A stretch of DNA of 64,000 bases. Source: Desulfonispora thiosulfatigenes DSM 11270. GTDB taxonomy: Bacteria; Bacillota; Peptococcia; Peptococcales; Desulfonisporaceae. Shown one piece after another: positions 1 to 64,000 of this stretch (position 1 is its first letter; each line of letters opens with the position of its first letter). The notes below the pieces were generated by a model. The model made no database searches. It saw nothing but the letters and a program-made list of their open reading frames with translations, and was not told where the DNA came from. The DNA lies in contig NZ_FWWT01000022.1 of NCBI RefSeq assembly GCF_900176035.1, positions 62,001-126,000 of the forward strand. Reading direction: 5' to 3'. The position numbers were made by a program, and so were the translations under genes.

Positions 1-51
1 AAAATTAGAAGCATTGGAGCAGCGGTTCAATACATCAAGGCTAAGATTTAA
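1..51 (+). CDS. acpP: Acyl carrier protein, C-terminal end only
   Basis: The window opens inside this gene; only the last 16 codons and the TAA are present, reading KIRSIGAAVQYIKAKI. This matches the last helix of acyl carrier proteins (typically T-V-x-x-A-V-x-Y-I). The phosphopantetheine serine lies upstream of the window. It precedes a FabK-like gene and fabF, the usual fatty-acid synthesis setting, which supports the call despite its shortness. Confidence 0.75.
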   Translation, partial: KIRSIGAAVQYIKAKI

Positions 52-65
52 TTATGATTAATATT

Positions 66-96
66 AAAAGTCCCGTGGTTTACTACGGGACTTTAT
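66..96 (+). terminator. Hairpin after acpP
   Basis: The arms AGTCCCGT (69-76) and ACGGGACT (85-92) are perfectly complementary, extended by A-T pairs, and are followed by TTTATT. The U-tract is short, so it may attenuate rather than stop transcription into the next gene. Confidence 0.6.
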
Positions 97-124
97 TCAA
101 ATAAATAGTTTGGAGGGTATTAAC

Positions 125-1069
125 TTGAAACTGCCTAATTTAAAAATTGGAAATTTAATGCCCCGTTATCCCATAATACAAGGTGGAATGGCTGTTCGTA
201 TTTCCACTTCGCGCTTAGCTAGTGCTGTTGCTGAAGCTGGTGGTATCGGTCTAATTGCTGCAACTGGTATGGATAAAGATGAATTAAAAAAAGAAATAAG
301 GTTAGCAAGAGAGAAAACTCAAGGTATAATAGGTATAAATATAATGTTTGCAGCTACCAAGTTTAAAGAATTAGTTTTTACAGCTTTAGATGAAGGTATT
401 GATTTAATCGTTCAAGGTGCTGGTTTTTCGAGAGATATTTTCTCTTGGTGTAAAGATGCTGACACTCCTTTTATTCCAATAGTTTCAACTCCCAAATTGG
501 CTGTAATTTCTGAGCGCCTTGGAGCAGCTGCTATAGTGGCTGAAGGAAAGGAAGCTGGAGGACACTTAGGTACAGAAGATTCAATGAGAGATATTTTGCC
601 TAAAGTAAAAAAAGTTGTATCTATACCTGTTATAGCTGCTGGTGGTATAGTTGATGCAAGAGACATGCAAGAAGCATTTAGCTTAGGAGCAAATGGGGTG
701 CAAATGGGAATTAGATTTGCAGCTAGCAAGGAAGCAAATGGATCAGATAATCTTAAAGAATTATATGTAAAATCCACAAAAGAAGATATTGTTTTAGTAG
801 ATAGTCCCGTTGGCTTAATGGGAAGAGCACTACGAAATGAATTTACAGATAAATTATTAGCGGGAAATATAAAAGAACCTCAAACTTGTAATGGATGCTT
901 AAAAAAATGCAAACATAATTTTTGCATTATGGAAGCTTTAAATAATGCTCAAAAAGGAAACTTATCTGAAGGGTTAGCCTTTTCAGGTGAGTATATCGAT
1001 AAAATTACAGAAATCTTATCTGCACAAGAAATTATAAATAGATTAGTACAAGAGTATGAGTCTTTTTAA
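125..1069 (+). CDS. FabK-like enoyl-ACP reductase / nitronate monooxygenase family flavoprotein
   Basis: This is an FMN-binding TIM-barrel protein of the FabK/2-nitropropane dioxygenase superfamily. The N-terminal YPIIQGGMA motif, the AEGKEAGGHLG segment and the IPVIAAGGI phosphate-binding segment are all visible. In a fatty-acid cluster (acpP before, fabF after) the likely role is NAD(P)H-dependent reduction of enoyl-ACP. I place the start at the TTG at 125 because the ribosome site GGAGGG (112-117) lies just ahead; a TTG at 110 would put that site inside the gene. Near the C-terminus are four cysteines (codons at 887, 896, 908 and 923, spaced CX2CX3CX4C), which are not part of the classical streptococcal FabK. 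Enoyl reductase versus nitronate monooxygenase cannot be settled from sequence. Confidence 0.8.
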   Translation: MKLPNLKIGNLMPRYPIIQGGMAVRISTSRLASAVAEAGGIGLIAATGMDKDELKKEIRLAREKTQGIIGINIMFAATKFKELVFTALDEGIDLIVQGAGFSRDIFSWCKDADTPFIPIVSTPKLAVISERLGAAAIVAEGKEAGGHLGTEDSMRDILPKVKKVVSIPVIAAGGIVDARDMQEAFSLGANGVQMGIRFAASKEANGSDNLKELYVKSTKEDIVLVDSPVGLMGRALRNEFTDKLLAGNIKEPQTCNGCLKKCKHNFCIMEALNNAQKGNLSEGLAFSGEYIDKITEILSAQEIINRLVQEYESF

Positions 1070-1112
1070 TTTTCTCCGACTTTAGAAATTTTTCAAAAAG
1101 AGGTGTTTTTGT

Positions 1113-2357
1113 TTGCTAAAAAAGAGAGTAGTAATAACCGGATTAGGAATAGTATCCCCAGTAGGAACAGGAAAAGAAAAGTTTTGGACTAATTTAATAA
1201 ATGGACAATCAGGAATAGGTCCAATAACTAAATTTGATGCTTCAGAAGTGTCTAGTAAAATTGCTGGAGAAGTAGATGATTTTGAAGTTACTGATTTTAT
1301 CGATAAAAAAGAAGCTCGGAGAATGGACTTATTTACCCAATATGCAGTTGGTGCATCGTTAATGGCTCTTGAGGATAGTAAATTAGATATGAATACTATG
1401 GATCCTCATAAGGTTGGTGTAGTTCTAGGTTCAGGTGTAGGTGGTATAGGTACCTTAGAAGAGCAGTGTAATGTTTTAGCTGAAAAAGGTTCAAGAAGAG
1501 TAAGCCCATTAATGGTTCCGATGATGATAATTAATATGGCTGCTGGTCAAGTAGGTATATCAATAGGGGCTAAAGGACCAAACCTTAGTGTAGTTAGTGC
1601 ATGTGCTTCTGGAACTCATGCAGTTGGAGATGCTTTTAAGTTAATTCAAAGAGGCGATGCAGAAGTAGTATTTACAGGTGGGTCAGAAGCTTCAATAACC
1701 CCACTTGCAGTTTCAGGATTTTGTTCAATGAAAGCCTTATCAAAACGTAATGATGACCCAACTAAAGCTAGTAGACCTTTTGATAAAGATAGAGATGGGT
1801 TTGTAATTGCAGAAGGTTCTGTAGTTTTAGTTTTAGAAAGCTTAGAACATGCTTTAGAAAGAAAAGCAGAAATTTATGCTGAAGTTTTAGGATATGGATT
1901 AACCTGTGATGCTCACCATATTACTGCCCCATCCCCAGATGGTGAAGGCGCAGCAAGATCTATGGAAATGGCGATAAAAGATGCAGGATTAACACCAGAA
2001 CAAATTGATTATATTAATGCTCATGGTACTTCTACAGATTTAAATGATAAATATGAAACTATGTCTATGAAAAAAGTATTTGGAGAAACAATCAAAAATG
2101 TAGCAGTTAGCTCAACTAAATCAATGACAGGACATTTACTAGGAGCAGCAGGAGCCCTAGAAGCTGCTGTATTAGCCCTTGCTATTACAAATGGAGAAAT
2201 TCCACCAACAATTAATTATGAAAATCCTGACCCAGATTGTGATTTAAACTATGTACCTAATAAAGCAATTAAGAAAGATGTAAATTATGCACTTTCAAAT
2301 TCTTTAGGTTTTGGTGGACATAATGCAACAATTTTATTTGGAAAGTATAATGGTTAA
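1113..2357 (+). CDS. fabF: Beta-ketoacyl-ACP synthase II
   Basis: This condensing enzyme elongates acyl-ACP with malonyl-ACP in the cytoplasmic type II fatty-acid pathway. The Cys-His-His triad is complete: C164 in SACASGTH, H304 in [11 protein letters not shown] and H341 in [11 protein letters not shown]. At 414 residues it has the normal FabF length. The TTG start is chosen because AAGAGGTG lies eight bases upstream. It follows the FabK-like gene by about 40 bases, so the two are probably co-transcribed. A strong terminator overlaps its stop codon. Confidence 0.95.
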
Positions 2358-2399
2358 ATAAATTGGGGTTAGCATGTGTTTGCTAACCCCAATTTATTT
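2356..2399 (+). terminator. Strong intrinsic hairpin after fabF
   Basis: A perfect 19-bp stem (2356-2374 with 2381-2399) carries a six-base loop, and its left arm begins within the fabF stop codon. The AT-rich base of the stem supplies A residues on one side and U residues on the other, so it could work in both directions. It closes the fab unit before rnc. Confidence 0.85.
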
Positions 2400-2447
2400 G
2401 CCTATATTAATAACTTTCGTGTAAAATAATTCTAACGGAGGTGACTC

Positions 2448-3158
2448 ATGATTAATATAGAAAGAAAAAAACAACTAGATAAATTAATAGGAAAAATAGA
2501 CTTAAATTTAAATAAATATTATTTATTAAATATAGCTTTAACTCATCCTTCTTATGTTTTTGAAAATGGACAAAAAAGAGATGAACATAATCAAAGGCTC
2601 GAATTTTTAGGTGATGCTGTAGTGGGGTTGATTGTAGGAGAATATCTTTATAAAGAATATCCTAATAAAACTGAAGGTGAATTAACAAAAATAAGGGCAG
2701 CAGTTGTATGTGAAGCTAGTTTAGCAAGGGCAGCAAATAGGTTAGGACTAGGCCCTTATTTATTAATGGGTAAAGGTGAAAAATTAGCAGGAGGTTCTAA
2801 AAGAAATTCAAATTTAGCTGATGCTTATGAATCAGTAGTAGGAGCCCTATATTTAGAACTTGGTTTAGATAAAATTAAGGATTTCACTTTAAAATACATT
2901 ATGCCCGATATTGAAAAGGTGATTTCTGGAGACTATGGGGATTATAAAACCCAACTTCAAGAACATTTGCAAAAACAACAATCTGTAATGATTGAATATA
3001 AAATTATATCTGAAGAAGGACCTGACCATGATAAGGAATTTAAAAGTGGTGTTTTCATAAATGAAAAATTATATGCAACCGGAAAAGGAAAAACAAAAAA
3101 AGAAGCAGAACAAAAGGCAGCAGAAGCTTCCCTTAGAAAGATGGATATTTTAAAATGA
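2448..3158 (+). CDS. rnc: Ribonuclease III
   Basis: This double-strand-specific endoribonuclease processes rRNA precursors and structured mRNAs. The RNase III signature RLEFLGDAV starts near residue 50 and includes the metal-binding E52 and D56. A double-stranded RNA binding domain occupies roughly residues 160-234, ending in KTKKEAEQKAAEASL. The length of 236 residues is usual. GGAGGTGACTC precedes the ATG. The stop overlaps the next start in ATGA, indicating translational coupling with the radical SAM gene. The rnc-smc-ftsY order is conserved in Firmicutes. Confidence 0.95.
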   Translation: MINIERKKQLDKLIGKIDLNLNKYYLLNIALTHPSYVFENGQKRDEHNQRLEFLGDAVVGLIVGEYLYKEYPNKTEGELTKIRAAVVCEASLARAANRLGLGPYLLMGKGEKLAGGSKRNSNLADAYESVVGALYLELGLDKIKDFTLKYIMPDIEKVISGDYGDYKTQLQEHLQKQQSVMIEYKIISEEGPDHDKEFKSGVFINEKLYATGKGKTKKEAEQKAAEASLRKMDILK

Positions 3159-4237
3159 AAACATTAGTAATACCTATTTTCATTCCACATCTTGGTTGTC
3201 CTCATACCTGTGTTTTTTGTAATCAAAGAAAAATAGCAGGTATTTCAGAAATTCCTACTAAAGAAATGATTAGTAAGATTACTACTGAATTTTTAAATAC
3301 ATTAAATAATGAAAAAAAATATTATCTCGAAATTGCCTTTTATGGAGGCAGTTTCACAGGGATAAAAGCTGAATTACAAGAAGAATATTTAAGTGAGGCT
3401 AATGCTTTATTAAAACAGGGAATAATAAATGGAATCAGGCTCTCAACTAGGCCTGATTATATTAATGAAAAGGTAATTGAAAGATTAACAAGATATCAGG
3501 TAACAACTGTTGAATTAGGAGTTCAATCACTTGATGAGGAAGTTTTATTAAAAAGTGAAAGAGGACATAAAGGACAGGTAGTAGAAAAAGCTGTTTCTCT
3601 ATTAAAAAAGGCTAAGATAAAGGTAGGCATACAATTAATGCCAGGACTCCCGGGTGATACTCCTCAAAAAGTATTAGATACAACAAAAAGAGTATTAAAC
3701 TTAAAGCCCGATATGGTGAGAATATATCCAACAGTAGTTATTAAGGATACAAAACTTGCCGAAATGTATCAAGAAAAAGAATATACACCTTGGTCTTTAG
3801 ATGAAGTGATTGAAGTAGCTGCAGAAATGTTGATTTTATTTAGTCAAAAGAAAATCAATGTTATCCGTATAGGATTACAAGCAACAGAAAATTTGCATAC
3901 TGATAAAGACTTAATAGCAGGTCCTTTTCATCCAGCTATGGGCGAACTTGTTAAAGCACGCGTATTTCGAAAACAAATTGAGAATATTTTTAGACAAATT
4001 GATAATATTTCTCAGGAAATTAATTTATACTGCTATCCTGGAGAGTTATCACAAGTAAAAGGACAAAAAAATCAAAATATTACTTTTTTACAGGAAAAAT
4101 ATATAACAAAGATCAATGTTTTACCCCAAAAGGAATTAGAAAAAGGATCTTTAATGTTAATTGATGAAAAAGAAAAAACTTATTTATCTTTACGAGAAGA
4201 ATTTCTAGTAAAATATACAGAGGAAGTGCTTTACTAA
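3155..4237 (+). CDS. Radical SAM protein, Elp3-like N-terminal type
   Basis: This is a radical SAM enzyme with C15, C19 and C22 in the CX3CX2C cluster motif (GCPHTCVFCNQ) and a following FYGGSFTG segment that fits the SAM-contacting glycine motif. It resembles the radical SAM half of the Elp3/COG1243 group and lacks the acetyltransferase domain. Clostridia often carry such a gene between rnc and smc. The substrate is unknown; a tRNA or ribosome-related modification is only a guess from context. It overlaps rnc by four bases and ends 13 bases before smc. Confidence 0.75.
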   Translation: MKTLVIPIFIPHLGCPHTCVFCNQRKIAGISEIPTKEMISKITTEFLNTLNNEKKYYLEIAFYGGSFTGIKAELQEEYLSEANALLKQGIINGIRLSTRPDYINEKVIERLTRYQVTTVELGVQSLDEEVLLKSERGHKGQVVEKAVSLLKKAKIKVGIQLMPGLPGDTPQKVLDTTKRVLNLKPDMVRIYPTVVIKDTKLAEMYQEKEYTPWSLDEVIEVAAEMLILFSQKKINVIRIGLQATENLHTDKDLIAGPFHPAMGELVKARVFRKQIENIFRQIDNISQEINLYCYPGELSQVKGQKNQNITFLQEKYITKINVLPQKELEKGSLMLIDEKEKTYLSLREEFLVKYTEEVLY

Positions 4238-4250
4238 AGGAGGTGGCCCT

Positions 4251-7200
4251 ATGCATTTAAAACAACTAGAGATACAAGGCTTCAAATCGTTTGCAGAAAA
4301 GGTCACCTTAGAATTAACTAAGGGAATAACAGCAGTAGTAGGTCCTAATGGTAGTGGAAAAAGTAATGTTGTAGATGCTATTAGATGGGTATTAGGAGAA
4401 CAAAGTGCAAAAAGCTTGCGTGGTATAAAAATGGACGACATTATTTTCGCTGGTAGTACTACTAAAAAGGCCATTGGGATGGCAGAGGTTTCGTTGACCT
4501 TTACTAATGTTGAAGGAACATTGCCCTTAGATTTTAATGAAATAAATATTACAAGGCGCTTGTTTAGATCAGGAGAAAGTGAATATTTAATTAATAAAGC
4601 TTCTTGTCGCTTAAAAGATATTTATGAATTATTTATGGATACGGGAATAGGTAAAGAAGGATTTTCCATTATTGGACAAGGAAAAATTGATGAAGTTTTA
4701 TCTTTAAAACCTGAAGACAGAAGAAATTTAATAGAAGAATCGGCCGGAATTGTAAAATACAGATATCGTAAAACAGAGGCACAAAAAAAGTTAGAAGATA
4801 CAGATCAAACTTTAATTAGGGTAAATGACATAATGTTAGAGCTAAAAGAACAATTAGAACCCTTGAATGAACAAGCAAAGGATGCCAAGCAGTATAATAT
4901 CTGGAAAAACGAGTTAGACCAATTAAAAATAAATATCCTTCTCAAAGAAGTAGATAATAGGCAAAAAACAAAAGAGCATTATCAAAAACAGTTAACTGAA
5001 ATAGAAAATAGTTTAACCGAGAATAATACTATCTATCATAGATTAGAAGCAAACACGAGCCAATTACGTTTAAAATTACAAGAGGAAAATAAACAGGTAG
5101 TTAGTTTACAACAAGATTATTATAATTTAAGTAGTGAGCTTGAAAAAAATGAACATCAAATAGAAATAACTAAGGAAAGAAAACAAAATTACAGCGAGAG
5201 AATAAACAGAATTGAAAAAGAAATAGAAACATTAAGTACAAAAGAGCAAGAATTAGGTAAAGTAATTTTGGAATCACAGGTAGAAGCAGACATATTAAAG
5301 CAAAAATATCTTGTCTCCCAGGAAAATTTGGAGAGATTAACCAGTGATTTAGCAGAAAAAACTAAAACCTTAGATGAAAGCACTTTAACATTAGAAAAAT
5401 ATCAGGCAAATATTTTAAGTAGTTTTCAAGATAGTGCTAATATTACAAATCAGCTAACTAACATTAGTAATGAACTAGAATATAAACATAGAGAACTAAG
5501 GCAAATAGCACATAATGAGGAAGAATCTAATAGCAAAATTACAGAACTTAAAGAAGATTATGCAAAAATCCAAAAAAATCATGAATTAGAAAGTAAAAAT
5601 AAAGAAAATCTTGAAATTAAACTAACTTTGTTAGAAGAAAGATTAACTAAATTAGAGGCAAACACGAATCAAATTAAAAAGGAAATATTGGATAAACAAA
5701 TAGAATTACAAAAAGATATTTCAAGTCTACAAGTAAATAAGGATATGGAAGAATCTAAAGAGGGGTATCTCTTTGGGGTTAAGTCTGTATTAGAAAGAAA
5801 ATTACCAGGGATAATTGGTACAGTAGCAGATATTATAAAAGTTCCTCAAAAACTAGAACTTGCGATTGAAACTGTATTAGGATCATCTTTACAGCATTTA
5901 GTAGCAGAAAATAGTAAGGTGGCCGAAGAGGCAATTAATTATTTAAAAAAAGAGAAAAAGGGTAGAGCTACCTTTTTACCACTAGATACAGTTAAAGGTA
6001 CAGCTAGTAAAGTTAATTTTACTGACCCTAATATATTAGGGCGCGCTATTGAATTAATTGAATTTAATCCAAAATATAAGGAAGTTTTAGAATTTATTCT
6101 AGGTAAAGTTTTAGTAGTAACTGATTTAGCAAATGCAGTTAGGCTAGGCAAACAAAAAAACAATTTCTTTAGAATGGTTACTTTAGAAGGAGACTTAATT
6201 GCTCCTAGTGGCGCCTTAACAGGGGGGAGCTATCGCACGCAAAAAACAGGTTTAATCAGCAGAAAAAGAATAATAGGTGATTTAACTACGAAAATAGCAA
6301 GAGCCAAAAATAGCCTTGAAATGCTTACGGATGAATTAAATAAAAGCGAAAAAGAGTATGAACATCACAGTAAAATAAGTGTAGAGCTTAAAATTGAGGT
6401 GCAAAATAAAAGCTTAAAGCTAGTAGAAATTAATAATTATAGAGATAATATAAGTAAAGAAATCGAGACCTTAAATATTCAAAATGCAAAAAACGAAACT
6501 AAAAAGGACGTTTTAAATACAGAAATAAAGGTGCTCGAAAATAGGCACAAACAACTCCTTACCCAAAGAGAAAACCTAAAATTAAATTCGGATAATGCGG
6601 ATAAAAGTGCCCAAGATTTAAAAGAAAAGCTTAAAAAACTAACCTACCTTAAAAATGATTGTATGGAGAACTTAAATAAGGAAAAGGTAAATAATGCGAC
6701 ACTTTTACAAGAAAAAAGGTCTTTAGAATTAAGGTTAAGTGAATTAGAAAAAAATAAAGAGACATTTAATCAGGATAGTAAAGAATTAAAGCTAGAAAAA
6801 GTGAATATTAAAGATCAGATAATTAAAATCGAAGAAGAGATTACCAAACAACAGGAAAATAAGATTATGCTAATTAATAAATTAGAATCTGAGAATAATA
6901 AAATTATTAGTTTGAAAGATAAAACTCAAAAAATTAGCGGGGAAATAGATACCTTAGAAGAAAGTGCTAAAAAACAGAAAAAAATAAGTGAAAACTTAAA
7001 TCAAGAAAAACATAAAAATGAAATAAAACTTAATAAAGTTGAAATTAACTTGAAAATCACTATAGATAAATTGTGGGAAGAATTTAATCTTACCCCTCTA
7101 GAAGCACAAGAAATAAAGGTAGAAGAATTTGATTATGAAGAAGCAAAACGCAAAATAAATGAGTTAACCAAACAAATAGAAAATTTAGGACTAGTCAATT

Positions 7201-7796
7201 TCACTGCTATAAATGAATATGAACGAGTTCAGGAAAGACTAAATTTTCTCTCTCAGCAGTATAATGATTTAACCGAAGCCAAAGAGTCACTGCGAAAAGT
7301 AATCTCTGAAATGGATGTCATAATGGTTAAAAGATTTAAAGAAGCCTTTGATTTAATTAATACAGCCTTTAATCAAGTTTTTAGTGAACTGTTTGGAGGG
7401 GGTACCGCATTTTTACAATTATCAGATGAAAAGGATTTATTAAACACGGGTATAGAAATTATTGCAAAGCCTCCAGGTAAAAAACCACAATCACTTTCTT
7501 TATTATCAGGAGGAGAACGAGCTATGACAGCTATTGCTTTATTACTAGGTATTTTAAAAATTAAGCCAAGTCCTTTTTGTGTTTTAGATGAAATAGACTC
7601 AGCATTAGATGAAGCAAATGTATATAGATTTGCTGAGTATATCAAAAAGTTTTCCCAAAATACACAATTTATCATTGTTTCTCATCGTAAAGGAACTATG
7701 GAAATTGGAGATGTGTTATATGGGGTTACTGTAGAAAATTCGGGAGTATCTAAACTTATTTCTGTAAAATTAAGTGATTATGATAAAGCTCAGTAA
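4251..7796 (+). CDS. smc: Chromosome segregation protein SMC
   Basis: This ATPase forms the bacterial condensin with ScpA and ScpB and compacts and separates replicated chromosomes. Walker A is GPNGSGKSN at residues 31-39, followed by the IRWVLGEQSAKSLRG segment. Two long coiled coils flank a hinge at about residues 505-665. The ABC signature LSGGERA lies near 1085-1091 and Walker B DEID near 1113. At 1181 residues it is full length. AAAGGAGGT precedes the ATG. It sits upstream of ftsY as in Bacillus. Confidence 0.96.
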   Translation: MHLKQLEIQGFKSFAEKVTLELTKGITAVVGPNGSGKSNVVDAIRWVLGEQSAKSLRGIKMDDIIFAGSTTKKAIGMAEVSLTFTNVEGTLPLDFNEINITRRLFRSGESEYLINKASCRLKDIYELFMDTGIGKEGFSIIGQGKIDEVLSLKPEDRRNLIEESAGIVKYRYRKTEAQKKLEDTDQTLIRVNDIMLELKEQLEPLNEQAKDAKQYNIWKNELDQLKINILLKEVDNRQKTKEHYQKQLTEIENSLTENNTIYHRLEANTSQLRLKLQEENKQVVSLQQDYYNLSSELEKNEHQIEITKERKQNYSERINRIEKEIETLSTKEQELGKVILESQVEADILKQKYLVSQENLERLTSDLAEKTKTLDESTLTLEKYQANILSSFQDSANITNQLTNISNELEYKHRELRQIAHNEEESNSKITELKEDYAKIQKNHELESKNKENLEIKLTLLEERLTKLEANTNQIKKEILDKQIELQKDISSLQVNKDMEESKEGYLFGVKSVLERKLPGIIGTVADIIKVPQKLELAIETVLGSSLQHLVAENSKVAEEAINYLKKEKKGRATFLPLDTVKGTASKVNFTDPNILGRAIELIEFNPKYKEVLEFILGKVLVVTDLANAVRLGKQKNNFFRMVTLEGDLIAPSGALTGGSYRTQKTGLISRKRIIGDLTTKIARAKNSLEMLTDELNKSEKEYEHHSKISVELKIEVQNKSLKLVEINNYRDNISKEIETLNIQNAKNETKKDVLNTEIKVLENRHKQLLTQRENLKLNSDNADKSAQDLKEKLKKLTYLKNDCMENLNKEKVNNATLLQEKRSLELRLSELEKNKETFNQDSKELKLEKVNIKDQIIKIEEEITKQQENKIMLINKLESENNKIISLKDKTQKISGEIDTLEESAKKQKKISENLNQEKHKNEIKLNKVEINLKITIDKLWEEFNLTPLEAQEIKVEEFDYEEAKRKINELTKQIENLGLVNFTAINEYERVQERLNFLSQQYNDLTEAKESLRKVISEMDVIMVKRFKEAFDLINTAFNQVFSELFGGGTAFLQLSDEKDLLNTGIEIIAKPPGKKPQSLSLLSGGERAMTAIALLLGILKIKPSPFCVLDEIDSALDEANVYRFAEYIKKFSQNTQFIIVSHRKGTMEIGDVLYGVTVENSGVSKLISVKLSDYDKAQ

Positions 7797-7849
7797 ATAA
7801 TTAGGAAGGTTACATGAATTTAAAGAAATTAAAAAAGAGGTGTAATAAT

Positions 7850-8856
7850 ATGGGTTTTTTCTCAAAAATAAAAAGTAAAGTTAAAGAAACATTTGGTGGT
7901 AATACAAAATTAGAAGATAGTTTAAGTAAAACCAGGAAAGGTTTTGTGGAAAAGGTATTTGAAGTATTTACTAAAAATAGAGCCATTACAGATGATCTTT
8001 ATGATGAATTAGAAGAAGTTTTGATTCAAGGTGATGTAGGAGTTGAAACTTCTATACAACTAGTTGAGACAATTAGAGCAAGGGTTAAAAAAGAAAAATC
8101 AAAGATGTCGTACAATTAAAAGCTATCCTGGGTGAGGAAATAGTTAATATCCTTGGAACTGAGCCTGAAAAATTAAATATAGTTGATGGTAGATTAAATA
8201 TTATTTTAGTTGTAGGGGTTAATGGTGTTGGTAAAACAACTAGTATCGGGAAAATATCCTATAAATTAAAGAATGAAGGTAAAAAGGTTGTCTTAGCAGC
8301 AGCGGATACCTTTAGAGCAGCAGCAACAGAACAATTGAAGATTTGGGGAGAACGAGTAGGAATTGATGTTATCGGTCATAATGAAGGTGCTGACCCAGGG
8401 GCGGTAGTATATGATGGTATCCAAGCTGCTAAGGCTAGAAAAGCAGATGTCTTAATTATTGATACAGCGGGTAGATTACATAACAAAACTAATTTAATGG
8501 AAGAGCTTAAAAAAATTAGAAGAATTATTGATAGAGAAGCAGCAGACTCTTTAAGTGAAGTTTTATTAGTACTAGATGCAACCACAGGTCAAAATGCAGT
8601 TTCCCAGGCTAAGATATTTAGTGAAGTAACAGGACTTACAGGTGCTATTTTAACAAAATTAGATGGAACTGCTAAGGGCGGAGTAGTAATAGGAATAAAA
8701 GCAGAGCAAAATTTACCTGTTAAATTAATAGGAGTCGGAGAAAAAATGGAAGACTTACAAGATTTTAATCCAAATGATTTTTCAGCTGCCTTATTTGCTG
8801 AGATGGAGGATACAGAAGACAAAGAAAATGCAGAGGATACAGATGATGAAAATTGA
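7850..8856 (+). CDS. ftsY: Signal recognition particle receptor FtsY (frameshifted)
   Basis: FtsY is the membrane-associated SRP GTPase that docks ribosome-nascent chains for insertion. The N-domain reads from ATG 7850 (AGAGGTG at 7836-7842) until a TAA at 8117. The NG domain continues in the -1 frame from about 8098 with Walker A GVNGVGKTT, DTFRAAATEQL, DTAGRLHNK and the TKLDGTAKGG segment. Adding one base near the A6-G-A5 tract (8087-8098) restores one frame of 335 residues, normal for FtsY. FtsY is essential in most bacteria, so a base-calling error in the A-run is the simplest explanation; slippage-based recoding is the alternative. It overlaps the next gene by 11 bases. Confidence 0.9.
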
Positions 8857-9646
8857 TTTTGCAGTTATCGGTGGAACAGGTGTATATAATCCTAAAATGT
8901 TAACAAATCTTAAAATAGTAGATGAAGATACTCCTTATGGAAAGGTTAGTATTACAATAGGCGAGGTTTTTTCGAAAAAGGTAGCATTTTTAGCCAGGCA
9001 TGGACAAGGTCACTCTGTCCCTCCACATCTCATAAATTATAGAGCAAATATTTATGCTCTAAAAAATTTAGGAGTAAAAAAGATAATTGCAACTGCTGCC
9101 GTAGGATCATTAAGAGAGGACTTAAGGCCAGGAGATTTTGTTCTGTTAGACCAATTTATAGATTTTACAAAAAATCGCGAGCAAACCTTTTATGAAGGTG
9201 GAGAAAAAGGCGTCTTACATTTAGATATGACTAATCCTTATTGCCCAGAAACTAGAAATCTTATTGCACAGGTATGTCCTAAAGATATCACCTTACACCC
9301 AAAAGGGAATTATATATGTACTGAAGGACCACGTTTTGAAACACCCGCAGAAATAAAAATGTTTTCTTTATGGAATGCTGATGTTGTAGGAATGACAAGC
9401 GTCCCAGAAGTAGTATTAGCCAAAGAGCTGGGAATGTGTTATGCAAGTATTGCCATGGTTACAAATTTTGCAGCTGGAATAAGCCAAAATGAGTTAACCC
9501 ATGCTGAGGTCACAGAAACAATGGCGCAAAATAAGGAAAAATTACAAGATCTCTTAATGGTGGTTTTAGAAAACATTGCGGAAAAACAAAATTGTGTATG
9601 TCCTTTAGCTACGAAGGAACTTGGAAACTTAGGTAAGGAGGAGTAA
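8846..9646 (+). CDS. MtnP-family nucleoside phosphorylase, probably 6-oxopurine (methylthioinosine-type)
   Basis: This trimeric-type purine nucleoside phosphorylase belongs to the methylthioadenosine phosphorylase (MtnP) family: GGTGVYNP at the N-terminus, RHGQGHSVPPH near 51-61, TEGPRFETPAE near 159-169 and TSVPEVVLAKE near 184-194. The base-contact site reads MVTNFAAGI with Asn207, where human MTAP has Asp (ATDYD). Asn here is typical of inosine/guanosine or methylthioinosine enzymes. H219 aligns with a PNP histidine that contacts the ribose 5'-OH, so ordinary PNP activity is also possible. The start is ATG 8846 behind AGAGGA; an ATG three bases earlier is an alternative. It heads a cluster with mtnA and an aldolase. 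Confidence 0.8.
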   Translation: MKIDFAVIGGTGVYNPKMLTNLKIVDEDTPYGKVSITIGEVFSKKVAFLARHGQGHSVPPHLINYRANIYALKNLGVKKIIATAAVGSLREDLRPGDFVLLDQFIDFTKNREQTFYEGGEKGVLHLDMTNPYCPETRNLIAQVCPKDITLHPKGNYICTEGPRFETPAEIKMFSLWNADVVGMTSVPEVVLAKELGMCYASIAMVTNFAAGISQNELTHAEVTETMAQNKEKLQDLLMVVLENIAEKQNCVCPLATKELGNLGKEE

Positions 9647-9648
9647 AA

Positions 9649-10683
9649 ATGAAAGTAGTTAAATTTGAGCTAGATAAATTAATGCTTTTAGATCAAACTA
9701 AATTACCTCTAGTTTTAGAATATGTAGAATGTAAAGATTATCTTACTGTTTGCGATGCTATCAGAACCATGAAAGTAAGGGGGGCTCCTGCAATTGGAGT
9801 AGCCGCAGCTTATGGTGTAGTATTAGCAAGTAAAGAATATGAAAATTTAGAGATAAATAATTTTAAAGAAAATTTATTAAAGGCTTGTGATGAATTAAAC
9901 CAGACACGTCCTACAGCCGTTAATTTATTTTGGGCAATAGAGAGAATGAAAAAAATTATTAACAAGCATACAGAAGTGTCAGAGGTTATCCAGGAACTAG
10001 AAAAGGAAGCTATTTTCATAGAAACAGATGATTTAGAAATGAATCGTAAAATGGGTAGACATGGTAGTGCTCTTATTCCAAATAATGCTCGAATATTAAC
10101 GCATTGTAATGCAGGAAGTCTTGCAACTGCTGGTTATGGTACAGCCTTAGGCGTAATTAGGGCTAGCTCTCAGCAAGGAAAAGTCTCTATGGTATATGTG
10201 GATGAAACTCGTCCTTTATTACAAGGGGCAAGACTAACTGCATATGAATTAATGGAAGATAATATTCCGATAACCTTAATATGTGATAATATGGCAGCTT
10301 ACTGCATGCAATTAAAATTAATTGATTGTATTATCGTTGGTGCAGATCGAATTGCAGCTAATGGTGATGTTGCTAATAAAATTGGTACTTATGGCTTAGC
10401 TGTACTGGCTAAAGCACATAATATTCCTTTTTATGTGGCAGCTCCCGTATCTACCTTTGATTTTAGCTTAGAATCAGGAAAAGAAATACCTATAGAAGAA
10501 AGGGCAGCAGATGAAATAAGAAAAATAGGTGATGTTTATATAGCCCCACCTACTGCAAATGTCTTTAATCCTGCTTTTGACCTTACACCAAATGAACTTA
10601 TTACGGCAATTATTACGGATAAAGGTGTAATAAAACCAAATTACACCCAAAATATTCAGAAGGTGCTGGGAAATGGAAATTAA
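9649..10683 (+). CDS. mtnA: Methylthioribose-1-phosphate isomerase
   Basis: MtnA converts 5-methylthioribose-1-phosphate to methylthioribulose-1-phosphate; homologues also accept 5-deoxyribose-1-phosphate. The eIF2B-like fold shows RGAPAIGVAAAYG near residue 44, the catalytic cysteine C153 in ILTHCNAGSLAT, and the catalytic aspartate D233 in VGADRIAANGD. At 344 residues the length is typical. It starts two bases after the phosphorylase stop behind AAGGAGGAG and overlaps the aldolase gene by 11 bases, so the three are translated as one unit. Confidence 0.93.
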   Translation: MKVVKFELDKLMLLDQTKLPLVLEYVECKDYLTVCDAIRTMKVRGAPAIGVAAAYGVVLASKEYENLEINNFKENLLKACDELNQTRPTAVNLFWAIERMKKIINKHTEVSEVIQELEKEAIFIETDDLEMNRKMGRHGSALIPNNARILTHCNAGSLATAGYGTALGVIRASSQQGKVSMVYVDETRPLLQGARLTAYELMEDNIPITLICDNMAAYCMQLKLIDCIIVGADRIAANGDVANKIGTYGLAVLAKAHNIPFYVAAPVSTFDFSLESGKEIPIEERAADEIRKIGDVYIAPPTANVFNPAFDLTPNELITAIITDKGVIKPNYTQNIQKVLGNGN

Positions 10684-11308
10684 AAAGCAAATAGTCGAAG
10701 TCGGTAAAAGAATGGTTAAACTCGGACTTGTAGCATCAACTTGGGGAAATATTAGTGCAAAGATAAATGAAAAAATATATATAACACCTAGTGGCATGGA
10801 ATATGAACATTTAACAGAAGAAGATATTGTTTGTTTAGATTTAGATGGAAACTTAAAAGAGGGGCAGAGAAAGCCTTCAAGTGAGCTAAATTTACATATA
10901 GAGGTATATAAAAATAGACCTGAAATAACAGGAATTGTGCATACGCATAGCCTTTATGCTAGCGCTTATGCTGTAGTGAGAAAACCAATTTTACCATATA
11001 TAGAAGATATGGCTCAGGTTGTCGGGGGAGAAGTCTTAGTTGCTGATTATGCTCTCCCAGGAACTAAAGAATTAGCCCAAAATGCCGTAAAGTCTTTAGG
11101 AAATAAAGGAGCAGTATTATTAGCAAATCATGGTGTAGTTGGGGTAGGAATAGATTTAGAAGAAGCATTTAAGGCTTGTTTATTAGTCGAAAAAACTGCG
11201 CAAATAGCAGCAATTGCAAGTAATATTGGTACACCCCATAGCCTAGAAGATAAAGACGTAGAATTAATGCGTGAGGGTTATTTAAAATATTATGGACAAA
11301 AGTTTTAA
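10673..11308 (+). CDS. Class II (FucA-like) aldolase, probable methylthioribulose/deoxyribulose-1-phosphate aldolase
   Basis: This is a zinc-dependent class II aldolase of the L-fuculose-1-phosphate aldolase/AraD family. All four FucA key residues are present, each shifted by two: E71 (SSELNLH), H90 and H92 (VHTHSLY) and H153 (ANHGVVG). Coupled to mtnA, it most likely cleaves methylthioribulose-1-phosphate or 5-deoxyribulose-1-phosphate to DHAP plus methylthioacetaldehyde or acetaldehyde, as in the described DHAP shunt (Ald2) and DrdA-type pathways. MtnB dehydratase is the other possible call, but mtnK, mtnW, mtnX and mtnD are absent. The specificity is inferred from context. Confidence 0.8.
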   Translation: MEIKKQIVEVGKRMVKLGLVASTWGNISAKINEKIYITPSGMEYEHLTEEDIVCLDLDGNLKEGQRKPSSELNLHIEVYKNRPEITGIVHTHSLYASAYAVVRKPILPYIEDMAQVVGGEVLVADYALPGTKELAQNAVKSLGNKGAVLLANHGVVGVGIDLEEAFKACLLVEKTAQIAAIASNIGTPHSLEDKDVELMREGYLKYYGQKF

Positions 11309-11425
11309 CCTGACTAACTTGGCGTAAGTCTCCCGTCTCTTTAGACGAGAGTCAAACGCCAACTAAGTCATGCATTTGCAGTTCTAGAATTCAGGTAGAG
11401 TGGAAGAACCTCCACCTAAATTAAG
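11303..11425 (+). repeat. Dispersed palindromic element, copy A
   Basis: This shares TTTTAACCTGAC, then GTCATnCATTTGCAG and TTCTAGAATTCAGGT, with the reverse complement of 33203-33282. Copy A has an extra hairpin (TTGGCG with CGCCAA, enclosing CTCCCGTCT with AGACGAGAG) where copy B has only GAAA. Its terminal palindrome is degenerate compared with copy B. It starts at the stop of the aldolase gene and separates that gene from the deaminase gene. It could be a MITE-like element or a structured RNA. Confidence 0.75.
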
Positions 11426-11448
11426 AAATTGCTTTAAGGAGTGTTTAG

Positions 11449-12735
11449 ATGTCAAAAATATTGATAAAAGATTCGTATATATTAACAATGGCGAGTTCGA
11501 CAAATGAAAAACCAGTGATAGGTGATATTTTAATTGAAGATAATGTTATTACAAAGATAGGAAAATTCGAATGTACTGAGCAAGTAGAAATTATTGACGG
11601 AAAAAATACAATAGCCCTCCCTGGACTCATAAATTGCCACACTCATGCAGCCATGACTCTTTTAAGAGGTTACGCTGATGATATGGAGCTAATGCCATGG
11701 CTTGAAAATAAAATTTGGCCAAGAGAAGCAAAGCTCACCGAAGAACATATATATTGGGGTAGTATGTTAGCTTGTTTAGAAATGATTAAATCAGGTACAA
11801 CTACTTTTGCAGATATGTATGTTTCTATGAATGAAGTAGCAAAAGCTGTTAGTGATAGCGGTATCAGAGCTTCCTTATCACGAGGAATAACTGGAGGTAA
11901 TGGTAGAGGCGAAGATTCTTTAAAAGAAAGTAAAGAGTTTATAGAAAAATGGAGAAATGAAGAAAGAATTACCTGTATGCTAGGACCCCATGCTCCTTAT
12001 ACCTGTACAGATGATTATTTAGAGAAAATAATTAAACTTGGTAAGGAATTAAATGTAGGGATTCATATTCATCTAGCGGAAACTGAAACGGAGTTTTCTG
12101 ATATAGAAAAGAGAACAGGCAAAACACCTGTAGAGCATATGAAAGATTTAGGTTTATTTGAACTTCCTGTACTTGCCGCACACTGTGTGCACTTAACCGA
12201 GGGGGATATAGGCATCTTAAAAGAGAATAATGTTGCAGTTGCTCATAATCCAGAAAGCAATCTTAAACTAGCTAGCGGTATAGCACCAGTACCTGAGCTT
12301 TTAGAAAAGGGAGTAATAGTAGGTCTAGGAACAGATGGAGCAGCAAGTAATAATAATTTAAATATGTTTGAAGAAATGCATATGGCAGCCCTTTTACACA
12401 AAGCAAATTCTAAAAACCCTACCGTAATCCCAGCCTATCAGGCATTAGAAATGGGAACAATTTTAGGAGCTAAAGCTCTAGGCTTAGATCAGGAAATTGG
12501 TTCTTTAGAAGTAGGTAAAAAGGCAGATATTATTTTACTTGATTTACATAAAGCACATTTGTATCCAAGTCATGATATAGTAGCAAATATTATTTATTCT
12601 GCCCAAGGATCAGATGTTAAAACTTCTATAATTAACGGGAATATAGTGATGAAAGATAGAAAAATCTTAGCCTTTGATGAAGAAAAAGTAATTTTGGAAG
12701 CAAATAGAGTTGCTAAGGAGTTAATGAAAGATTAA
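11449..12735 (+). CDS. mtaD: 5-methylthioadenosine / S-adenosylhomocysteine deaminase
   Basis: This amidohydrolase deaminates the adenine of methylthioadenosine, S-adenosylhomocysteine and often 5'-deoxyadenosine to give the inosine analogues. The metal site shows H64 and H66 (INCHTHAAM), the HIHLAETE segment at 206-213, HCVH at 245-248 and D296 in GLGTDGAASNNN. The length of 428 residues is normal. AAGGAGTG precedes the ATG. Its product is the kind of 6-oxopurine nucleoside that the Asn207-type phosphorylase upstream should split, so both probably serve one salvage route even though a repeat element separates them. Confidence 0.9.
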   Translation: MSKILIKDSYILTMASSTNEKPVIGDILIEDNVITKIGKFECTEQVEIIDGKNTIALPGLINCHTHAAMTLLRGYADDMELMPWLENKIWPREAKLTEEHIYWGSMLACLEMIKSGTTTFADMYVSMNEVAKAVSDSGIRASLSRGITGGNGRGEDSLKESKEFIEKWRNEERITCMLGPHAPYTCTDDYLEKIIKLGKELNVGIHIHLAETETEFSDIEKRTGKTPVEHMKDLGLFELPVLAAHCVHLTEGDIGILKENNVAVAHNPESNLKLASGIAPVPELLEKGVIVGLGTDGAASNNNLNMFEEMHMAALLHKANSKNPTVIPAYQALEMGTILGAKALGLDQEIGSLEVGKKADIILLDLHKAHLYPSHDIVANIIYSAQGSDVKTSIINGNIVMKDRKILAFDEEKVILEANRVAKELMKD

Positions 12736-12810
12736 AGAAAAGATTAAATAAAAGATTAAATTAAAGCAATTGGTGACTTAATAATCTTAAAATATTTATC
12801 TAAAATAATC

Positions 12811-12846
12811 AGGAGGAGACAACCTTTGAGTTATTTCCTCCTTTTG
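12811..12846 (+). terminator. Probable terminator after mtaD
   Basis: AGGAGGA (12811-12817) pairs with TCCTCCT (12836-12842), with an inner AAC/GTT pairing in the 18-base loop and a short T-run after it. Convergent with the minus-strand gene beyond. The stretch up to 12894 (GGGACCCCTACCCAGACAG region) shows nothing I recognise. Confidence 0.55.
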
Positions 12847-12894
12847 TGTGCCTGGTAAAATGGGACCCCTACCCAGACAGTATAGGCGCTTTCG

Positions 12895-14097
12895 TTACTC
12901 TAGTAAAAAGTCTATAATATTTAAAACCTTGATACCTGAAAAGTCGCTATAGATAGTTTGATCCATTGTAAGAATATACTTTGGATAATTGTCAGGAATT
13001 GCTTGAAGAGGCCGTAACTCTCTATTTTTAGTTTTTTCATCTAGTATTGTTGCAGAAACCTGATAGTAGATTTTTTCATTGGACTTAGTTGCAACAAAAT
13101 CAACTTCAAAAGATCCAATTTTCCCTATAGTTACATTATATCCTCGTCTAAGTAGTTCTAAATAAATTATATTCTCTAATATATGACCATAGTCGGTATT
13201 TCTAAGTCCTGTTAATTGATTTCGTATTCCTATATCAACGATGTAGTACTTTTCAAGGGTCTTTAGAAACATCTTTCCTTTAAGGTCATATCTATTTGCC
13301 TTATAGATGATAAAAGCATTTTCCAGCATTTTGAGATAATTATCAATTGTGTCGCTCGTTGTTTTTCTCCCACTACTTGTTAGATAATCACTGATTTTTT
13401 TTGTAGAAATAACGCTTCCAATATTAGCCCCGATAAACCTCAAGACACTTTCTAAGAGAGCAGTATCTCTGATGTTATTTCGCTCTATGACATCCTTTAG
13501 TAAAACAGTGTTATAGATACCTTCTAAAAATGGTCCAATTGTATCTGGATGGTCGAGAAGCTTAGTAACAGTTGGTAATCCTCCATATTCCAGATATTTA
13601 TTAAATTGTTCTTGGACGCTATCTGTAAAATTAAACTCAATAAAATCAAGATATTCTTTAAAAGACAAAGGTTGCATTTTGATTTCAACATATCTTCCTG
13701 ATAGAAGAGTTGATAACTCTGAGGATAATAAATAAGCATTTGACCCAGTTATATAGATATCTACATTGGCATCAACAAGAAAGGAATTAATGACCTTTTC
13801 CCAGGAATCCACTTGCTGAACTTCGTCCAGTAGAATATAGTGTTTATCTTTTTTATTAATTAAATTTTTTTCAATATGAGCGTGTAATTCTTTATAACTT
13901 GAAATATTATCAAATTCAAATGATTCAAAGTTCATTCTGATAATGTATTCTTTTAATACACCAGCTTCAATTAAGTAATTTTCAAATAAAGAAAGTAGTG
14001 TAGACTTTCCACAACGTCTAATACCTGTAATAACCTTGATTAATGGCTTATCTCTAAAATTAATTAGCTGAGTCAAATATAAGTCACGATTTTTCAT
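12895..14097 (-). CDS. AAA+ ATPase with C-terminal DUF4143
   Basis: This is an archaeal/bacterial-type ATPase of the AAA_14-DUF4143 family. Walker A is GIRRCGKST at residues 25-33 and Walker B ILLDEVQQV near 88-96, followed by the sensor-like YITGSNAYLLS. DUF4143, with a conserved EVDFVA nuclease-like motif, fills the C-terminal third. The family is very common in accessory DNA, and its cellular role is unsettled. I place the start at ATG 14097 because AAGGA sits about ten bases ahead; a GTG nine bases upstream would abut the ribosome site. It stands alone, facing the salvage genes. Confidence 0.85.
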   Translation of the reverse strand: MKNRDLYLTQLINFRDKPLIKVITGIRRCGKSTLLSLFENYLIEAGVLKEYIIRMNFESFEFDNISSYKELHAHIEKNLINKKDKHYILLDEVQQVDSWEKVINSFLVDANVDIYITGSNAYLLSSELSTLLSGRYVEIKMQPLSFKEYLDFIEFNFTDSVQEQFNKYLEYGGLPTVTKLLDHPDTIGPFLEGIYNTVLLKDVIERNNIRDTALLESVLRFIGANIGSVISTKKISDYLTSSGRKTTSDTIDNYLKMLENAFIIYKANRYDLKGKMFLKTLEKYYIVDIGIRNQLTGLRNTDYGHILENIIYLELLRRGYNVTIGKIGSFEVDFVATKSNEKIYYQVSATILDEKTKNRELRPLQAIPDNYPKYILTMDQTIYSDFSGIKVLNIIDFLLE

Positions 14098-14151
14098 TAA
14101 AATCACATCCTTATGGAGAGTATACCCTGAAAGTAAGATGTTATCAATTAG

Positions 14152-14274
14152 TTATTCGAGTATAGTCGAAATAAGTACTAAAAACCAGTATCTTTCCTTT
14201 AAAAAAGGAATATCTTTAATTAAGACATGGTTTGGATATTCTTTTTCATCAATTATCACGTAATTCCAATTCAA
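14152..14274 (-). pseudogene. Possible gene remnant, 40 codons
   Basis: The minus strand reads 40 codons from a TTG with protein-like composition, beginning LNWNYVIIDEKEYPNH and ending LVLISTILE. An in-frame TAA lies just upstream and there is no convincing ribosome site. It looks like the C-terminal end of a lost gene. I do not recognise the family. Confidence 0.3.
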
Positions 14275-14349
14275 GACTTAAATAGCGATTTTTTGAACAC
14301 AGGGTAAAACTCTTCGTAAAAGTGAATTTATCAGATTTCAACTAGCACA

Positions 14350-14379
14350 TAAGAGTGACCCAATTTAGGATCGCTCTTA
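14350..14379 (-). terminator. Hairpin downstream of the M48-RDD gene
   Basis: TAAGAGTGA (14350-14358) pairs with TCGCTCTTA (14371-14379) with one G-T wobble. No long U-tract follows on the minus strand, so efficiency is uncertain. Confidence 0.45.
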
Positions 14380-14407
14380 CATTTCATTCCTATGCTAAAT
14401 AGATTTA

Positions 14408-15169
14408 TTAGGGCTTTTCATAAGTAACGTAAGTTCCAGCGATTAAGTCATGAATTGCTCGTTTATCTTTACGAAATCCCATCATAAAGGCGCTAACAAT
14501 CAGACCAATACCTAAAGTTACAATATAAATTAGGCTGGCTACTAATATCCTCATAAGCATGGTTTCGATTCCTATTTTCTCACCATTTAATTTAACAATT
14601 CGAATACTAAACATTCTTTTTCCAATAGTATACCCATACCAATAAATTGGCAGCAATAAAGAGTATAACAATGAGAGGCCATTAGTTGCATCATCACCCA
14701 TAAATAATATAATTTCTTGAATACGTTTTATGTGTGCTAATTCATGCGCAATAATAAATGATAATTCATCTTCCTCACCTGATTCAATTAATTCAAAGAT
14801 AGTAGAGTAAAGAACGACCATGTTACGACCAAAAAAGCGAGTGGCAAAAGCATTAAGGATACCACTTGATTCCAAGACATAAATATCAGGCATTATAGGT
14901 ATATCCATTGTCTTACATAATTCTGCTACTTTTGAGTATATTTGTGGAAACTGTTGTGGACTTAAGCGTACCCCATTGCTACGAATACTTCCCAACATTA
15001 AAGCATGTAAAAATAACGAAAATAAAATACCAATAGATAGAAATATGATACCTATTACTGAAAAAATTAAACTTAGATATGTGATAATACTTACTACAAT
15101 TGCTAATATAAAAAATATTCTTTCTTTTCTATGGACTAATTCCCTGCATGACAAGTCCTGATTGTCCAC
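14408..15169 (-). CDS. M48-type metalloprotease N-part fused to an RDD membrane domain
   Basis: This is a membrane protein of 253 residues. Two membrane segments (about 18-62) precede an M48 peptidase core with zinc motif H142-E143-L-A-H146. The usual downstream part of M48 enzymes, carrying the third zinc ligand (Glu), is missing. The chain instead passes into an RDD domain (about 175-250, YTIGKRMFSIRIVKLNGE and RAIHDLIAGT). The start is a GTG with AGAGGAG ten bases upstream. It may be a deletion-born fusion with little or no protease activity, or a fusion using another ligand. Nothing nearby suggests a substrate. Confidence 0.75.
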   Translation of the reverse strand: MDNQDLSCRELVHRKERIFFILAIVVSIITYLSLIFSVIGIIFLSIGILFSLFLHALMLGSIRSNGVRLSPQQFPQIYSKVAELCKTMDIPIMPDIYVLESSGILNAFATRFFGRNMVVLYSTIFELIESGEEDELSFIIAHELAHIKRIQEIILFMGDDATNGLSLLYSLLLPIYWYGYTIGKRMFSIRIVKLNGEKIGIETMLMRILVASLIYIVTLGIGLIVSAFMMGFRKDKRAIHDLIAGTYVTYEKP

Positions 15170-15379
15170 TTCGTTAAGTCTCCTCTTTGATGTTTGCTCA
15201 CTTATTATAACGATTCATTTGTTAGTGGTGAATGCTCCTTATTATGTATTTTTACCCGTTTAATACCACACTAGAAGAAATACTTCTTATTTAAAATAGA
15301 GAAATATTACAAAAATGTTTTTGACAAACAAAGCATAAACCAAAAGGATTAATTTACTATTTTATACATAAATGTCACA

Positions 15380-15562
15380 TTGAACAATTTAACGAAAATT
15401 CGTAATATTGTTTATAGTGGTGTTCCTTTAGATATTACAAAGACATATAACAGTAGAAAATCTAATGTTGCTGGAATTTTTGGTTATGGATGGACAAGTA
15501 ATGTAGAAGCACAGATTGTTGATGCAGGAGATGGACCAATTACTTTATCCAGAAGACGATAA
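15380..15562 (+). pseudogene. rhs N-terminal-type fragment
   Basis: About 55 codons resemble the start of the Rhs/YD shell: GVPLDITKTYNSR and AGIFGYGWTSNVEAQ match the conserved SFTRTYNS...FGYGWTHNY block of Rhs and WapA proteins. There is no secretion domain before it (an in-frame TAA lies at 15350), and the frame runs out at 15562 where another rhs segment begins in a different frame. It is best read as debris from an internal deletion. Confidence 0.65.
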
Positions 15563-17552
15563 GGTACACTCAGGAAAATATTCCTTCAAAGTTACAGGGG
15601 AAGCAGGGAAAAATAAATATATAAAGCAGCGTATTTATATCTCAGGGGACGCTAATACAAACCTTACTTTATCCGGATGGTCAAAACAGGAAGGTGCGAG
15701 TATAAGTGGTGGAAATTATACACTGCAGGTAGAAGTTAATTACACAGATGGCAGTCAGCAAAGTAGAATTTTTGCCAATGAATTTAATAAAACTACCGGA
15801 GATTGGCAGCATATTGCAGCTAAAATTAAACCTGTCAAGGCATTTAATTCTATAGACGTTTTATATATGTACTATAACCAAACCGGAACAGCCTGGTTTG
15901 ATGCCATGCGTCTTGAAGAAGGAAATGCTGTTACAAGATATGAATATGATGCCAATGAAAACTATGTAACAAAATTAATAGATCCTCTTGGTAGTAGCGT
16001 AACTTATGGCTATGATGATAACAGTAACCTAACAGACATGACCATTACAGCATGTGCAGTAACATCAACCCAGGGATATATCTATAACCCGTTAAATCAA
16101 GTAACAAGCTTAACTCGAAACGGTGCAAGTCTTGAAAAATTTGTCTATGATGAGCAAGGAAATGTAATTTCGGTAAAGCGTTCAAATGAAACCTATACTT
16201 CCTTAGAATATGATGATGCAAAACGCTTAAAAGCAATAAAAAATTACAACGCATCCGGAGAACTCCTGGATAAATATGAATACTCCTATGATGCTAATGG
16301 CAACAGAACAAGTGTGGTAACAAAAAATGGAACAATAAATTATCAGTATGATGAATTAAATCAGTTAACCCAAGAGACATTATTAGATGGAACAACAATA
16401 TCTTACGAATATGATGCCGTAGGAAATAGAACCAAGAAAATTGTAACCAAGGGTAGCTCAACAACTACTAATTACACTTATAACGCTGGCAATGAATTAA
16501 CAGCAGTAGACGGGCAAACTTACACCTATGATCAAAATGGAAATTTAACAAATAATAGAGATAATACATTTATCTACAATGCAGAAAACAGATTAATTGA
16601 AATAAAAGGTTATTTAAATCAAACCCTAGCAACCTTCACTTATGATTATACAGGTAAAAGGAATAGTATGACCACATCCAATGGGATTGTATACTTCCAT
16701 TACAATCAAGATAATAAAGTAGTTTATGAAACCGATAGCAGTAACAATATCATAGCTGAATACACTTATGATACACAAGATAATCCTGCAACCATGACAA
16801 AAAATGGCACGACTTACTATTACCATGTGAATGGTCATGGCGATGTAATGGCTCTAATTGATGGAAGTGGCAATATCGTTGCACAGTATAGCTACGATGC
16901 CTGGGGTAATATATTATCTCAAAGTGGTTCGATGGCATCAGAAAACCCTTACAGATATGCTGGATATAGATATGATGAAGCAACAGGGCTTTATTATTTG
17001 ATGGGAAGGTATTATGATTCTAATACAGCTAGGTTCATTACAAGAGATATTTTTCATGGATTCGAGGATAATGTTTTATCTCAAAATCAATACGCTTATT
17101 GTCAAAATAATCCTATAATGGCAATTGATCCGAGTGGAAATATTGCAATTTCCCTTAATAAAAAACTTTACCTTGGATCTGGCGGAACAGCAAATGTATA
17201 TTTAAGAGGATGGACAGAAAATTGGGGAAGAAAAGGAGCTATAACAGCAATTATTAATATGAGAGTAACGTGGGGAGCAATAGGAATATTTGTTGTTTCA
17301 ACTCTCACTGTATGGAAAGTCAAAGCAGCCGCAGTAGCATGGCTAGAAAGATATACGTATCTTAAAGAAATAATTTACGATACTATTAAGTTCTCTGCAG
17401 TGGCAACAGTTGTGTATTTAGGGGTTAAGGACCGAATTAAGTGGGTGATACAATCAGCCTTTAAAGGAGCAGATAGTGCAATTATGAAAATCCCTGGTGC
17501 TACTAAAGTTGCTTTTCAAAGAAGACTTGAAGTAAGAAAAGAGTGGGGTTAA
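15516..17552 (+). pseudogene. Rhs/YD-repeat protein, truncated, with toxin-like tip A
   Basis: The frame encodes a beta-sandwich module (residues 17-140), many YD repeats (for example YDANGNRTSV, YDAVGNRTKK) and the RHS core RYAGYRYDEATGLYYLMGRYYD...FITRD, ending in the DPSGN hinge near 17130. Beyond the hinge a unique tip of about 135 residues, partly hydrophobic with a basic end, is a candidate polymorphic-toxin domain. The first codons are not Rhs-like and come from the out-of-frame junction with the N-terminal fragment, so the natural 5' end and secretion signals are lost. It could be silent or a recombination reservoir. A hairpin and a small membrane protein gene follow. Confidence 0.75.
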
Positions 17553-17561
17553 ATTAATAAA

Positions 17562-17587
17562 TGAGAAGGCCAGAATTGGCCTTCTCA
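17562..17587 (+). terminator. Hairpin after rhs tip A
   Basis: GAGAAGGCCA and TGGCCTTCTC form a perfect 10-bp stem with loop GAAT, extended by one T-A pair. No T-run follows, so it may be a weak terminator or an mRNA 3' stabiliser. Confidence 0.5.
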
Positions 17588-17665
17588 AATTATTAGATTC
17601 TAAAAGTAAAAAAGTATTAACTGATTAAAAGAGTACTTCTTATACTAGAACTCGGAGGAAATGAT

Positions 17666-17887
17666 ATGAAGGATACATTATCAGTAATAGTATTTACTAT
17701 TATAGGTGTATGTTTGATAGTTTTTGGAGTTTGGGATATTATAAAACAAAAAAGAATCTTATACTTAGATAAAGAGTTTAAATTGAGACTATTTATATAT
17801 GTTTTTGCAGTAAGTTACCCAATATTTATGATTATTGTAGGTATTTTATTTATTTTACTGACTATTCTTGCTTATAGCGGAAATTAA
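17666..17887 (+). CDS. Small two-pass membrane protein, candidate immunity protein for tip A
   Basis: A 73-residue protein with two hydrophobic segments (about 6-24 and 45-70) around a short charged loop (KQKRILYLDKEFKLR). GGAGGA sits well placed before the ATG. Its position right after the variable rhs tip is where immunity genes lie, and a membrane immunity protein would suit the hydrophobic tip. There is no family match that I recognise, so the role is inferred from position only. Confidence 0.5.
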   Translation: MKDTLSVIVFTIIGVCLIVFGVWDIIKQKRILYLDKEFKLRLFIYVFAVSYPIFMIIVGILFILLTILAYSGN

Positions 17888-17992
17888 CCTGATATTATAA
17901 TATAAAAAAATACGACTTTTTTATTGAAAACTATATGACATTAATAGTTTACTTTATAAATTTAGTTATTGCTATTAAGGAGGGAAAATGTT

Positions 17993-18217
17993 TTGGGTAG
18001 AATAATATTTCTTATATTTATATTATTATTAGGTTTATTAGGAATTAAATTAGGCTATAAAGAAGTTAGAAAACGAAGCGATAGGGAAAATCTATTAGAA
18101 GCATTAATTTCTATATTCCTAGGTGATTTTGACATAACGAATGTAGGTGTAATAATTGTCAGTATGTTAACTGTTATTTTTGCAATATTAGCACTAATTT
18201 TGGGATGGGGAAAATAA
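17993..18217 (+). CDS. Small membrane protein, candidate orphan immunity protein
   Basis: A 74-residue protein with hydrophobic N-terminal (about 2-20) and C-terminal (about 50-72) helices flanking a charged middle (KEVRKRSDRENLLEA). I take the TTG at 17993 because AAGGAGGG lies eight bases before it; a TTG at 17969 would place that site inside. Its layout parallels the preceding 73-residue protein. It ends five bases before the second rhs fragment begins, suggesting a leftover immunity gene of an exchanged cassette. Confidence 0.45.
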   Translation: MGRIIFLIFILLLGLLGIKLGYKEVRKRSDRENLLEALISIFLGDFDITNVGVIIVSMLTVIFAILALILGWGK

Positions 18218-18222
18218 CTTAA

Positions 18223-19140
18223 AACCTAACAGACAATGGTAATAAGAAATTTATCTATGATGTAGAAAATAAGCTAATAGAAGTAAAAAATTCTGCAAAT
18301 CAAACTATAGCTTCTTTTACCTATGATCATGAAGGCAAGAGAAATAGCATGACCACTTCAACTGGAACAGTTTATTTCCATTACAGTGGAGATAAAGTAG
18401 TTTATGAGACCGATAGTAGTAACAATATCATAGCTGAATATACTTATGATGCCCAAGGTAATCCAGCTACAATGACAAAAAATAGTACAACCTACTATTA
18501 CCATGTAAATGGACATGGTGATGTAATGGCTATGACTGATGGAAGTGGTACTATTGTTGCTCAGTATAATTATGATGCCTATGGAAACATATTATCTCAA
18601 TCAGGCTCAATGGCAGAATCTAACCCCTACAGATATGCGGGATACAGATTTAATGAAGTAACAGGACTTTACTATCTAATGGCAAGATATTATGATGCTG
18701 AAATTGGTAGGTTTATAACAAGAGATACGTTTCATGGGTTTGAAGATGATCCACAATCTCTAAATCAGTATGCTTATTGTTCGAATAACCCGGTGATATA
18801 TGTGGATCCGAGCGGTAATTATGCTACACGATATGGTTATTGGAATCTTGTTGATATTGTAGGATTTTTAACTACAGGATATATATTAGTAAAATTAGGT
18901 ATAGGGATTTTTAGTAAATGGATAGTCCATAAGGTAACTTATATTTTTTATAATATTACAGCAAGAGAGGTAATAGGAAAATACAAAAAAGGGGCAATTA
19001 ATAGAGAATTTCCTTCTGAATATCTAGATAAAACATTAGATGAAATAGAAAGATTAGCAAAAAAAGGAGTAAAGACAGCTAAGAAAGCCAAGAAACTATT
19101 ACAGGATAAAAGATTTGATAAGGGGGATAATCGAAAATGA
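18223..19140 (+). pseudogene. Rhs core fragment with toxin-like tip B
   Basis: Rhs similarity starts abruptly at 18223, just after an in-frame TAA. It reads through YD repeats and the core RYAGYRFNEVTGLYYLMARYYD...FITRD to DPSGN near 18815. The first in-frame ATG is 18349. The unique tip of about 104 residues has a hydrophobic stretch, then a basic helical end (EIERLAKKGVKTAKKAKKLL). That form resembles the tails of many Rhs and WapA nuclease tips, but I cannot name the family. It overlaps the next gene by four bases (ATGA), a typical toxin-immunity arrangement. It probably represents an orphan cassette. Confidence 0.7.
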
Positions 19141-19769
19141 ATGAATTGGATAAAATTCTCAAATTTATATATTCGTTTTTTTCAGATATAAATTATGTAG
19201 AAAATAATAATTTAATTTATGAATTTAACAATGATAACTTAAATTTAAATAAGAAGGATGATAAGGTAATAGGATTAAATATTCTTAAAAAAATACAAAA
19301 TCTAATTCCTGAGTTTAAAGTTATTGATTGGACAGATTTAGAAGATACGAGATGCTATGAATTTCGAATTTTGCTAAATAAAGTTGAAAATATCTTAGAT
19401 GACGATAATGATTTATTAAAGGTATTAGGAGGTAAAAGGCAAGATTTATATCTTTTTATAAGTAGAATAGCAAATTACTATTACATGTATATAGAAGATA
19501 CAGAATTTAATGAAGATACAGGAGAACTTAAATTTACTAAAAACATTAGTTTTGATAAATATAGTTTAGATATAAAAAATAAATTAGAAATGCTCATGAA
19601 TGATTTAGGCTATATAAGATTAGATGATGAAGTCGCAAAAACAGTTATTTTAAATGTAGAAACTGAATACTTGGAGAAGAATAAAGTAAAAATTTTTAAT
19701 TGTCTTTTTACAGAATTTGATGAGTTATATGAAAAAAAGATTGTTCAAAGGGTATTAAATAATAAGTAA
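19137..19769 (+). CDS. Candidate immunity protein for tip B
   Basis: A 210-residue soluble, acidic protein with no signal peptide or membrane segment. Its start overlaps the stop of the tip-B reading frame in ATGA, strong evidence of coupled expression. An acidic partner would suit a basic toxin tip. The family is not recognised. Confidence 0.6.
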   Translation: MNELDKILKFIYSFFSDINYVENNNLIYEFNNDNLNLNKKDDKVIGLNILKKIQNLIPEFKVIDWTDLEDTRCYEFRILLNKVENILDDDNDLLKVLGGKRQDLYLFISRIANYYYMYIEDTEFNEDTGELKFTKNISFDKYSLDIKNKLEMLMNDLGYIRLDDEVAKTVILNVETEYLEKNKVKIFNCLFTEFDELYEKKIVQRVLNNK

Positions 19770-19882
19770 GCATACCAAAATCTCCATCTTAAGTTTAGGT
19801 AGCTTTGCTGCTGGGTTATAGGATTATGCTTCAGATAGAAGACTTGATGGGAAGATAACTATATAGAATAACTAGAATAATT

Positions 19883-19911
19883 AGGGGAAAATCAATGTTT
19901 GATTTTCCCCT
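19883..19911 (+). terminator. Hairpin after the tip-B immunity gene
   Basis: AGGGGAAAATCA and TGATTTTCCCCT make a perfect 12-bp stem with loop ATGTT, followed by a C-broken T stretch. The bases from 19770 to 20026 otherwise show no gene. Confidence 0.65.
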
Positions 19912-20026
19912 CTTCATAACTTAATGAAGAAATAATAAATAACATATATAAGAGATATACAAGCCTATTATTAAAAGTGGAACTTAATATTAATTGAGGT
20001 TTTTGGAGGGAGGCGTATAAAATTAT

Positions 20027-20701
20027 ATGACTCAGGAGAAAGAAGTGGAATTTTATTGTTATACAGAAGATACAGATTCCAAAGGATTTGATATTTATAT
20101 TAATGAAGTTAAAATCAATGACAATTTAAAGTATTATGATAAAAACTTTCAATGTAAATGGTCATGTTTACCAGGAAAATACAACATAAAATTTGTGCAA
20201 AAACATTTTCTTAATTCCCGATTATGGTTTCTAAATACCGTATTTTCAATGATTGCTATGTTTTTAGCAGGATATTATGAAGAAATCAATCTAAAGGGAC
20301 CATTTTATTCAATTCAAGAGGGAGAATTATTAATTAAAGATAATGCTGTCTTAGAAATAAAGCTGAAAAGATCTAATATTTTTTTTAAGCTCCTATTTGA
20401 TGAAATAACAAATTATGGGTTCTTCATTGAAGCTAAATCTAATTGTTCATATAATTGTAAGAACGAAGAAGTAGTTGTTACATCAAAACTTAGAAGACGT
20501 TTTATTATTTCAGTGCTGTTACCTATTAGTATCGCTTTTCTTTTTATAACTATTTTACTTATTATAAGTGGCATTAATTTTTTCCAAAAGGGTGCTTTCG
20601 TAGGTGGTACTTTATTTGGACTAGTGATTACATTTCTTTTTATCATGTATATTAGAGTAGCTAAAAATATATTAAATGTTGTCTTTGGTAAACAAAGGTA
20701 G
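20027..20701 (+). CDS. Hypothetical membrane protein in the rhs island
   Basis: A 224-residue protein with a cytosolic-looking N-terminal half, a hydrophobic stretch near 65-82 and two strong membrane helices near 160-182 and 190-210. GGAGGGAGG lies upstream, though about a dozen bases from the ATG. It is flanked by rhs fragments, so an orphan immunity role is possible. The last part of the gene is duplicated as a 34-base exact copy at 22399, showing that this region has recombined. Confidence 0.5.
   Translation: MTQEKEVEFYCYTEDTDSKGFDIYINEVKINDNLKYYDKNFQCKWSCLPGKYNIKFVQKHFLNSRLWFLNTVFSMIAMFLAGYYEEINLKGPFYSIQEGELLIKDNAVLEIKLKRSNIFFKLLFDEITNYGFFIEAKSNCSYNCKNEEVVVTSKLRRRFIISVLLPISIAFLFITILLIISGINFFQKGAFVGGTLFGLVITFLFIMYIRVAKNILNVVFGKQR
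20634..20667 (+). repeat. 34-base direct repeat, copy 1
   Basis: This segment inside the 3' end of the 224-codon membrane gene is identical to 22399-22432. It encodes the FLFIMYIRVAK region. Confidence 0.85.
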
Positions 20702-20749
20702 AGCATATTAAACACATTACCATATAAGTATAAAATAGCAACACAACTA

Positions 20750-21815
20750 TATATATCTAGGGGACTGGTTGTTGTTTTATCTGGTGATGAAAATACCAAG
20801 CTTACCTTATCTGGATGGTCAAAACAGGAAGGTGCGAGTATAAGTGGCGGAAATTATGCTCTGCAAGTAGCAATAAATTACACAGTTGGTAATAGGACAA
20901 GTATTACAGATGGAAAAGGAAAACAACCTCCTTTACCTATGACAAGAGAAATCTGTTAACTAAAGTAAAGGATGCAAAACTAAATGAAACCCTATAAGGT
21001 TATGATAATGCAGGAAACCGTACAACTGTTACTGATGCCAGAAACAAGGTAACAAGCTATGAATATAATGAATTTAATCAAGTATCAAAAATAACCAATC
21101 CATTAAATCAAGTAACTCAATTTGGTTACGATAAAAACGGAAACACCACTAAGATTATTTTCCCTAAGGGAGATACTGTATCTTATAGCTATAACGCTCT
21201 TAACCTAATGAATGGTGTATACCATAGTGGTGTAAAAAAATGGGATTTTGGCTATGATGCTAATGGCAATAGGACAAGTGTGGTAACAAAAAATGGAACT
21301 GTTAATTACCAGTACGATGAATTAAATCAGTTAACCCAAGAGATATTACTAGATGGAACAACAATTTCCTACGAATATGATGCCGTAGGAAACAGGAAAA
21401 AGAAAATCGTAACTAAGGGTAGCTCAACAACTACTAATTATACTTATAACGATGGCAATGAATTAACAGCAGTAGATGGGAAAACTACACTTATGATCAA
21501 AACGGAAACTTAACAGACAATGGTAATAAGAAATTTATCTATGATGTAGAAAATAGGTTAATAGAAGTAAAAAATTCTGCAAATCAAACTATAGCTTCTT
21601 TTACCTATGATCATGAAGGTAGAAGAAATAGTATGACTACATCCGCAGGAACAGTTTATTTCCACTACAATGGAGATAAAGTAGTTTATGAAACTGATGA
21701 AAGTAATAATATCATAGCTGAATACACCTATGATGTTCAAGGTAATCCAGCAACAATGACAAAAAATAGTTGCAGGATTACTACCATATAAATGGACATA
21801 TGATATAATGGCACT
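20750..21815 (+). pseudogene. Degenerate third rhs copy
   Basis: This is a mosaic of rhs pieces with frameshifts and stops. The first part (to about 20960) copies the beta-sandwich module of the first rhs (LSGWSKQEGASISGGNY). Then come YD repeats starting with GYDNAGNRTTVTDARNK. The segment 21208-21513 reads for 101 codons before a one-base loss (AAACTACAC versus AAACTTACAC in copy A) breaks it. The next part, to about 21770, closely matches the start of the tip-B fragment and then degenerates before reaching any toxin tip. It is clearly non-functional. Confidence 0.85.
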
Positions 21816-21926
21816 AAATGGATGCAAGGTGTGTTAAAGCTGAACAATTCTGTCATAAAATATTAATAATAGAATTATTTTATGGGCTAAATATAGAGTG
21901 TAAAAATCGTGTCAATCGAAATTTAA

Positions 21927-22094
21927 TGCGAAGCTTTTGGCAAAAATAAGGCAGATTTAAAGAGAGCAAAATCCTACGAAATAACTAAAATGTTACGAAG
22001 AATAGAAGGATGGGAGCAATCAGATAAATTAGCAAGTGGGGAATTTATGGAAATAGAAGAATATGGGAGCGAAAATCATAACAAGAATTTTTAG
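21927..22094 (+). pseudogene. Possible VapE-like C-terminal remnant
   Basis: After an in-frame TAA, 55 codons read CEAFGKNKADLKRAK, then EITKMLRRIEGWEQ, and stop at TAG 22094. The pattern resembles the C-terminal end of phage or island VapE-type helicase proteins. There is no start codon or ribosome site, so this is a scrap. The family assignment is from memory of the motif and is tentative. Confidence 0.35.
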
Positions 22095-22150
22095 TTATGT
22101 TTTAGTTATCGTTAAGTTATTCACCTTAAGCCCTTACATACCAAAGCATT

Positions 22151-22291
22151 AACTAACTACAATAACTAAATAACTATAATCCTATATAGAGATGATATGA
22201 ATATGGAGAAAACAGCAAATTTCGCATGCATGCATATACGCGTAATGCGTATAGGGAAATTTGGGTTTAGTTAGTTATTTAGTTATTAGTT
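22151..22291. repeat. Inverted repeat arms rich in TAGTTATTTAGTTATT
   Basis: The left arm (22151-22176) carries AATAACTAAATAACTA and the right arm (22272-22291) carries TAGTTATTTAGTTATT. Between them lies a small palindrome ATACGC-GTAAT-GCGTAT. It follows the VapE-like scrap, so it may be a leftover control or replication site of a phage or plasmid. The region from 21816 to 22756 holds no intact gene. Confidence 0.5.
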
Positions 22292-22398
22292 GACATAGAT
22301 ACCACAAACTACTATGATAAATACATGGAAAAAAATTATAATGATCGCCCCTGCAAAGAAGAAAGTGTTAATTTTGACGAAAGCTTAGACAAATTCAC

Positions 22399-22432
22399 TT
22401 CTTTTTATCATGTATATTAGAGTAGCTAAAAA
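22399..22432 (+). repeat. 34-base direct repeat, copy 2
   Basis: An exact copy of 20634-20667, detached from the rest of its gene. A short frame starting at ATG 22325 (MEKNYNDRPCKEE) runs into it and stops at 22420, which marks a recombination joint. Confidence 0.85.
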
Positions 22433-22450
22433 GATAATAAATGAAGATAA

Positions 22451-22484
22451 AAGGCCAACCATATTCCTATGGTTAGCCTTTTTG
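22451..22484 (+). terminator. Intrinsic terminator closing the rhs island
   Basis: AAGGCCAACCATA pairs with TATGGTTAGCCTT (one mismatch) around loop TTCC, followed by TTTTT. The following 270 bases before the next gene are AT-rich with no gene seen. Confidence 0.75.
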
Positions 22485-22756
22485 GATGTATGGGATTAAT
22501 TTGTTAACCCATACAAATATGTCGTATTTTATTGTGCTGAATAGAGATCATGATTAGGGTAGTGAAAAGAAATTTAAATAATTTTTTGATTATTTTTAAA
22601 AATTAATTTAAAAATTAGCATACTTTAACTGTTTGCAAATATAAATGTATCAAGATAAGAAAAATTTAAATTTATCTATAGTACAAAGCACAAGCATCTT
22701 AGCTTTAAATGCATTAAAAGATGTATCTATTCAATTAATTGGAGGGATGTTTTTAA

Positions 22757-23968
22757 ATGACTACAGAGACGAAAGAAATTATAAAGTTTGAAAAAGATTT
22801 TACGCGCCAAGAAGCAATTCCAGAGGCAGGGATTAAAAGAGCCTTAGAGATACTAGAGACAGGATGCCTACATAGATATAATACGCCAAAAGGTGAAGTA
22901 TCAGATGTGGCCCTTTTAGAAAAAGAATATGCTGACTATGTAGGAGCAAAGTATTGTGCTGGACTTTCTTCTTGTGGTAGTGCAATATATGTTGCCTTAA
23001 AGAGTGTGGGAGTAAAGCCAGGTGATAAGGTTTTATGTAATGCATTTACATTAGCACCTGTACCAGGGGCAATCGAAAATGCTGGGGGAATACCTGTATT
23101 TTTAGAGATTGATGAAAATTTCTTAACTAATCTGGATGATTTAGAGAAAAAAGCGGTTGAATCACAGGCAAAGTTTTTACTTTTATCTCATATGCGTGGA
23201 AACATTGTTGATATGGATAGAGTTACAGAAATTTGTAGTCGTCTAGGAATTACCTTAGTTGAAGATTGTGCTCATACAGTAGGTGCTCGTTGGGGCGATA
23301 AATATACGGGAACATTTGGTAAGGCGGGTTGTTATTCTACTCAAACTTATAAGCATATGAATTCAGGAGAAGGTGGACTATTAGTTTCAAATGATGAAGA
23401 CGTTATAGCTAAAGCTATTTTATATTCTGGATCTTATATGTTATTTGATCGACATATTTCTAGACCTTCGGTAGAAGTGTTTGAACGTCATAAAAAGAAT
23501 ATTCCTAATTTTAGCTTAAGAATGTCAAATTTAGTAGCTGCATTACTTAGACCTCAATTAGCGGATCTTGATACACAATTAAAGCGATGGAATGATAGAT
23601 ACTATGTGTTAGCAAAGGGATTAGAAGGAGTAAATCATATTCGTATTCCTAAAAGACCAGAAAAAGAACATTTTGTAGCATCTTCACTGCAATTTACTCT
23701 TACTGATATTAATATTGAAATGGTAGAAAAGTTTATAGCTGTATGTGCAGAAAGAGGGGTAGAAATTAAGTGGTTTGGGGCAAAAGAACCTAATGGATTT
23801 ACAAGCTCTTGGGAAAGTTGGGAATATATCAAAGAGAAACAAAAGCTTCCTCAAACAAGAGAAGTTTTAGATTTCTTATGTGATTTCCGCATACCACTTA
23901 CCTTTAGTTTAGAAGATTGTGAAGTTATTACAAAAGTAATTCGTCAAGTAGTAGAAGAAATATTTTAA
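22757..23968 (+). CDS. DegT/DnrJ/EryC1-family PLP aminotransferase
   Basis: This is a fold-type I PLP enzyme of the DegT/sugar aminotransferase family. The probable PLP lysine is K199 (TQTYKHMNSGEGG) and the pyridine-contacting aspartate D170 (LVEDCAHTVG). The 403 residues are a full-length DegT protein. Most relatives act on nucleotide-linked keto sugars, but no sugar or cell-envelope gene is nearby. It instead heads a group of amino-acid-type catabolic genes, so its substrate is open; an amino or keto acid role is inferred from context. GGAGGG lies nine bases before the ATG. Confidence 0.8.
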   Translation: MTTETKEIIKFEKDFTRQEAIPEAGIKRALEILETGCLHRYNTPKGEVSDVALLEKEYADYVGAKYCAGLSSCGSAIYVALKSVGVKPGDKVLCNAFTLAPVPGAIENAGGIPVFLEIDENFLTNLDDLEKKAVESQAKFLLLSHMRGNIVDMDRVTEICSRLGITLVEDCAHTVGARWGDKYTGTFGKAGCYSTQTYKHMNSGEGGLLVSNDEDVIAKAILYSGSYMLFDRHISRPSVEVFERHKKNIPNFSLRMSNLVAALLRPQLADLDTQLKRWNDRYYVLAKGLEGVNHIRIPKRPEKEHFVASSLQFTLTDINIEMVEKFIAVCAERGVEIKWFGAKEPNGFTSSWESWEYIKEKQKLPQTREVLDFLCDFRIPLTFSLEDCEVITKVIRQVVEEIF

Positions 23969-24097
23969 ATAAGGTTATAAATTTAAAATATTAAAATATA
24001 GATGTAGAAAGCAAAAGATACTAAAGGTTTTAATTTTATTAATGATTTAGCTAGAGTTGCCACAAAATTCAATCAATTTTATGAGAGGTAGATTAAT

Positions 24098-24811
24098 TTG
24101 GGATTTACAAAACATTTGCCATTACATATACAGATAAAAATTAAACTTGAAGAAGAAATTTTAAATGAAGTTTATGATGAAAAGATTCCAGGTGAATTAG
24201 ATTTAATGGAAAGATTCTCTGTAAGTAGATCTACAATTCGTCAAGCAATAGCAGCACTCGTAGAAGAGGGAATTTTAGAAAAAAGACATGGTAAAGGAAC
24301 CTTTATCTCGTTAAAGCCAGTAGAAGAATGGCTAGGTAGTTTTAGTACTTATGAAAACATTATTGATGACATGGGTATGAAGCCATATATTAAGTTTTTA
24401 AGTATGGAAATGACTAGTACTCCTCAAAACGTAGCTAAGACATTAGAAGAGGAAGTTTTCTATAAAGTAAAAAGAATACGTTATGCAGATGAAAACCCAG
24501 TATCCATTGAGGAAAACTATTACCCTCTGGAGTTAGGGAAAAAATTAGCTAAATTTAATTGGGATAATGTTGCTTCTTATAGTTTGCTCGATTCCTTAGG
24601 CGTAAAACTTTGGGATGCAAAGCAGATAATCACTTGTAGAATGCCTGTAAAGGAAGAATGTAAGTTACTTAATATAGACGAAACTATTCCTGTTTTATTT
24701 ATAGAGCGCCTTAATTTTGATCGAGAAGGCAATATTGTGGAATATGAGCACAGTGTTTATCGTTCCGATCATTATGCTTTTATCGTAAAGCTGGGGCGAA
24801 ATGAAAATTGA
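24098..24811 (+). CDS. GntR/HutC-family transcriptional regulator with UTRA domain
   Basis: An N-terminal winged helix-turn-helix (about residues 8-75, DLMERFSVSRSTIRQAIAALVEEGILEKRHGKGTF pattern, here cited only as its key spread) precedes a UTRA ligand-binding domain with ERLNFDREGNIVEYEHSVYR near 208-227. Regulators of this type respond to small metabolites of the pathway beside them. It lies between the aminotransferase and the dehydrogenase genes and is the likely local regulator. A palindrome downstream (24848) may be its operator. The start is TTG behind GAGAGG. Confidence 0.9.
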   Translation: MGFTKHLPLHIQIKIKLEEEILNEVYDEKIPGELDLMERFSVSRSTIRQAIAALVEEGILEKRHGKGTFISLKPVEEWLGSFSTYENIIDDMGMKPYIKFLSMEMTSTPQNVAKTLEEEVFYKVKRIRYADENPVSIEENYYPLELGKKLAKFNWDNVASYSLLDSLGVKLWDAKQIITCRMPVKEECKLLNIDETIPVLFIERLNFDREGNIVEYEHSVYRSDHYAFIVKLGRNEN

Positions 24812-24847
24812 AAATTAATCATTGTAAGAAGGCTATTTTTTTGGATA

Positions 24848-24865
24848 CAGATGTCCGTACATCTG
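24848..24865. promoter_or_regulatory. Palindrome, candidate GntR operator
   Basis: CAGATGT-CCGT-ACATCTG has perfect seven-base arms. It lies about 85 bases before the HisD-like gene and just after the GntR regulator gene. Size and symmetry fit a GntR/HutC dimer site. Confidence 0.5.
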
Positions 24866-24903
24866 AACATATGAACATATGAACATTCTAACATTTATAT
24901 AAT
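24864..24903 (+). promoter_or_regulatory. Direct repeats plus -10 box before the HisD-like gene
   Basis: The heptamer TGAACAT occurs three times at eight-base spacing, then a degraded TCTAACAT. A TATAAT box lies at 24898-24903. The -35 position (about 24875-24880) is poor and falls inside the repeats, which suggests activator control. Confidence 0.4.
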
Positions 24904-24934
24904 ATCTGAAATTTATTCTTAAGGGAGTGAACTT

Positions 24935-26227
24935 ATGAAAAGGTATATCAAAGAAAAAAACGTACAAGTGAAGAAAACTGGTGCTGAGGTTCAAGAAACG
25001 GTAGCTAAAATTATTGAGGATATTCGCCAAAATGGTGATTTAGCAGTAAGAAAGTACTCAAAGCAATTTGATAACTGGTCACCTGAATCTTTCTTAATGT
25101 CAAAGGAAGAACTTGAAAAAGTAAGTAAAACTGTATCTGATATCGACAAACAAACTATTAATTTTGCCCAAGAATCTGTTAGACGTTTTGCTCAAAAGCA
25201 ATATGAAATGATTAAAGATTTTGAAGTGGAATTATTTCCAGGCGTGGCTTTAGGTCAAAAAACAGTTCCTTTAAATTCTTCTGGTTCTTATGTACCAGGT
25301 GGAAGCTATCCAATCGTGGCTTCTGCTAATATGAGTATCACTCCTGCTGTAGTTGCGGGAGTAAAAAGGGTTGTATCTGTAACCCCTCCTTTTAAAGGCG
25401 AGGTGCCAAAGAATACAATTTATGCTATGGCATCAGCAGGTGCTACGGAAGTATATTGCTTGGGTGGAGTTCAAGGGGTAGTAGCAATGGCACTTGGTAC
25501 GGAAACCATTAAACCAGTAGATATGATTGTTGGACCAGGCAATAAATTTGTAGCTGAAGCAAAAAGACAATTATACGGTGAGGTAGGAATAGATCAAATA
25601 GCAGGTCCATCTGAAGCTTTAGTAATCGCTGATGATAGTGCTGATCCTGAAATAGTTGCCTCTGACTTAGTAGCTCAAGCTGAGCATGGTGTTGAATCTG
25701 AAGTAGTATTAATCTGCTTATCAGAAGATTTTGCAAATAAGGTTATTAGAGAAGTTGAGAAACAAATAAGTGAATTACCAACTGGAGAAATCGCTAAAAT
25801 TTGTTGGGATAATAATGGTGAGGTAATAGTTGTAGATAGCATTGAAGAAGCTGCAGAGCTTTCAGACTTTTATGCTAGTGAACACGTAGAAATCCAAACC
25901 CAGCAGGATGAATGGCTTCTTGAAAACTTAACAAATTATGGTTCATTATTTGTAGGAGAATATTCAACCGTAGCCCTTGGAGATAAAGGTATTGGTACAA
26001 ATCATATTTTACCAACAAGAAAAGCAGGACGTTATACGGGTGGTTTATGGGTTGGAAAGTTCTTAAAAACCTTAACTTATCAAAAATCAACTGCAGAAGG
26101 TCTTAAATATGTAGCACCATATTGTTCTCTTTCTTGTGCTATGGAAGGTATGATGGGACACAAGGCATCTATTGATAAGAGATTAGTAAAATGTAACTAT
26201 CCAGTTCCAAATTATGAAAAGAAATAA
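24935..26227 (+). CDS. HisD-family dehydrogenase, probable sulfopropanediol- or amino-alcohol-type
   Basis: This is an NAD-dependent zinc dehydrogenase homologous to histidinol dehydrogenase. The zinc and catalytic residues are intact: Q248 and H251 (AQAEHG), E316 and H317 (ASEHVEIQT), D350 (LGDKGIGTNH) and H409 (MGHKAS). The segment RYTGGLWVGKFLKT differs from biosynthetic HisD and recalls HpsN-type sulfopropanediol dehydrogenases. No other his gene is present, so histidine synthesis is unlikely. The neighbours (racemase, cysteate/cysteine lyase-type enzyme, permease) suggest four-electron oxidation of a C3 sulfonate alcohol or amino alcohol. The substrate is inferred. Confidence 0.8.
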   Translation: MKRYIKEKNVQVKKTGAEVQETVAKIIEDIRQNGDLAVRKYSKQFDNWSPESFLMSKEELEKVSKTVSDIDKQTINFAQESVRRFAQKQYEMIKDFEVELFPGVALGQKTVPLNSSGSYVPGGSYPIVASANMSITPAVVAGVKRVVSVTPPFKGEVPKNTIYAMASAGATEVYCLGGVQGVVAMALGTETIKPVDMIVGPGNKFVAEAKRQLYGEVGIDQIAGPSEALVIADDSADPEIVASDLVAQAEHGVESEVVLICLSEDFANKVIREVEKQISELPTGEIAKICWDNNGEVIVVDSIEEAAELSDFYASEHVEIQTQQDEWLLENLTNYGSLFVGEYSTVALGDKGIGTNHILPTRKAGRYTGGLWVGKFLKTLTYQKSTAEGLKYVAPYCSLSCAMEGMMGHKASIDKRLVKCNYPVPNYEKK

Positions 26228-26260
26228 TTAAATAAGACGCTTTTACGAGGAAGTGATAGT

Positions 26261-26950
26261 GTGTCCAGTAAAACTCTGGGGATAATTGGTGGGATGGGAC
26301 CTGAAGCAACGGTGGATCTTATGATGAAAATTATTAAAAAAACTCCAGCTAAAGTCGAACAAGATCACATCAGAGTAATTGCTGATAATAATCCTCATAT
26401 ACCTTGTAGGATTAAAGCAATTATGGAAAATGCCGAAAGCTCAGGTCCCATGATGGTAGAAATGGCAAAAAATTTAGAAAAAGCAGGAGCAGATTTTTTA
26501 GTAATTGCCTGTAATACAGCTCACTATTATTTTAAGGATGTAGAAGCAGCAGTTAATATTCCAGTTTTAAATATAATTGATGAGACGGTAAAGGTATTGC
26601 TTCAGGAAAAGGTACAAAAGGTTACTTTACTAGCTACTAAAGCAAATATATATACGGGACTTTATGATAAAGCATTAAATCAAACAGGGATAGAGCTAGT
26701 ATTACCTTCAGAAGCTTATCAAGAAAAAGTATTAGACGTTATCGCCAAAATCAAGGCTGGTAAATATGAAGAAGCTAGAAGTTATACAGATGAAATTATT
26801 AATCATTGCATGGAATTAGGTGCTGAAGCTGTTATTTTAGGCTGTACTGAGCTACCGATGGCCTTTTGTGATCAAGAAAACTTACCAATTTATCTATATG
26901 ACCCAGCTGATATTATTTCAGAAGTAATTGTAACTAAGGCGTTAAATTAA
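26261..26950 (+). CDS. Aspartate/glutamate-racemase family protein
   Basis: This is a PLP-independent amino-acid racemase with the two-cysteine mechanism: C84 in IACNTAHYY and C195 in LGCTELPM. It opens with GIIGGMGPEATVDL, typical of aspartate racemases. The 229 residues are full length. The start is GTG with GAGGA nine bases ahead. It lies 33 bases after the HisD-like gene and so is probably in the same operon. Since cysteate is the sulfonate analogue of aspartate, a D/L-cysteate racemase is an attractive reading; aspartate or glutamate racemization is the conservative one. Confidence 0.85.
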   Translation: MSSKTLGIIGGMGPEATVDLMMKIIKKTPAKVEQDHIRVIADNNPHIPCRIKAIMENAESSGPMMVEMAKNLEKAGADFLVIACNTAHYYFKDVEAAVNIPVLNIIDETVKVLLQEKVQKVTLLATKANIYTGLYDKALNQTGIELVLPSEAYQEKVLDVIAKIKAGKYEEARSYTDEIINHCMELGAEAVILGCTELPMAFCDQENLPIYLYDPADIISEVIVTKALN

Positions 26951-27061
26951 TAAAGTGAAGCTGTTGTTTATATTTGCTTAGTTTTAGGAATATAAAATTT
27001 ACAATTAAATATTAAATTTAAGTTTTATATTAATATATTACAAATAAAAAGGAGAATAAAT

Positions 27062-28069
27062 ATGAATTTAGCTAAATTTCCAAGAAGAAGATATACAGAG
27101 GGTTTTACTCCTATCGAAAAACTAGAGAATTTTTCAAAAGCTCTAGGTGGTCCTAATATTTATATGAAAAGAGATGACATGTTAGGCTTAACTTCTGGTG
27201 GTAATAAAACAAGAAAATTAGAATTTCTAGTAGCGGATGCGTTAGAACAAGGTGCAGATACCCTTATTACCTGCGGTGCTGTGCAATCTAACCATTGTCG
27301 TTTAACACTAGCAGCAGCTGTAAAAGAAGGTATGAAATGTAGATTAGTCTTAGAAGAAAGAGTTGCAGATAGTTATAGTCCGGATGCAAGTGGAAATAAC
27401 TTCTTATTTAACCTTTTAGGAGTTGAATCTACTAAAGTAGTTGCCGGTGGAACAGATTTAATGAAAGAAATGCAAACAATCGTTGATGAATTAGCTAAAG
27501 AAGGTAGAAAAGGTTATATTATCCCTGGTGGTGGATCAAATGAAATCGGTACATTAGGTTATGTTTCATGTGCTGAAGAAATTGCTACTCAATTATTTGA
27601 AAAAAGTCTAAAAATTGATCACCTTGTAACTCCAAGTGGTAGTGCAGGAACTCATACTGGTTTAGTAACCGGTTTTATCGGTAATAACATGAATATTCCT
27701 ATTACAGGTATTGGTGTTAACCGTAAAAAAGACGTTCAAGAAGAAGTAATCTATAATCTTGCAAAGAAAGTAGCAGCTAAATTAGGAATCAATCAAGAAA
27801 TTCCTCGTGATGCAGTAGTAGTTTATGATGATTACGTTGGACCTGGTTATTCTTTACCAACTGATGAAATGGTTGAGGCTGTTAATTTATTAGCTAAAAC
27901 TGAAGGTATCCTACTTGACCCTGTATATACAGGTAAGGCTATGTCAGGTTTAATAGGTCTTATTCGTAAGGGCGTATTTAAAAAAGGTGAAAATGTTTTA
28001 TTCGTACATACTGGTGGATCTCCAGCTTTATATGCATACATTCCTACTATTTTAGGAAAAGACAGTTAA
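27062..28069 (+). CDS. D-cysteine desulfhydrase / L-cysteate sulfo-lyase family PLP enzyme
   Basis: This is a fold-type II PLP lyase of the ACC deaminase/D-cysteine desulfhydrase family. The PLP lysine is probably K49 (SGGNKTRKLEF), followed by the CGAVQSNHCR substrate loop, IPGGGSNEIGTLGYV and the GILLDPVYTGKAMSGL block. Members release sulfide from D-cysteine (DcyD) or sulfite from L-cysteate (CuyA), forming pyruvate and ammonia. The SNHCRLT loop differs from the SNHVRQT of E. coli DcyD. With a racemase, a HisD-like dehydrogenase and a permease beside it, the sulfo-lyase reading is favoured but not proven. AAGGAGAA precedes the ATG. Confidence 0.8.
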   Translation: MNLAKFPRRRYTEGFTPIEKLENFSKALGGPNIYMKRDDMLGLTSGGNKTRKLEFLVADALEQGADTLITCGAVQSNHCRLTLAAAVKEGMKCRLVLEERVADSYSPDASGNNFLFNLLGVESTKVVAGGTDLMKEMQTIVDELAKEGRKGYIIPGGGSNEIGTLGYVSCAEEIATQLFEKSLKIDHLVTPSGSAGTHTGLVTGFIGNNMNIPITGIGVNRKKDVQEEVIYNLAKKVAAKLGINQEIPRDAVVVYDDYVGPGYSLPTDEMVEAVNLLAKTEGILLDPVYTGKAMSGLIGLIRKGVFKKGENVLFVHTGGSPALYAYIPTILGKDS

Positions 28070-28111
28070 TTGTAAGTTTTATTAATTAATTGGCTCTAAG
28101 TTCTCTTTATT

Positions 28112-28150
28112 AGCACCCAAAATACTGTAAAAAGCAATTTGGGTGCTATA
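28112..28150 (+). terminator. Hairpin before the permease gene
   Basis: AGCACCCAAA and TTTGGGTGCT form a perfect 10-bp stem with a 16-base loop. The following ATATTTA is a poor U-tract, so partial read-through into the permease is likely. Confidence 0.6.
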
Positions 28151-28192
28151 TTTATATCAATAAAAGGAATATTTTTAAAGAGGAGGGATTAA

Positions 28193-29623
28193 ATGCAAGA
28201 AAATAGATCTGAATTAACGAAAAATCTATCACCTGTAGCTATTTGGTCAATTGCGTTAGGTACAATTATTGGGTTTGGTGCTTTTGTTTTACCAGGTGAA
28301 TGGCTAAAACTAGGGGGTCCAGGAGGTATTTTAATTGGATTTACCCTTGGTGGACTGTTTATGCTTGTTATCAGTCGTAGTTATGGTTTTATGGTTGAAA
28401 AGATTCCTATAGCTGGAGGAGCAGCAGCTTATGCATATGGAGTATTAGGTAGACCACATGCTTTTATTGTTGGTTGGGGTCTAGTATTGGCCTATGGATC
28501 TATTGTTCCTTTAAATGCAACAGCTTTAGCACTAGTGGGTAAATTTGTGGCACCTGGTTTATTTTCCAAGGTTTATTTATATAATTTTGCAGGATGGGAT
28601 ATATATCTAGGGGAAATTTTATTAGCAAGTGCCTTAATTATTGGATTTGGAATACTTAATTATCGTGGAATAAAAGAAGTTGGTAATATGCAAATGGCGA
28701 TGATTTTTTTAATGGTGGGCACGATATTAATTATAACAGCAGGAGCTTTAATGTATGATGGGTCAACTATTACCAATTTAAAGCCTTTCTTTGCAGCCAA
28801 TAAAAGTATCTTTGCAAGTATTGGTGCAGTGTTAGCTATTACACCTTGGGCATTTTGCGGATTTGATACAATTCCACAATCATCAGAAGAATTTAACTTT
28901 GATCATAAAGAAACCTTTCGCTTATTAGTGTTTGCGATCCTAGCAGGGCTATTAATGTATCTTGCAATGTGTTTTTCAACAGCAGTAGTTATTCCGTGGC
29001 AGGAGTTAATTAATAAGGATGTGCCTTGGTATACAGGATTTACTACAGAAACGAGTTTAGGAATGTTAGGGTTAATTTGCCTAGTTATTGCAGTAACGAT
29101 GGGAGTGGGAACAGGAATTAATGGTCAATTATTATCTAGTACACGTATTTTATTTAGTATGGGCAGAGCAAAAATTCTTCCAGAATGGTTTGCAAAGGTT
29201 AATCCAAAGTTTGGTACTCCAGGTAATGCCATAATATTCATAACTGTTCTTTCTTTATTCTTTCCATGGATCGGACGTCAAGTAGTGCTTTGGATAGTGA
29301 ATATGGCAGCGGTAGGAAATTCATTGGGATATGGATATACCTGTTTAGCTGCTTGGTTACTTGCTAAAAACTACCCTCATCTTACGACAAAAGCAAATAA
29401 GTTTTGGTTTTTCTTAGGCTTTGCATTTTCAGTGATACTTTTAATATTACTAATTGTACCAGGGATGCCAGCCTTTTTAACACCGCTAGAATTCACTTTA
29501 TTAGGGTTTTGGATATTAATGGGTGCAGTGCTATATATTTACCAATCTAAGAGAGTGAATTTAACAAAAGATGAGCAAGATCAGCTGATGCTCGGTGATA
29601 TCAGAATCGAAAATTTAAAATAA
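28193..29623 (+). CDS. APC-family amino acid permease
   Basis: A 476-residue integral membrane protein with about twelve hydrophobic helices. The first helix carries GTIIGFGAFVLPGEW, the unwound glycine motif of APC transporters, and helix 6 has the TPWAFCGFDTIPQSSEEF segment. It should import an amino acid or analogue by a secondary mechanism. As the last gene of the racemase-lyase cluster it is the probable uptake system for the cluster's substrate. AGAGGAGGG precedes the ATG. Confidence 0.85.
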   Translation: MQENRSELTKNLSPVAIWSIALGTIIGFGAFVLPGEWLKLGGPGGILIGFTLGGLFMLVISRSYGFMVEKIPIAGGAAAYAYGVLGRPHAFIVGWGLVLAYGSIVPLNATALALVGKFVAPGLFSKVYLYNFAGWDIYLGEILLASALIIGFGILNYRGIKEVGNMQMAMIFLMVGTILIITAGALMYDGSTITNLKPFFAANKSIFASIGAVLAITPWAFCGFDTIPQSSEEFNFDHKETFRLLVFAILAGLLMYLAMCFSTAVVIPWQELINKDVPWYTGFTTETSLGMLGLICLVIAVTMGVGTGINGQLLSSTRILFSMGRAKILPEWFAKVNPKFGTPGNAIIFITVLSLFFPWIGRQVVLWIVNMAAVGNSLGYGYTCLAAWLLAKNYPHLTTKANKFWFFLGFAFSVILLILLIVPGMPAFLTPLEFTLLGFWILMGAVLYIYQSKRVNLTKDEQDQLMLGDIRIENLK

Positions 29624-29716
29624 TAAAAGCTAAACAATTATCAGATTAGTCAAAATATTGAGTCTAATTATTAAGTTAAATGGACATCATTAATATTTTG
29701 CAAAATAAATTAGTAT

Positions 29717-29763
29717 AAAAGTGATGAATATATTATACATAATATGTTCATCACTTTATTTTT
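29717..29763 (+). terminator. Intrinsic terminator after the permease
   Basis: A long AT-rich stem, AAAAGTGATGAATATATT with AATATGTTCATCACTTTA (one G-U pair), has a short loop and is followed by TTTATTTTTT. It closes the catabolic cluster. Confidence 0.8.
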
Positions 29764-29859
29764 TGTGTCTTTATGAAATTAAGTCTAGATAATTATAAGC
29801 ACAGGTATTTTATGTAATTAAGTTAGCAGCAATAATTATAATTTGTTAAGTATTTACCC

Positions 29860-29888
29860 TTGACAAATCTTTTAAATCTTAGTAATAT
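29860..29888 (+). promoter_or_regulatory. Sigma-A type promoter for ylxM-ffh
   Basis: TTGACA (29860-29865) and TAATAT (29883-29888) stand 17 bases apart, close to the vegetative consensus. Transcription should start near 29895, ahead of ylxM. The rest of the 29624-29963 gap holds the terminator and a possible leader peptide. Confidence 0.8.
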
Positions 29889-29928
29889 GAAAAAAGCGTT
29901 AAGGGAGATCACTTGACGAGGCTACATA

Positions 29929-29967
29929 ATGAATATGATTTTAGAAAGTGTGGCTGAATTAAAATGA
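29929..29967 (+). CDS. Possible 12-codon leader peptide overlapping ylxM
   Basis: ATG 29929 opens [12 protein letters not shown] and stops at TGA, overlapping the ylxM ATG as ATGA. GAGG lies seven bases ahead, whereas ylxM itself lacks a good ribosome site. Translational coupling through this leader is possible. A TTG-start frame from 29913 is a competing reading. The evidence is only positional. Confidence 0.25.
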   Translation: MNMILESVAELK

Positions 29968-30320
29968 CGCAGATAATTGAAAAAAGAGCTTTTTTATGTT
30001 TATTATTTGATTTTTATGGAGCACTATTAACAGAAAAGCAAAAATTTGTTTTCGATTTATATTACCATAATGATTTATCATTAGTTGAAATAGCGCAGGA
30101 AGAAAACATTTCTAGACAAGCAGTATATGATATTTTAAAAAGGTCAGAAAATATTTTATACGATTATGAGGATAGGTTACATTTAGCCAGTAAATTCATT
30201 AAAACAAATGACAAACTTGTGAATGCTTTAAATATAATTAATAACATCGAACAAGAAAATAATTCTGATAAATTAGGTAAACTAAAACAAATAATTCATT
30301 CAGTATTAAAAGATGGTTAA
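29964..30320 (+). CDS. ylxM: YlxM/p13-like helix-turn-helix protein of the SRP operon
   Basis: A 118-residue protein with a sigma-70 region 4-like helix-turn-helix: [18 protein letters not shown] followed by [19 protein letters not shown]. YlxM homologues sit immediately upstream of ffh in Gram-positives and have been linked to SRP function in streptococci. The following ffh starts 23 bases downstream, so they form one unit. The ribosome site is weak, see the leader peptide entry. Confidence 0.9.
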
Positions 30321-30343
30321 ATATAATTTTAGGGGGTTTTACC

Positions 30344-31678
30344 TTGGCTTTTGAAGGATTAGGAGAAAAGCTGCAAGGAGTTTTCAAAAAATTAAAAGGC
30401 AAAGGCAAAATTTCAGAAACTGATTTAAAAGCTGCCCTAAGAGAAGTAAGGGTTGCCTTATTAGAAGCAGACGTAAACTATAAAGTTGTTAAAAATTTTA
30501 TTAATAATATTAATGATCGTGCTGTTGGTCAAGAGGTTTTAGAAAGTTTAACTCCAGGACAACAGGTAGTCAAAATAGTTAACGATGAATTAACCTCATT
30601 AATGGGGGGAGAAACAAGTAAATTAAATATGTCCTCTAAACCTCCTACAGTAATTATGATGGTGGGTTTACAGGGTTCTGGTAAAACTACTTCTACAGGT
30701 AAATTATCGAATTACCTTAAAAAACAAGGCAGAAGACCTTTATTAGTAGCTTGTGACATTTATAGACCAGCAGCTATTAAACAATTACAAGTTTTAGGTG
30801 AACAATTAGAAATGCCTGTTTTTAGTATGGGAGATAAAACAAATCCGGTTGAAATAGCAAAATCTGCACTAGATCATGCCATGCACTATGGAAATGATGT
30901 AGTACTTATCGATACAGCAGGTAGACTTCATATTGATGAAGAGCTGATGGAAGAATTAGTAAAAGTTAAAAAAATAGTTAATCCTACAGAGATACTATTA
31001 GTAGTAGATGCTATGACTGGTCAAGATGCCGTCAATGTAGCTGAAAGATTTAATGAACTTTTAGATATCACAGGAGTAGTGTTAACTAAATTAGATGGTG
31101 ATACCAGGGGCGGGGCAGCCCTTTCTGTTAAGGCTGTTACTGGTAAACCAATTAAATTTGTAGGTATGGGTGAAAAATTAGATGCTCTAGAACCTTTTCA
31201 TCCAGATAGAATGTCTTCTCGTATTTTGGGTATGGGAGATGTTTTAACCTTAATTGAAAAGGCTCAAGAAGGTTTTGATGAACAAAAAGCAAAAGAAATG
31301 GAATTAAAGCTAAAAAAAGCTGAATTCACTCTGGAAGACTTTTTAGATCAAATGCAAGAAATGAAAAAAATGGGTCCTTTAGATCAAGTAATGGAAATGT
31401 TGCCTGGGATGAATAAAGGAAAACTCAAAGGACTTCAGTTAGATGAAAAAGAGTTTGATAGAGCTAGAGCAATTATTCAGTCTATGACTCTAGAAGAAAG
31501 AAGAAAACCTTCCTTAATTAATGGGAGTAGACGTAAAAGAATTGCAGCAGGTTCTGGATCAAAGGTACAAGAGGTTAACCGGATTTTAAAACAGTTTGAT
31601 CAAACTCAAAAATTAATGAAACAATTTTCTGGAATGAGCAAAAGTAAAAAGGCTAAATTTAAATTGCCGTTTATGTAA
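30344..31678 (+). CDS. ffh: Signal recognition particle protein Ffh
   Basis: Ffh binds 4.5S/SRP RNA and signal peptides and pairs with FtsY. Its NG GTPase domain has Walker [10 protein letters not shown] (108-116), [17 protein letters not shown] and [10 protein letters not shown]. The C-terminal M domain starts near 325 and contains the RNA-binding RIAAGSGS segment and methionine-rich ends. The 444 residues are standard. The TTG start follows AGGGGGTTTT. It heads the rpsP-rimM-trmD-rplS string. Confidence 0.96.
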
Positions 31679-31707
31679 TAATTAATTTTTAAAAGGAGGT
31701 GAAGTAA

Positions 31708-31956
31708 ATGTCAACTAAAATTAGACTTAAAAGAATGGGTGCAAAAAAGAATCCTTTTTATCGTATTGTAATCGCTGATTCTCGTTCTCCAAGAGACGGA
31801 CGTTTCATTGAAGAAATAGGAACATATAACCCTACTAAAGATCCTGCTATTATTAATGTAGATGCAGAAAAAGCTCAAAAGTGGATAAATGAAGGTGCTA
31901 AGCCCTCTGATACAGTTAAAGCTTTATTTAAAAAAGCTGGAGTTTTTAATAACTAG
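31708..31956 (+). CDS. rpsP: 30S ribosomal protein S16
   Basis: This 82-residue protein has the S16 signature [27 protein letters not shown] pattern at its N-terminus (key residues K8-R9-G11 and the PFYRIV strand) and the IGTYNP motif. AAAAGGAGGTGA precedes the ATG. It follows ffh by about 30 bases in the conserved order. Confidence 0.97.
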
Positions 31957-31979
31957 CATTTAGTTTGGGGGTATAACGA

Positions 31980-32210
31980 TTGAAAGAGTTAGTAAAACAC
32001 TTAGCTAAATCTTTAGTTGATTATCCTGAAAATGTAGAAACAAGTGAAAATCAGGGAGCAAAGTCTGTTGTTATCGAACTTAAAGTTGACTCTCGTGATA
32101 TGGGAAAAGTTATTGGTAAGAATGGACGAATTGCTAAAGCTATTCGTACAGTAGTGAAAGCAGCTGCAGCTAGGGAAGGTAAAAAGGTTGTAGTAGAGAT
32201 AGTACAATAG
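31980..32210 (+). CDS. khpA: KH-domain RNA-binding protein KhpA
   Basis: A 76-residue single KH domain with the GXXG loop in VIGKNGRIAKAIRT. Homologues (YlqC in Bacillus, KhpA in streptococci) bind RNA with KhpB and affect cell division and elongation. The start is TTG, 24 bases after rpsP and preceded by GGGGGT. A terminator-like hairpin overlaps its stop codon. Confidence 0.93.
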   Translation: MKELVKHLAKSLVDYPENVETSENQGAKSVVIELKVDSRDMGKVIGKNGRIAKAIRTVVKAAAAREGKKVVVEIVQ

Positions 32211-32234
32211 GGGCTGATTTCAGCCCCATATTTT
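32210..32234 (+). terminator. Hairpin overlapping the khpA stop
   Basis: GGGGCTGA and TCAGCCCC form a tight stem with little loop, followed by ATATTTTTG. It may reduce transcription of the downstream rimM-trmD genes relative to ffh-rpsP. Confidence 0.65.
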
Positions 32235-32255
32235 TGTTTGTTTGGAGAGTTTCTA

Positions 32256-32663
32256 ATGAAGGAATTAACTGTTATTACCAAAGTAGTGTTAAAACAAATT
32301 GTTACTGATAACTATAAAAATAAATTGATTTTGGATTTGCAAAATACAATTAAAAACTTAGATAATGAAATTAATTTACTTAGTTTCAAAATAAAGAATG
32401 TGATAAGTGACTTAAGTGAGCAGAACCATCCACGGATTGATATTGTAAAAGAAAAACTTTATAATGAACAAGAAAATAAGAATGTTAAAAGACAAGAATA
32501 CATAGAAAAATTAAAAGAAATCAGTAATTTAGAAAATAAAACTGAAATAGTGCAAGGAACAATTAATAGTCCAGTAACTCTCCAAGTTGGAGATAATATA
32601 GATAAATTACTTACAAGAGAAATTATAATTAAAGATAATGTTATCATAGAAATAAGACAATAA
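32256..32663 (+). CDS. ylqD: YlqD-family protein
   Basis: A 135-residue protein with a long charged coiled-coil region (about 20-95) and a beta-rich C-terminal tail with VTLQVGDNIDKL. Position between khpA and rimM and this architecture match Bacillus YlqD, whose function is unknown. I start at ATG 32256 because TGGAGAG lies just ahead; a TTG at 32238 would bury that site. Confidence 0.8.
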   Translation: MKELTVITKVVLKQIVTDNYKNKLILDLQNTIKNLDNEINLLSFKIKNVISDLSEQNHPRIDIVKEKLYNEQENKNVKRQEYIEKLKEISNLENKTEIVQGTINSPVTLQVGDNIDKLLTREIIIKDNVIIEIRQ

Positions 32664-32700
32664 TGTAATAATATATATAAATACTAAAAAACAAGGTGAA

Positions 32701-33198
32701 ATGATGATAAAAATAGGACAAATTATTGCAACACATGGTATTGATGGTAAATTGAAAATTTATCCATTAACTGATAATCCTAAGCGTTTTGAAGATTTAG
32801 AGTATGTATATTTAGAAAGTAAGGCCGGTTTAGATAAAGTACATATTGAAACTATAAATTATCATAAAAACTGTCTGTTAATTAAATTTAAAGAGATAGA
32901 TGATGTTGATAAAGCTAAAAATTTGATTAAACTTTATCTAGTTATCTCTGAAGATATGTTAGTATTGCTTCCTGAAGATCAGTTTTTTATTTTTCAAATA
33001 ATTGGATTAAATGTTTATGAAGATGACAATTTTCTAGGTAGAGTTACTGATGTAATCGAAACCGGTAGCAATGATGTTTATATTGTTAAAAAGGATAAAA
33101 AAGAAATTTTAATACCTGCTTTAAAAACAGTTGTAAAGAAAATAGATTTAGAAGAAAAAAGGATGCTGGTAGATTTACCTGAGGGACTCTTAGATTGA
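32701..33198 (+). CDS. rimM: Ribosome maturation factor RimM
   Basis: RimM helps assemble the 30S head and binds S19. The N-terminal RimM barrel begins IGQIIATHGIDGKLKIYPLT in outline, and a PRC-type C-terminal domain (about 95-165) carries LGRVTDVIETGSNDVYIV. The length of 165 residues is normal. AAGGTGAA precedes two adjacent ATGs, either of which could be used. It sits before trmD as usual, separated by a repeat element. Confidence 0.94.
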   Translation: MMIKIGQIIATHGIDGKLKIYPLTDNPKRFEDLEYVYLESKAGLDKVHIETINYHKNCLLIKFKEIDDVDKAKNLIKLYLVISEDMLVLLPEDQFFIFQIIGLNVYEDDNFLGRVTDVIETGSNDVYIVKKDKKEILIPALKTVVKKIDLEEKRMLVDLPEGLLD

Positions 33199-33202
33199 AG
33201 CA

Positions 33203-33282
33203 AGTTCTAGAATTCAGGTGGAGATTCTTCTACTCCACCTGAATTCTAGAACTGCAAATGTATGACTTTCGTCAGGTTAAAA
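33203..33282 (-). repeat. Dispersed palindromic element, copy B
   Basis: This has a perfect 21-bp inverted repeat (33203-33223 with 33233-33253, 9-base loop), then a sequence whose reverse complement reads TTTTAACCTGAC-GAAA-GTCATACATTTGCAG. The same parts occur in the opposite direction at 11303-11425. In this copy GAC-GAAA-GTC forms a GNRA-type mini-hairpin. It fills the rimM-trmD gap, ending right at the trmD ribosome site, and on the plus strand could also act as a terminator or attenuator. Confidence 0.8.
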
Positions 33283-33294
33283 GGAGAATTAATT

Positions 33295-34029
33295 ATGGAT
33301 ATAAAGATATTAACAATTTTTCCTGAAATGTTTACAGGTCCTCTGACCACCAGTATAATCAAAAAAGCTAGAGATAAAGAAATTTTAAAGATAAAAGTCA
33401 TAAATTTTAGAGATTACTCTGAAAACAAGCATAATACAGTAGATGATTATCCTTTTGGTGGTGGAGCAGGAATGCTCCTTAAGCCTGAACCAATAGTTAA
33501 CGCTTTAGAAAATAATTTAGACTTAGAGAATAATAATCAAGAAATTATCTTGGTAACACCTCAAGGAAAGACATTTAAACAAGAAGATGCAAACCTATTA
33601 GCCACAAAGAAGAATTTAACCTTTATTTGTGGCCATTATGAAGGCTTCGATGAACGTATTAGAAGTTATGTTACTAAGGAATATTCATTAGGGGATTTTG
33701 TTATGACAGGTGGAGAAATTCCCGCAATGGCGATGGTTGATGCGATTGCCCGTTTAATTCCTGGCGTTATTAAAGAAGAAGATTCTTTTAAAGATGATTC
33801 CTTTTTCGGGGGACTCCTAGAATATCCTCAATATACAAGACCTAGGGTTTTTAGAGATATTGAAGTACCTGAAGTTTTGCTTTCTGGTAATCATGAACAT
33901 ATTAGGAAGTGGCGAAGAAAAGAATCTTTAAGAAGAACTTATAAAAGAAGACCTGAACTTTTAATGAATTTTCAATTTACTAAAGAAGATAAAAAATTTT
34001 TAGAAGAAATAAAGAAAGAGGAAAAGTAG
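33295..34029 (+). CDS. trmD: tRNA (guanine37-N1)-methyltransferase
   Basis: TrmD makes m1G37 in tRNA, preventing +1 frameshifting. The SPOUT knot motifs are present: DDYPFGGGAGMLLKPEP near 52-68, CGHYEGFDERI near 111-121 and YSLGDFVMTGGE. The 244 residues are standard. I start at ATG 33295 behind AAAGGAG; an upstream ATG at 33262 lies inside the repeat element and would bury the ribosome site. Confidence 0.96.
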   Translation: MDIKILTIFPEMFTGPLTTSIIKKARDKEILKIKVINFRDYSENKHNTVDDYPFGGGAGMLLKPEPIVNALENNLDLENNNQEIILVTPQGKTFKQEDANLLATKKNLTFICGHYEGFDERIRSYVTKEYSLGDFVMTGGEIPAMAMVDAIARLIPGVIKEEDSFKDDSFFGGLLEYPQYTRPRVFRDIEVPEVLLSGNHEHIRKWRRKESLRRTYKRRPELLMNFQFTKEDKKFLEEIKKEEK

Positions 34030-34030
34030 A

Positions 34031-34597
34031 ATGGGGAGATTGTTTTTAGGATTAGTTCATTATCCTGTACATAATAAAAATAAAGAAGTAATTGTAACCT
34101 CTATAACAAACCTAGATATTCATGATATTGCTAGAACTTGTAAAACTTTTAATTTTGAAAAATACTATATTATTCATCCTTTAGAAAATCAACAAAAGAT
34201 AACAAAGGAAATTATTGATTATTGGCAAACGGGATATGGCGGTGAATATAATCCTGATCGTAAAATGGCTTTAGAAAATGTTACTTTAACGGAAAGCATT
34301 GAAAGTGCGAAAGCTGAAATTCTAAATAAATATCCAGGCGAGCTAAAGGTTATTGTAACTGATGCTAAAATATATCACAATTCCATTAATTATAAAGATT
34401 TAAGAAATGAAATAGAAAGTACTGATATTAATTATTTAATACTATTTGGGACAGGTTGGGGAATCACAGCAGAAGAAATGGAAAAGGCAGATTTTTGTTT
34501 AACTCCTATTTATGGAGTAGGGGAGTATAATCATCTTTCTGTTAGAAGTGCAGTAGCGATAATTATAGATAGACTCTGTGGAGAAAAATGGTGGTAA
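34031..34597 (+). CDS. SPOUT-type RNA methyltransferase (Methyltrn_RNA_4-like)
   Basis: A 188-residue protein beginning one base after trmD. It shows a SPOUT-like C-terminal half with LILFGTGWGIT, a second knot loop (YGVGEYNHLSVRSA) and a short conserved end. It matches the family of SAM-dependent RNA methyltransferases found beside trmD in several anaerobes and in Thermotoga. The RNA target is unknown. Coupling to trmD suggests tRNA or rRNA modification. Confidence 0.8.
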   Translation: MGRLFLGLVHYPVHNKNKEVIVTSITNLDIHDIARTCKTFNFEKYYIIHPLENQQKITKEIIDYWQTGYGGEYNPDRKMALENVTLTESIESAKAEILNKYPGELKVIVTDAKIYHNSINYKDLRNEIESTDINYLILFGTGWGITAEEMEKADFCLTPIYGVGEYNHLSVRSAVAIIIDRLCGEKWW

Positions 34598-34600
34598 TAC

Positions 34601-34629
34601 TTGTAGCAGCTTTAGTTATATGATATAAT
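34601..34629 (+). promoter_or_regulatory. Promoter for rplS with extended -10
   Basis: TTGTAG (34601-34606) and TATAAT (34624-34629) are 17 bases apart, and TGA precedes the -10 box as an extended element. The start would be near 34636, giving a leader of about 75 bases before rplS. Confidence 0.7.
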
Positions 34630-34644
34630 TCTCAGTGTTGGAAT

Positions 34645-34692
34645 ACAGATGGTCCTCTATCTTAATATAAAAGTAAGGTAAGAACATCTTGT
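34645..34692 (+). promoter_or_regulatory. Probable L19 ribosomal protein leader
   Basis: The untranslated region contains ACAGATGGTCCTCT and AGGTAAGAACATC, whose ends GATG and CATC pair. This layout agrees with my memory of the Firmicutes L19 leader family, which is thought to let L19 repress its own mRNA. The assignment needs a covariance-model match. Confidence 0.6.
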
Positions 34693-34709
34693 GGGAGGAG
34701 GTAGCAAAT

Positions 34710-35054
34710 ATGGATATTATTAAAGCAATAGAATCTGAACAGTTAAAGAAAGATGTTCCTGAGTTTAGAGCAGGAGATACTGTTAGAGTAGACGTTAAAG
34801 TAGTCGAAGGAACTAGAGAACGTATTCAGGCTTTTGAAGGTGTTGTAATTAAAGTAAAAGGCGCTGGATTAACAGAAACTTTCACTGTACGCCGTGTGGC
34901 TTATGGTGTTGCTGTAGAACGTTGTTTCCCTATACACTCTCCACGTGTTGACAAAATAACTGTTTTACGTAGAGGTCGTGTAAGAAGAGCAAAGTTATAT
35001 TACTTAAGAGAAAGATCTGGTAAAGCAGCTAGAATTAAAGATTTACGTAGATAA
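34710..35054 (+). CDS. rplS: 50S ribosomal protein L19
   Basis: A 114-residue protein with the L19 motifs [26 protein letters not shown] and the basic end [16 protein letters not shown]. The start is ATG 34710 behind GGGAGGAGGT; a TTG at 34689 would include the ribosome site. It has its own promoter and leader, so it can be regulated apart from trmD. Confidence 0.97.
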
Positions 35055-35060
35055 TCATTA

Positions 35061-35085
35061 GGGACTGAGTATTCAGTCCCTTTTT
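35061..35085 (+). terminator. Intrinsic terminator after rplS
   Basis: GGGACTGA and TCAGTCCC form an 8-bp stem with loop GTAT, followed by TTTTT. Confidence 0.9.
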
Positions 35086-35117
35086 GTATAACTTATTTAT
35101 AGGCGCAAGGAGGAAAT

Positions 35118-35639
35118 ATGAAAGCAAAAAAGGAATTGTCATTAAAAGATTTTTTTGAATCAATAGTTATTGCAATTATTTTAGCATTATTAATAAAAAC
35201 TTTTGTATTTCAATTTTATTACATCCCATCTGGGTCGATGGAACCAACATTACAAATTAATGATAAAATCTTAGTTACCAAATATTCATATAAATTAAGT
35301 GAACCAGAGCGAGGAGAAATAATTGTTTTTAAATATCCATACGATAAAAAATTAAGTTATATTAAAAGATTAATAGGACTACCAGGTGAAAAAATAGAGA
35401 TTAAAGATAGTAAGCTGTATATAAATGATGCTTTAGTAGAAGAATCATATCTACCAGATGGATTATTATTTGAAGACTTTGGACCAACAAATGTACCAAA
35501 AGATCAATATTTTATGCTTGGAGATAATCGAAACCATAGTAGCGACAGTAGGGTATGGGGATTTGTCGATAAAGACTTAATAATTGGAAAAGCAAGGTTT
35601 ACCTATTGGCCTTTAGACAGAATGGGAGGAGTTTACTAA
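35118..35639 (+). CDS. lepB: Signal peptidase I
   Basis: This membrane-anchored serine-lysine protease removes signal peptides from exported proteins. One N-terminal membrane helix (about 14-34) precedes the catalytic S40 in PSGSMEPTL and K83 in YIKRLIGLPGE, and GDNRNHSSDSR marks the conserved C-terminal box. The 173 residues are typical of the short Gram-positive form. The stop overlaps the rbgA start (TAATG). Confidence 0.95.
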   Translation: MKAKKELSLKDFFESIVIAIILALLIKTFVFQFYYIPSGSMEPTLQINDKILVTKYSYKLSEPERGEIIVFKYPYDKKLSYIKRLIGLPGEKIEIKDSKLYINDALVEESYLPDGLLFEDFGPTNVPKDQYFMLGDNRNHSSDSRVWGFVDKDLIIGKARFTYWPLDRMGGVY

Positions 35640-36505
35640 TGAACATTCAATGGTTTCCAGGCCATATGGCTAAAACAAGACGCTTAATTACGGAAAACTT
35701 AAAATTAGTAGATGTAGTAATTGAAATAGTGGATGCAAGGGTACCGCAAAGTAGTAGAAATCCTTTACTTGAAGAGTTAGTGATAAAAAAACCACGTATA
35801 ATTATCCTGAATAAGGCAGATTTAGCTGACAATAATATTACAAATGAGTGGGTAAATTACTTTGATCACAAAGGTGAATACAAAGCTTTAAAATGTAATA
35901 GTATCGATAGCGGAACTAGTGTTTTAAAAGTACTTCAAAATAATTTATACGATTTGACTCAAGAGAAAAGAGAAAAACAAGCAGCTAAAGGAATTATTAA
36001 ACAAACTGTACGCACAATGATTGTTGGAATACCAAACGTAGGAAAAAGCACCTTAATAAATAAGATAGCAGGAAGTAAAGTTGCTAAAACAGGTAATAAA
36101 CCAGGTGTCACAAAAGGAAAACAATGGATAAGAATGGGAAAGGATATTGAATTATTAGATACCCCTGGTATACTATGGCCAAAATTTGAAGATCAAGAAG
36201 TTGGCTTTAAATTAGCTATTACAGGAGCAATTAATGATGATGTTTTTGATTTTGAACAGGTAGCTTTAAAATTTATTGGAGAACTGGTTAGTAGATATCC
36301 AAGTTTACTTAGTGAACGCTATAAATTATCCCTTGAAGATATAGAAAAGACACCTTTGGAAATCTTAGAAAAAATGGGTAGAAATAGAGGATGTATTAGA
36401 AAAGGAAATGAAGTAGATTATTCTAAAATTTGCTCAATCCTGGTTACGGAATTTAGGGATGGTAAAATAGGGAAAATATCATTAGAAAGGCCAGTGAAGG
36501 AGTAA
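35639..36505 (+). CDS. rbgA: Ribosome biogenesis GTPase A
   Basis: This is a circularly permuted GTPase needed for late 50S assembly. Motifs occur in the permuted order: NKAD (G4, near 58), then GIPNVGKST (G1, near 126) and DTPG (G3, near 174). The C-terminal ANTAR-like domain follows. The 288 residues agree with Bacillus YlqF. I start at ATG 35639, coupled to lepB, with GGGAGGA about nine bases upstream. Confidence 0.95.
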   Translation: MNIQWFPGHMAKTRRLITENLKLVDVVIEIVDARVPQSSRNPLLEELVIKKPRIIILNKADLADNNITNEWVNYFDHKGEYKALKCNSIDSGTSVLKVLQNNLYDLTQEKREKQAAKGIIKQTVRTMIVGIPNVGKSTLINKIAGSKVAKTGNKPGVTKGKQWIRMGKDIELLDTPGILWPKFEDQEVGFKLAITGAINDDVFDFEQVALKFIGELVSRYPSLLSERYKLSLEDIEKTPLEILEKMGRNRGCIRKGNEVDYSKICSILVTEFRDGKIGKISLERPVKE

Positions 36506-36507
36506 AT

Positions 36508-37287
36508 ATGGATACAGATAAATTAACTGTACTTGAAATCGAAAAATACATTAATTCTTTCCAGGGGGATATGGAATCTTTATTAAAAGAATTATCCCAA
36601 GATAAAAGAAAATCGGTAGGTAAATTAGTGCAAAAACAAAGAAAGAGTTTAGAAAAAGATTTATTAGAAAAAGAAAGATTGAAAAAGTTGTGGAAAATTG
36701 AAAAAAGCATATATAGCGGAGATTTCAAAAAAATAGTGGGTATTGATGAAGCAGGTAGGGGTCCTTTAGCTGGTCCGGTAGTAGCTGCTGCAGTCATATT
36801 ACCTCCTTTTTTTTTGTTAGAAGGGCTAGATGATTCAAAAAAAGTAAGTGAAAAGAAAAGAATCATGTTAGCTGAAGAAATAAAAAATGTAGCAATAGCT
36901 TGGTCGGTAGCATTAGTCGATGAAAAAATAATAGATAAACTAAACATTTTAGAAGCTACTAGACATGCTATGAAAACAGCTTTAGATTCCTTAAAGGTTA
37001 GTCCAGACTTCGTGTTAGTAGATGGAGAGGCTAATCCTTTAATTACATTACCTCAAAAAGGAATTATTAAAGGTGATCTTAATAGTGCTTCTATTGCAGC
37101 AGCATCTATTTTAGCTAAAACATATCGTGATAAATTAATGAAGAATTACGATAAAATATATCCTGAATATGGTTTTAAAGTGCATAAGGGATATGGTACA
37201 GCCGTACATTTAGCAGCTTTAAAAAAATATGGACCTTGTCCTATTCATAGAGATTCTTTTGCCCCTGTTATTAAAAGTCTAAAATAA
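36508..37287 (+). CDS. rnhB: Ribonuclease HII
   Basis: RNase HII removes ribonucleotides embedded in DNA and RNA of hybrids. The catalytic motif GIDEAGRGPLAGP (D80, E81) and DGEANPL plus the later SIAAASILAKTYRD are visible. An N-terminal charged extension of about 70 residues is common in the long Firmicutes form. It begins two bases after rbgA. The last codons form the left arm of a terminator. Confidence 0.95.
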   Translation: MDTDKLTVLEIEKYINSFQGDMESLLKELSQDKRKSVGKLVQKQRKSLEKDLLEKERLKKLWKIEKSIYSGDFKKIVGIDEAGRGPLAGPVVAAAVILPPFFLLEGLDDSKKVSEKKRIMLAEEIKNVAIAWSVALVDEKIIDKLNILEATRHAMKTALDSLKVSPDFVLVDGEANPLITLPQKGIIKGDLNSASIAAASILAKTYRDKLMKNYDKIYPEYGFKVHKGYGTAVHLAALKKYGPCPIHRDSFAPVIKSLK

Positions 37288-37307
37288 CAGGGGTTAATTT
37301 TTTTTAA
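37262..37307 (+). terminator. Intrinsic terminator after rnhB
   Basis: CCCCTGTTA (in the end of rnhB) pairs with TAACAGGGG across a 14-base loop, followed by TTAATTTTTTTT. The 280 bases that follow, to nuoA, are AT-rich. A TATAAT at 37422 lacks a good -35, so the nuo promoter is not fixed. Confidence 0.85.
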
Positions 37308-37588
37308 TCAGATGAGTATCTTTAATTAATACCCTTGTACTATTGAATATAAACCTAAGTATAAGTTCAGGGTTATAGTAATTATCAAACATAATAATAG
37401 CAATAATTAGCTGTTTTTAGTTATAATGTATGTATAGATTTATATAAGTATCATAAGTTTAATTTTTACATAGATAAACTTTAAATCTATATTTGTGTAC
37501 AATTCAATGGTAGAGAATTAATTTAATTATAAAGTAATTAATATTTTACTCTACTTAGGTAATAACTAATAATAGAAAGGGGGATTAA

Positions 37589-37945
37589 TTGTTAATGGAA
37601 TATGGAATAGTGGGTATATTATTTATTGGAGGATTAGCTTTTGGAGCTATTGCAGTAGTATTAGCAAGATTGTTACAGAATCATCGACCTTATCCTGATA
37701 AATTAACAACGTATGAGTGTGGTATGGAGCCCCAAGGTACAGCATGGGTTGGATTTAGAATTAGTTATTTTTTATACGCTTTAGTTTTTTTAGTATTTGA
37801 CGTAGAAACTATATTTTTATATCCATGGGCGGTTTCTTTTCAAAAGTTAGGTTTATTTGCAATTGTAGAGATGTGTATTTTCTTGGGTATCTTGATTATT
37901 GGTTTTCTATATGCCTGGAAGGAAGGTGCTTTTGAATGGTTGTAA
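37589..37945 (+). CDS. nuoA: NADH-quinone oxidoreductase-type subunit A
   Basis: A 118-residue membrane subunit with three helices of the proton-pumping arm, near the quinone site. The loop between helices 1 and 2 has [15 protein letters not shown], diagnostic for NuoA. The start is TTG 37589 or ATG 37595, both behind AAAGGGGGA. It opens an 11-gene operon and overlaps nuoB by ten bases. Confidence 0.95.
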
Positions 37946-38451
37946 AAAATGATGAATTAATGTCGCAGGAAGAGCTAGAAAAAAAAGGTATTTTGCTTAC
38001 CACTTTTGATAAGCTTTTTAACTGGGCTAGAGGATGGTCATTATGGCCTTTTCAATTTGGTTTAGCCTGTTGCTCGATAGAAATGATATGTTCGACGCAA
38101 TCAAGATTTGATATGTCACGGTTTGGTTATGAGGTATTTAGAAACTCACCTCGTCAAGCTGATGTAATGATTGTTGCGGGAACAATTACAAAAAAAATGG
38201 CTCCTACAGTTGAAATGCTTTATCATCAAATGCCAGAACCACGTTGGGTAATTGCATTAGGTAATTGTGCAGTAGGAGGAGGTCCTTTTATAGACTCATA
38301 TGCTACTGTAGCTGGAGCCGATAAAATTATCCCTGTGGATGTATATATTCCAGGCTGTCCTCCAAGGCCAGAGGCTTTGATTGATGGATTACTTAAAATC
38401 AAAGAAAAAATAAACAATCCGGATAAAGCAAAGGTGAAAAAAGATGAATAA
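37936..38451 (+). CDS. nuoB: NADH-quinone oxidoreductase-type subunit B
   Basis: This peripheral subunit carries the terminal N2 [4Fe-4S] cluster. Ligand cysteines are visible in the tandem ACCSIEM pair, in [10 protein letters not shown] and in [10 protein letters not shown]. The 171 residues are normal. It overlaps both nuoA and nuoC, so translation is coupled. Confidence 0.97.
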
Positions 38452-38878
38452 TATTAAAGAATTATTAGAATCATATTCTGAAAAAATTAACTTTCATGAA
38501 GAAAAATTAAATGAAATATATTTAAATGAGAGTTCGGATATAACTGAAATAATGAACTATTTAAAAGATAATGGCTATACCTTTTTAGTTGATGTAACAA
38601 GTGTTGATTATAAAGAGTATTTTGAAATGATTTATCAATTATTTAGTTTTACTGAAAATATACATTTAACAGTAAAAACTAAATTAAGTCATGAAGATCC
38701 ACAAATTGATTCAATGACTTCTTTATGGGACACAGCTGATTGGCATGAAAGAGAAGCTTATGACTTAATGGGGATTAAATTTAACAATCATCCTAACTTA
38801 GTTAGGATCCTGACTTGGGATGATTTTGAAGGCCACCCTTTAAGAAAAGACTATGAATATGAAAGTAACCGTAAGTAA
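38444..38878 (+). CDS. nuoC: NADH-quinone oxidoreductase-type subunit C
   Basis: This 30-kDa-family subunit of the connecting arm is identified by [24 protein letters not shown] near residues 104-127 (core WHEREAYD) and the end GHPLRKDYE. At 144 residues it is compact, as in anaerobe and archaeal-type complexes. It is separate from nuoD, not fused as in E. coli. Confidence 0.95.
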
Positions 38879-38900
38879 TTAATAAGTTGAGGTGTTATTT

Positions 38901-39995
38901 GTGAAAACACAAAAATATACGTTAAATCTTGGACCTCAACACCCTAGTACACATGGGGTTTTGAGGGTAGTATTAGAATTAGATGGTGAAATATGTACAG
39001 AAGCTACAACTGTTATTGGTTATTTACACAGGGGCATGGAAAAGCTAGCTGAAAAAAGAACTTATGCTCAGTTTATCCCTTATACTGATAGGCTGGATTA
39101 TCTTGCAGGACTAACTAATGAGCTAGGGTATGTGCAAGCTATTGAAAAGTTAGTAGGAATTGAAGTTCCTGAAAGGGCTGAATATATTAGAGTTATTACT
39201 GCAGAATTAATGCGTATGGCTAGCCATCTTCTTGGAGTAGGCGTATTTATTATGGATGTGGGAGCAGTGACGGGAGTATTTTACCCTATGATTGAGCGTG
39301 AAAAAATACTAGATCTTTTTAGCATGATTTGCGGAGCAAGGTTAACTTTTAACTATATCCGTATTGGTGGAGTAGCTCAAGATTTGCCAGAAGAATTTTT
39401 CCCTGCTGTTAATAAATTTATTGATGAATTTCCAAAGGCTCTTGAACAATATGAGAGATTAGTAAATGATAATGAAATCTTTAAATTAAGAACTAAAAAT
39501 GTTGGTGTTATTACAGCTGAGGAAGCTATGAGCTATGGATTAAGTGGTCCTTGTTTAAGAGGATCAGGAGTAAATCATGATGTTCGTAAAGTGAACCCAT
39601 ATAGTATTTATGACCGTTTTGACTTTAATATTCCAGTGGGAATTAATGGTGACTGTTATGACCGCTATATAGTAAGAATGGAAGAAGTTAAAGAAAGCTT
39701 TAAAATCATCAAGCAAGCATTAAAACAAATGCCAGAAGGACCTACAATGGCAAAGGTACCAAAGATTTTAAAGCCACCAGTAGGGGATGTCTATCATCAA
39801 ATAGAAAATGCTAAAGGTGTCTACGGTACTTATTTAGTAAGTGATGGAACAGTTAATCCATATAGAACGCATTTTAGAAGACCATCTTATAATAATTTAT
39901 CTATTTTTGATAAGTTATTTGTAGGTCACAAAATAGCTGATATTGTAGCTATAATTGCCAGCTTTGACTTTGATTTAGGAGAAGTTGACGCCTAA
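38901..39995 (+). CDS. nuoD: NADH-quinone oxidoreductase-type subunit D
   Basis: This 49-kDa subunit is related to [NiFe]-hydrogenase large subunits but lacks the metal cysteines, and helps form the quinone cavity. It shows GPQHPSTHGVLR at the N-terminus, GYLHRGMEK, and SCRIPSF-like PSYNNLS and DFDLGEVD at the end. The start is GTG 38901 because GAGGTG lies just upstream; a GTG at 38892 would bury it. The 364 residues are standard. Confidence 0.96.
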   Translation: MKTQKYTLNLGPQHPSTHGVLRVVLELDGEICTEATTVIGYLHRGMEKLAEKRTYAQFIPYTDRLDYLAGLTNELGYVQAIEKLVGIEVPERAEYIRVITAELMRMASHLLGVGVFIMDVGAVTGVFYPMIEREKILDLFSMICGARLTFNYIRIGGVAQDLPEEFFPAVNKFIDEFPKALEQYERLVNDNEIFKLRTKNVGVITAEEAMSYGLSGPCLRGSGVNHDVRKVNPYSIYDRFDFNIPVGINGDCYDRYIVRMEEVKESFKIIKQALKQMPEGPTMAKVPKILKPPVGDVYHQIENAKGVYGTYLVSDGTVNPYRTHFRRPSYNNLSIFDKLFVGHKIADIVAIIASFDFDLGEVDA

Positions 39996-40016
39996 GGTGA
40001 AAAGGAGGGGGATAAT

Positions 40017-41063
40017 GTGGATTTTTTTAATAACATATTTGTAATTTTAGCTCAGGGGATCAGAGGATCCTTGGCCACCTTGGGATTTGCACCAAATTGG
40101 ATTGAAATAAGCATGGGCATAGTTTATACGGGAGTAATAATTGGTATATGTACTGTCGTAGCTTTATTTTATACTGTTTGGGAAAGAAAACTTGCCGGAT
40201 ATATCCAATATAGACCAGGCCCTAACAGACTAGGTCCTAATGGCTGGTTTCAAGGTATAGCAGATGCTATAAAACTATTAACTAAAGAAGATGTTGTACC
40301 TTGTAATGCAGATAAAGCTATACATTTATTAGCACCAATCTTAATTTTTGTTCCGACCATATTAGCTTTAGGCGTAATTCCATTTGGTGAAAATATGGCA
40401 GCCTTAGATCTTAATTTAGGACTATTTTATTTGATAGCTGTTACTTCATTAACAGTTATACCTATCTTTATGGCTGGCTGGGGATCAAATAATAAATATT
40501 CTTTATTAGGGGCTATGCGTGCTGTAGCTCAAATGGTAAGTTATGAAATACCATTAGTTTTTTCGTTATTAGGTGTAATTATTATAACTGGTACTTTGCA
40601 AATTTCTGAGATAGTAGAAGCACAATCTAGTATATGGTTTGTTTTTTTACAACCTTTAGGCTTTATTATTTACATAATAGCAGCCACAGCTGAAACGAAT
40701 CGTGCTCCTTTTGACCTACCAGAAGGTGAAACTGAGTTAACAGCAGGATATCATACTGAGTATTCTGGGATGAAGTTTGCTTTATTCTTTTTAGCTGAGT
40801 ACTGTAATTTATTTGTAGCTTCATCTTTAGCTGTTTTAGTATTTTTAGGTGGATGGCATGGTCCAATATTACCAGGTTGGATATGGTTTATTATCAAAAC
40901 TTTCTTAATGATGTCTTTTTTCATTTGGATAAGATGGACTTTTCCAAGAATCAGAATAGACCATTTAATGAATTTAGGTTGGAAAATTTTAGTTCCTCTA
41001 TCTTTACTTAATATCTTTCTTACTGGAATTGGAATGTATATATATTTAGGAATGGGAGGTTGA
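40017..41063 (+). CDS. nuoH: NADH-quinone oxidoreductase-type subunit H
   Basis: A 348-residue subunit with about eight helices joining the arms at the quinone channel. Diagnostic motifs are ERKLAGYIQYRPGPNRLGPNG (core RPGPNR near 64) and ETNRAPFDLPEGETEL near 222. The start is GTG behind AAGGAGGGGG. Confidence 0.97.
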   Translation: MDFFNNIFVILAQGIRGSLATLGFAPNWIEISMGIVYTGVIIGICTVVALFYTVWERKLAGYIQYRPGPNRLGPNGWFQGIADAIKLLTKEDVVPCNADKAIHLLAPILIFVPTILALGVIPFGENMAALDLNLGLFYLIAVTSLTVIPIFMAGWGSNNKYSLLGAMRAVAQMVSYEIPLVFSLLGVIIITGTLQISEIVEAQSSIWFVFLQPLGFIIYIIAATAETNRAPFDLPEGETELTAGYHTEYSGMKFALFFLAEYCNLFVASSLAVLVFLGGWHGPILPGWIWFIIKTFLMMSFFIWIRWTFPRIRIDHLMNLGWKILVPLSLLNIFLTGIGMYIYLGMGG

Positions 41064-41069
41064 TAGGGG

Positions 41070-41534
41070 ATGCGTGGTAAAGGACTCTTAAAAGGTTTGG
41101 GGGTTACTGGAAAGGCTATTTTTAGTAAACGCGTAACTGAAGAATATCCTGATGTTATGCCAGATATAGCAAGCAGATGGAGAGGTCTTTTTAGATTAGA
41201 TATAGACAAATGCATTTCTTGTGGTATGTGTGTACGGGCATGTCCAAATGAGGTAATAAAAATTACTACTGAAATGGATGAAAACAAAAAACGCAAACTA
41301 TCAGGATATGAAATGAATTTAAGTTACTGTTTATGGTGTGGTATGTGTGTAGAAGCCTGCCCTACTCACTGTTTAAGGCATACAAAGGATTTTGAGACAG
41401 CAACCTTTTTTAAAGATGAAGTTACTCTAGATTTATTTAACAGGCCGAACCTATCTGCACCTGTTTCTACTTTTGGTCAACCTGATAAGGAGAAAGAAGA
41501 AAAGGCAAAAGCAGAAAAGGAGGATGAAAAGTAA
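41070..41534 (+). CDS. nuoI: NADH-quinone oxidoreductase-type subunit I
   Basis: This ferredoxin-like subunit has two [4Fe-4S] sites: CISCGMCVRACP (near 49-60) and CLWCGMCVEACP (near 88-99). It passes electrons to NuoB. Because no NuoEFG genes follow, it or a partner may take electrons directly from ferredoxin. The C-terminal tail is rich in Glu and Lys. It overlaps nuoJ by one base. Confidence 0.96.
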   Translation: MRGKGLLKGLGVTGKAIFSKRVTEEYPDVMPDIASRWRGLFRLDIDKCISCGMCVRACPNEVIKITTEMDENKKRKLSGYEMNLSYCLWCGMCVEACPTHCLRHTKDFETATFFKDEVTLDLFNRPNLSAPVSTFGQPDKEKEEKAKAEKEDEK

Positions 41535-42031
41535 TGGAATTATTAGTTTTTTGGGCATTATCCTTTGTTATCTTAGGTACAGCAATAGCAGTAGTTTTTC
41601 TAGATAATATAATTCACTGTGCTTTATTTTTAATACTTACTTTTATAGGAGTTGCAGGTATTTATTTAACTTTAAGTGCTGATTTTATTGCTATTGTACA
41701 AATCTTAGTTTATGCAGGTGCGGTTTCAATTTTGATCGTTTTTAGTATTATGTTAGTTTCTCGAAATGATGGGTCAATGAAAGACACTAATCCTTTAGGA
41801 ATGTATAAATGGACATCTGGAATTATATCAGCTGCTTTATTTAGTGTTATTTCATTTTTTATTATAAAAACCCCATGGGATATTAACGTGGGTATTGTAA
41901 CTAATTCAATGGAAAAATTTGCAGAGGTTCTTTTATCTGATTATGTATTATCTTTTGAACTAGCAGCTATTTTACTTTTAGTAGCCTTAGTAGGTGCAAT
42001 CATTATTGCAAGAGAGGTGAAAGAGTCGTGA
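41534..42031 (+). CDS. nuoJ: NADH-quinone oxidoreductase-type subunit J
   Basis: A 165-residue five-helix membrane subunit with the conserved AIVQILVYAGAVSILIVFSIML helix (core VYAGA near 62), which takes part in conformational coupling. It overlaps nuoI and nuoK by one and four bases. Confidence 0.95.
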   Translation: MELLVFWALSFVILGTAIAVVFLDNIIHCALFLILTFIGVAGIYLTLSADFIAIVQILVYAGAVSILIVFSIMLVSRNDGSMKDTNPLGMYKWTSGIISAALFSVISFFIIKTPWDINVGIVTNSMEKFAEVLLSDYVLSFELAAILLLVALVGAIIIAREVKES

Positions 42032-42336
42032 TTAATTTATATCATTATTTATTATTAAGTGCATTATTATTTTGCATCGGCTTATATGGTGCTTTATCTA
42101 AGAAAAATGCCATAGGTATCTTGCTATGTATAGAGCTTATGTTAAATGCTATAAATATTAATCTAGTTGCTTTTACAAAATATCTTACTCCTGGCGATAT
42201 TACTGGACAGATTTTTGCAATTTTTGTTATTGTTGTAGCAGCTTGTGAGGTAGCAGTTGGTTTAGCATTAATAATTGCAATTTACCGAGATCGTTCTCAT
42301 ATTGAAGTAGAAAAATTAAATTGGCTTAAATGGTAA
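42028..42336 (+). CDS. nuoK: NADH-quinone oxidoreductase-type subunit K
   Basis: A 102-residue, three-helix subunit homologous to MrpC. Buried glutamates in IELMLNAININL and VAACEVAVGLAL are the expected proton-path residues. The start is GTG, overlapping nuoJ. Confidence 0.96.
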   Translation: MINLYHYLLLSALLFCIGLYGALSKKNAIGILLCIELMLNAININLVAFTKYLTPGDITGQIFAIFVIVVAACEVAVGLALIIAIYRDRSHIEVEKLNWLKW

Positions 42337-42351
42337 GGGGTGATATGAAAA

Positions 42352-44238
42352 ATGGTTAATAGTTTTGGGATTGATTATATATGGTTAGTGCCCTTATCTC
42401 CTTTAATATCTTTTGTTTTGATTTCATTTTTATTCAAAAGATTAAAAATGCTTAGTGCATTAACATCAGTAATCGGTTTACTTGTTTCTTTTGGTATGAC
42501 TTTAGACATAATAAGAACTATAGTTACAACGAATTTAATCACTATGAAAAACCCTATTGAAAAGTCTATAACCTGGCTTGATATGAACGGATTATTTATA
42601 GAAATGGGAGCTTTAATAGATCCATTAACAGCTGTAATGTTATTTGTAGTAACCTTTATTTCATTATTAGTTGCTATTTACTCTATAGGTTATATGAAAG
42701 ATGATCCTTATTTTTCAAGATTCTTTGGGTATGTTTCTTTGTTTGTATTTTCAATGTTAGGTTTAGTAATTTCAAATAACTATTTTCAAACATTTGTTTT
42801 TTGGGAATTGGTGGGTTTAAGTTCATACCTTTTAATTGGTTTTTATTTTTATAAAGATTCAGCAGCTAAAGCTTGTGATAAAGCCTTTAATACAAATAGG
42901 GTAGCAGACTTTGGTTTTATGTTAGGAATTATCCTCTTATTCCTTCATTTTGGTACTTTTAATTTTGGTCAATTAGCAGGTTCTATTGCTTCTTCAACAG
43001 ATCTTGCGTTTTTAACATTAGCAGCAATTTTAGTTTTTATTGGACCAGTAGGAAAATCTGGACAGTTTCCTTTACATGTATGGCTACCTGATGCAATGGA
43101 AGGTCCTACGCCATGTAGTGCTTTAATTCACGCTGCTACTATGGTTGCAGCAGGAGTATATTTATTAGCACGTGGTTTTATCCTTTTTGCTAGTGTAGAA
43201 CAAGTTATGACTATTATTGCTTATGTAGGTGGATTTACTGCTATTTTTGCGGCAACAATTGCGATAACACAAAGAGATTTAAAAAGAATACTTGCCTATT
43301 CAACCTTAAGTCAACTTGGATATATGGTTATGGCCATTGGTATTGGTAGTATGACAGCTGGAATGTTCCACTTAACAACTCATGCTTTCTTTAAAGCTTT
43401 AATGTTTTTATGTGCAGGTAGTGTAATTCATGCTATTCACAAACAAGACATTTTTGAAATGGGTGGAATATTTAAAGAAATGAAAATAACCACTATAACT
43501 ATGGTTATTGGAGGACTTGCAATTGCTGGAATACCGCCTTTTGCTGGTTTTTGGAGTAAAGATGAAATATTATTAGCATGTCAAATTAATGGTTTTCCAG
43601 TATTATATGTAGTAGCTTCTTTTACAGCATTTTTAACTGCCTTTTATATGTTTAGAATGATATTTTTAGCATTCTTTGGAGAAAAACGAAGTGAATTTAC
43701 AGCTCATGAATCTCCACTTTCGATGACTGTTCCTTTAATGATTTTAGCATTTTTCTCTATTGTTGGAGGATTTATAGGAGCTCCTTTTATTGAAAAAGGT
43801 TTTGCAAGTTATATCTATGTAAATCATGTACATCACCCTGTACCTAATTATATGATTATGGGTTCATCAACTATTATAGCAACCCTCGGAATTTTGCTAG
43901 CATATTTGATGTACATAAAGAAGATTATATCAGCTGATGCAATAGCTACAAGATTTAAACCTATATATAATCTTTTATATAATAAGTACTATATAGATGA
44001 GTTTTATGGATGGGTATTTAATAACCTTGTTCTAGGATTTGCAGCATTATGTAATTGGTTAGATAGAAATATTGTGGATGGAACAGCCCATTTTATTGCA
44101 TGGATTATCCGTACTATAGGTGCAAAAGGACGTTATGTTCATACAGGTAGTTTACAAACTTATGGTTTAGTTATTTTTGCAGCTATAATCGTTATAGTCT
44201 TATTTCTGGCAGGTCCAGTAATAGGAGGTGTACAATGA
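42352..44238 (+). CDS. nuoL: NADH-quinone oxidoreductase-type subunit L
   Basis: The largest antiporter-like pump subunit, 628 residues with about 16 helices. It shows the quinone/Mrp family core FVFWELVGLSSYLLIGF, GKSGQFPLHVWLPDAMEGPTP (core HVWLPDA near 245) and the long lateral helix at the C-terminus. Note NTNRVADFGF in place of the usual VNRIGD. It overlaps nuoM by four bases. Confidence 0.97.
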   Translation: MVNSFGIDYIWLVPLSPLISFVLISFLFKRLKMLSALTSVIGLLVSFGMTLDIIRTIVTTNLITMKNPIEKSITWLDMNGLFIEMGALIDPLTAVMLFVVTFISLLVAIYSIGYMKDDPYFSRFFGYVSLFVFSMLGLVISNNYFQTFVFWELVGLSSYLLIGFYFYKDSAAKACDKAFNTNRVADFGFMLGIILLFLHFGTFNFGQLAGSIASSTDLAFLTLAAILVFIGPVGKSGQFPLHVWLPDAMEGPTPCSALIHAATMVAAGVYLLARGFILFASVEQVMTIIAYVGGFTAIFAATIAITQRDLKRILAYSTLSQLGYMVMAIGIGSMTAGMFHLTTHAFFKALMFLCAGSVIHAIHKQDIFEMGGIFKEMKITTITMVIGGLAIAGIPPFAGFWSKDEILLACQINGFPVLYVVASFTAFLTAFYMFRMIFLAFFGEKRSEFTAHESPLSMTVPLMILAFFSIVGGFIGAPFIEKGFASYIYVNHVHHPVPNYMIMGSSTIIATLGILLAYLMYIKKIISADAIATRFKPIYNLLYNKYYIDEFYGWVFNNLVLGFAALCNWLDRNIVDGTAHFIAWIIRTIGAKGRYVHTGSLQTYGLVIFAAIIVIVLFLAGPVIGGVQ

Positions 44239-45725
44239 GTTTTCCAATTTTAACAAGCATCTTATTAGCACCTATCATTGGAGTATTATTAATCCTCTTT
44301 GTACCAGAAAGAGAAGATAAAATAATAAAAATTATAGCAGCTATTACTACAGGTATATCAGTTATTTTATCTTTAGTTGCTTTTATAGGTTATGATAAAG
44401 GATTGGGTGGAATTCAGTTTGTAGAAAATATTCCTTGGGTAGAGGCACTTGGCATTAATTATGCTCTTGGAGTGGATGGGATTAGTTTACCACTGATTCT
44501 TTTAACAGCTATTGTAATATTTGCCGGTGTGTTTTCTTCTTGGGATATGCATCATAGAGTAAAAGAATTCTTTGTGTTTTTACTTGCTTTAGTAGCAGGA
44601 GTATTTGGTGTGTTTTTAACAACTGATTTATTCTTTTTCTACCTATTTTTTGAAATTGCAGTAATTCCAATGTATATTTTAATTGGAGTTTGGGGTAGTA
44701 CTCGTAAAGAGTATGCAGCTATGAAATTAACTATTTATTTATTAGTAGGTAGTGCTTTAATGTTAATAGGTATTATTGCTATATACCTCTATAGTGGTTT
44801 AATGAGTTTTGATATCTTAACATTAACTAATGTTCAATACGATGCTAGTTTCCAAAAGTTTGCCTTTTTCTTGATGATGATCGGATTTGGATTTTTGGTT
44901 CCTATGTGGCCTTTTCATACTTGGTCTCCAGACGGTCACGTTGCAGCACCAACAGCTGTAAGTATGCTGCACGCAGGAGTTTTAATGAAGCTTGGAGGCT
45001 ATGGATTAATTAGAGTAGGGATTTTCATGTTCCCTGAAGGTGCTCAGTTTTGGTCGCCTGTACTAGCAATGCTTTGTATTATTAACGTAGTTTATGGTGC
45101 TTTTGCTGCAATGGCACAAAAAGACTTAAAGTTTGTTATTGGGTATTCAAGCGTTAGTCATATGGGTTATGTTTTATTAGGTATAGCTTCATTAAATACC
45201 TTAAGTATTAATGGTGCAGTAGCACAAATGTTTGCTCATGGTATAATGACAGCTTTATTCTTTTCTCTTATCGGTAATATTTATCATAAGGCTCATACTA
45301 GAGAAATTAAAGACTTTGGTGGCTTAGCTCATCAAATGCCTAGAGCATCAGTCGCTTTTTTAATTGCGAGTTTAGCTTCATTAGGTTTACCAGGTTTAAT
45401 TAACTTTATAGCCGAGTATTCAGTATTCGTAGGTACTTATCCAGTTTATAGTGTGTTAGCTGTTTTAGCTATTTCTGGTATAGTTATCACTGCTGTGTAT
45501 GTATTAAGAGTTTATCGTAATGTATTTAATGGTCCGCGCAATCCAAAATGGGATCATATTAAAGATATTAAGGGTGTAGAGTTATTCCCAGTTGTATTAC
45601 TTTGTGGAGTATTAATTACTTTAGGTGTCTTTCCATCTTTACTAATGGATTTAATAAACAATGGGGTAGATGCTTTAGTTAAGACTTATTTAGCAGGAAT
45701 TAAAGTAGGAGGTGGGATACTATAA
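44235..45725 (+). CDS. nuoM: NADH-quinone oxidoreductase-type subunit M
   Basis: A second antiporter-like pump subunit of 496 residues with about 14 helices. The FYLFFEIAVIPMYILIG and WPFHTWSPDGHVAAPTAVSMLHAGVLMKLG segments (core HTWSPD near 228) are diagnostic. The stop overlaps the nuoN start. Confidence 0.97.
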   Translation: MSFPILTSILLAPIIGVLLILFVPEREDKIIKIIAAITTGISVILSLVAFIGYDKGLGGIQFVENIPWVEALGINYALGVDGISLPLILLTAIVIFAGVFSSWDMHHRVKEFFVFLLALVAGVFGVFLTTDLFFFYLFFEIAVIPMYILIGVWGSTRKEYAAMKLTIYLLVGSALMLIGIIAIYLYSGLMSFDILTLTNVQYDASFQKFAFFLMMIGFGFLVPMWPFHTWSPDGHVAAPTAVSMLHAGVLMKLGGYGLIRVGIFMFPEGAQFWSPVLAMLCIINVVYGAFAAMAQKDLKFVIGYSSVSHMGYVLLGIASLNTLSINGAVAQMFAHGIMTALFFSLIGNIYHKAHTREIKDFGGLAHQMPRASVAFLIASLASLGLPGLINFIAEYSVFVGTYPVYSVLAVLAISGIVITAVYVLRVYRNVFNGPRNPKWDHIKDIKGVELFPVVLLCGVLITLGVFPSLLMDLINNGVDALVKTYLAGIKVGGGIL

Positions 45726-47164
45726 TGGACATTAACTTTTCATTAATTCTACCTGAACTACTTATAGCAGGTTTAGCTTTTTTAATTATGATAATATCAC
45801 TCTTGGTTCCTAAAGATCAAAAGAAAGGTTTAGGGTATTTATCAGTATTTGGTTTATTAGTTATAACCTTTATTCTTTATAAAATGATCGGAGTAGATGA
45901 TTCAGTCTTTAATGGGATGCTTATCATTGATCCTTTTGGAACCTATTTTAAAATATTAATAGTGTTGTCATCAGCGCTGACAATTTTACTAGGAACAGAG
46001 TATATAACAAAGTTTGTAAATGAAAATTATGGTGAATTTTGCTTTTTAACTTTATTTGCAACTTTAGGCATGATGATCCTAGTATCAGCTGGAGATTTTA
46101 TAACTCTTTATGTTGCCTTGGAATTAATGACTTTAGCTTTCATTATTTTAGTCGGCTTTGGTAAAAATATTTTTAGGTCTTCAGAGGCGGGTATTAAGTA
46201 TTTATTATTAAGTGCTTTATCATCAGCTATTCTCTTATATGGGTTAACACTTGTTTATGGTGTAACTAAAACAACTTTTATACACAATATTGTTCATTAT
46301 GCATTATCTGAAGGAATAAGTAATCCTGCAGTCTTATTAGGTATGGTATTTATTTTAACTGGATTCTTGTTTAAAGTTTCCGCAGTTCCTTTTCATATGT
46401 GGACACCAGATGTGTATGAAGGAGCACCAACTCCGATAACCGCTTTATTATCAGTAGCTTCTAAAGGAGCAGCTTTTGGAGTATTTATTAGAGTATTTTT
46501 ACACGGTTTTACTATTCATGCTCCTTTATGGATGCCAATAATTATAACAATAGCAGTAATTACGATTCTTTTAGGTAACTTTGTGGCAATTCCTCAAACT
46601 AATATCAAAAGATTATTAGCTTTTTCAGGGGTTGCACAAGCTGGTTATATTTTACTTGGTTTAGTTGCTTATTCAACCTTTGGGGTAGCTTCTATATTGT
46701 TTTATACAATGATGTATGTATTTAGTAATATGGGTGCTTTTGGGGTAATTTTAGCCTTTTCACAAGCTGGTGGTGGAGATGAAATTTCAGATTATAACGG
46801 AATGTGGAAAAGGTCTCCTTTTTTAGCAGCAGTTATGCTTATGAGTTTATTATCGCTTGCTGGTATACCACCATTAATTGGTTTTGTAGGTAAGTTTAAA
46901 TTATTTACAGCTATTATTGCTGCCGGTTATATGTGGCTTGCATTCCTTGCGATAGGAATGAGCATGGTTTCTGTTTATTACTATTTATTAGTAGCAAAGG
47001 CTATGTACTTAAATGATCCAAAACCTGAAAATGACACAAAAATCAAGGTACCATTTGGTATGCAGGCTTCACTATTTATTATAATGATCTTAACTTTAGT
47101 ACTAGGTGTATATCCAACACCTTTAACAAACTTAGCAATCAAAGTTGCTCAAACATTTTTCTAA
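45725..47164 (+). CDS. nuoN: NADH-quinone oxidoreductase-type subunit N
   Basis: The third antiporter-like pump subunit, 479 residues, with LYVALELMTLAFIILVGF and VPFHMWTPDVYEGAPTP (core HMWTPDVY near 222). It ends the operon and is followed at once by a strong terminator. The set A, B, C, D, H, I, J, K, L, M, N makes a complete membrane and connecting part without the NADH module. Confidence 0.97.
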   Translation: MDINFSLILPELLIAGLAFLIMIISLLVPKDQKKGLGYLSVFGLLVITFILYKMIGVDDSVFNGMLIIDPFGTYFKILIVLSSALTILLGTEYITKFVNENYGEFCFLTLFATLGMMILVSAGDFITLYVALELMTLAFIILVGFGKNIFRSSEAGIKYLLLSALSSAILLYGLTLVYGVTKTTFIHNIVHYALSEGISNPAVLLGMVFILTGFLFKVSAVPFHMWTPDVYEGAPTPITALLSVASKGAAFGVFIRVFLHGFTIHAPLWMPIIITIAVITILLGNFVAIPQTNIKRLLAFSGVAQAGYILLGLVAYSTFGVASILFYTMMYVFSNMGAFGVILAFSQAGGGDEISDYNGMWKRSPFLAAVMLMSLLSLAGIPPLIGFVGKFKLFTAIIAAGYMWLAFLAIGMSMVSVYYYLLVAKAMYLNDPKPENDTKIKVPFGMQASLFIIMILTLVLGVYPTPLTNLAIKVAQTFF

Positions 47165-47194
47165 AAAATAACCCCAGATGGGGTTATTTTTTTA
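47165..47194 (+). terminator. Intrinsic terminator of the nuo operon
   Basis: AAAATAACCCC and GGGGTTATTTT form an 11-bp stem with a four-base loop, followed by more T residues. Confidence 0.92.
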
Positions 47195-47290
47195 TTAAAA
47201 AGGAGTATATTTCAAGAATGTAGAATACTAATTATAAATATAATTTATATACCTTTAAGTAGTAATAGTAAAGGGAAAAGGGGGATCTAT

Positions 47291-48205
47291 GTGGATAAAA
47301 ATTTAAAGTTAGGTGCTTTATCTATCTTAATGGCAGGCTCTTTATGGGGCTTTCTAGGACTTACTTGTAAGACTTTAACTAGCTATGGTTTAACTTCATT
47401 TGATGTATCTTTTTTCCGGATATTTGTAGGAGCGTTATTTTTACTTTTGTATATGGTAATAAAAGATATTAAATTACTTAGAATTGATCGCAAAGGATTA
47501 ATTTTCACTGCTATAGCTGGTCTTGTGAGTCAAAGCCTTGCTAATGGTTTTTATTTTGCTTCCATTGAAAGAACTAGCATTACAACAGCTGTAATTTTAC
47601 TTTATACAGCCCCTATTTTTACGAATATCATTTCTAAGTTTATATATCAGGAGGTTTTTACTAAATTAAAAGTAGTTGCAGTTATTTTATGTTTTTCAGG
47701 AGTGTTTTTAACAGCTACAGGTGGAGACTTAAATACCTTAAAGCTTAATTTTTTAGGATTATTAATCGGTTTAGCTTCTGGTTTAACATTTGGTTTAATG
47801 CCAATTTTAAATAAATTTATTTTAGAAAAGTATAATCCTTGGACTATTCTATTTTATAGTTTTTTATGGGGTAGTTTCTTTATATTGTTATTAGCTCGTC
47901 CACTTAAAATATTTTCTCTTAATTTAGATTTTAAATTTTGGTTTGCATTAGTATTTTTAGGCTTGGTTTTAGCTGTTATTGGCTATGGATTATATTTAAA
48001 AGGTTTAAAGTTTGGCGTAGAACCTTCAAAAGCTACTATTATAAGTACTGTGGAAATTGTAGTATCAGTAATTGTAGCCTACTTTGTATTTAAAGAAAGT
48101 ATAAATATATATAATATTCTTGGTATTTTAATGGTAGCTGCATCTGTAATTTTAATTCAGGAAAGGAAAATTATAGGGGATAAACAGAAGGTTTTAGCAA
48201 AGTAA
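47291..48205 (+). CDS. EamA/DMT-family transporter
   Basis: A 304-residue membrane protein with ten helices in two EamA halves. The first begins ILMAGSLWGFLGL, and the repeat begins near 153 with LGLLIGLASGLTFGLM. DMT carriers export or import amino acids, nucleosides or other metabolites; the substrate cannot be read from the sequence. GTG start behind AAGGGGGAT. It stands alone between the nuo operon and yraN. Confidence 0.88.
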   Translation: MDKNLKLGALSILMAGSLWGFLGLTCKTLTSYGLTSFDVSFFRIFVGALFLLLYMVIKDIKLLRIDRKGLIFTAIAGLVSQSLANGFYFASIERTSITTAVILLYTAPIFTNIISKFIYQEVFTKLKVVAVILCFSGVFLTATGGDLNTLKLNFLGLLIGLASGLTFGLMPILNKFILEKYNPWTILFYSFLWGSFFILLLARPLKIFSLNLDFKFWFALVFLGLVLAVIGYGLYLKGLKFGVEPSKATIISTVEIVVSVIVAYFVFKESINIYNILGILMVAASVILIQERKIIGDKQKVLAK

Positions 48206-48261
48206 TTAGTAATCCCTCGACTAGGATATACTTATAATAAACACAAAAATAGGATGATTTT

Positions 48262-48612
48262 ATGAAGAAAAGTTTAGGAATGAAAGGTGAGTTAATAGCT
48301 ATTCAGGAACTTGAAAAAAGAGGTTATAAAATTTTAGCAAGAAACTTTAGTTGTAAAATTGGAGAAATTGACATAATAGCTAAAGAAAATGAAACTTTAG
48401 TGTTTATTGAGGTTAGGTCAAGGAATAAGGATGATTTTGGACTACCCCAAGAAACAATTAATTATAAAAAACAATCAAAAGTTAGAAAGGTAGCAGAGTA
48501 CTTTTTAGTAAAGAATAATCTACAGAATGTAGAGTGTAGATTTGATGCGGTGGGTATAGTTTGGAACACAGAAAAGAAAATAAAGGTTATGTTAAATAAA
48601 GATGCATTTTAA
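48262..48612 (+). CDS. YraN/UPF0102 family putative endonuclease-fold protein
   Basis: A 116-residue protein with the restriction-endonuclease-like core GEIDIIAKENETLVFIEVRSR (key D-x9-E-V-K-like residues, here E-V-R). The family lies near rnhB, comM and dprA in many bacteria, which is the case here if the nuo insertion is ignored. The role is unknown; a link to DNA or recombination is inferred from neighbours. Confidence 0.88.
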   Translation: MKKSLGMKGELIAIQELEKRGYKILARNFSCKIGEIDIIAKENETLVFIEVRSRNKDDFGLPQETINYKKQSKVRKVAEYFLVKNNLQNVECRFDAVGIVWNTEKKIKVMLNKDAF

Positions 48613-48780
48613 ATATCTATAAATGATATGCTCTCCTTATAGTAGACAGTTAAAATAATATAACTGTTTTACTATTAGGGAGTTTTATTATTATGGAAAT
48701 TATTAAATTATATTTACTGGAATTGGTATAACTGTAGCTTAAAGTGGAAATAATTTAAATAAAAACAAAAGGATAATAAA

Positions 48781-49943
48781 ATGAATAATTTATCAAATTG
48801 TATTTATTTAAAAAATTCCAGAGTTTATGTTTCGCGCAATAACGATAATTGGTATAGAGTAGTCTTATCATATGATAGTGATCATCCCGAAGCCAATTAC
48901 TATCTTGCTAAAGAATTAGAAGGTAAGAAAAGGTACAGTAAAGCTTATGAACACTATAAATTAGCTTATGCTGGAGGTTATGCTTCGGCTATATCGGGTT
49001 TAAATCGGTTAAAAGAACTTAAGCAACATAAAATTAACCCAGAGCAATCAGATTTAAAACATAACTCTTCCTTAGCCTTGATCTTGTTTTTATTACTACT
49101 CTTATTAATTGGAAGCATAATTACTTATTACATATTTAATCCTATTATGCAAAGAGAAAATCTCAAAGTTTTTAATCTTAAAGAAGTAGAACAGGTAGTT
49201 AAAGAAAAAGAGGTATTGCTTCATAATATACCGGTGAGAAGGTATTATGCGCCTACGTTATTTGATAATAATGGATATTATGATTTGAAAGTTGCAAATG
49301 AAAGTAGTATGCAAGATATTTTAGTAACAGCAGATAAGTTTCTAGAAAGTAAAAAAACAAACCAAGATTTAGAAGAAATATCTGTAGTTTTTTATTATGC
49401 GGATACTTTGAGTGAACTAAATAATGAATATGCTATTGCAGAAGTTATTTGGACAAAAGATTATGGAATTAAAGATCTATATCTTTATCCAGACTTTAAA
49501 AAAAAACAAATTTAAGTGATCAAAGTAATTATCAAGATTTATATATTATAAAAGAAGACGAAACTAAAGTAGAAAAGATATCAGATCTGATTATGATTGA
49601 TACCGAAAAGAAAATTTTATCTTATCAAAATGATACTTTAGTAAAATCTTTTCCAGTGGGAGTAGGGCATGAAAAAAGCCAAACTCCTATAGGAACATAT
49701 AAGATTAAAAACAAAATTTTAAACCCTAAATCATATAGATATAATATTCCAAGTGATTCTTACGGTTCAGCCTGGTTAGGATTAACGATACCGGGTTATG
49801 GTATTCATGGAACGAATGAACCTAGTTCAATCGGAAAAAATAAGTCTTTGGGTTGTATAAGAATGCTTAATGAGGATATTTTAGAATTATATAAATATAT
49901 TAAAACTAATACAAAGGTTATAATATTTACACAGGTTAGATGA
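48781..49943 (+). pseudogene. L,D-transpeptidase with tetratrico-like N-part (frameshifted)
   Basis: The first frame has a Sel1/TPR-like stretch (residues 30-80, HPEANYYLAKELEGKKRYSKA in outline), one membrane helix (about 99-121) and an extracytoplasmic region, then ends at TAA 49513 just after an A9 run (49498-49506). The -1 frame continues without a break into a YkuD domain with GIHGTNEPSSIG and the catalytic SLGCIRM cysteine motif. One extra A restores a single chain of about 387 residues. It would cross-link peptidoglycan outside the membrane. Homopolymer miscount, real inactivation or slippage-based expression are all possible. Confidence 0.8.
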
Positions 49944-50045
49944 ACATAAATTAAACCATAATTTCAATCATTTCCCTGGAAATATTTTTAAATTATACAT
50001 ATAAATTGTCAAATTATGCTTTGAATTAAGAGATAAATTAAAAGA

Positions 50046-50095
50046 AAAATACTCCCTAGGTTAAATTTGTATAAATTAACTTAGGGGGTATTTTA
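50046..50095. terminator. Bidirectional terminator between ldt and comM
   Basis: A stem of about 23 bp (50046-50068 with 50073-50095, two wobble pairs) has AAAA and TTTT at its base, so it can end transcription from both converging genes. Confidence 0.88.
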
Positions 50096-50129
50096 ATAAA
50101 CATTTAATTTAAGAAACATGGAGGTTTTT

Positions 50130-51659
50130 TTAACTAATCACTTGCCTATCCAAAGCTCTATATTGGATGGCTTCAGCTAAATGCTCGATAGCTATATTTT
50201 CTTTATTAGAAAGATCAGAAATAGTACGAGCTACCTTTAAAATACGAATATATGCTCTAGCACTTAAACCGAGATTGTTAAAAGCTTGTTTTAATAATCT
50301 TTGCGAACTATCATCTAACTTACAATACATATTAATATCTTCATTAGTCATTTGAGAATTTGTTATAAAATTCTTTTGTTTAAATCTATCTGATTGAATT
50401 TCTCTAGCATTTAAAACTCTTTGTTTTATTATTTCTGATGTTTCTTCTTCAGTTTTAGATTGCAAATCATTAAAACTAACTCTTGGAACTTCAATTTGCA
50501 AATCTATTCGATCAAGTAAAGGTCCAGATATCTTATTACGGTATTTTTGAACTTGGTAAGGAGTGCATGAGCATTCTTTTAAAGAGTCACCATGATAACC
50601 ACAAGGGCATGGATTCATAGCTCCAATTAACATAAAGCTAGCGGGATAAGTTAGTTGAGCTGTTGCCCTAGATAAAGTAACTTTTCCTTCTTCTAAGGGT
50701 TGTCTTAAAGTTTCTAGAACTTCTTTTGAGTATTCAGGTAATTCATCTAAGAACAGAACCCCATGATGACTTAGACTTATTTCTCCTGGTTTAGGAATTC
50801 TACCCCCACCGACAATACTTGATTTAGAAGCTGTATGATGAGGTGCTCTAAAAGATCTTTTGTTAATAATAGGTAAACTTTCGGGTAATAAACCAGAAAT
50901 ACTATATATTTTAGTAACTTCTAGACTTTCATTAATTGAAAGTGAAGGTAAAATACCAGGCAGACAACGAGCTAACATAGTTTTTCCGGATCCCGGGGGA
51001 CCAGACATAACAATATTATGATTTCCAGCTGCTGCTATTTCAAGGGCTCTTTTAGCTTCTTTTTGGGATTTAATATTTTGAAAATTATACTCACATTCTA
51101 AATTTTTATTTAGTATATTTTTTAAATTAAATCCTGATACAGCGCTCATACTTTCTTGATTATTAAGAAACTCCACCACCTCTTTTAGTGATGAAAAACC
51201 ATATGTGCAGGATCCTCCTATAGAAGCTTCGATACTATTTTCTGTTGGAACTATAAATTTGCAATCTAGCGAAGAAATATGTAAGGACATAGGAAGAATT
51301 CCTTTTACTTTTCTTAAATATCCATCAAGGCCTAGTTCACCTACGGCAATTAGCTTCATAGTACTTGAAATACTCAATTGATTTGTTGCTACTAATATTG
51401 CTAAAGCAATTGGTAAATCAAAGATTGGCCCTTCTTTTCTAATATGGGCAGGAGCTAAATTAACAACAATTCGTCTAGGTGGAAAGTTAAAACCAGAATT
51501 TTTTATAGCTGTTCTAACTCTTTCTTTACTTTCTTTAACAGCAGTATCTGGTAATCCAACAATTTCCCAGGCTGGTAATCCTCCTGAAACATCAACTTCA
51601 ATCTCAATATTGAAAACCTCTAAGCCTATAAAACTACAACTTTTTATTTTAGCTAGCAT
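50130..51659 (-). CDS. comM: YifB/ComM family Mg-chelatase-like AAA+ ATPase
   Basis: The N-terminal Lon-protease-like domain (to about 170) precedes an AAA+ module with Walker A GPPGSGKTMLARCLPG near 219 and Walker B VLFLDELPEY, then a C-terminal Mg-chelatase domain. ComM is a hexameric helicase promoting branch migration during natural transformation. The 509 residues are full length. TTAGGAGG precedes the ATG. It faces dprA, another transformation gene, as in many Firmicutes. Confidence 0.93.
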   Translation of the reverse strand: MLAKIKSCSFIGLEVFNIEIEVDVSGGLPAWEIVGLPDTAVKESKERVRTAIKNSGFNFPPRRIVVNLAPAHIRKEGPIFDLPIALAILVATNQLSISSTMKLIAVGELGLDGYLRKVKGILPMSLHISSLDCKFIVPTENSIEASIGGSCTYGFSSLKEVVEFLNNQESMSAVSGFNLKNILNKNLECEYNFQNIKSQKEAKRALEIAAAGNHNIVMSGPPGSGKTMLARCLPGILPSLSINESLEVTKIYSISGLLPESLPIINKRSFRAPHHTASKSSIVGGGRIPKPGEISLSHHGVLFLDELPEYSKEVLETLRQPLEEGKVTLSRATAQLTYPASFMLIGAMNPCPCGYHGDSLKECSCTPYQVQKYRNKISGPLLDRIDLQIEVPRVSFNDLQSKTEEETSEIIKQRVLNAREIQSDRFKQKNFITNSQMTNEDINMYCKLDDSSQRLLKQAFNNLGLSARAYIRILKVARTISDLSNKENIAIEHLAEAIQYRALDRQVIS

Positions 51660-51887
51660 AAAAACCTCCTAATAATAGACGTAGTAATAACTAAAAAAAT
51701 GTTTATCTCTTATTTATTATTAACAACTAAATATTTTAGCTATCATTTTTTTATTAGGAGGCTTCTATTAGTCGAATTGTTAAAGAAAGTTTAAACATGG
51801 ATTAAATTGCTTAAAGGCTTTTTATTGTTTTTATAGAATGTATTTTTAAACTAAAGTAATAACATAATAACAAAGGAGAGTCTAATT

Positions 51888-52094
51888 GTGGCGATAAAGC
51901 TAATATTTGAAGAAGAACGAGTAAAAACAATAAAAAGGGAAATTAGTAAACTTGATACTAAGCAATTATATTTTTTAGAACATTTTTTAAATAAAGAAAA
52001 GAAAGTAAGAAAAGAAAATATTTTCAAAGAATGGATGGATACTTTAGATAACATTTTGGAAAACAAGGAATACCAGAGGAATAATTTAGGATAA
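51888..52094 (+). CDS. Small hypothetical protein
   Basis: A 68-residue, charged, probably helical protein (EEERVKTIKREISKLD...FLEHFLNKEKKVRKE). The GTG start lies eight bases after GGAGAG and a terminator follows, so it looks like a real single gene. I do not recognise a family. Confidence 0.5.
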   Translation: MAIKLIFEEERVKTIKREISKLDTKQLYFLEHFLNKEKKVRKENIFKEWMDTLDNILENKEYQRNNLG

Positions 52095-52141
52095 AAAATT
52101 GCATATTATACATAATATAAGTACTTAAACTTTATATTTAT

Positions 52142-52181
52142 GGCACAAACTAGTAGTAAATAATGTTTGTGTCCTTTTTTT
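52142..52181 (+). terminator. Intrinsic terminator after the 68-residue gene
   Basis: CACAAAC and GTTTGTG form a 7-bp stem with a 14-base loop, followed by CCTTTTTTT. Confidence 0.7.
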
Positions 52182-52267
52182 AGCTATTCTCTAAAAACAC
52201 GAAAAATGATTTAAAGTTGAAAACCATAATTTTCATGTATATAATTATTAAATTAAGGAGTAGTTTA

Positions 52268-53362
52268 ATGAATAAAGATTTTGTGTACTGGTCAATGTTA
52301 CAAAAAATATGGGGAATTAAAGCTAGCAAGATATTATTGAATATTATGCTACAGGTTAGTGGTTATGATTTTTGGCATTTTGATAATAAAACAATAAAAA
52401 ACTACCTACCCAATTTAGATTCTAGCATGGTTCAATTATTTATAACGGAAAGAAAGAAGATGTCTTTTCAAGAAGAATATGAAAAGCTGATGAAACTAAA
52501 CATAAAAATAATTTCTTTTACCTGTGATAATTACCCGAGTAATTTAAAAAACATACATTCACCACCACCTTTGTTATATATACGAGGTAATTTAGTTGAA
52601 AAGAATTTATCTATAGCAATGGTTGGTGCAAGAAAAGCAACTGCTTACGGTAGAAAGGTTGCTAAACAAATAGCTAGTGATTTAAGCAGTGAAAATGTAC
52701 AAATAATTAGTGGTTTAGCCAGAGGGATAGATACATGCTCCCATGAAGGAGCACTTCTAGGTGATGGGGGTACAATTGCAGTGTTAGGAAGTGGACTAGA
52801 TGTTATTTATCCTAGAGAAAATGAACTTTTATTCAATAATATATTAAAAAGTGGAAATGGTGCTATTATTTCAGAATTTCCACTAGGAACTCAACCTTTA
52901 AGGTATCATTTCCCGATGAGAAATAGAATAATTAGTGGAATTTCTCATGGAGTCATTGTTGTCGAAGCCTCAGAAAAAAGTGGTTCTTTGATAACTACTG
53001 AATATGGATTAGAACAGGGAAAGGATATCTTTGCTATACCAGGTCCAATAAACAGCTCTGTATCTAAGGGGTGTCATAAATTGTTAAAAGAGGGAGCAAA
53101 ACTTGTCGACTCCAAATTAGATGTATTAGAAGAATATGGGCAGTTGTGTTTATTTAATTTAAATTCTCAAATGAAAAATGCAGGATTAAGCACTCTCGAA
53201 AATGAAATAGTTACATGTATAAAATCATTACCTTTAACTATGGAAGAAATTTCGGAAATTACTAACATACCTTTAAAAAATTTAATTCCAACAATAAGTA
53301 TTTTAGAGATTAATGGAGTTATACAACAAATAGCTGGTAGAAAATTCATTAGTATAAATTGA
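52268..53362 (+). CDS. dprA: DNA processing protein DprA
   Basis: DprA loads RecA on incoming single-stranded DNA in transformation and is kept in many non-competent bacteria. The Rossmann-like core shows SIAMVGARKAT, ISGLARGIDTCSHEGAL, VLGSGLDVIYPREN, FPMRNRIISG and a C-terminal winged-helix (DML1-like) region after 300. I start at ATG 52268 behind AAGGAG rather than an ATG at 52217. The length of 364 residues is typical. The order dprA-topA-trmFO-hslVU-codY matches Bacillus. Confidence 0.95.
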   Translation: MNKDFVYWSMLQKIWGIKASKILLNIMLQVSGYDFWHFDNKTIKNYLPNLDSSMVQLFITERKKMSFQEEYEKLMKLNIKIISFTCDNYPSNLKNIHSPPPLLYIRGNLVEKNLSIAMVGARKATAYGRKVAKQIASDLSSENVQIISGLARGIDTCSHEGALLGDGGTIAVLGSGLDVIYPRENELLFNNILKSGNGAIISEFPLGTQPLRYHFPMRNRIISGISHGVIVVEASEKSGSLITTEYGLEQGKDIFAIPGPINSSVSKGCHKLLKEGAKLVDSKLDVLEEYGQLCLFNLNSQMKNAGLSTLENEIVTCIKSLPLTMEEISEITNIPLKNLIPTISILEINGVIQQIAGRKFISIN

Positions 53363-53372
53363 GGTGATTTGA

Positions 53373-55466
53373 GTGAGTAAAACATTGGTAATTGTAGAAT
53401 CACCGGCTAAAGCAAAAACTATTGGAAAGTTTTTAGGGAAAAACTACATAGTTAAAGCATCCCTAGGTCATATTCGTGATTTGCCTAAAAGCCAATTTGG
53501 GGTTGATGTTGAAAATGACTTTGAGGTGAAATATATAACAATAAGGGGTAAAGGTGAGATATTACAGGAACTGAGAAGTGCTACAAAAAAGGCAAGTAAA
53601 ATTTTATTAGCTCCTGACCCTGATAGAGAGGGAGAAGCTATTGCCTGGCATTTATTACATAGTTTAAAGTTAGAACAAAATGAAAAGTGTAGGATTCAGT
53701 TTAATGAAATTACAAAAGATGCAATTAAAGAGGCGGTAAAAAAACCACGCCAAATTGAGATGAGTAGGGTAGAATCACAGCAAGCCCGTAGAGTCTTAGA
53801 TCGTCTAGTTGGTTATAATTTAAGTCCTTTGTTATGGAGAAAAGTAAAAAAAGGTTTAAGTGCAGGTCGCGTGCAATCAGTTGCAGTAAGATTAATTTGT
53901 GAGCGGGAAGAAGAAATTACTGATTTTGTGCCTGAAGAATATTGGTCCTTAGAAGCATATTTTAACATAACAAAAGATAATACTATAAAAGCTAAGCTTA
54001 GTAAAAAACTAGGTAAAAAAATTGAAATAAAAAATGAAGAAGAAATGAATATCATTTTGAAAGAAATAAAAGACTCTAAATATATTGTTGAAGACGTTAA
54101 AAAGAAATTAAAAAATAGAAAACCAGTACCTCCTTTTATCACGAGTAATTTACAACAAGAAGCTTATCGTAAACTTAATTTCACAGCTAAAAAGACAATG
54201 CGGGTAGCCCAAGAATTATATGAAGGTATTGAAGTAGGAAAAGAAGGGGCTGTAGGTTTAATTACCTATCTTAGATCTGACTCAGTTAGAGTTTCAGAAA
54301 GTGCTCAAAAAGAAGCAGCTGAGTATATAGAACAAAAGTACGGACCCAAATATACACCAGAAAAGCCACCTATTTACAAAACTAAAAGTAAAGCTCAAGA
54401 TGCCCATGAGGCTATTAGGCCTACTTCTGTTTTAAGAGAACCTAGTGAAATAAAAGGCTTTTTAAGTAGAGATCAGTTTAAACTTTATGACTTGATATGG
54501 AAGCGTTTTATTGCCAGTCAAATGACGGAGGCTCTAATAGAACAAACTTCAGTAATTATTAATGCTGATCAGTACGAATTCCGGGCTTCAGGATCAGTAA
54601 TTGTTTTTAAAGGGTTTATGGAAATATATATTGAATCCGAAGATGAAAAACAGGAAAAGGAAGAGCCTTTAGCATCAATTGATACTGGACAACAATTAAA
54701 ACTACATCAACTTGATCCAAAACAACATTTTACACAACCAGTTGCTAGATTTTCAGAAGCTACATTAATTAAGACTTTAGAGGAAAAAGGAATTGGTAGA
54801 CCTAGTACTTATGCGCCAATATTAAGCACTATTCTTTCACGGGGGTATGTTGTAAAGGAAGAAAAACAATTTTATCCTACTGAGTTAGGTATAGTTGTAA
54901 TTAACCTTTTAAAAGAATATTTTAAAGATATAATAAACACAGAATTCACAGCTAATTTAGAGGAAAATTTAGATAAAGTAGAAGAAGGTAATATTTATTG
55001 GAAAGATGTATTGAGGGATTTTTACGAACCCTTTAGCAAACGTTTAGAAGTAGCTGAAAATGCAATTAGTAAGATTGAAATCAGAGATGAAGTTTCAGAA
55101 GAAGTTTGTGATAAATGTGGTAGTAATTTTGTAATCAAGTTTGGAAGATATGGAAAGTTTTTAGCATGCCCAAGTTTTCCTGATTGTAGAAATACTAAAC
55201 CTTTACTTGAAGAAATCGGAACTATTTGCCCTCTTTGTAAAAAAGGACAGGTTGTAATTAGGAGAAGTAAAAAAGGAAGAAAGTTTTTTGGGTGTAGTGA
55301 TTATCCTGAATGTGAATTTATTAGCTGGGACAAACCAACAGAAGATATTTGTCCAAACTGTAACAATTATTTAGTGGAAAGAGAAAATAAACAAGGTAAG
55401 AGAAGGCTATGCAGTAATAAAGAGTGCAACTATGAGCATAAAATAAATAAGGAGGAGCAAAATTAA
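53373..55466 (+). CDS. topA: DNA topoisomerase I
   Basis: This type IA enzyme relaxes negative supercoils. The toprim domain ([17 protein letters not shown], then [14 protein letters not shown]) is followed by the catalytic Y299 in [11 protein letters not shown]. Three C-terminal zinc ribbons carry CX2C pairs (near 578, 616 and 662). The 697 residues are normal. GTG start behind GAGGTG, ten bases after dprA. The stop overlaps the trmFO start. Confidence 0.97.
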
Positions 55467-56776
55467 TGGACAAAGGCATAAATGTAATCGGGGCAGGCCT
55501 TGCTGGATGTGAGGCTGCATGGCAAATTGCACAAAGGGGCATAAAGGTAAATTTATATGAAATGCGTCCTAATAAAACAACAGCCGCTCATAAAACACCA
55601 TATTTTGCTGAATTGATTTGTAGTAACTCGTTAAGAGGTGCAGGACTAGAAAATGCCGTGGGCTTGTTAAAAGAAGAACTGAGGCAGTGTGATTCTGTTT
55701 TTATGCAGTGTGCTGACCTACATCGGATACCTGCAGGAGGAGCATTAGCTGTAGATAGAGAAGGTTTTGCAAAATGTATGACTGAAAAACTCTCTAGTCA
55801 CCCCTTAGTAACTATAATTCATGAGGAAATAACAAAAATTGATAGTAATAGGGTAAATATCATTGCTACAGGTCCTCTTACAGAGGGTCTTTTAGTAGAA
55901 ACTATAAAAGAAATTACAGGAGAAGATTATTTTTATTTTTATGATGCAGCTGCACCAATTTTAACCACTGAATCAATAGATACTACTAAAGCATTTTGGG
56001 CTTCTAGATATGATAAGGGAGAAGCTGATTATTTAAATTGTCCTATGAATGAAGATGAATATAGAAATTTTTACAAAGCATTAGTTAGTGCAGAAGTTCA
56101 TCCTATTAAAAAGTTTGAAAAGGAAGTTTTTTTTGAAGGATGTATGCCTGTAGAGGTAATGGCAAAAAGAGGAGAAAAGACACTTTTATTTGGACCTTTA
56201 AAACCAGTAGGGCTAACAGATCCAAGGACAGGCAAACAGCCTTATGCTGTGGTGCAATTAAGAAAGGATAACAAAGATGGAAGTCTTCTTAATATAGTAG
56301 GTTTTCAAACTCACTTAAAATGGGGAGAACAAAAACAAGTATTAAGTTTGATTCCCGGATTAGAAAATGCAGAAATTGTTCGTTATGGGGTTATGCATCG
56401 AAATACTTTTATTAATTCCCCTAAAACTTTAGATGAAACTGGACAAGTTAAAAAAAGCCAAAACATTTATTTTGCAGGTCAAATTACTGGTGTGGAAGGG
56501 TATGTTGAATCAGCTACCTCCGGTTTAGTTGCAGGAATAAATGCTTGCAGAATGATGGAAAACAAAGCAAAGTTAATTTTCCCAAAAGATACAGCAATTG
56601 GGGGCTTAATGAGTTATATTGTAAATGCAAATAGCAAAAACTTTCAACCTATGAATATTAATTTTGGCCTACTACCTCCTTTAGAGAAAAAAATTAAAAA
56701 TAAAAAAGAAAAGAATGTATTAATATCAAGTAGAGCATTAGAATCATTACATAATTTTAAAATAGAAGAATTTTAA
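55466..56776 (+). CDS. trmFO: Folate-dependent tRNA (uracil54-C5)-methyltransferase
   Basis: TrmFO uses methylenetetrahydrofolate and FADH2 to make ribothymidine 54. The N-terminal FAD fold is [15 protein letters not shown], followed by LICSNSLRG with its cysteine and the C-terminal [13 protein letters not shown]. The 436 residues fit. It is translationally coupled to topA. Confidence 0.96.
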
Positions 56777-56821
56777 AATAAGTCGAAAAAATGAAAGCTA
56801 ACTTGATTAAGGAGGATATTT

Positions 56822-57352
56822 ATGATTCATGCTACAACCATAGTCGCTATTAAAAAAGATGGAAAAGTTGCAATTGCTGGAGATGGACAAGTAACCTTTG
56901 GACAAAATACTATTATGAAACATCAAGCCAAAAAGGTTAGAAAATTGTACAATGGTAAAATACTAGCTGGTTTTGCAGGTTCTGTTGCTGATGCATTTAC
57001 CTTATTCGAAAAGTTTGAGGGAAAACTTCAAGAAAATAGTGGAAAACTTGTAAAAGCATCCGTAGAACTAGCTAAAGAATGGCGTTCTGATAGGGTGCTA
57101 AAAAAATTAGAAGCAATGTTAATTGTTGCAGATAACGATAATATGTTAGTATTATCTGGTAATGGTGAAGTAATAGAACCTGATGATGGTGTTATTGCGA
57201 TAGGGTCAGGTGGATCGTTTGCTTTATCGGCAGCTAAAGCATTAAAAGATAATACAGATCTTTCAGTAGAAGAAATAGCTAAAAAATCCATGGAAATTGC
57301 TGCAAATATTTGTGTCTATACTAACCATAATATAACTGTAGAAACTTTATAA
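56822..57352 (+). CDS. hslV: ATP-dependent protease peptidase subunit HslV
   Basis: HslV is the proteasome-like peptidase of the HslUV complex. The chain begins [15 protein letters not shown], so removal of four residues would expose the catalytic N-terminal threonine T5. GDGQVTFG and [14 protein letters not shown] follow. Most relatives remove only one or a few residues. The threonine version differs from the N-terminal serine form (CodW) of Bacillus subtilis. AAGGAGGATATTT precedes the ATG. Confidence 0.96.
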
Positions 57353-57364
57353 GGAGGAATTGAC

Positions 57365-58759
57365 TTGAATAATCTTACTCCTAGACAAATTACAGAAGAA
57401 TTAGATAAATATATAGTAGGTCAAGGTGAAGCTAAAAAATGTGTTGCTATAGCTTTAAGAAATAGGTATAGACGTATGAATTTACCTGAAGAAATTAAAG
57501 ATGAAATAAGACCTAAAAATATAATCATGATAGGCCCAACAGGTGTTGGTAAAACAGAGATAGCCAGGAGACTAGCTAAATTAGTAAACGCCCCATTTAT
57601 TAAGGTAGAGGCGACAAAGTTTACAGAGGTTGGATATGTAGGTCGTGATGTAGAATCCATGGTTAGAGACTTAGTAGAAGAGTCTATGAGAATTGTTAAA
57701 CAAGAAAAATTTACGAGTGTGGCAGAAGAAGCTAAAAAATTAGCAGAAGAGAGAATAATAGACATATTAGCCCCAAAGGCAAAAAAACAATCTAAAATTA
57801 CTAATCCACTAGAAGCCTTTTTTGGAAAAGGATTTAATGAAGAGGATACTGAAAAAGAACCAGAAGAAAAGAATTTGCAAGAAGAAAAAAGATTGATAAT
57901 AAAAGAAAAACTTCGTAGATTTGAATTAGAAGATGATATCATAGAGATAGAAGTAGAAGAAAACAATTCAACGATGTTAGATATGTTTTCAAATCTGGGT
58001 ATGGAAGAATCAGGAGTTAATTTTGGTGATATGCTTTCAGGAGTATTGCCTACTAAAACGAAAAAAAGAAAGGTTAAGATTAGCCAAGCACGAAATATTT
58101 TAGCTCAAGTTGAAGCCCAAAATTTAATTGATATAGAGGAAGTAAAGCAAATTGCAATAGAAAGAGCAGAACAATCAGGAATAATATTTTTAGATGAAAT
58201 AGATAAAATTGCGACCACTGATAAAAACTCAGGTGCAGATGTATCAAGAGGTGGAGTTCAGAGGGATATTCTTCCGATAGTGGAGGGGAGCACTGTTACC
58301 ACAAAGAATGGAATTATAAAAACCGACCACATTCTATTTATTGCAGCTGGTGCTTTCCATTTAGTGAAGCCGTCAGATTTAATTCCTGAACTTCAAGGTA
58401 GATTTCCAATTAGAGTAGAACTTCAAAGTTTAACTCGTACTGATTTTGAAAGAATACTTAAAGAGCCAAAGCAATCTTTATTAAAACAATATCAAAGATT
58501 ATTGGAAACAGAAGGACTAAACTTAGAATTTACTGAAAATGCTATTGCTGAAATCGCTGATATTGCTTATACTGTAAACGATAATACTGATAATATCGGA
58601 GCAAGAAGGCTTTATACCATACTTGAAAAGATATTAGAAGAAATATCCTTTTTAGCACCTGAAATGGATACAAAAGATTTAATTATTGATAAAGATTATG
58701 TACAAGATAAACTAAGAAATATTGTAGAAAATAGAGACTTAAGTCGGTACATACTTTAA
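57365..58759 (+). CDS. hslU: ATP-dependent protease ATPase subunit HslU
   Basis: This is the AAA+ unfoldase of HslUV. It has Walker [10 protein letters not shown] at 57-65, Walker [11 protein letters not shown], a charged intermediate (I) domain (about 110-240) and the C-terminal tail DLSRYIL that docks into HslV. The 464 residues are standard. The TTG start lies behind AAGGAGG, 12 bases after hslV. Confidence 0.97.
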
Positions 58760-58787
58760 TAAAACATATTTGAAAGGAGGATCAGGT

Positions 58788-59576
58788 ATGAAAACACTCC
58801 TAGAAAAAACCCGTTCCTTAAATAGGTTATTACAGAAAACAGCTACAAACCCAGTTAACTTTAATGAAATATCTAGAGTTTTAAGTAATATGATAGAGTG
58901 CAACACATATATCGTAGGAAGAAAAGGTAGAATACTAGGTTATTCATTTGCTGGAGAAGGAGATTTTCAATGTGAAACTGTTGAGGAAATAATCAACGAA
59001 AACGAAAGATTTCCTGAAGATTACAATGAAAATTTACTTAAGGTTACGCAAACTGAAGCAAATATAAAAAATGAAAAAAACAATTGTGTCTTTACTGAAT
59101 CTATGGCTTGTCATTTCGGTGGAAAAATTTCTACTATTGTTCCAATCATGGGTGGAGGAGAAAGACAAGGTACACTTCTTTTGGCTAAATTTAACATTGA
59201 ATTTAATGAATCTGATTTAATTTTAGCTGAATATGGCGCTACAGTTGTAGGGATGGAAATCTTAAGAGCAAAAACTGAGAAAATTGAAGAAGAAGCAAGA
59301 AAAAAAGCAGCGGTTCAAATTGCAATAGGTACACTTTCATATTCAGAACTTGAGGCTATTGAACATATATTTGAAGAATTAGATGGATCAGAAGGTTTAT
59401 TAGTCGCTAGTAAAATTGCTGATCGAGTAGGAATTACTCGCTCTGTAATAGTTAACGCATTAAGAAAGTTTGAAAGTGCAGGGGTTATTGAATCTAAGTC
59501 CTTGGGTATGAAAGGAACTTATATTAGAGTATTAAACGAAAATCTACTAGACGAATTAGAAAAATTAAAAAACTAA
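58788..59576 (+). CDS. codY: GTP-sensing transcriptional repressor CodY
   Basis: CodY represses nutrient-limitation genes when branched-chain amino acids and GTP are plentiful. It has an N-terminal GAF domain ([27 protein letters not shown] in outline) and a C-terminal winged helix with [23 protein letters not shown] in outline (core [12 protein letters not shown] near 222). I start at ATG 58788 behind AAAGGAGG; a TTG at 58770 would include it. The 262 residues match Bacillus CodY. Confidence 0.96.
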
Positions 59577-59635
59577 AAATTTGTAGAGATAATAAAATAT
59601 TTTCTTAAAGAAATGAAATATTTTGCTATAAAATG

Positions 59636-59664
59636 TTGATTAATTTTTATTCATGTGCTAAAAT
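59636..59664 (+). promoter_or_regulatory. Promoter for rpsB-tsf
   Basis: TTGATT (59636-59641) and TAAAAT (59659-59664) are 17 bases apart, and TGC before the -10 gives an extended element. Just upstream, TTTCTT-A-AAGAAA within AAATATT/AATATTT arms could be a codY terminator or a protein-binding palindrome. Confidence 0.75.
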
Positions 59665-59677
59665 AACAAATGGTGTA

Positions 59678-59778
59678 ATACACACGTCGTTGGACTTGCT
59701 TTACGGTGCCTAATGTAGGTGTAAAGTAGGATTGAAAATGACGGAGGAAAATAACCGAAAAGGAAGGAGGTGCTGAAT
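59678..59778 (+). promoter_or_regulatory. Candidate structured leader of rpsB
   Basis: The 100-base untranslated region pairs ACGTC with GACGG-side bases at its ends and CTTTAC with GTAAAG inside, leaving a GGTGCC loop. Leaders of this kind upstream of rpsB let S2 control its own synthesis in several bacteria. I cannot confirm the family. Confidence 0.45.
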
Positions 59779-60480
59779 ATGCCAGTTGTTTCTATGAAAC
59801 AATTACTTGAAGCAGGTGTGCATTTTGGGCATCAAACTAGACGTTGGAATCCTAAAATGGCTCCATATATTTTTACGGAGCGTAATGGTATCTACATAAT
59901 TGATTTACAAAAAACTGTAAAGAAAGTTGTAGAAGCTTATGAATTCGTAAGAGAAGTAGCACTAGAAGGAAAACCAGTTCTTTTTGTTGGTACTAAAAAA
60001 CAAGCTCAAGAAACTGTAAAAGAAGAGGCAATTAGATGTAATCAATATTTCGTAAATGAAAGATGGTTAGGTGGTATGCTTACTAACTATCAAACAATTA
60101 AGAAAAGAATTGATCGTCTTTTTCAACTTGAAAAAATGCAAGAGGATGGCACAATGGCTGTGTTACCTAAAAAAGAGGTATCACAATTATTAGCTGAACA
60201 AGATCGTCTTGAAAGATTTTTAGGTGGAATTAAAAATATGCCTGGAGTTCCTGGAGCAATGTTTGTTATTGACCCAAGAAAAGAAAGAATTGCTATACAA
60301 GAGGCAAAAAAACTTGGTATACCTGTTGTAGCTATAGTTGATACTAACTGTGATCCTGATGAAGTTGATTATGTTATCCCTGGTAACGATGATGCTATCA
60401 GAGCGGTTAAACTATTAACTTCTGTTGTTGCAAACGCAGTTTTAGAAGCTAATCAAGGTGATACTACTTCTGAAGAATAA
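59779..60480 (+). CDS. rpsB: 30S ribosomal protein S2
   Basis: S2 is identified by [22 protein letters not shown] in outline (core GVHFGHQ near 13), [11 protein letters not shown] and [15 protein letters not shown]. The 233 residues are normal. I start at ATG 59779 because AAGGAGG lies just upstream; a GTG at 59770 overlaps that site. It is followed by an attenuator-like hairpin and tsf. Confidence 0.97.
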
Positions 60481-60499
60481 TAATAAATTAACAAATAGG

Positions 60500-60546
60500 G
60501 GGTAGCCAGTTGGGAAGTAGGTTCCCATATTGGTTATCCTTTTTTA
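60500..60546 (+). terminator. Terminator/attenuator between rpsB and tsf
   Basis: A long stem, GGTAGCCA...TGGGAA with TTCCCA...TGGTTATCC, ends in TTTTTT. It probably lowers tsf expression relative to rpsB. Confidence 0.8.
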
Positions 60547-60612
60547 ATTTAAATGAATTTTAAGTTGATTTTTTGGAATAACTAGACATATAAATATATG
60601 GGAGGTTTATTA

Positions 60613-61266
60613 ATGACTATTAGTGCTGCAATGGTTAAAGAATTAAGAGAAAAATCTGGTGCAGGAATGATGGATTGCAAAAAGGCTCTTATAGAAACAA
60701 ATGGAGATATTGAAAAAGCTGGCGAATATTTAAGAGAAAAAGGATTAGCTGCTGCTGCAAAAAAATCAGGTAGAATTGCTGCAGAAGGAGCAGTTACATC
60801 ATATATACATATGGGTGGGAAAATTGGAGTTCTTTTAGAAGTAAACTGTGAAACAGATTTTGTTGCTAAAACAGAGAAGTTCCAAGACTTCACTAAGAAC
60901 ATAGCTATGCAAATAGCAGCAACTAAGCCTGAGTATATAGCAAAAGAAGAAGTTCCAGAAGAAGTTATTACAAAAGAAAAAGAAATTTTAAAAGCGCAAG
61001 CTATCAATGAAGGTAAAAATGAAAAATTTGTAGAAAAAATCGTTGAAGGTAGAGTAGAAAAAATATATAAAGATCTTTGTTTATTAGAGCAACCATATAT
61101 TAAAGATACAGATAAAACTATAGCTCAATTCCTATCTACAACTGTTGCTGAAATAGGCGAAAATATTGTTTTACGTCGTTTTGTGCGTTTTGAATTAGGA
61201 GAAGGAATTGAAAAGAAACAAGAAGACTTTGCTTCTGAGGTTATGGCTGAAATTAATAAAAATTAA
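60613..61266 (+). CDS. tsf: Elongation factor Ts
   Basis: EF-Ts exchanges GDP on EF-Tu. The N-terminal UBA-like domain and signature [18 protein letters not shown] (near 9-26) and the CETDFVAKT segment are clear. At 217 residues it is the short form lacking part of the second dimerization subdomain, common in Clostridia and thermophiles. The start is ATG 60613 behind GGAGGT; an ATG at 60598 would bury the site. Confidence 0.96.
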
Positions 61267-61270
61267 TTAA

Positions 61271-61296
61271 GGAGAACACGGTGTGTTCTCTTTTTT
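61271..61296 (+). terminator. Intrinsic terminator after tsf
   Basis: GAGAACAC and GTGTTCTC make an 8-bp stem with a three-base loop, followed by TTTTTT. Confidence 0.9.
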
Positions 61297-61369
61297 AAAA
61301 AGAAATGATACATTATTAAGAGGATTTAATTAAATTTTGTAGAAATTATAAGGATTGGGGGAATAAGTT

Positions 61370-62101
61370 TTGTCACAACAACCCAAATATAAAAGAGTAA
61401 TTGTAAAATTAAGCGGTGAGGCTTTAGCTGGAGATTTAGGTTCTGGAATTGACCAAGGAGTATTAAATAGTCTTGCTTCTCAAATTGCTGAAGTTATAAG
61501 TATTGGAGTAGAAGTTGCTGTCGTAGTAGGTGGAGGTAATATCTGGAGAGGTGTAGCAGGAAGCTCTAAAGGTATGGACAGAACAACTGCTGACTATATG
61601 GGGATGCTTGCAACCGTTATAAATTCATTAGCATTACAAGATGCTTTAGAAGATAAAAACATCGATACTAGAGTGCAAACCGCTATTGAAATGCGTCAAA
61701 TAGCAGAGCCTTACATACGTAGAAGAGCAGTACGCCATTTAGAAAAAGGTAGAGTTGTTATATTTGCTGCAGGAACGGGTAATCCGTATTTTTCCACTGA
61801 TACAACTGCTGCTTTAAGGGCTGCTGAAATTGAAGCAGAAGTTATATTAATGGCAAAAAAAGTAGATGGGGTTTATGATGCAGACCCAGTAGTAAATCCA
61901 AAAGCTCAACGATACACTGATTTAAGTTATATTGATGTACTGAATAAAAGATTGGGTGTAATGGATTCCACAGCTACTTCTTTGTGTATGGATAACAATA
62001 TACCATTAATAGTTTTTACTTTAAATGAGCCAAGTAATATTAAAAAGGTAGTTTTAGGTGAAACCATCGGTACTTATGTGGGGAGGAAAAAAGATGATTA
62101 A
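61370..62101 (+). CDS. pyrH: UMP kinase
   Basis: PyrH phosphorylates UMP to UDP and is hexameric, with GTP and UTP control. [23 protein letters not shown] and the [10 protein letters not shown] motif identify the amino-acid-kinase fold. The TTG start follows GGGGGA. The 243 residues are normal. It overlaps frr by eight bases. Confidence 0.96.
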
Positions 62102-62651
62102 TGAATTAATTAAAGATGCCGAGCAAAGAATGGTTAAAACTAATGATGTTTTAAAAAAGGATTATGCAAGTTTGCGTGCAGGTAGAGCTACTCCATCTCT
62201 ATTAGATAATGTCCAAGTAGAGTATTATGGTTCTATGACTCCATTAAACCAAGTTGCAAATATCCAAACCCCAGAGGCGAGACTTTTAATTATCCAGCCT
62301 TGGGATAAAACTATTATTGCTGATATTGAAAAAGCTATTATGAAGTCAGAATTAGGTCTAACTCCTAATAACGATGGTATTGTTATTAGACTACCTATTC
62401 CTCAACTTACTCAGGAAAGAAGACTTGAAATAGTAAAACAAGTTAAGAAAAAGGCTGAAGAAGCTAAAGTTGGTATAAGAAATATTAGAAGAGATGTTAA
62501 TGATCAAATTAAAGCTTTAGAAAAAGATAAAGAAGTATCTGAAGATGAAGCAAAAAAATCACAAGATAATGTTCAAAAAATTACAGATAAATTTATTAAA
62601 GATATAGATGAAATAGCAAGTATTAAAGAAAAAGAAATAGTAGAATTATAA
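62094..62651 (+). CDS. frr: Ribosome recycling factor
   Basis: RRF splits post-termination ribosomes with EF-G. Motifs are [20 protein letters not shown] in outline (core RAGRA near 27), INIQTPEAR-like [11 protein letters not shown] and RNIRRDVND. The 185 residues exactly match the family. The start is ATG 62094 behind GGGGAGG inside the end of pyrH; an ATG-like start at 62058 would bury it. Confidence 0.97.
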
Positions 62652-62654
62652 AAT

Positions 62655-62831
62655 ATGATTGAGACAGCTGTTTTAGCTTTAACATTTAAAGAAGCGCAGG
62701 AAATAATTAATCATAATGGGTATAAAATAGGAAAAATATCTTATTTAAACGAACCTTCTGAAGTAATGAGAGTTATTAGAGTGAAAAAGGTAGATGCAAA
62801 AATTCTGGATATCCTTATTGCATATCATTAA
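62655..62831 (+). CDS. 58-residue PASTA-like hypothetical protein
   Basis: This short frame starts three bases after frr and reads LTFKEAQEIINHNGYKIG, then VMRVIRVKKVDAKILDILIAYH in outline. The order of a leucine start, a helix, an exposed glycine and a final strand resembles one PASTA domain. There is no obvious ribosome site besides the end of frr, so coupling is likely. A terminator follows. The function is unknown. Confidence 0.6.
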   Translation: MIETAVLALTFKEAQEIINHNGYKIGKISYLNEPSEVMRVIRVKKVDAKILDILIAYH

Positions 62832-62851
62832 ATGAGTAAAATTATGAACAT

Positions 62852-62880
62852 AAACCCCCACTACACATTAGGGGGTTTTC
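62852..62880 (+). terminator. Intrinsic terminator before uppS
   Basis: AAACCCCC and GGGGGTTT form an 8-bp stem with an 11-base loop, followed by TCTTACT. Confidence 0.75.
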
Positions 62881-62907
62881 TTACTACATGAAGGCATGGA
62901 GGTAGTT

Positions 62908-63660
62908 ATGAGATTTTTTGGATTCGGTAGTGATACAAAAAAGGAACAAATATTGGAAAAGGAAATACCACAGCATATAGCTATTATTATGGATGGGAAT
63001 GGCAGATGGGCTAGAAATAAAGGATTACCGAGATCTGCAGGCCATAGAGCAGGAGTAGAGGCATTAAAAGGTATTGTGAGATTCTGTTTAGATATAAATG
63101 TTAAATATTTAACTGTATATGCTTTTTCGACAGAAAATTGGAAAAGACCACAAGACGAAATAAAAGCATTAATGAATTTAATTATTGAGTATATTAAAAA
63201 TGAAATCAAAACCTTGAAAAAAAATGGTGTTAAAATAAATCCCATAGGAGATATTAGTGGATTAGAGTCGAAAATTCAAGAAAGCATCCAATACGCATTT
63301 GATGAGACTAAAGAAAATGATAAGTTAATTCTAAATGTAGCATTAAATTACGGTGGTAGAGCAGAAATAACGAAAGTAATTAAAGAAATAGCGCTTGATG
63401 TTAAAAATGATGATTTATTAGTAAATGATATAGATGAAAAGTTAATAGAGCAATATTTATATACTAAAAATCAACCAGATCCTGACCTTATTATCAGACC
63501 TTCTGGTGAAATGAGAATAAGTAACTTTTTACTATGGCAATTAGCTTATTCTGAAATATGGGTTACAAATATTATGTGGCCTGATTTTAAACCTAAGGAT
63601 TTAACGCAGGCAATTAATGATTATCAAAATAGAACTAGACGATATGGAGCAGTAAAATAA
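62908..63660 (+). CDS. uppS: Isoprenyl transferase (undecaprenyl diphosphate synthase)
   Basis: This makes the C55 lipid carrier for cell-wall synthesis by cis-condensation of isopentenyl diphosphate. The catalytic D29 lies in HIAIIMDGNGRWA, followed by GHRAGVEAL, YAFSTENWKRP and the C-terminal RPSGEMRISNFLLWQLAYSE in outline. The 250 residues fit. The start is ATG 62908 behind GGAGGT; an ATG at 62896 would bury it. Confidence 0.95.
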   Translation: MRFFGFGSDTKKEQILEKEIPQHIAIIMDGNGRWARNKGLPRSAGHRAGVEALKGIVRFCLDINVKYLTVYAFSTENWKRPQDEIKALMNLIIEYIKNEIKTLKKNGVKINPIGDISGLESKIQESIQYAFDETKENDKLILNVALNYGGRAEITKVIKEIALDVKNDDLLVNDIDEKLIEQYLYTKNQPDPDLIIRPSGEMRISNFLLWQLAYSEIWVTNIMWPDFKPKDLTQAINDYQNRTRRYGAVK

Positions 63661-63678
63661 AAAAGTGTGGTGTAAAAT

Positions 63679-64000
63679 TTGCTAATAAGAATAGGTAGCG
63701 CATTAATAGGTATTCCTGTTTTTATCATGTTTTTATATTTGGGTAATATTTATCTTGCAGGTTTCATTTTTGCTTTAATTATTTTAGGATCTTTTGAATT
63801 TAAACGTTTAATAGGGAATAGTTGTAATACTCTAGATATTTCGTCAGTACTTATAGGTGAGCTGATTTTTATACTTGGGATTTTATACAATTGGCAAAAT
63901 TGGTTATCCTTAGGTATAGGGGTAACCTTTTTAAGCAGCTTATTAATAATGCTTAAGAATTATCCTAAGGTTAAAATTAATGTTATTTCATTAAACTTGT
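63679..64000 (+). CDS. cdsA: Phosphatidate cytidylyltransferase, N-terminal part
   Basis: The first 107 codons read as a very hydrophobic protein with LIRIGSALIGIPVFIMFLYLG in outline and EFKRLIGN after the second helix, matching the CdsA start. CdsA makes CDP-diacylglycerol for phospholipid synthesis. The TTG start lies behind GTGGTG. It is cut by the window end, so the catalytic signature is not visible. The uppS-cdsA order is conserved. Confidence 0.85.
   Translation, partial: MLIRIGSALIGIPVFIMFLYLGNIYLAGFIFALIILGSFEFKRLIGNSCNTLDISSVLIGELIFILGILYNWQNWLSLGIGVTFLSSLLIMLKNYPKVKINVISLNL

Follow-up and report, generated by a model that had tools for sequence, protein, structure and literature searches.

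A six-gene cluster of Desulfonispora thiosulfatigenes DSM 11270 probably encodes the catabolism of a C3 amino-sulfonate, with cysteinolate (2-amino-3-hydroxypropane-1-sulfonate) as the likeliest substrate, via cysteate to pyruvate, ammonia, and sulfite, a reading to which we assign a probability of roughly 0.6. The cluster lies within a stretch of 64,000 nucleotides that was analyzed as a whole (hereafter the window). An initial annotation, made from the DNA letters, had proposed sulfonate catabolism ending in a CuyA-type lyase. Sequence comparison supports this proposal: the predicted lyase passes the curated CuyA cut-off, and the same four enzymes occur together on ten plasmids.

Organization of the locus

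The six open reading frames listed by the initial annotation are all present, intact, and on the + strand between positions 22757 and 29623, and the families it named agree with both Pfam and NCBIfam. They are bracketed by terminator-like hairpins at the 5' and 3' ends. The features are as follows (positions are those of the window).

22449-22482: terminator-like hairpin, 15-bp stem, upstream of the cluster
22757-23968, + strand: DegT/DnrJ/EryC1-family PLP aminotransferase with its catalytic lysine (STQTYKHMNSGEGG)
24098-24811, + strand: GntR/UTRA transcriptional regulator (Pfam, NCBIfam)
24850-24863, found by eye: candidate operator, GATGT-CCGT-ACATC, an inverted repeat with perfect 5-bp arms and GAACATAT repeats after it
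24935-26227, + strand: HisD/HpsN-superfamily dehydrogenase of a separate deep HpsN-side lineage, proposed aminosulfonate C3-alcohol dehydrogenase
25301-25315, + strand: motif Gly-Ser-Tyr-Pro-Ile, residues 123-127 of the HisD-like dehydrogenase
25979-25987, + strand: Gly-Asp-Lys, residues 349-351 of the HisD-like dehydrogenase
26261-26950, + strand: CuyB-type cysteate racemase, Asp/Glu racemase fold, both cysteines
27062-28069, + strand: predicted CuyA-type D-cysteate sulfo-lyase (PLP)
28111-28148: inverted repeat separating cuyA from the permease gene, with a 6-nt loop and 16-nt arms (88%)
28193-29623, + strand: APC-superfamily permease, candidate importer (Pfam, NCBIfam)
29718-29757, + strand: terminator-like hairpin, 18-bp stem, at the end of the cluster

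We propose the GntR/UTRA protein as the local regulator. Matches to the HutC-type operator consensus were no more frequent than expected by chance, and Rfam returned zero matches within the window. A promoter-like site at 22290 was dropped as the cluster promoter because the upstream hairpin sits between the two. Base composition was also considered as a sign of foreign origin, but the GC content of the cluster is the same as that of its neighborhood, with no break. Neither a sulfonate-type transporter nor a sulfite exporter is found in the cluster, which counts against the proposed reading.

A recurring four-enzyme unit

The DegT aminotransferase (PF01041, 187.9 bits; PLP lysine conserved in all aligned relatives), which the initial annotation had left without a place in the pathway, proved to be a core member of the cluster and the one that defines the linkage. 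Its relatives are rare: among 399 Bacillota genomes sampled only the source genome has one, and a search of the phylum of Dethiosulfatarculus, run without a positive control, returned none (0/247). Eleven plasmid records matched the protein, ten of them at 47-53% identity, and each of these ten loci adjoins a CuyA match. Reading of the contexts revealed CuyA, DegT, a CuyB-type racemase, and a HisD-family dehydrogenase together in 10 out of 10 loci, and the same four families are adjacent in the window. The four enzymes thus form a recurring unit. The plasmids belong to alpha-, beta-, and gammaproteobacteria (Ensifer, Shinella, Mesorhizobium, Ancylobacter, Paracoccus, Leisingera, Pseudomonas, and Polaromonas), and their units are annotated gene by gene, the pathway being unnamed in the records. 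On the Polaromonas plasmid, CuyA and HisD were recovered only as tblastn pieces split between frames, and this copy may be broken.

Gene orders and transporters vary among the plasmid units, which argues that the four enzymes were kept together for their function rather than by recent copying. Most units add genes for uptake (tauABC, other ABC, or TRAP; usually taurine-type), many carry a CuyZ/YeiH-type exporter, and in Pseudomonas MPC6 a sulfite oxidase gene lies near the unit. Three of the units adjoin N-demethylation-type genes. The two plasmid racemases tested scored 286-287 bits on the CuyB model, and the seven plasmid dehydrogenases examined were all HpsN-type. The window shares the four families, including the specific DegT clade, but its dehydrogenase and CuyA belong to other lineages, its racemase is mostly only 33-35% identical to those of the plasmids, and its candidate importer is an APC permease, the plasmid units mostly having the import and export genes named above. 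The window holds the four-enzyme unit built from other lineages, with what appears to be a non-HpsN dehydrogenase and a CuyA of the SNHCRLT rather than the SNHARQT type.

The HisD-like dehydrogenase and the entry compound

Residues of interest were placed by alignment to a related crystal structure. The catalytic Glu316-His317 pair and the metal ligands Gln248, His251, Asp350, and His409 align with those of HpsN and Escherichia coli HisD, bearing out the earlier observation of intact zinc and catalytic residues. The best PDB match is the DHPS 3-dehydrogenase CpHpsN (384 bits), followed by an R-DHPS dehydrogenase (349 bits) and E. coli HisD (274 bits). The protein passes the TIGR00069 hisD cut-off, as HpsN-type proteins also do. 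It does not cluster with true HisD: in the tree it shares a clade (100/100) with HpsN and with a set of HisD paralogs referred to below as the third group, and within that clade it falls outside the HpsN crown (100/100); the AU test does not reject a topology that unites it with HpsN (p 0.46). By these comparisons, the enzyme is not a HisD and appears to be a separate deep lineage of the HpsN-side clade. None of its relatives in Bacillota (loci L010-L023) adjoins cuyA, and in the other CuyA genomes searched the HisD-family proteins are only 33-44% identical and lie away from cuyA.

HisD and HpsN have been distinguished by the motifs GSAPL and GRY[AS]H, respectively; in CpHpsN, His126 and Lys353 contact the sulfonate, and L-cysteate sits in the site like the product (PMC11382572). 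The window enzyme has GSYPI at the position of this motif, with Ile127 replacing the sulfonate-recognition residue His126. Its GDK (GDY in HisD) combines the metal-ligand Asp with the equivalent of Lys353. Of the two sulfonate contacts, the lysine is therefore kept, in favor of the proposed reading, and the histidine lost, a point against it.

These features bear on the identity of the entry compound. We consider it unlikely that this compound is DHPS or its C2-ketone, with the HisD-like enzyme acting on DHPS-type substrates as HpsN does, DegT aminating 3-hydroxy-2-oxopropanesulfonate or sulfopyruvate, and the same cysteate steps completing the route. Such a pathway would accord with the HpsN-type dehydrogenases of the plasmid units, among which the Ruegeria pomeroyi-type DHPS dehydrogenase 8wwe nests in the tree, and with the report that the aminotransferase and racemase of the sulfolactate-to-cysteate route are unidentified in R. 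pomeroyi. It is less easily reconciled with the absence of SlcC, ComC, HpsO, and HpsP from the window cluster, which the annotations of the ten plasmid units do not show as recurring partners either, or with the lost His126; taurine-type transporters and a racemase also fit an amino-sulfonate better. The cluster shares with hpsN-hpsO/hpsP-type DHPS catabolism a HisD-superfamily dehydrogenase, proposed here to act on a C3 sulfonate alcohol, and the lysine of GDK. It differs in its GSYPI motif, in lacking hpsO/hpsP and any sulfolactate step, and in ending in CuyA through cysteate.

The CuyA-type lyase and the CuyB-type racemase

The lyase, for which the initial annotation had weighed CuyA against DcyD, is not of the DcyD type only. 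It scores 543.7 bits against the NCBIfam CuyA model (NF052482; curated cut-off 450), close to the 553 bits of the biochemically characterized CuyA of R. pomeroyi, whereas the D-cysteine desulfhydrase equivalogs yield 285-296 bits, below their own cut-offs. The window protein belongs to an SNHCRLT lineage and the characterized CuyA to an SNHARQT lineage, a difference that counts against the proposed reading. The racemase scores 252.7 bits against CuyB (NF052483; curated cut-off 190), and both catalytic cysteines noted earlier are found in its translation (ACNTAH and GCTELP). According to published work, CuyB converts L- and D-cysteate into each other, and CuyA favors the D-isomer. The inverting role proposed initially fits a member of the cysteate racemase family, with the correction that its direction is best read as L- to D-cysteate. 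Because the CuyB model fires in 75 of the 399 Bacillota genomes, a CuyB match alone proves little about the pathway.

We compared the cluster with 45 CuyA-relative loci of named genomes, reading the neighboring products from sequence by eye. Frequent partners were CuyB, an amino-acid ABC or GltP-type transporter, a DauR-type regulator, and RidA; a HisD-like gene was found at none of the 45, and DegT at just one, as a distant relative (32%). SPOA0158 of R. pomeroyi neighbors a TRAP transporter and a CuyZ-type exporter. These loci look like those of direct cysteate users, and the added HisD-like and DegT genes suggest that a precursor of cysteate is the substrate in the window. Common to the cluster and to cysteate dissimilation in R. 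pomeroyi and its relatives are the CuyA-family lyase, the CuyB-family racemase, and, as predicted here, sulfite as a product. The window differs by its dehydrogenase and aminotransferase upstream and its other CuyA lineage, it has no CuyZ exporter, and an APC permease and GntR/UTRA regulator replace TRAP and LysR.

It is improbable, more so than entry through DHPS, that no sulfonate is involved at all, the racemase and a D-cysteine desulfhydrase serving D-amino acids and the HisD-like enzyme oxidizing an unrelated amino alcohol or a sugar-derived alcohol. CuyA-type enzymes are reported to desulfhydrate D-cysteine as well, the PDB D-cysteine desulfhydrase 7ysk matches the lyase at 362 bits, and GDK-type HisD paralogs of the third group occur in diverse catabolic clusters without sulfonate genes. 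Against this stand the lyase scores given above, on the CuyA side of the cut-offs, and the taurine-type uptake and sulfite-handling genes of the related units.

Histidine biosynthesis

The initial annotation's remark that no other histidine genes are present is correct for the neighborhood but not for the genome, which has its own his operon on contig 15 (hisZ-G-H-AF-IE-D-B). The HisD encoded there departs from the usual sequence at positions for metal and substrate (IEAEHG for SQAEHG, LANF for GDY, GPNA for GTNH). In relatives without the window gene, among them G027 and G443, this divergent form is the one strong HisD-family match, so histidine synthesis probably does not depend on the window gene. 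It shares with HisD the fold, the catalytic Glu-His, the metal ligands, and, as proposed here, four-electron oxidation of an amino alcohol, but it lies outside the his operon, has GDK rather than GDY, and is separated in the tree with full support. Although the divergence of the contig-15 HisD could favor a working histidinol dehydrogenase in a chance neighborhood, this is very improbable given that the divergent HisD presumably does the job in G027 and G443 and that the window protein branches with HpsN-side proteins.

Proposed pathway and fate of sulfite

HisD and HpsN both turn a primary alcohol into the acid where the neighboring carbon bears an amino or hydroxyl group, and cysteinolate is the amino-sulfonate of this shape. 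We infer the substrate, each reaction in the host, the DegT step, and the specificity of the transporter as follows. Cysteinolate would be imported by the APC permease. The HisD/HpsN-family enzyme would then use two NAD+ to oxidize the C3 alcohol of cysteinolate to a carboxylate, yielding L-cysteate, in the way that HisD acts on histidinol and HpsN on DHPS. According to our own derivation from the CIP priorities, D-cysteinolate and L-cysteate are both R and have the same spatial arrangement, so natural D-cysteinolate would be oxidized to L-cysteate, which would explain a racemase ahead of a D-preferring CuyA. CuyB would then convert L- to D-cysteate, from which CuyA would eliminate sulfite and, with deamination, release pyruvate and ammonia.

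The cysteinolate route gives a task to every enzyme except DegT, whose step is not strictly needed. Amine exchange at a carbonyl carbon is the chemistry of DegT enzymes, so cysteinolate and 3-hydroxy-2-oxopropanesulfonate are a natural guess for its substrate pair; the enzyme would probably swap the C2 amine with this keto form, letting either the ketone or the wrong enantiomer enter the route. Diatoms and coccolithophores have been found to contain this ketone along with cysteinolic acid (PMC11131964).

Genes to use the sulfite, another expectation of the initial annotation, were found by targeted searches of the genome: dsrAB with dsrD, dsrMK-like genes, and dsrC on contig 5, and asrABC-like genes on contig 17 (dsrD, dsrMK, dsrC, and asrAB were named by eye from sequence). 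AprA was absent over its cut-off from the 99.6% complete assembly. DsrD marks reductive-type systems. Because the genome has DsrAB and DsrD and no AprA, sulfite is a plausible electron acceptor, which would be passed to DsrAB/DsrMK/DsrC.

Significance

Our literature search, which left out most subscription journals, found no account of the four-gene unit or of genes for cysteinolate breakdown; the papers found treat cysteinolic acid in its role as an osmolyte of algae, and deal with CuyA, CuyB, and HpsN one by one. The existence of curated CuyA and CuyB equivalogs shows that work on cysteate racemase is known to curators. Tentatively, and at somewhat less than even odds, the unit may represent the first gene set for cysteinolate catabolism, used by plasmid-bearing proteobacteria and by an anaerobe of the Bacillota that respires sulfite; its alcohol dehydrogenase would have been drawn, in separate events, from two lineages of the HisD superfamily. 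N-methylated forms are possible substrates too, because of the N-demethylation-type genes beside three plasmid units.

Cysteinolic acid has been described as a solute that is widespread in microalgae and reaches cellular levels like those of DMSP or DHPS (PMC8703288). For an organism that respires sulfite but does not activate sulfate, organosulfonates would be a source of electron acceptor. If the proposed pathway is true, it ties sulfonates of algae to the production of sulfide where oxygen is absent. The four genes would then also provide a marker for genome searching, and the pathway is a possible explanation for the 'hisD' and 'D-cysteine desulfhydrase' annotations on many plasmids.

Repeats and elements around the cluster

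The RHS-repeat gene pieces that immediately precede the cluster possibly form a variable island, and the repeats upstream of the HisD-like gene are a possible operator of the GntR/UTRA regulator. No strong T-run is present at the inverted repeat between cuyA and the permease gene.

Elements in the window
15516-21513: RHS-repeat gene pieces
24850-24886: GATGT-CCGT-ACATC inverted repeat with GAACATAT direct repeats
28111-28148: inverted repeat with 16-nt arms

Related proteins elsewhere

At metal and substrate positions, the HisD of the his operon in this lineage (locus L039) has the unusual motifs IEAEHG, LANF, and GPNA. This divergent form, which neighbors a divergent HisB, is shared by relatives and by Formimonas warabiya (further loci: L175, L174, and L193). 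Stand-alone HisD paralogs carrying GRYPLPSS and GDY motifs were found outside his operons in about 12 Bacillota genomes (L041-L055). Apart from DsrAB and AsrC, two sirohaem-type proteins were observed.

Features at other loci
L039 8898-10184: divergent his-operon HisD
L039 6759-8309: natural HisA-HisF fusion, a single continuous 516-aa ORF
L045 8533-9798 and L044 8125-9402: examples of stand-alone HisD paralogs
L007 (G000:C21, ~49.4-51.3 kb): two near-alike 219-aa NIR_SIR proteins, ~500 bp apart

Reach of the racemase model and plasmid units

The curated CuyB model (NF052483, cut-off 190 bits) was passed in 75 of the 399 Bacillota genomes sampled; therefore, its hits probably include other amino acid racemases as well.

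At three plasmid loci, from Pseudomonas MPC6 (L194), Paracoccus seriniphilus (L197), and Leisingera (L199), the cuyA-degT-cuyB-hisD unit adjoins N-demethylation-type genes that include one for an FAD-dependent oxidoreductase and, at some of them, ETF, folD, purU, Rieske-type, or MttB-family proteins. These neighbors hint at N-methylated aminosulfonates as possible substrates of the unit.
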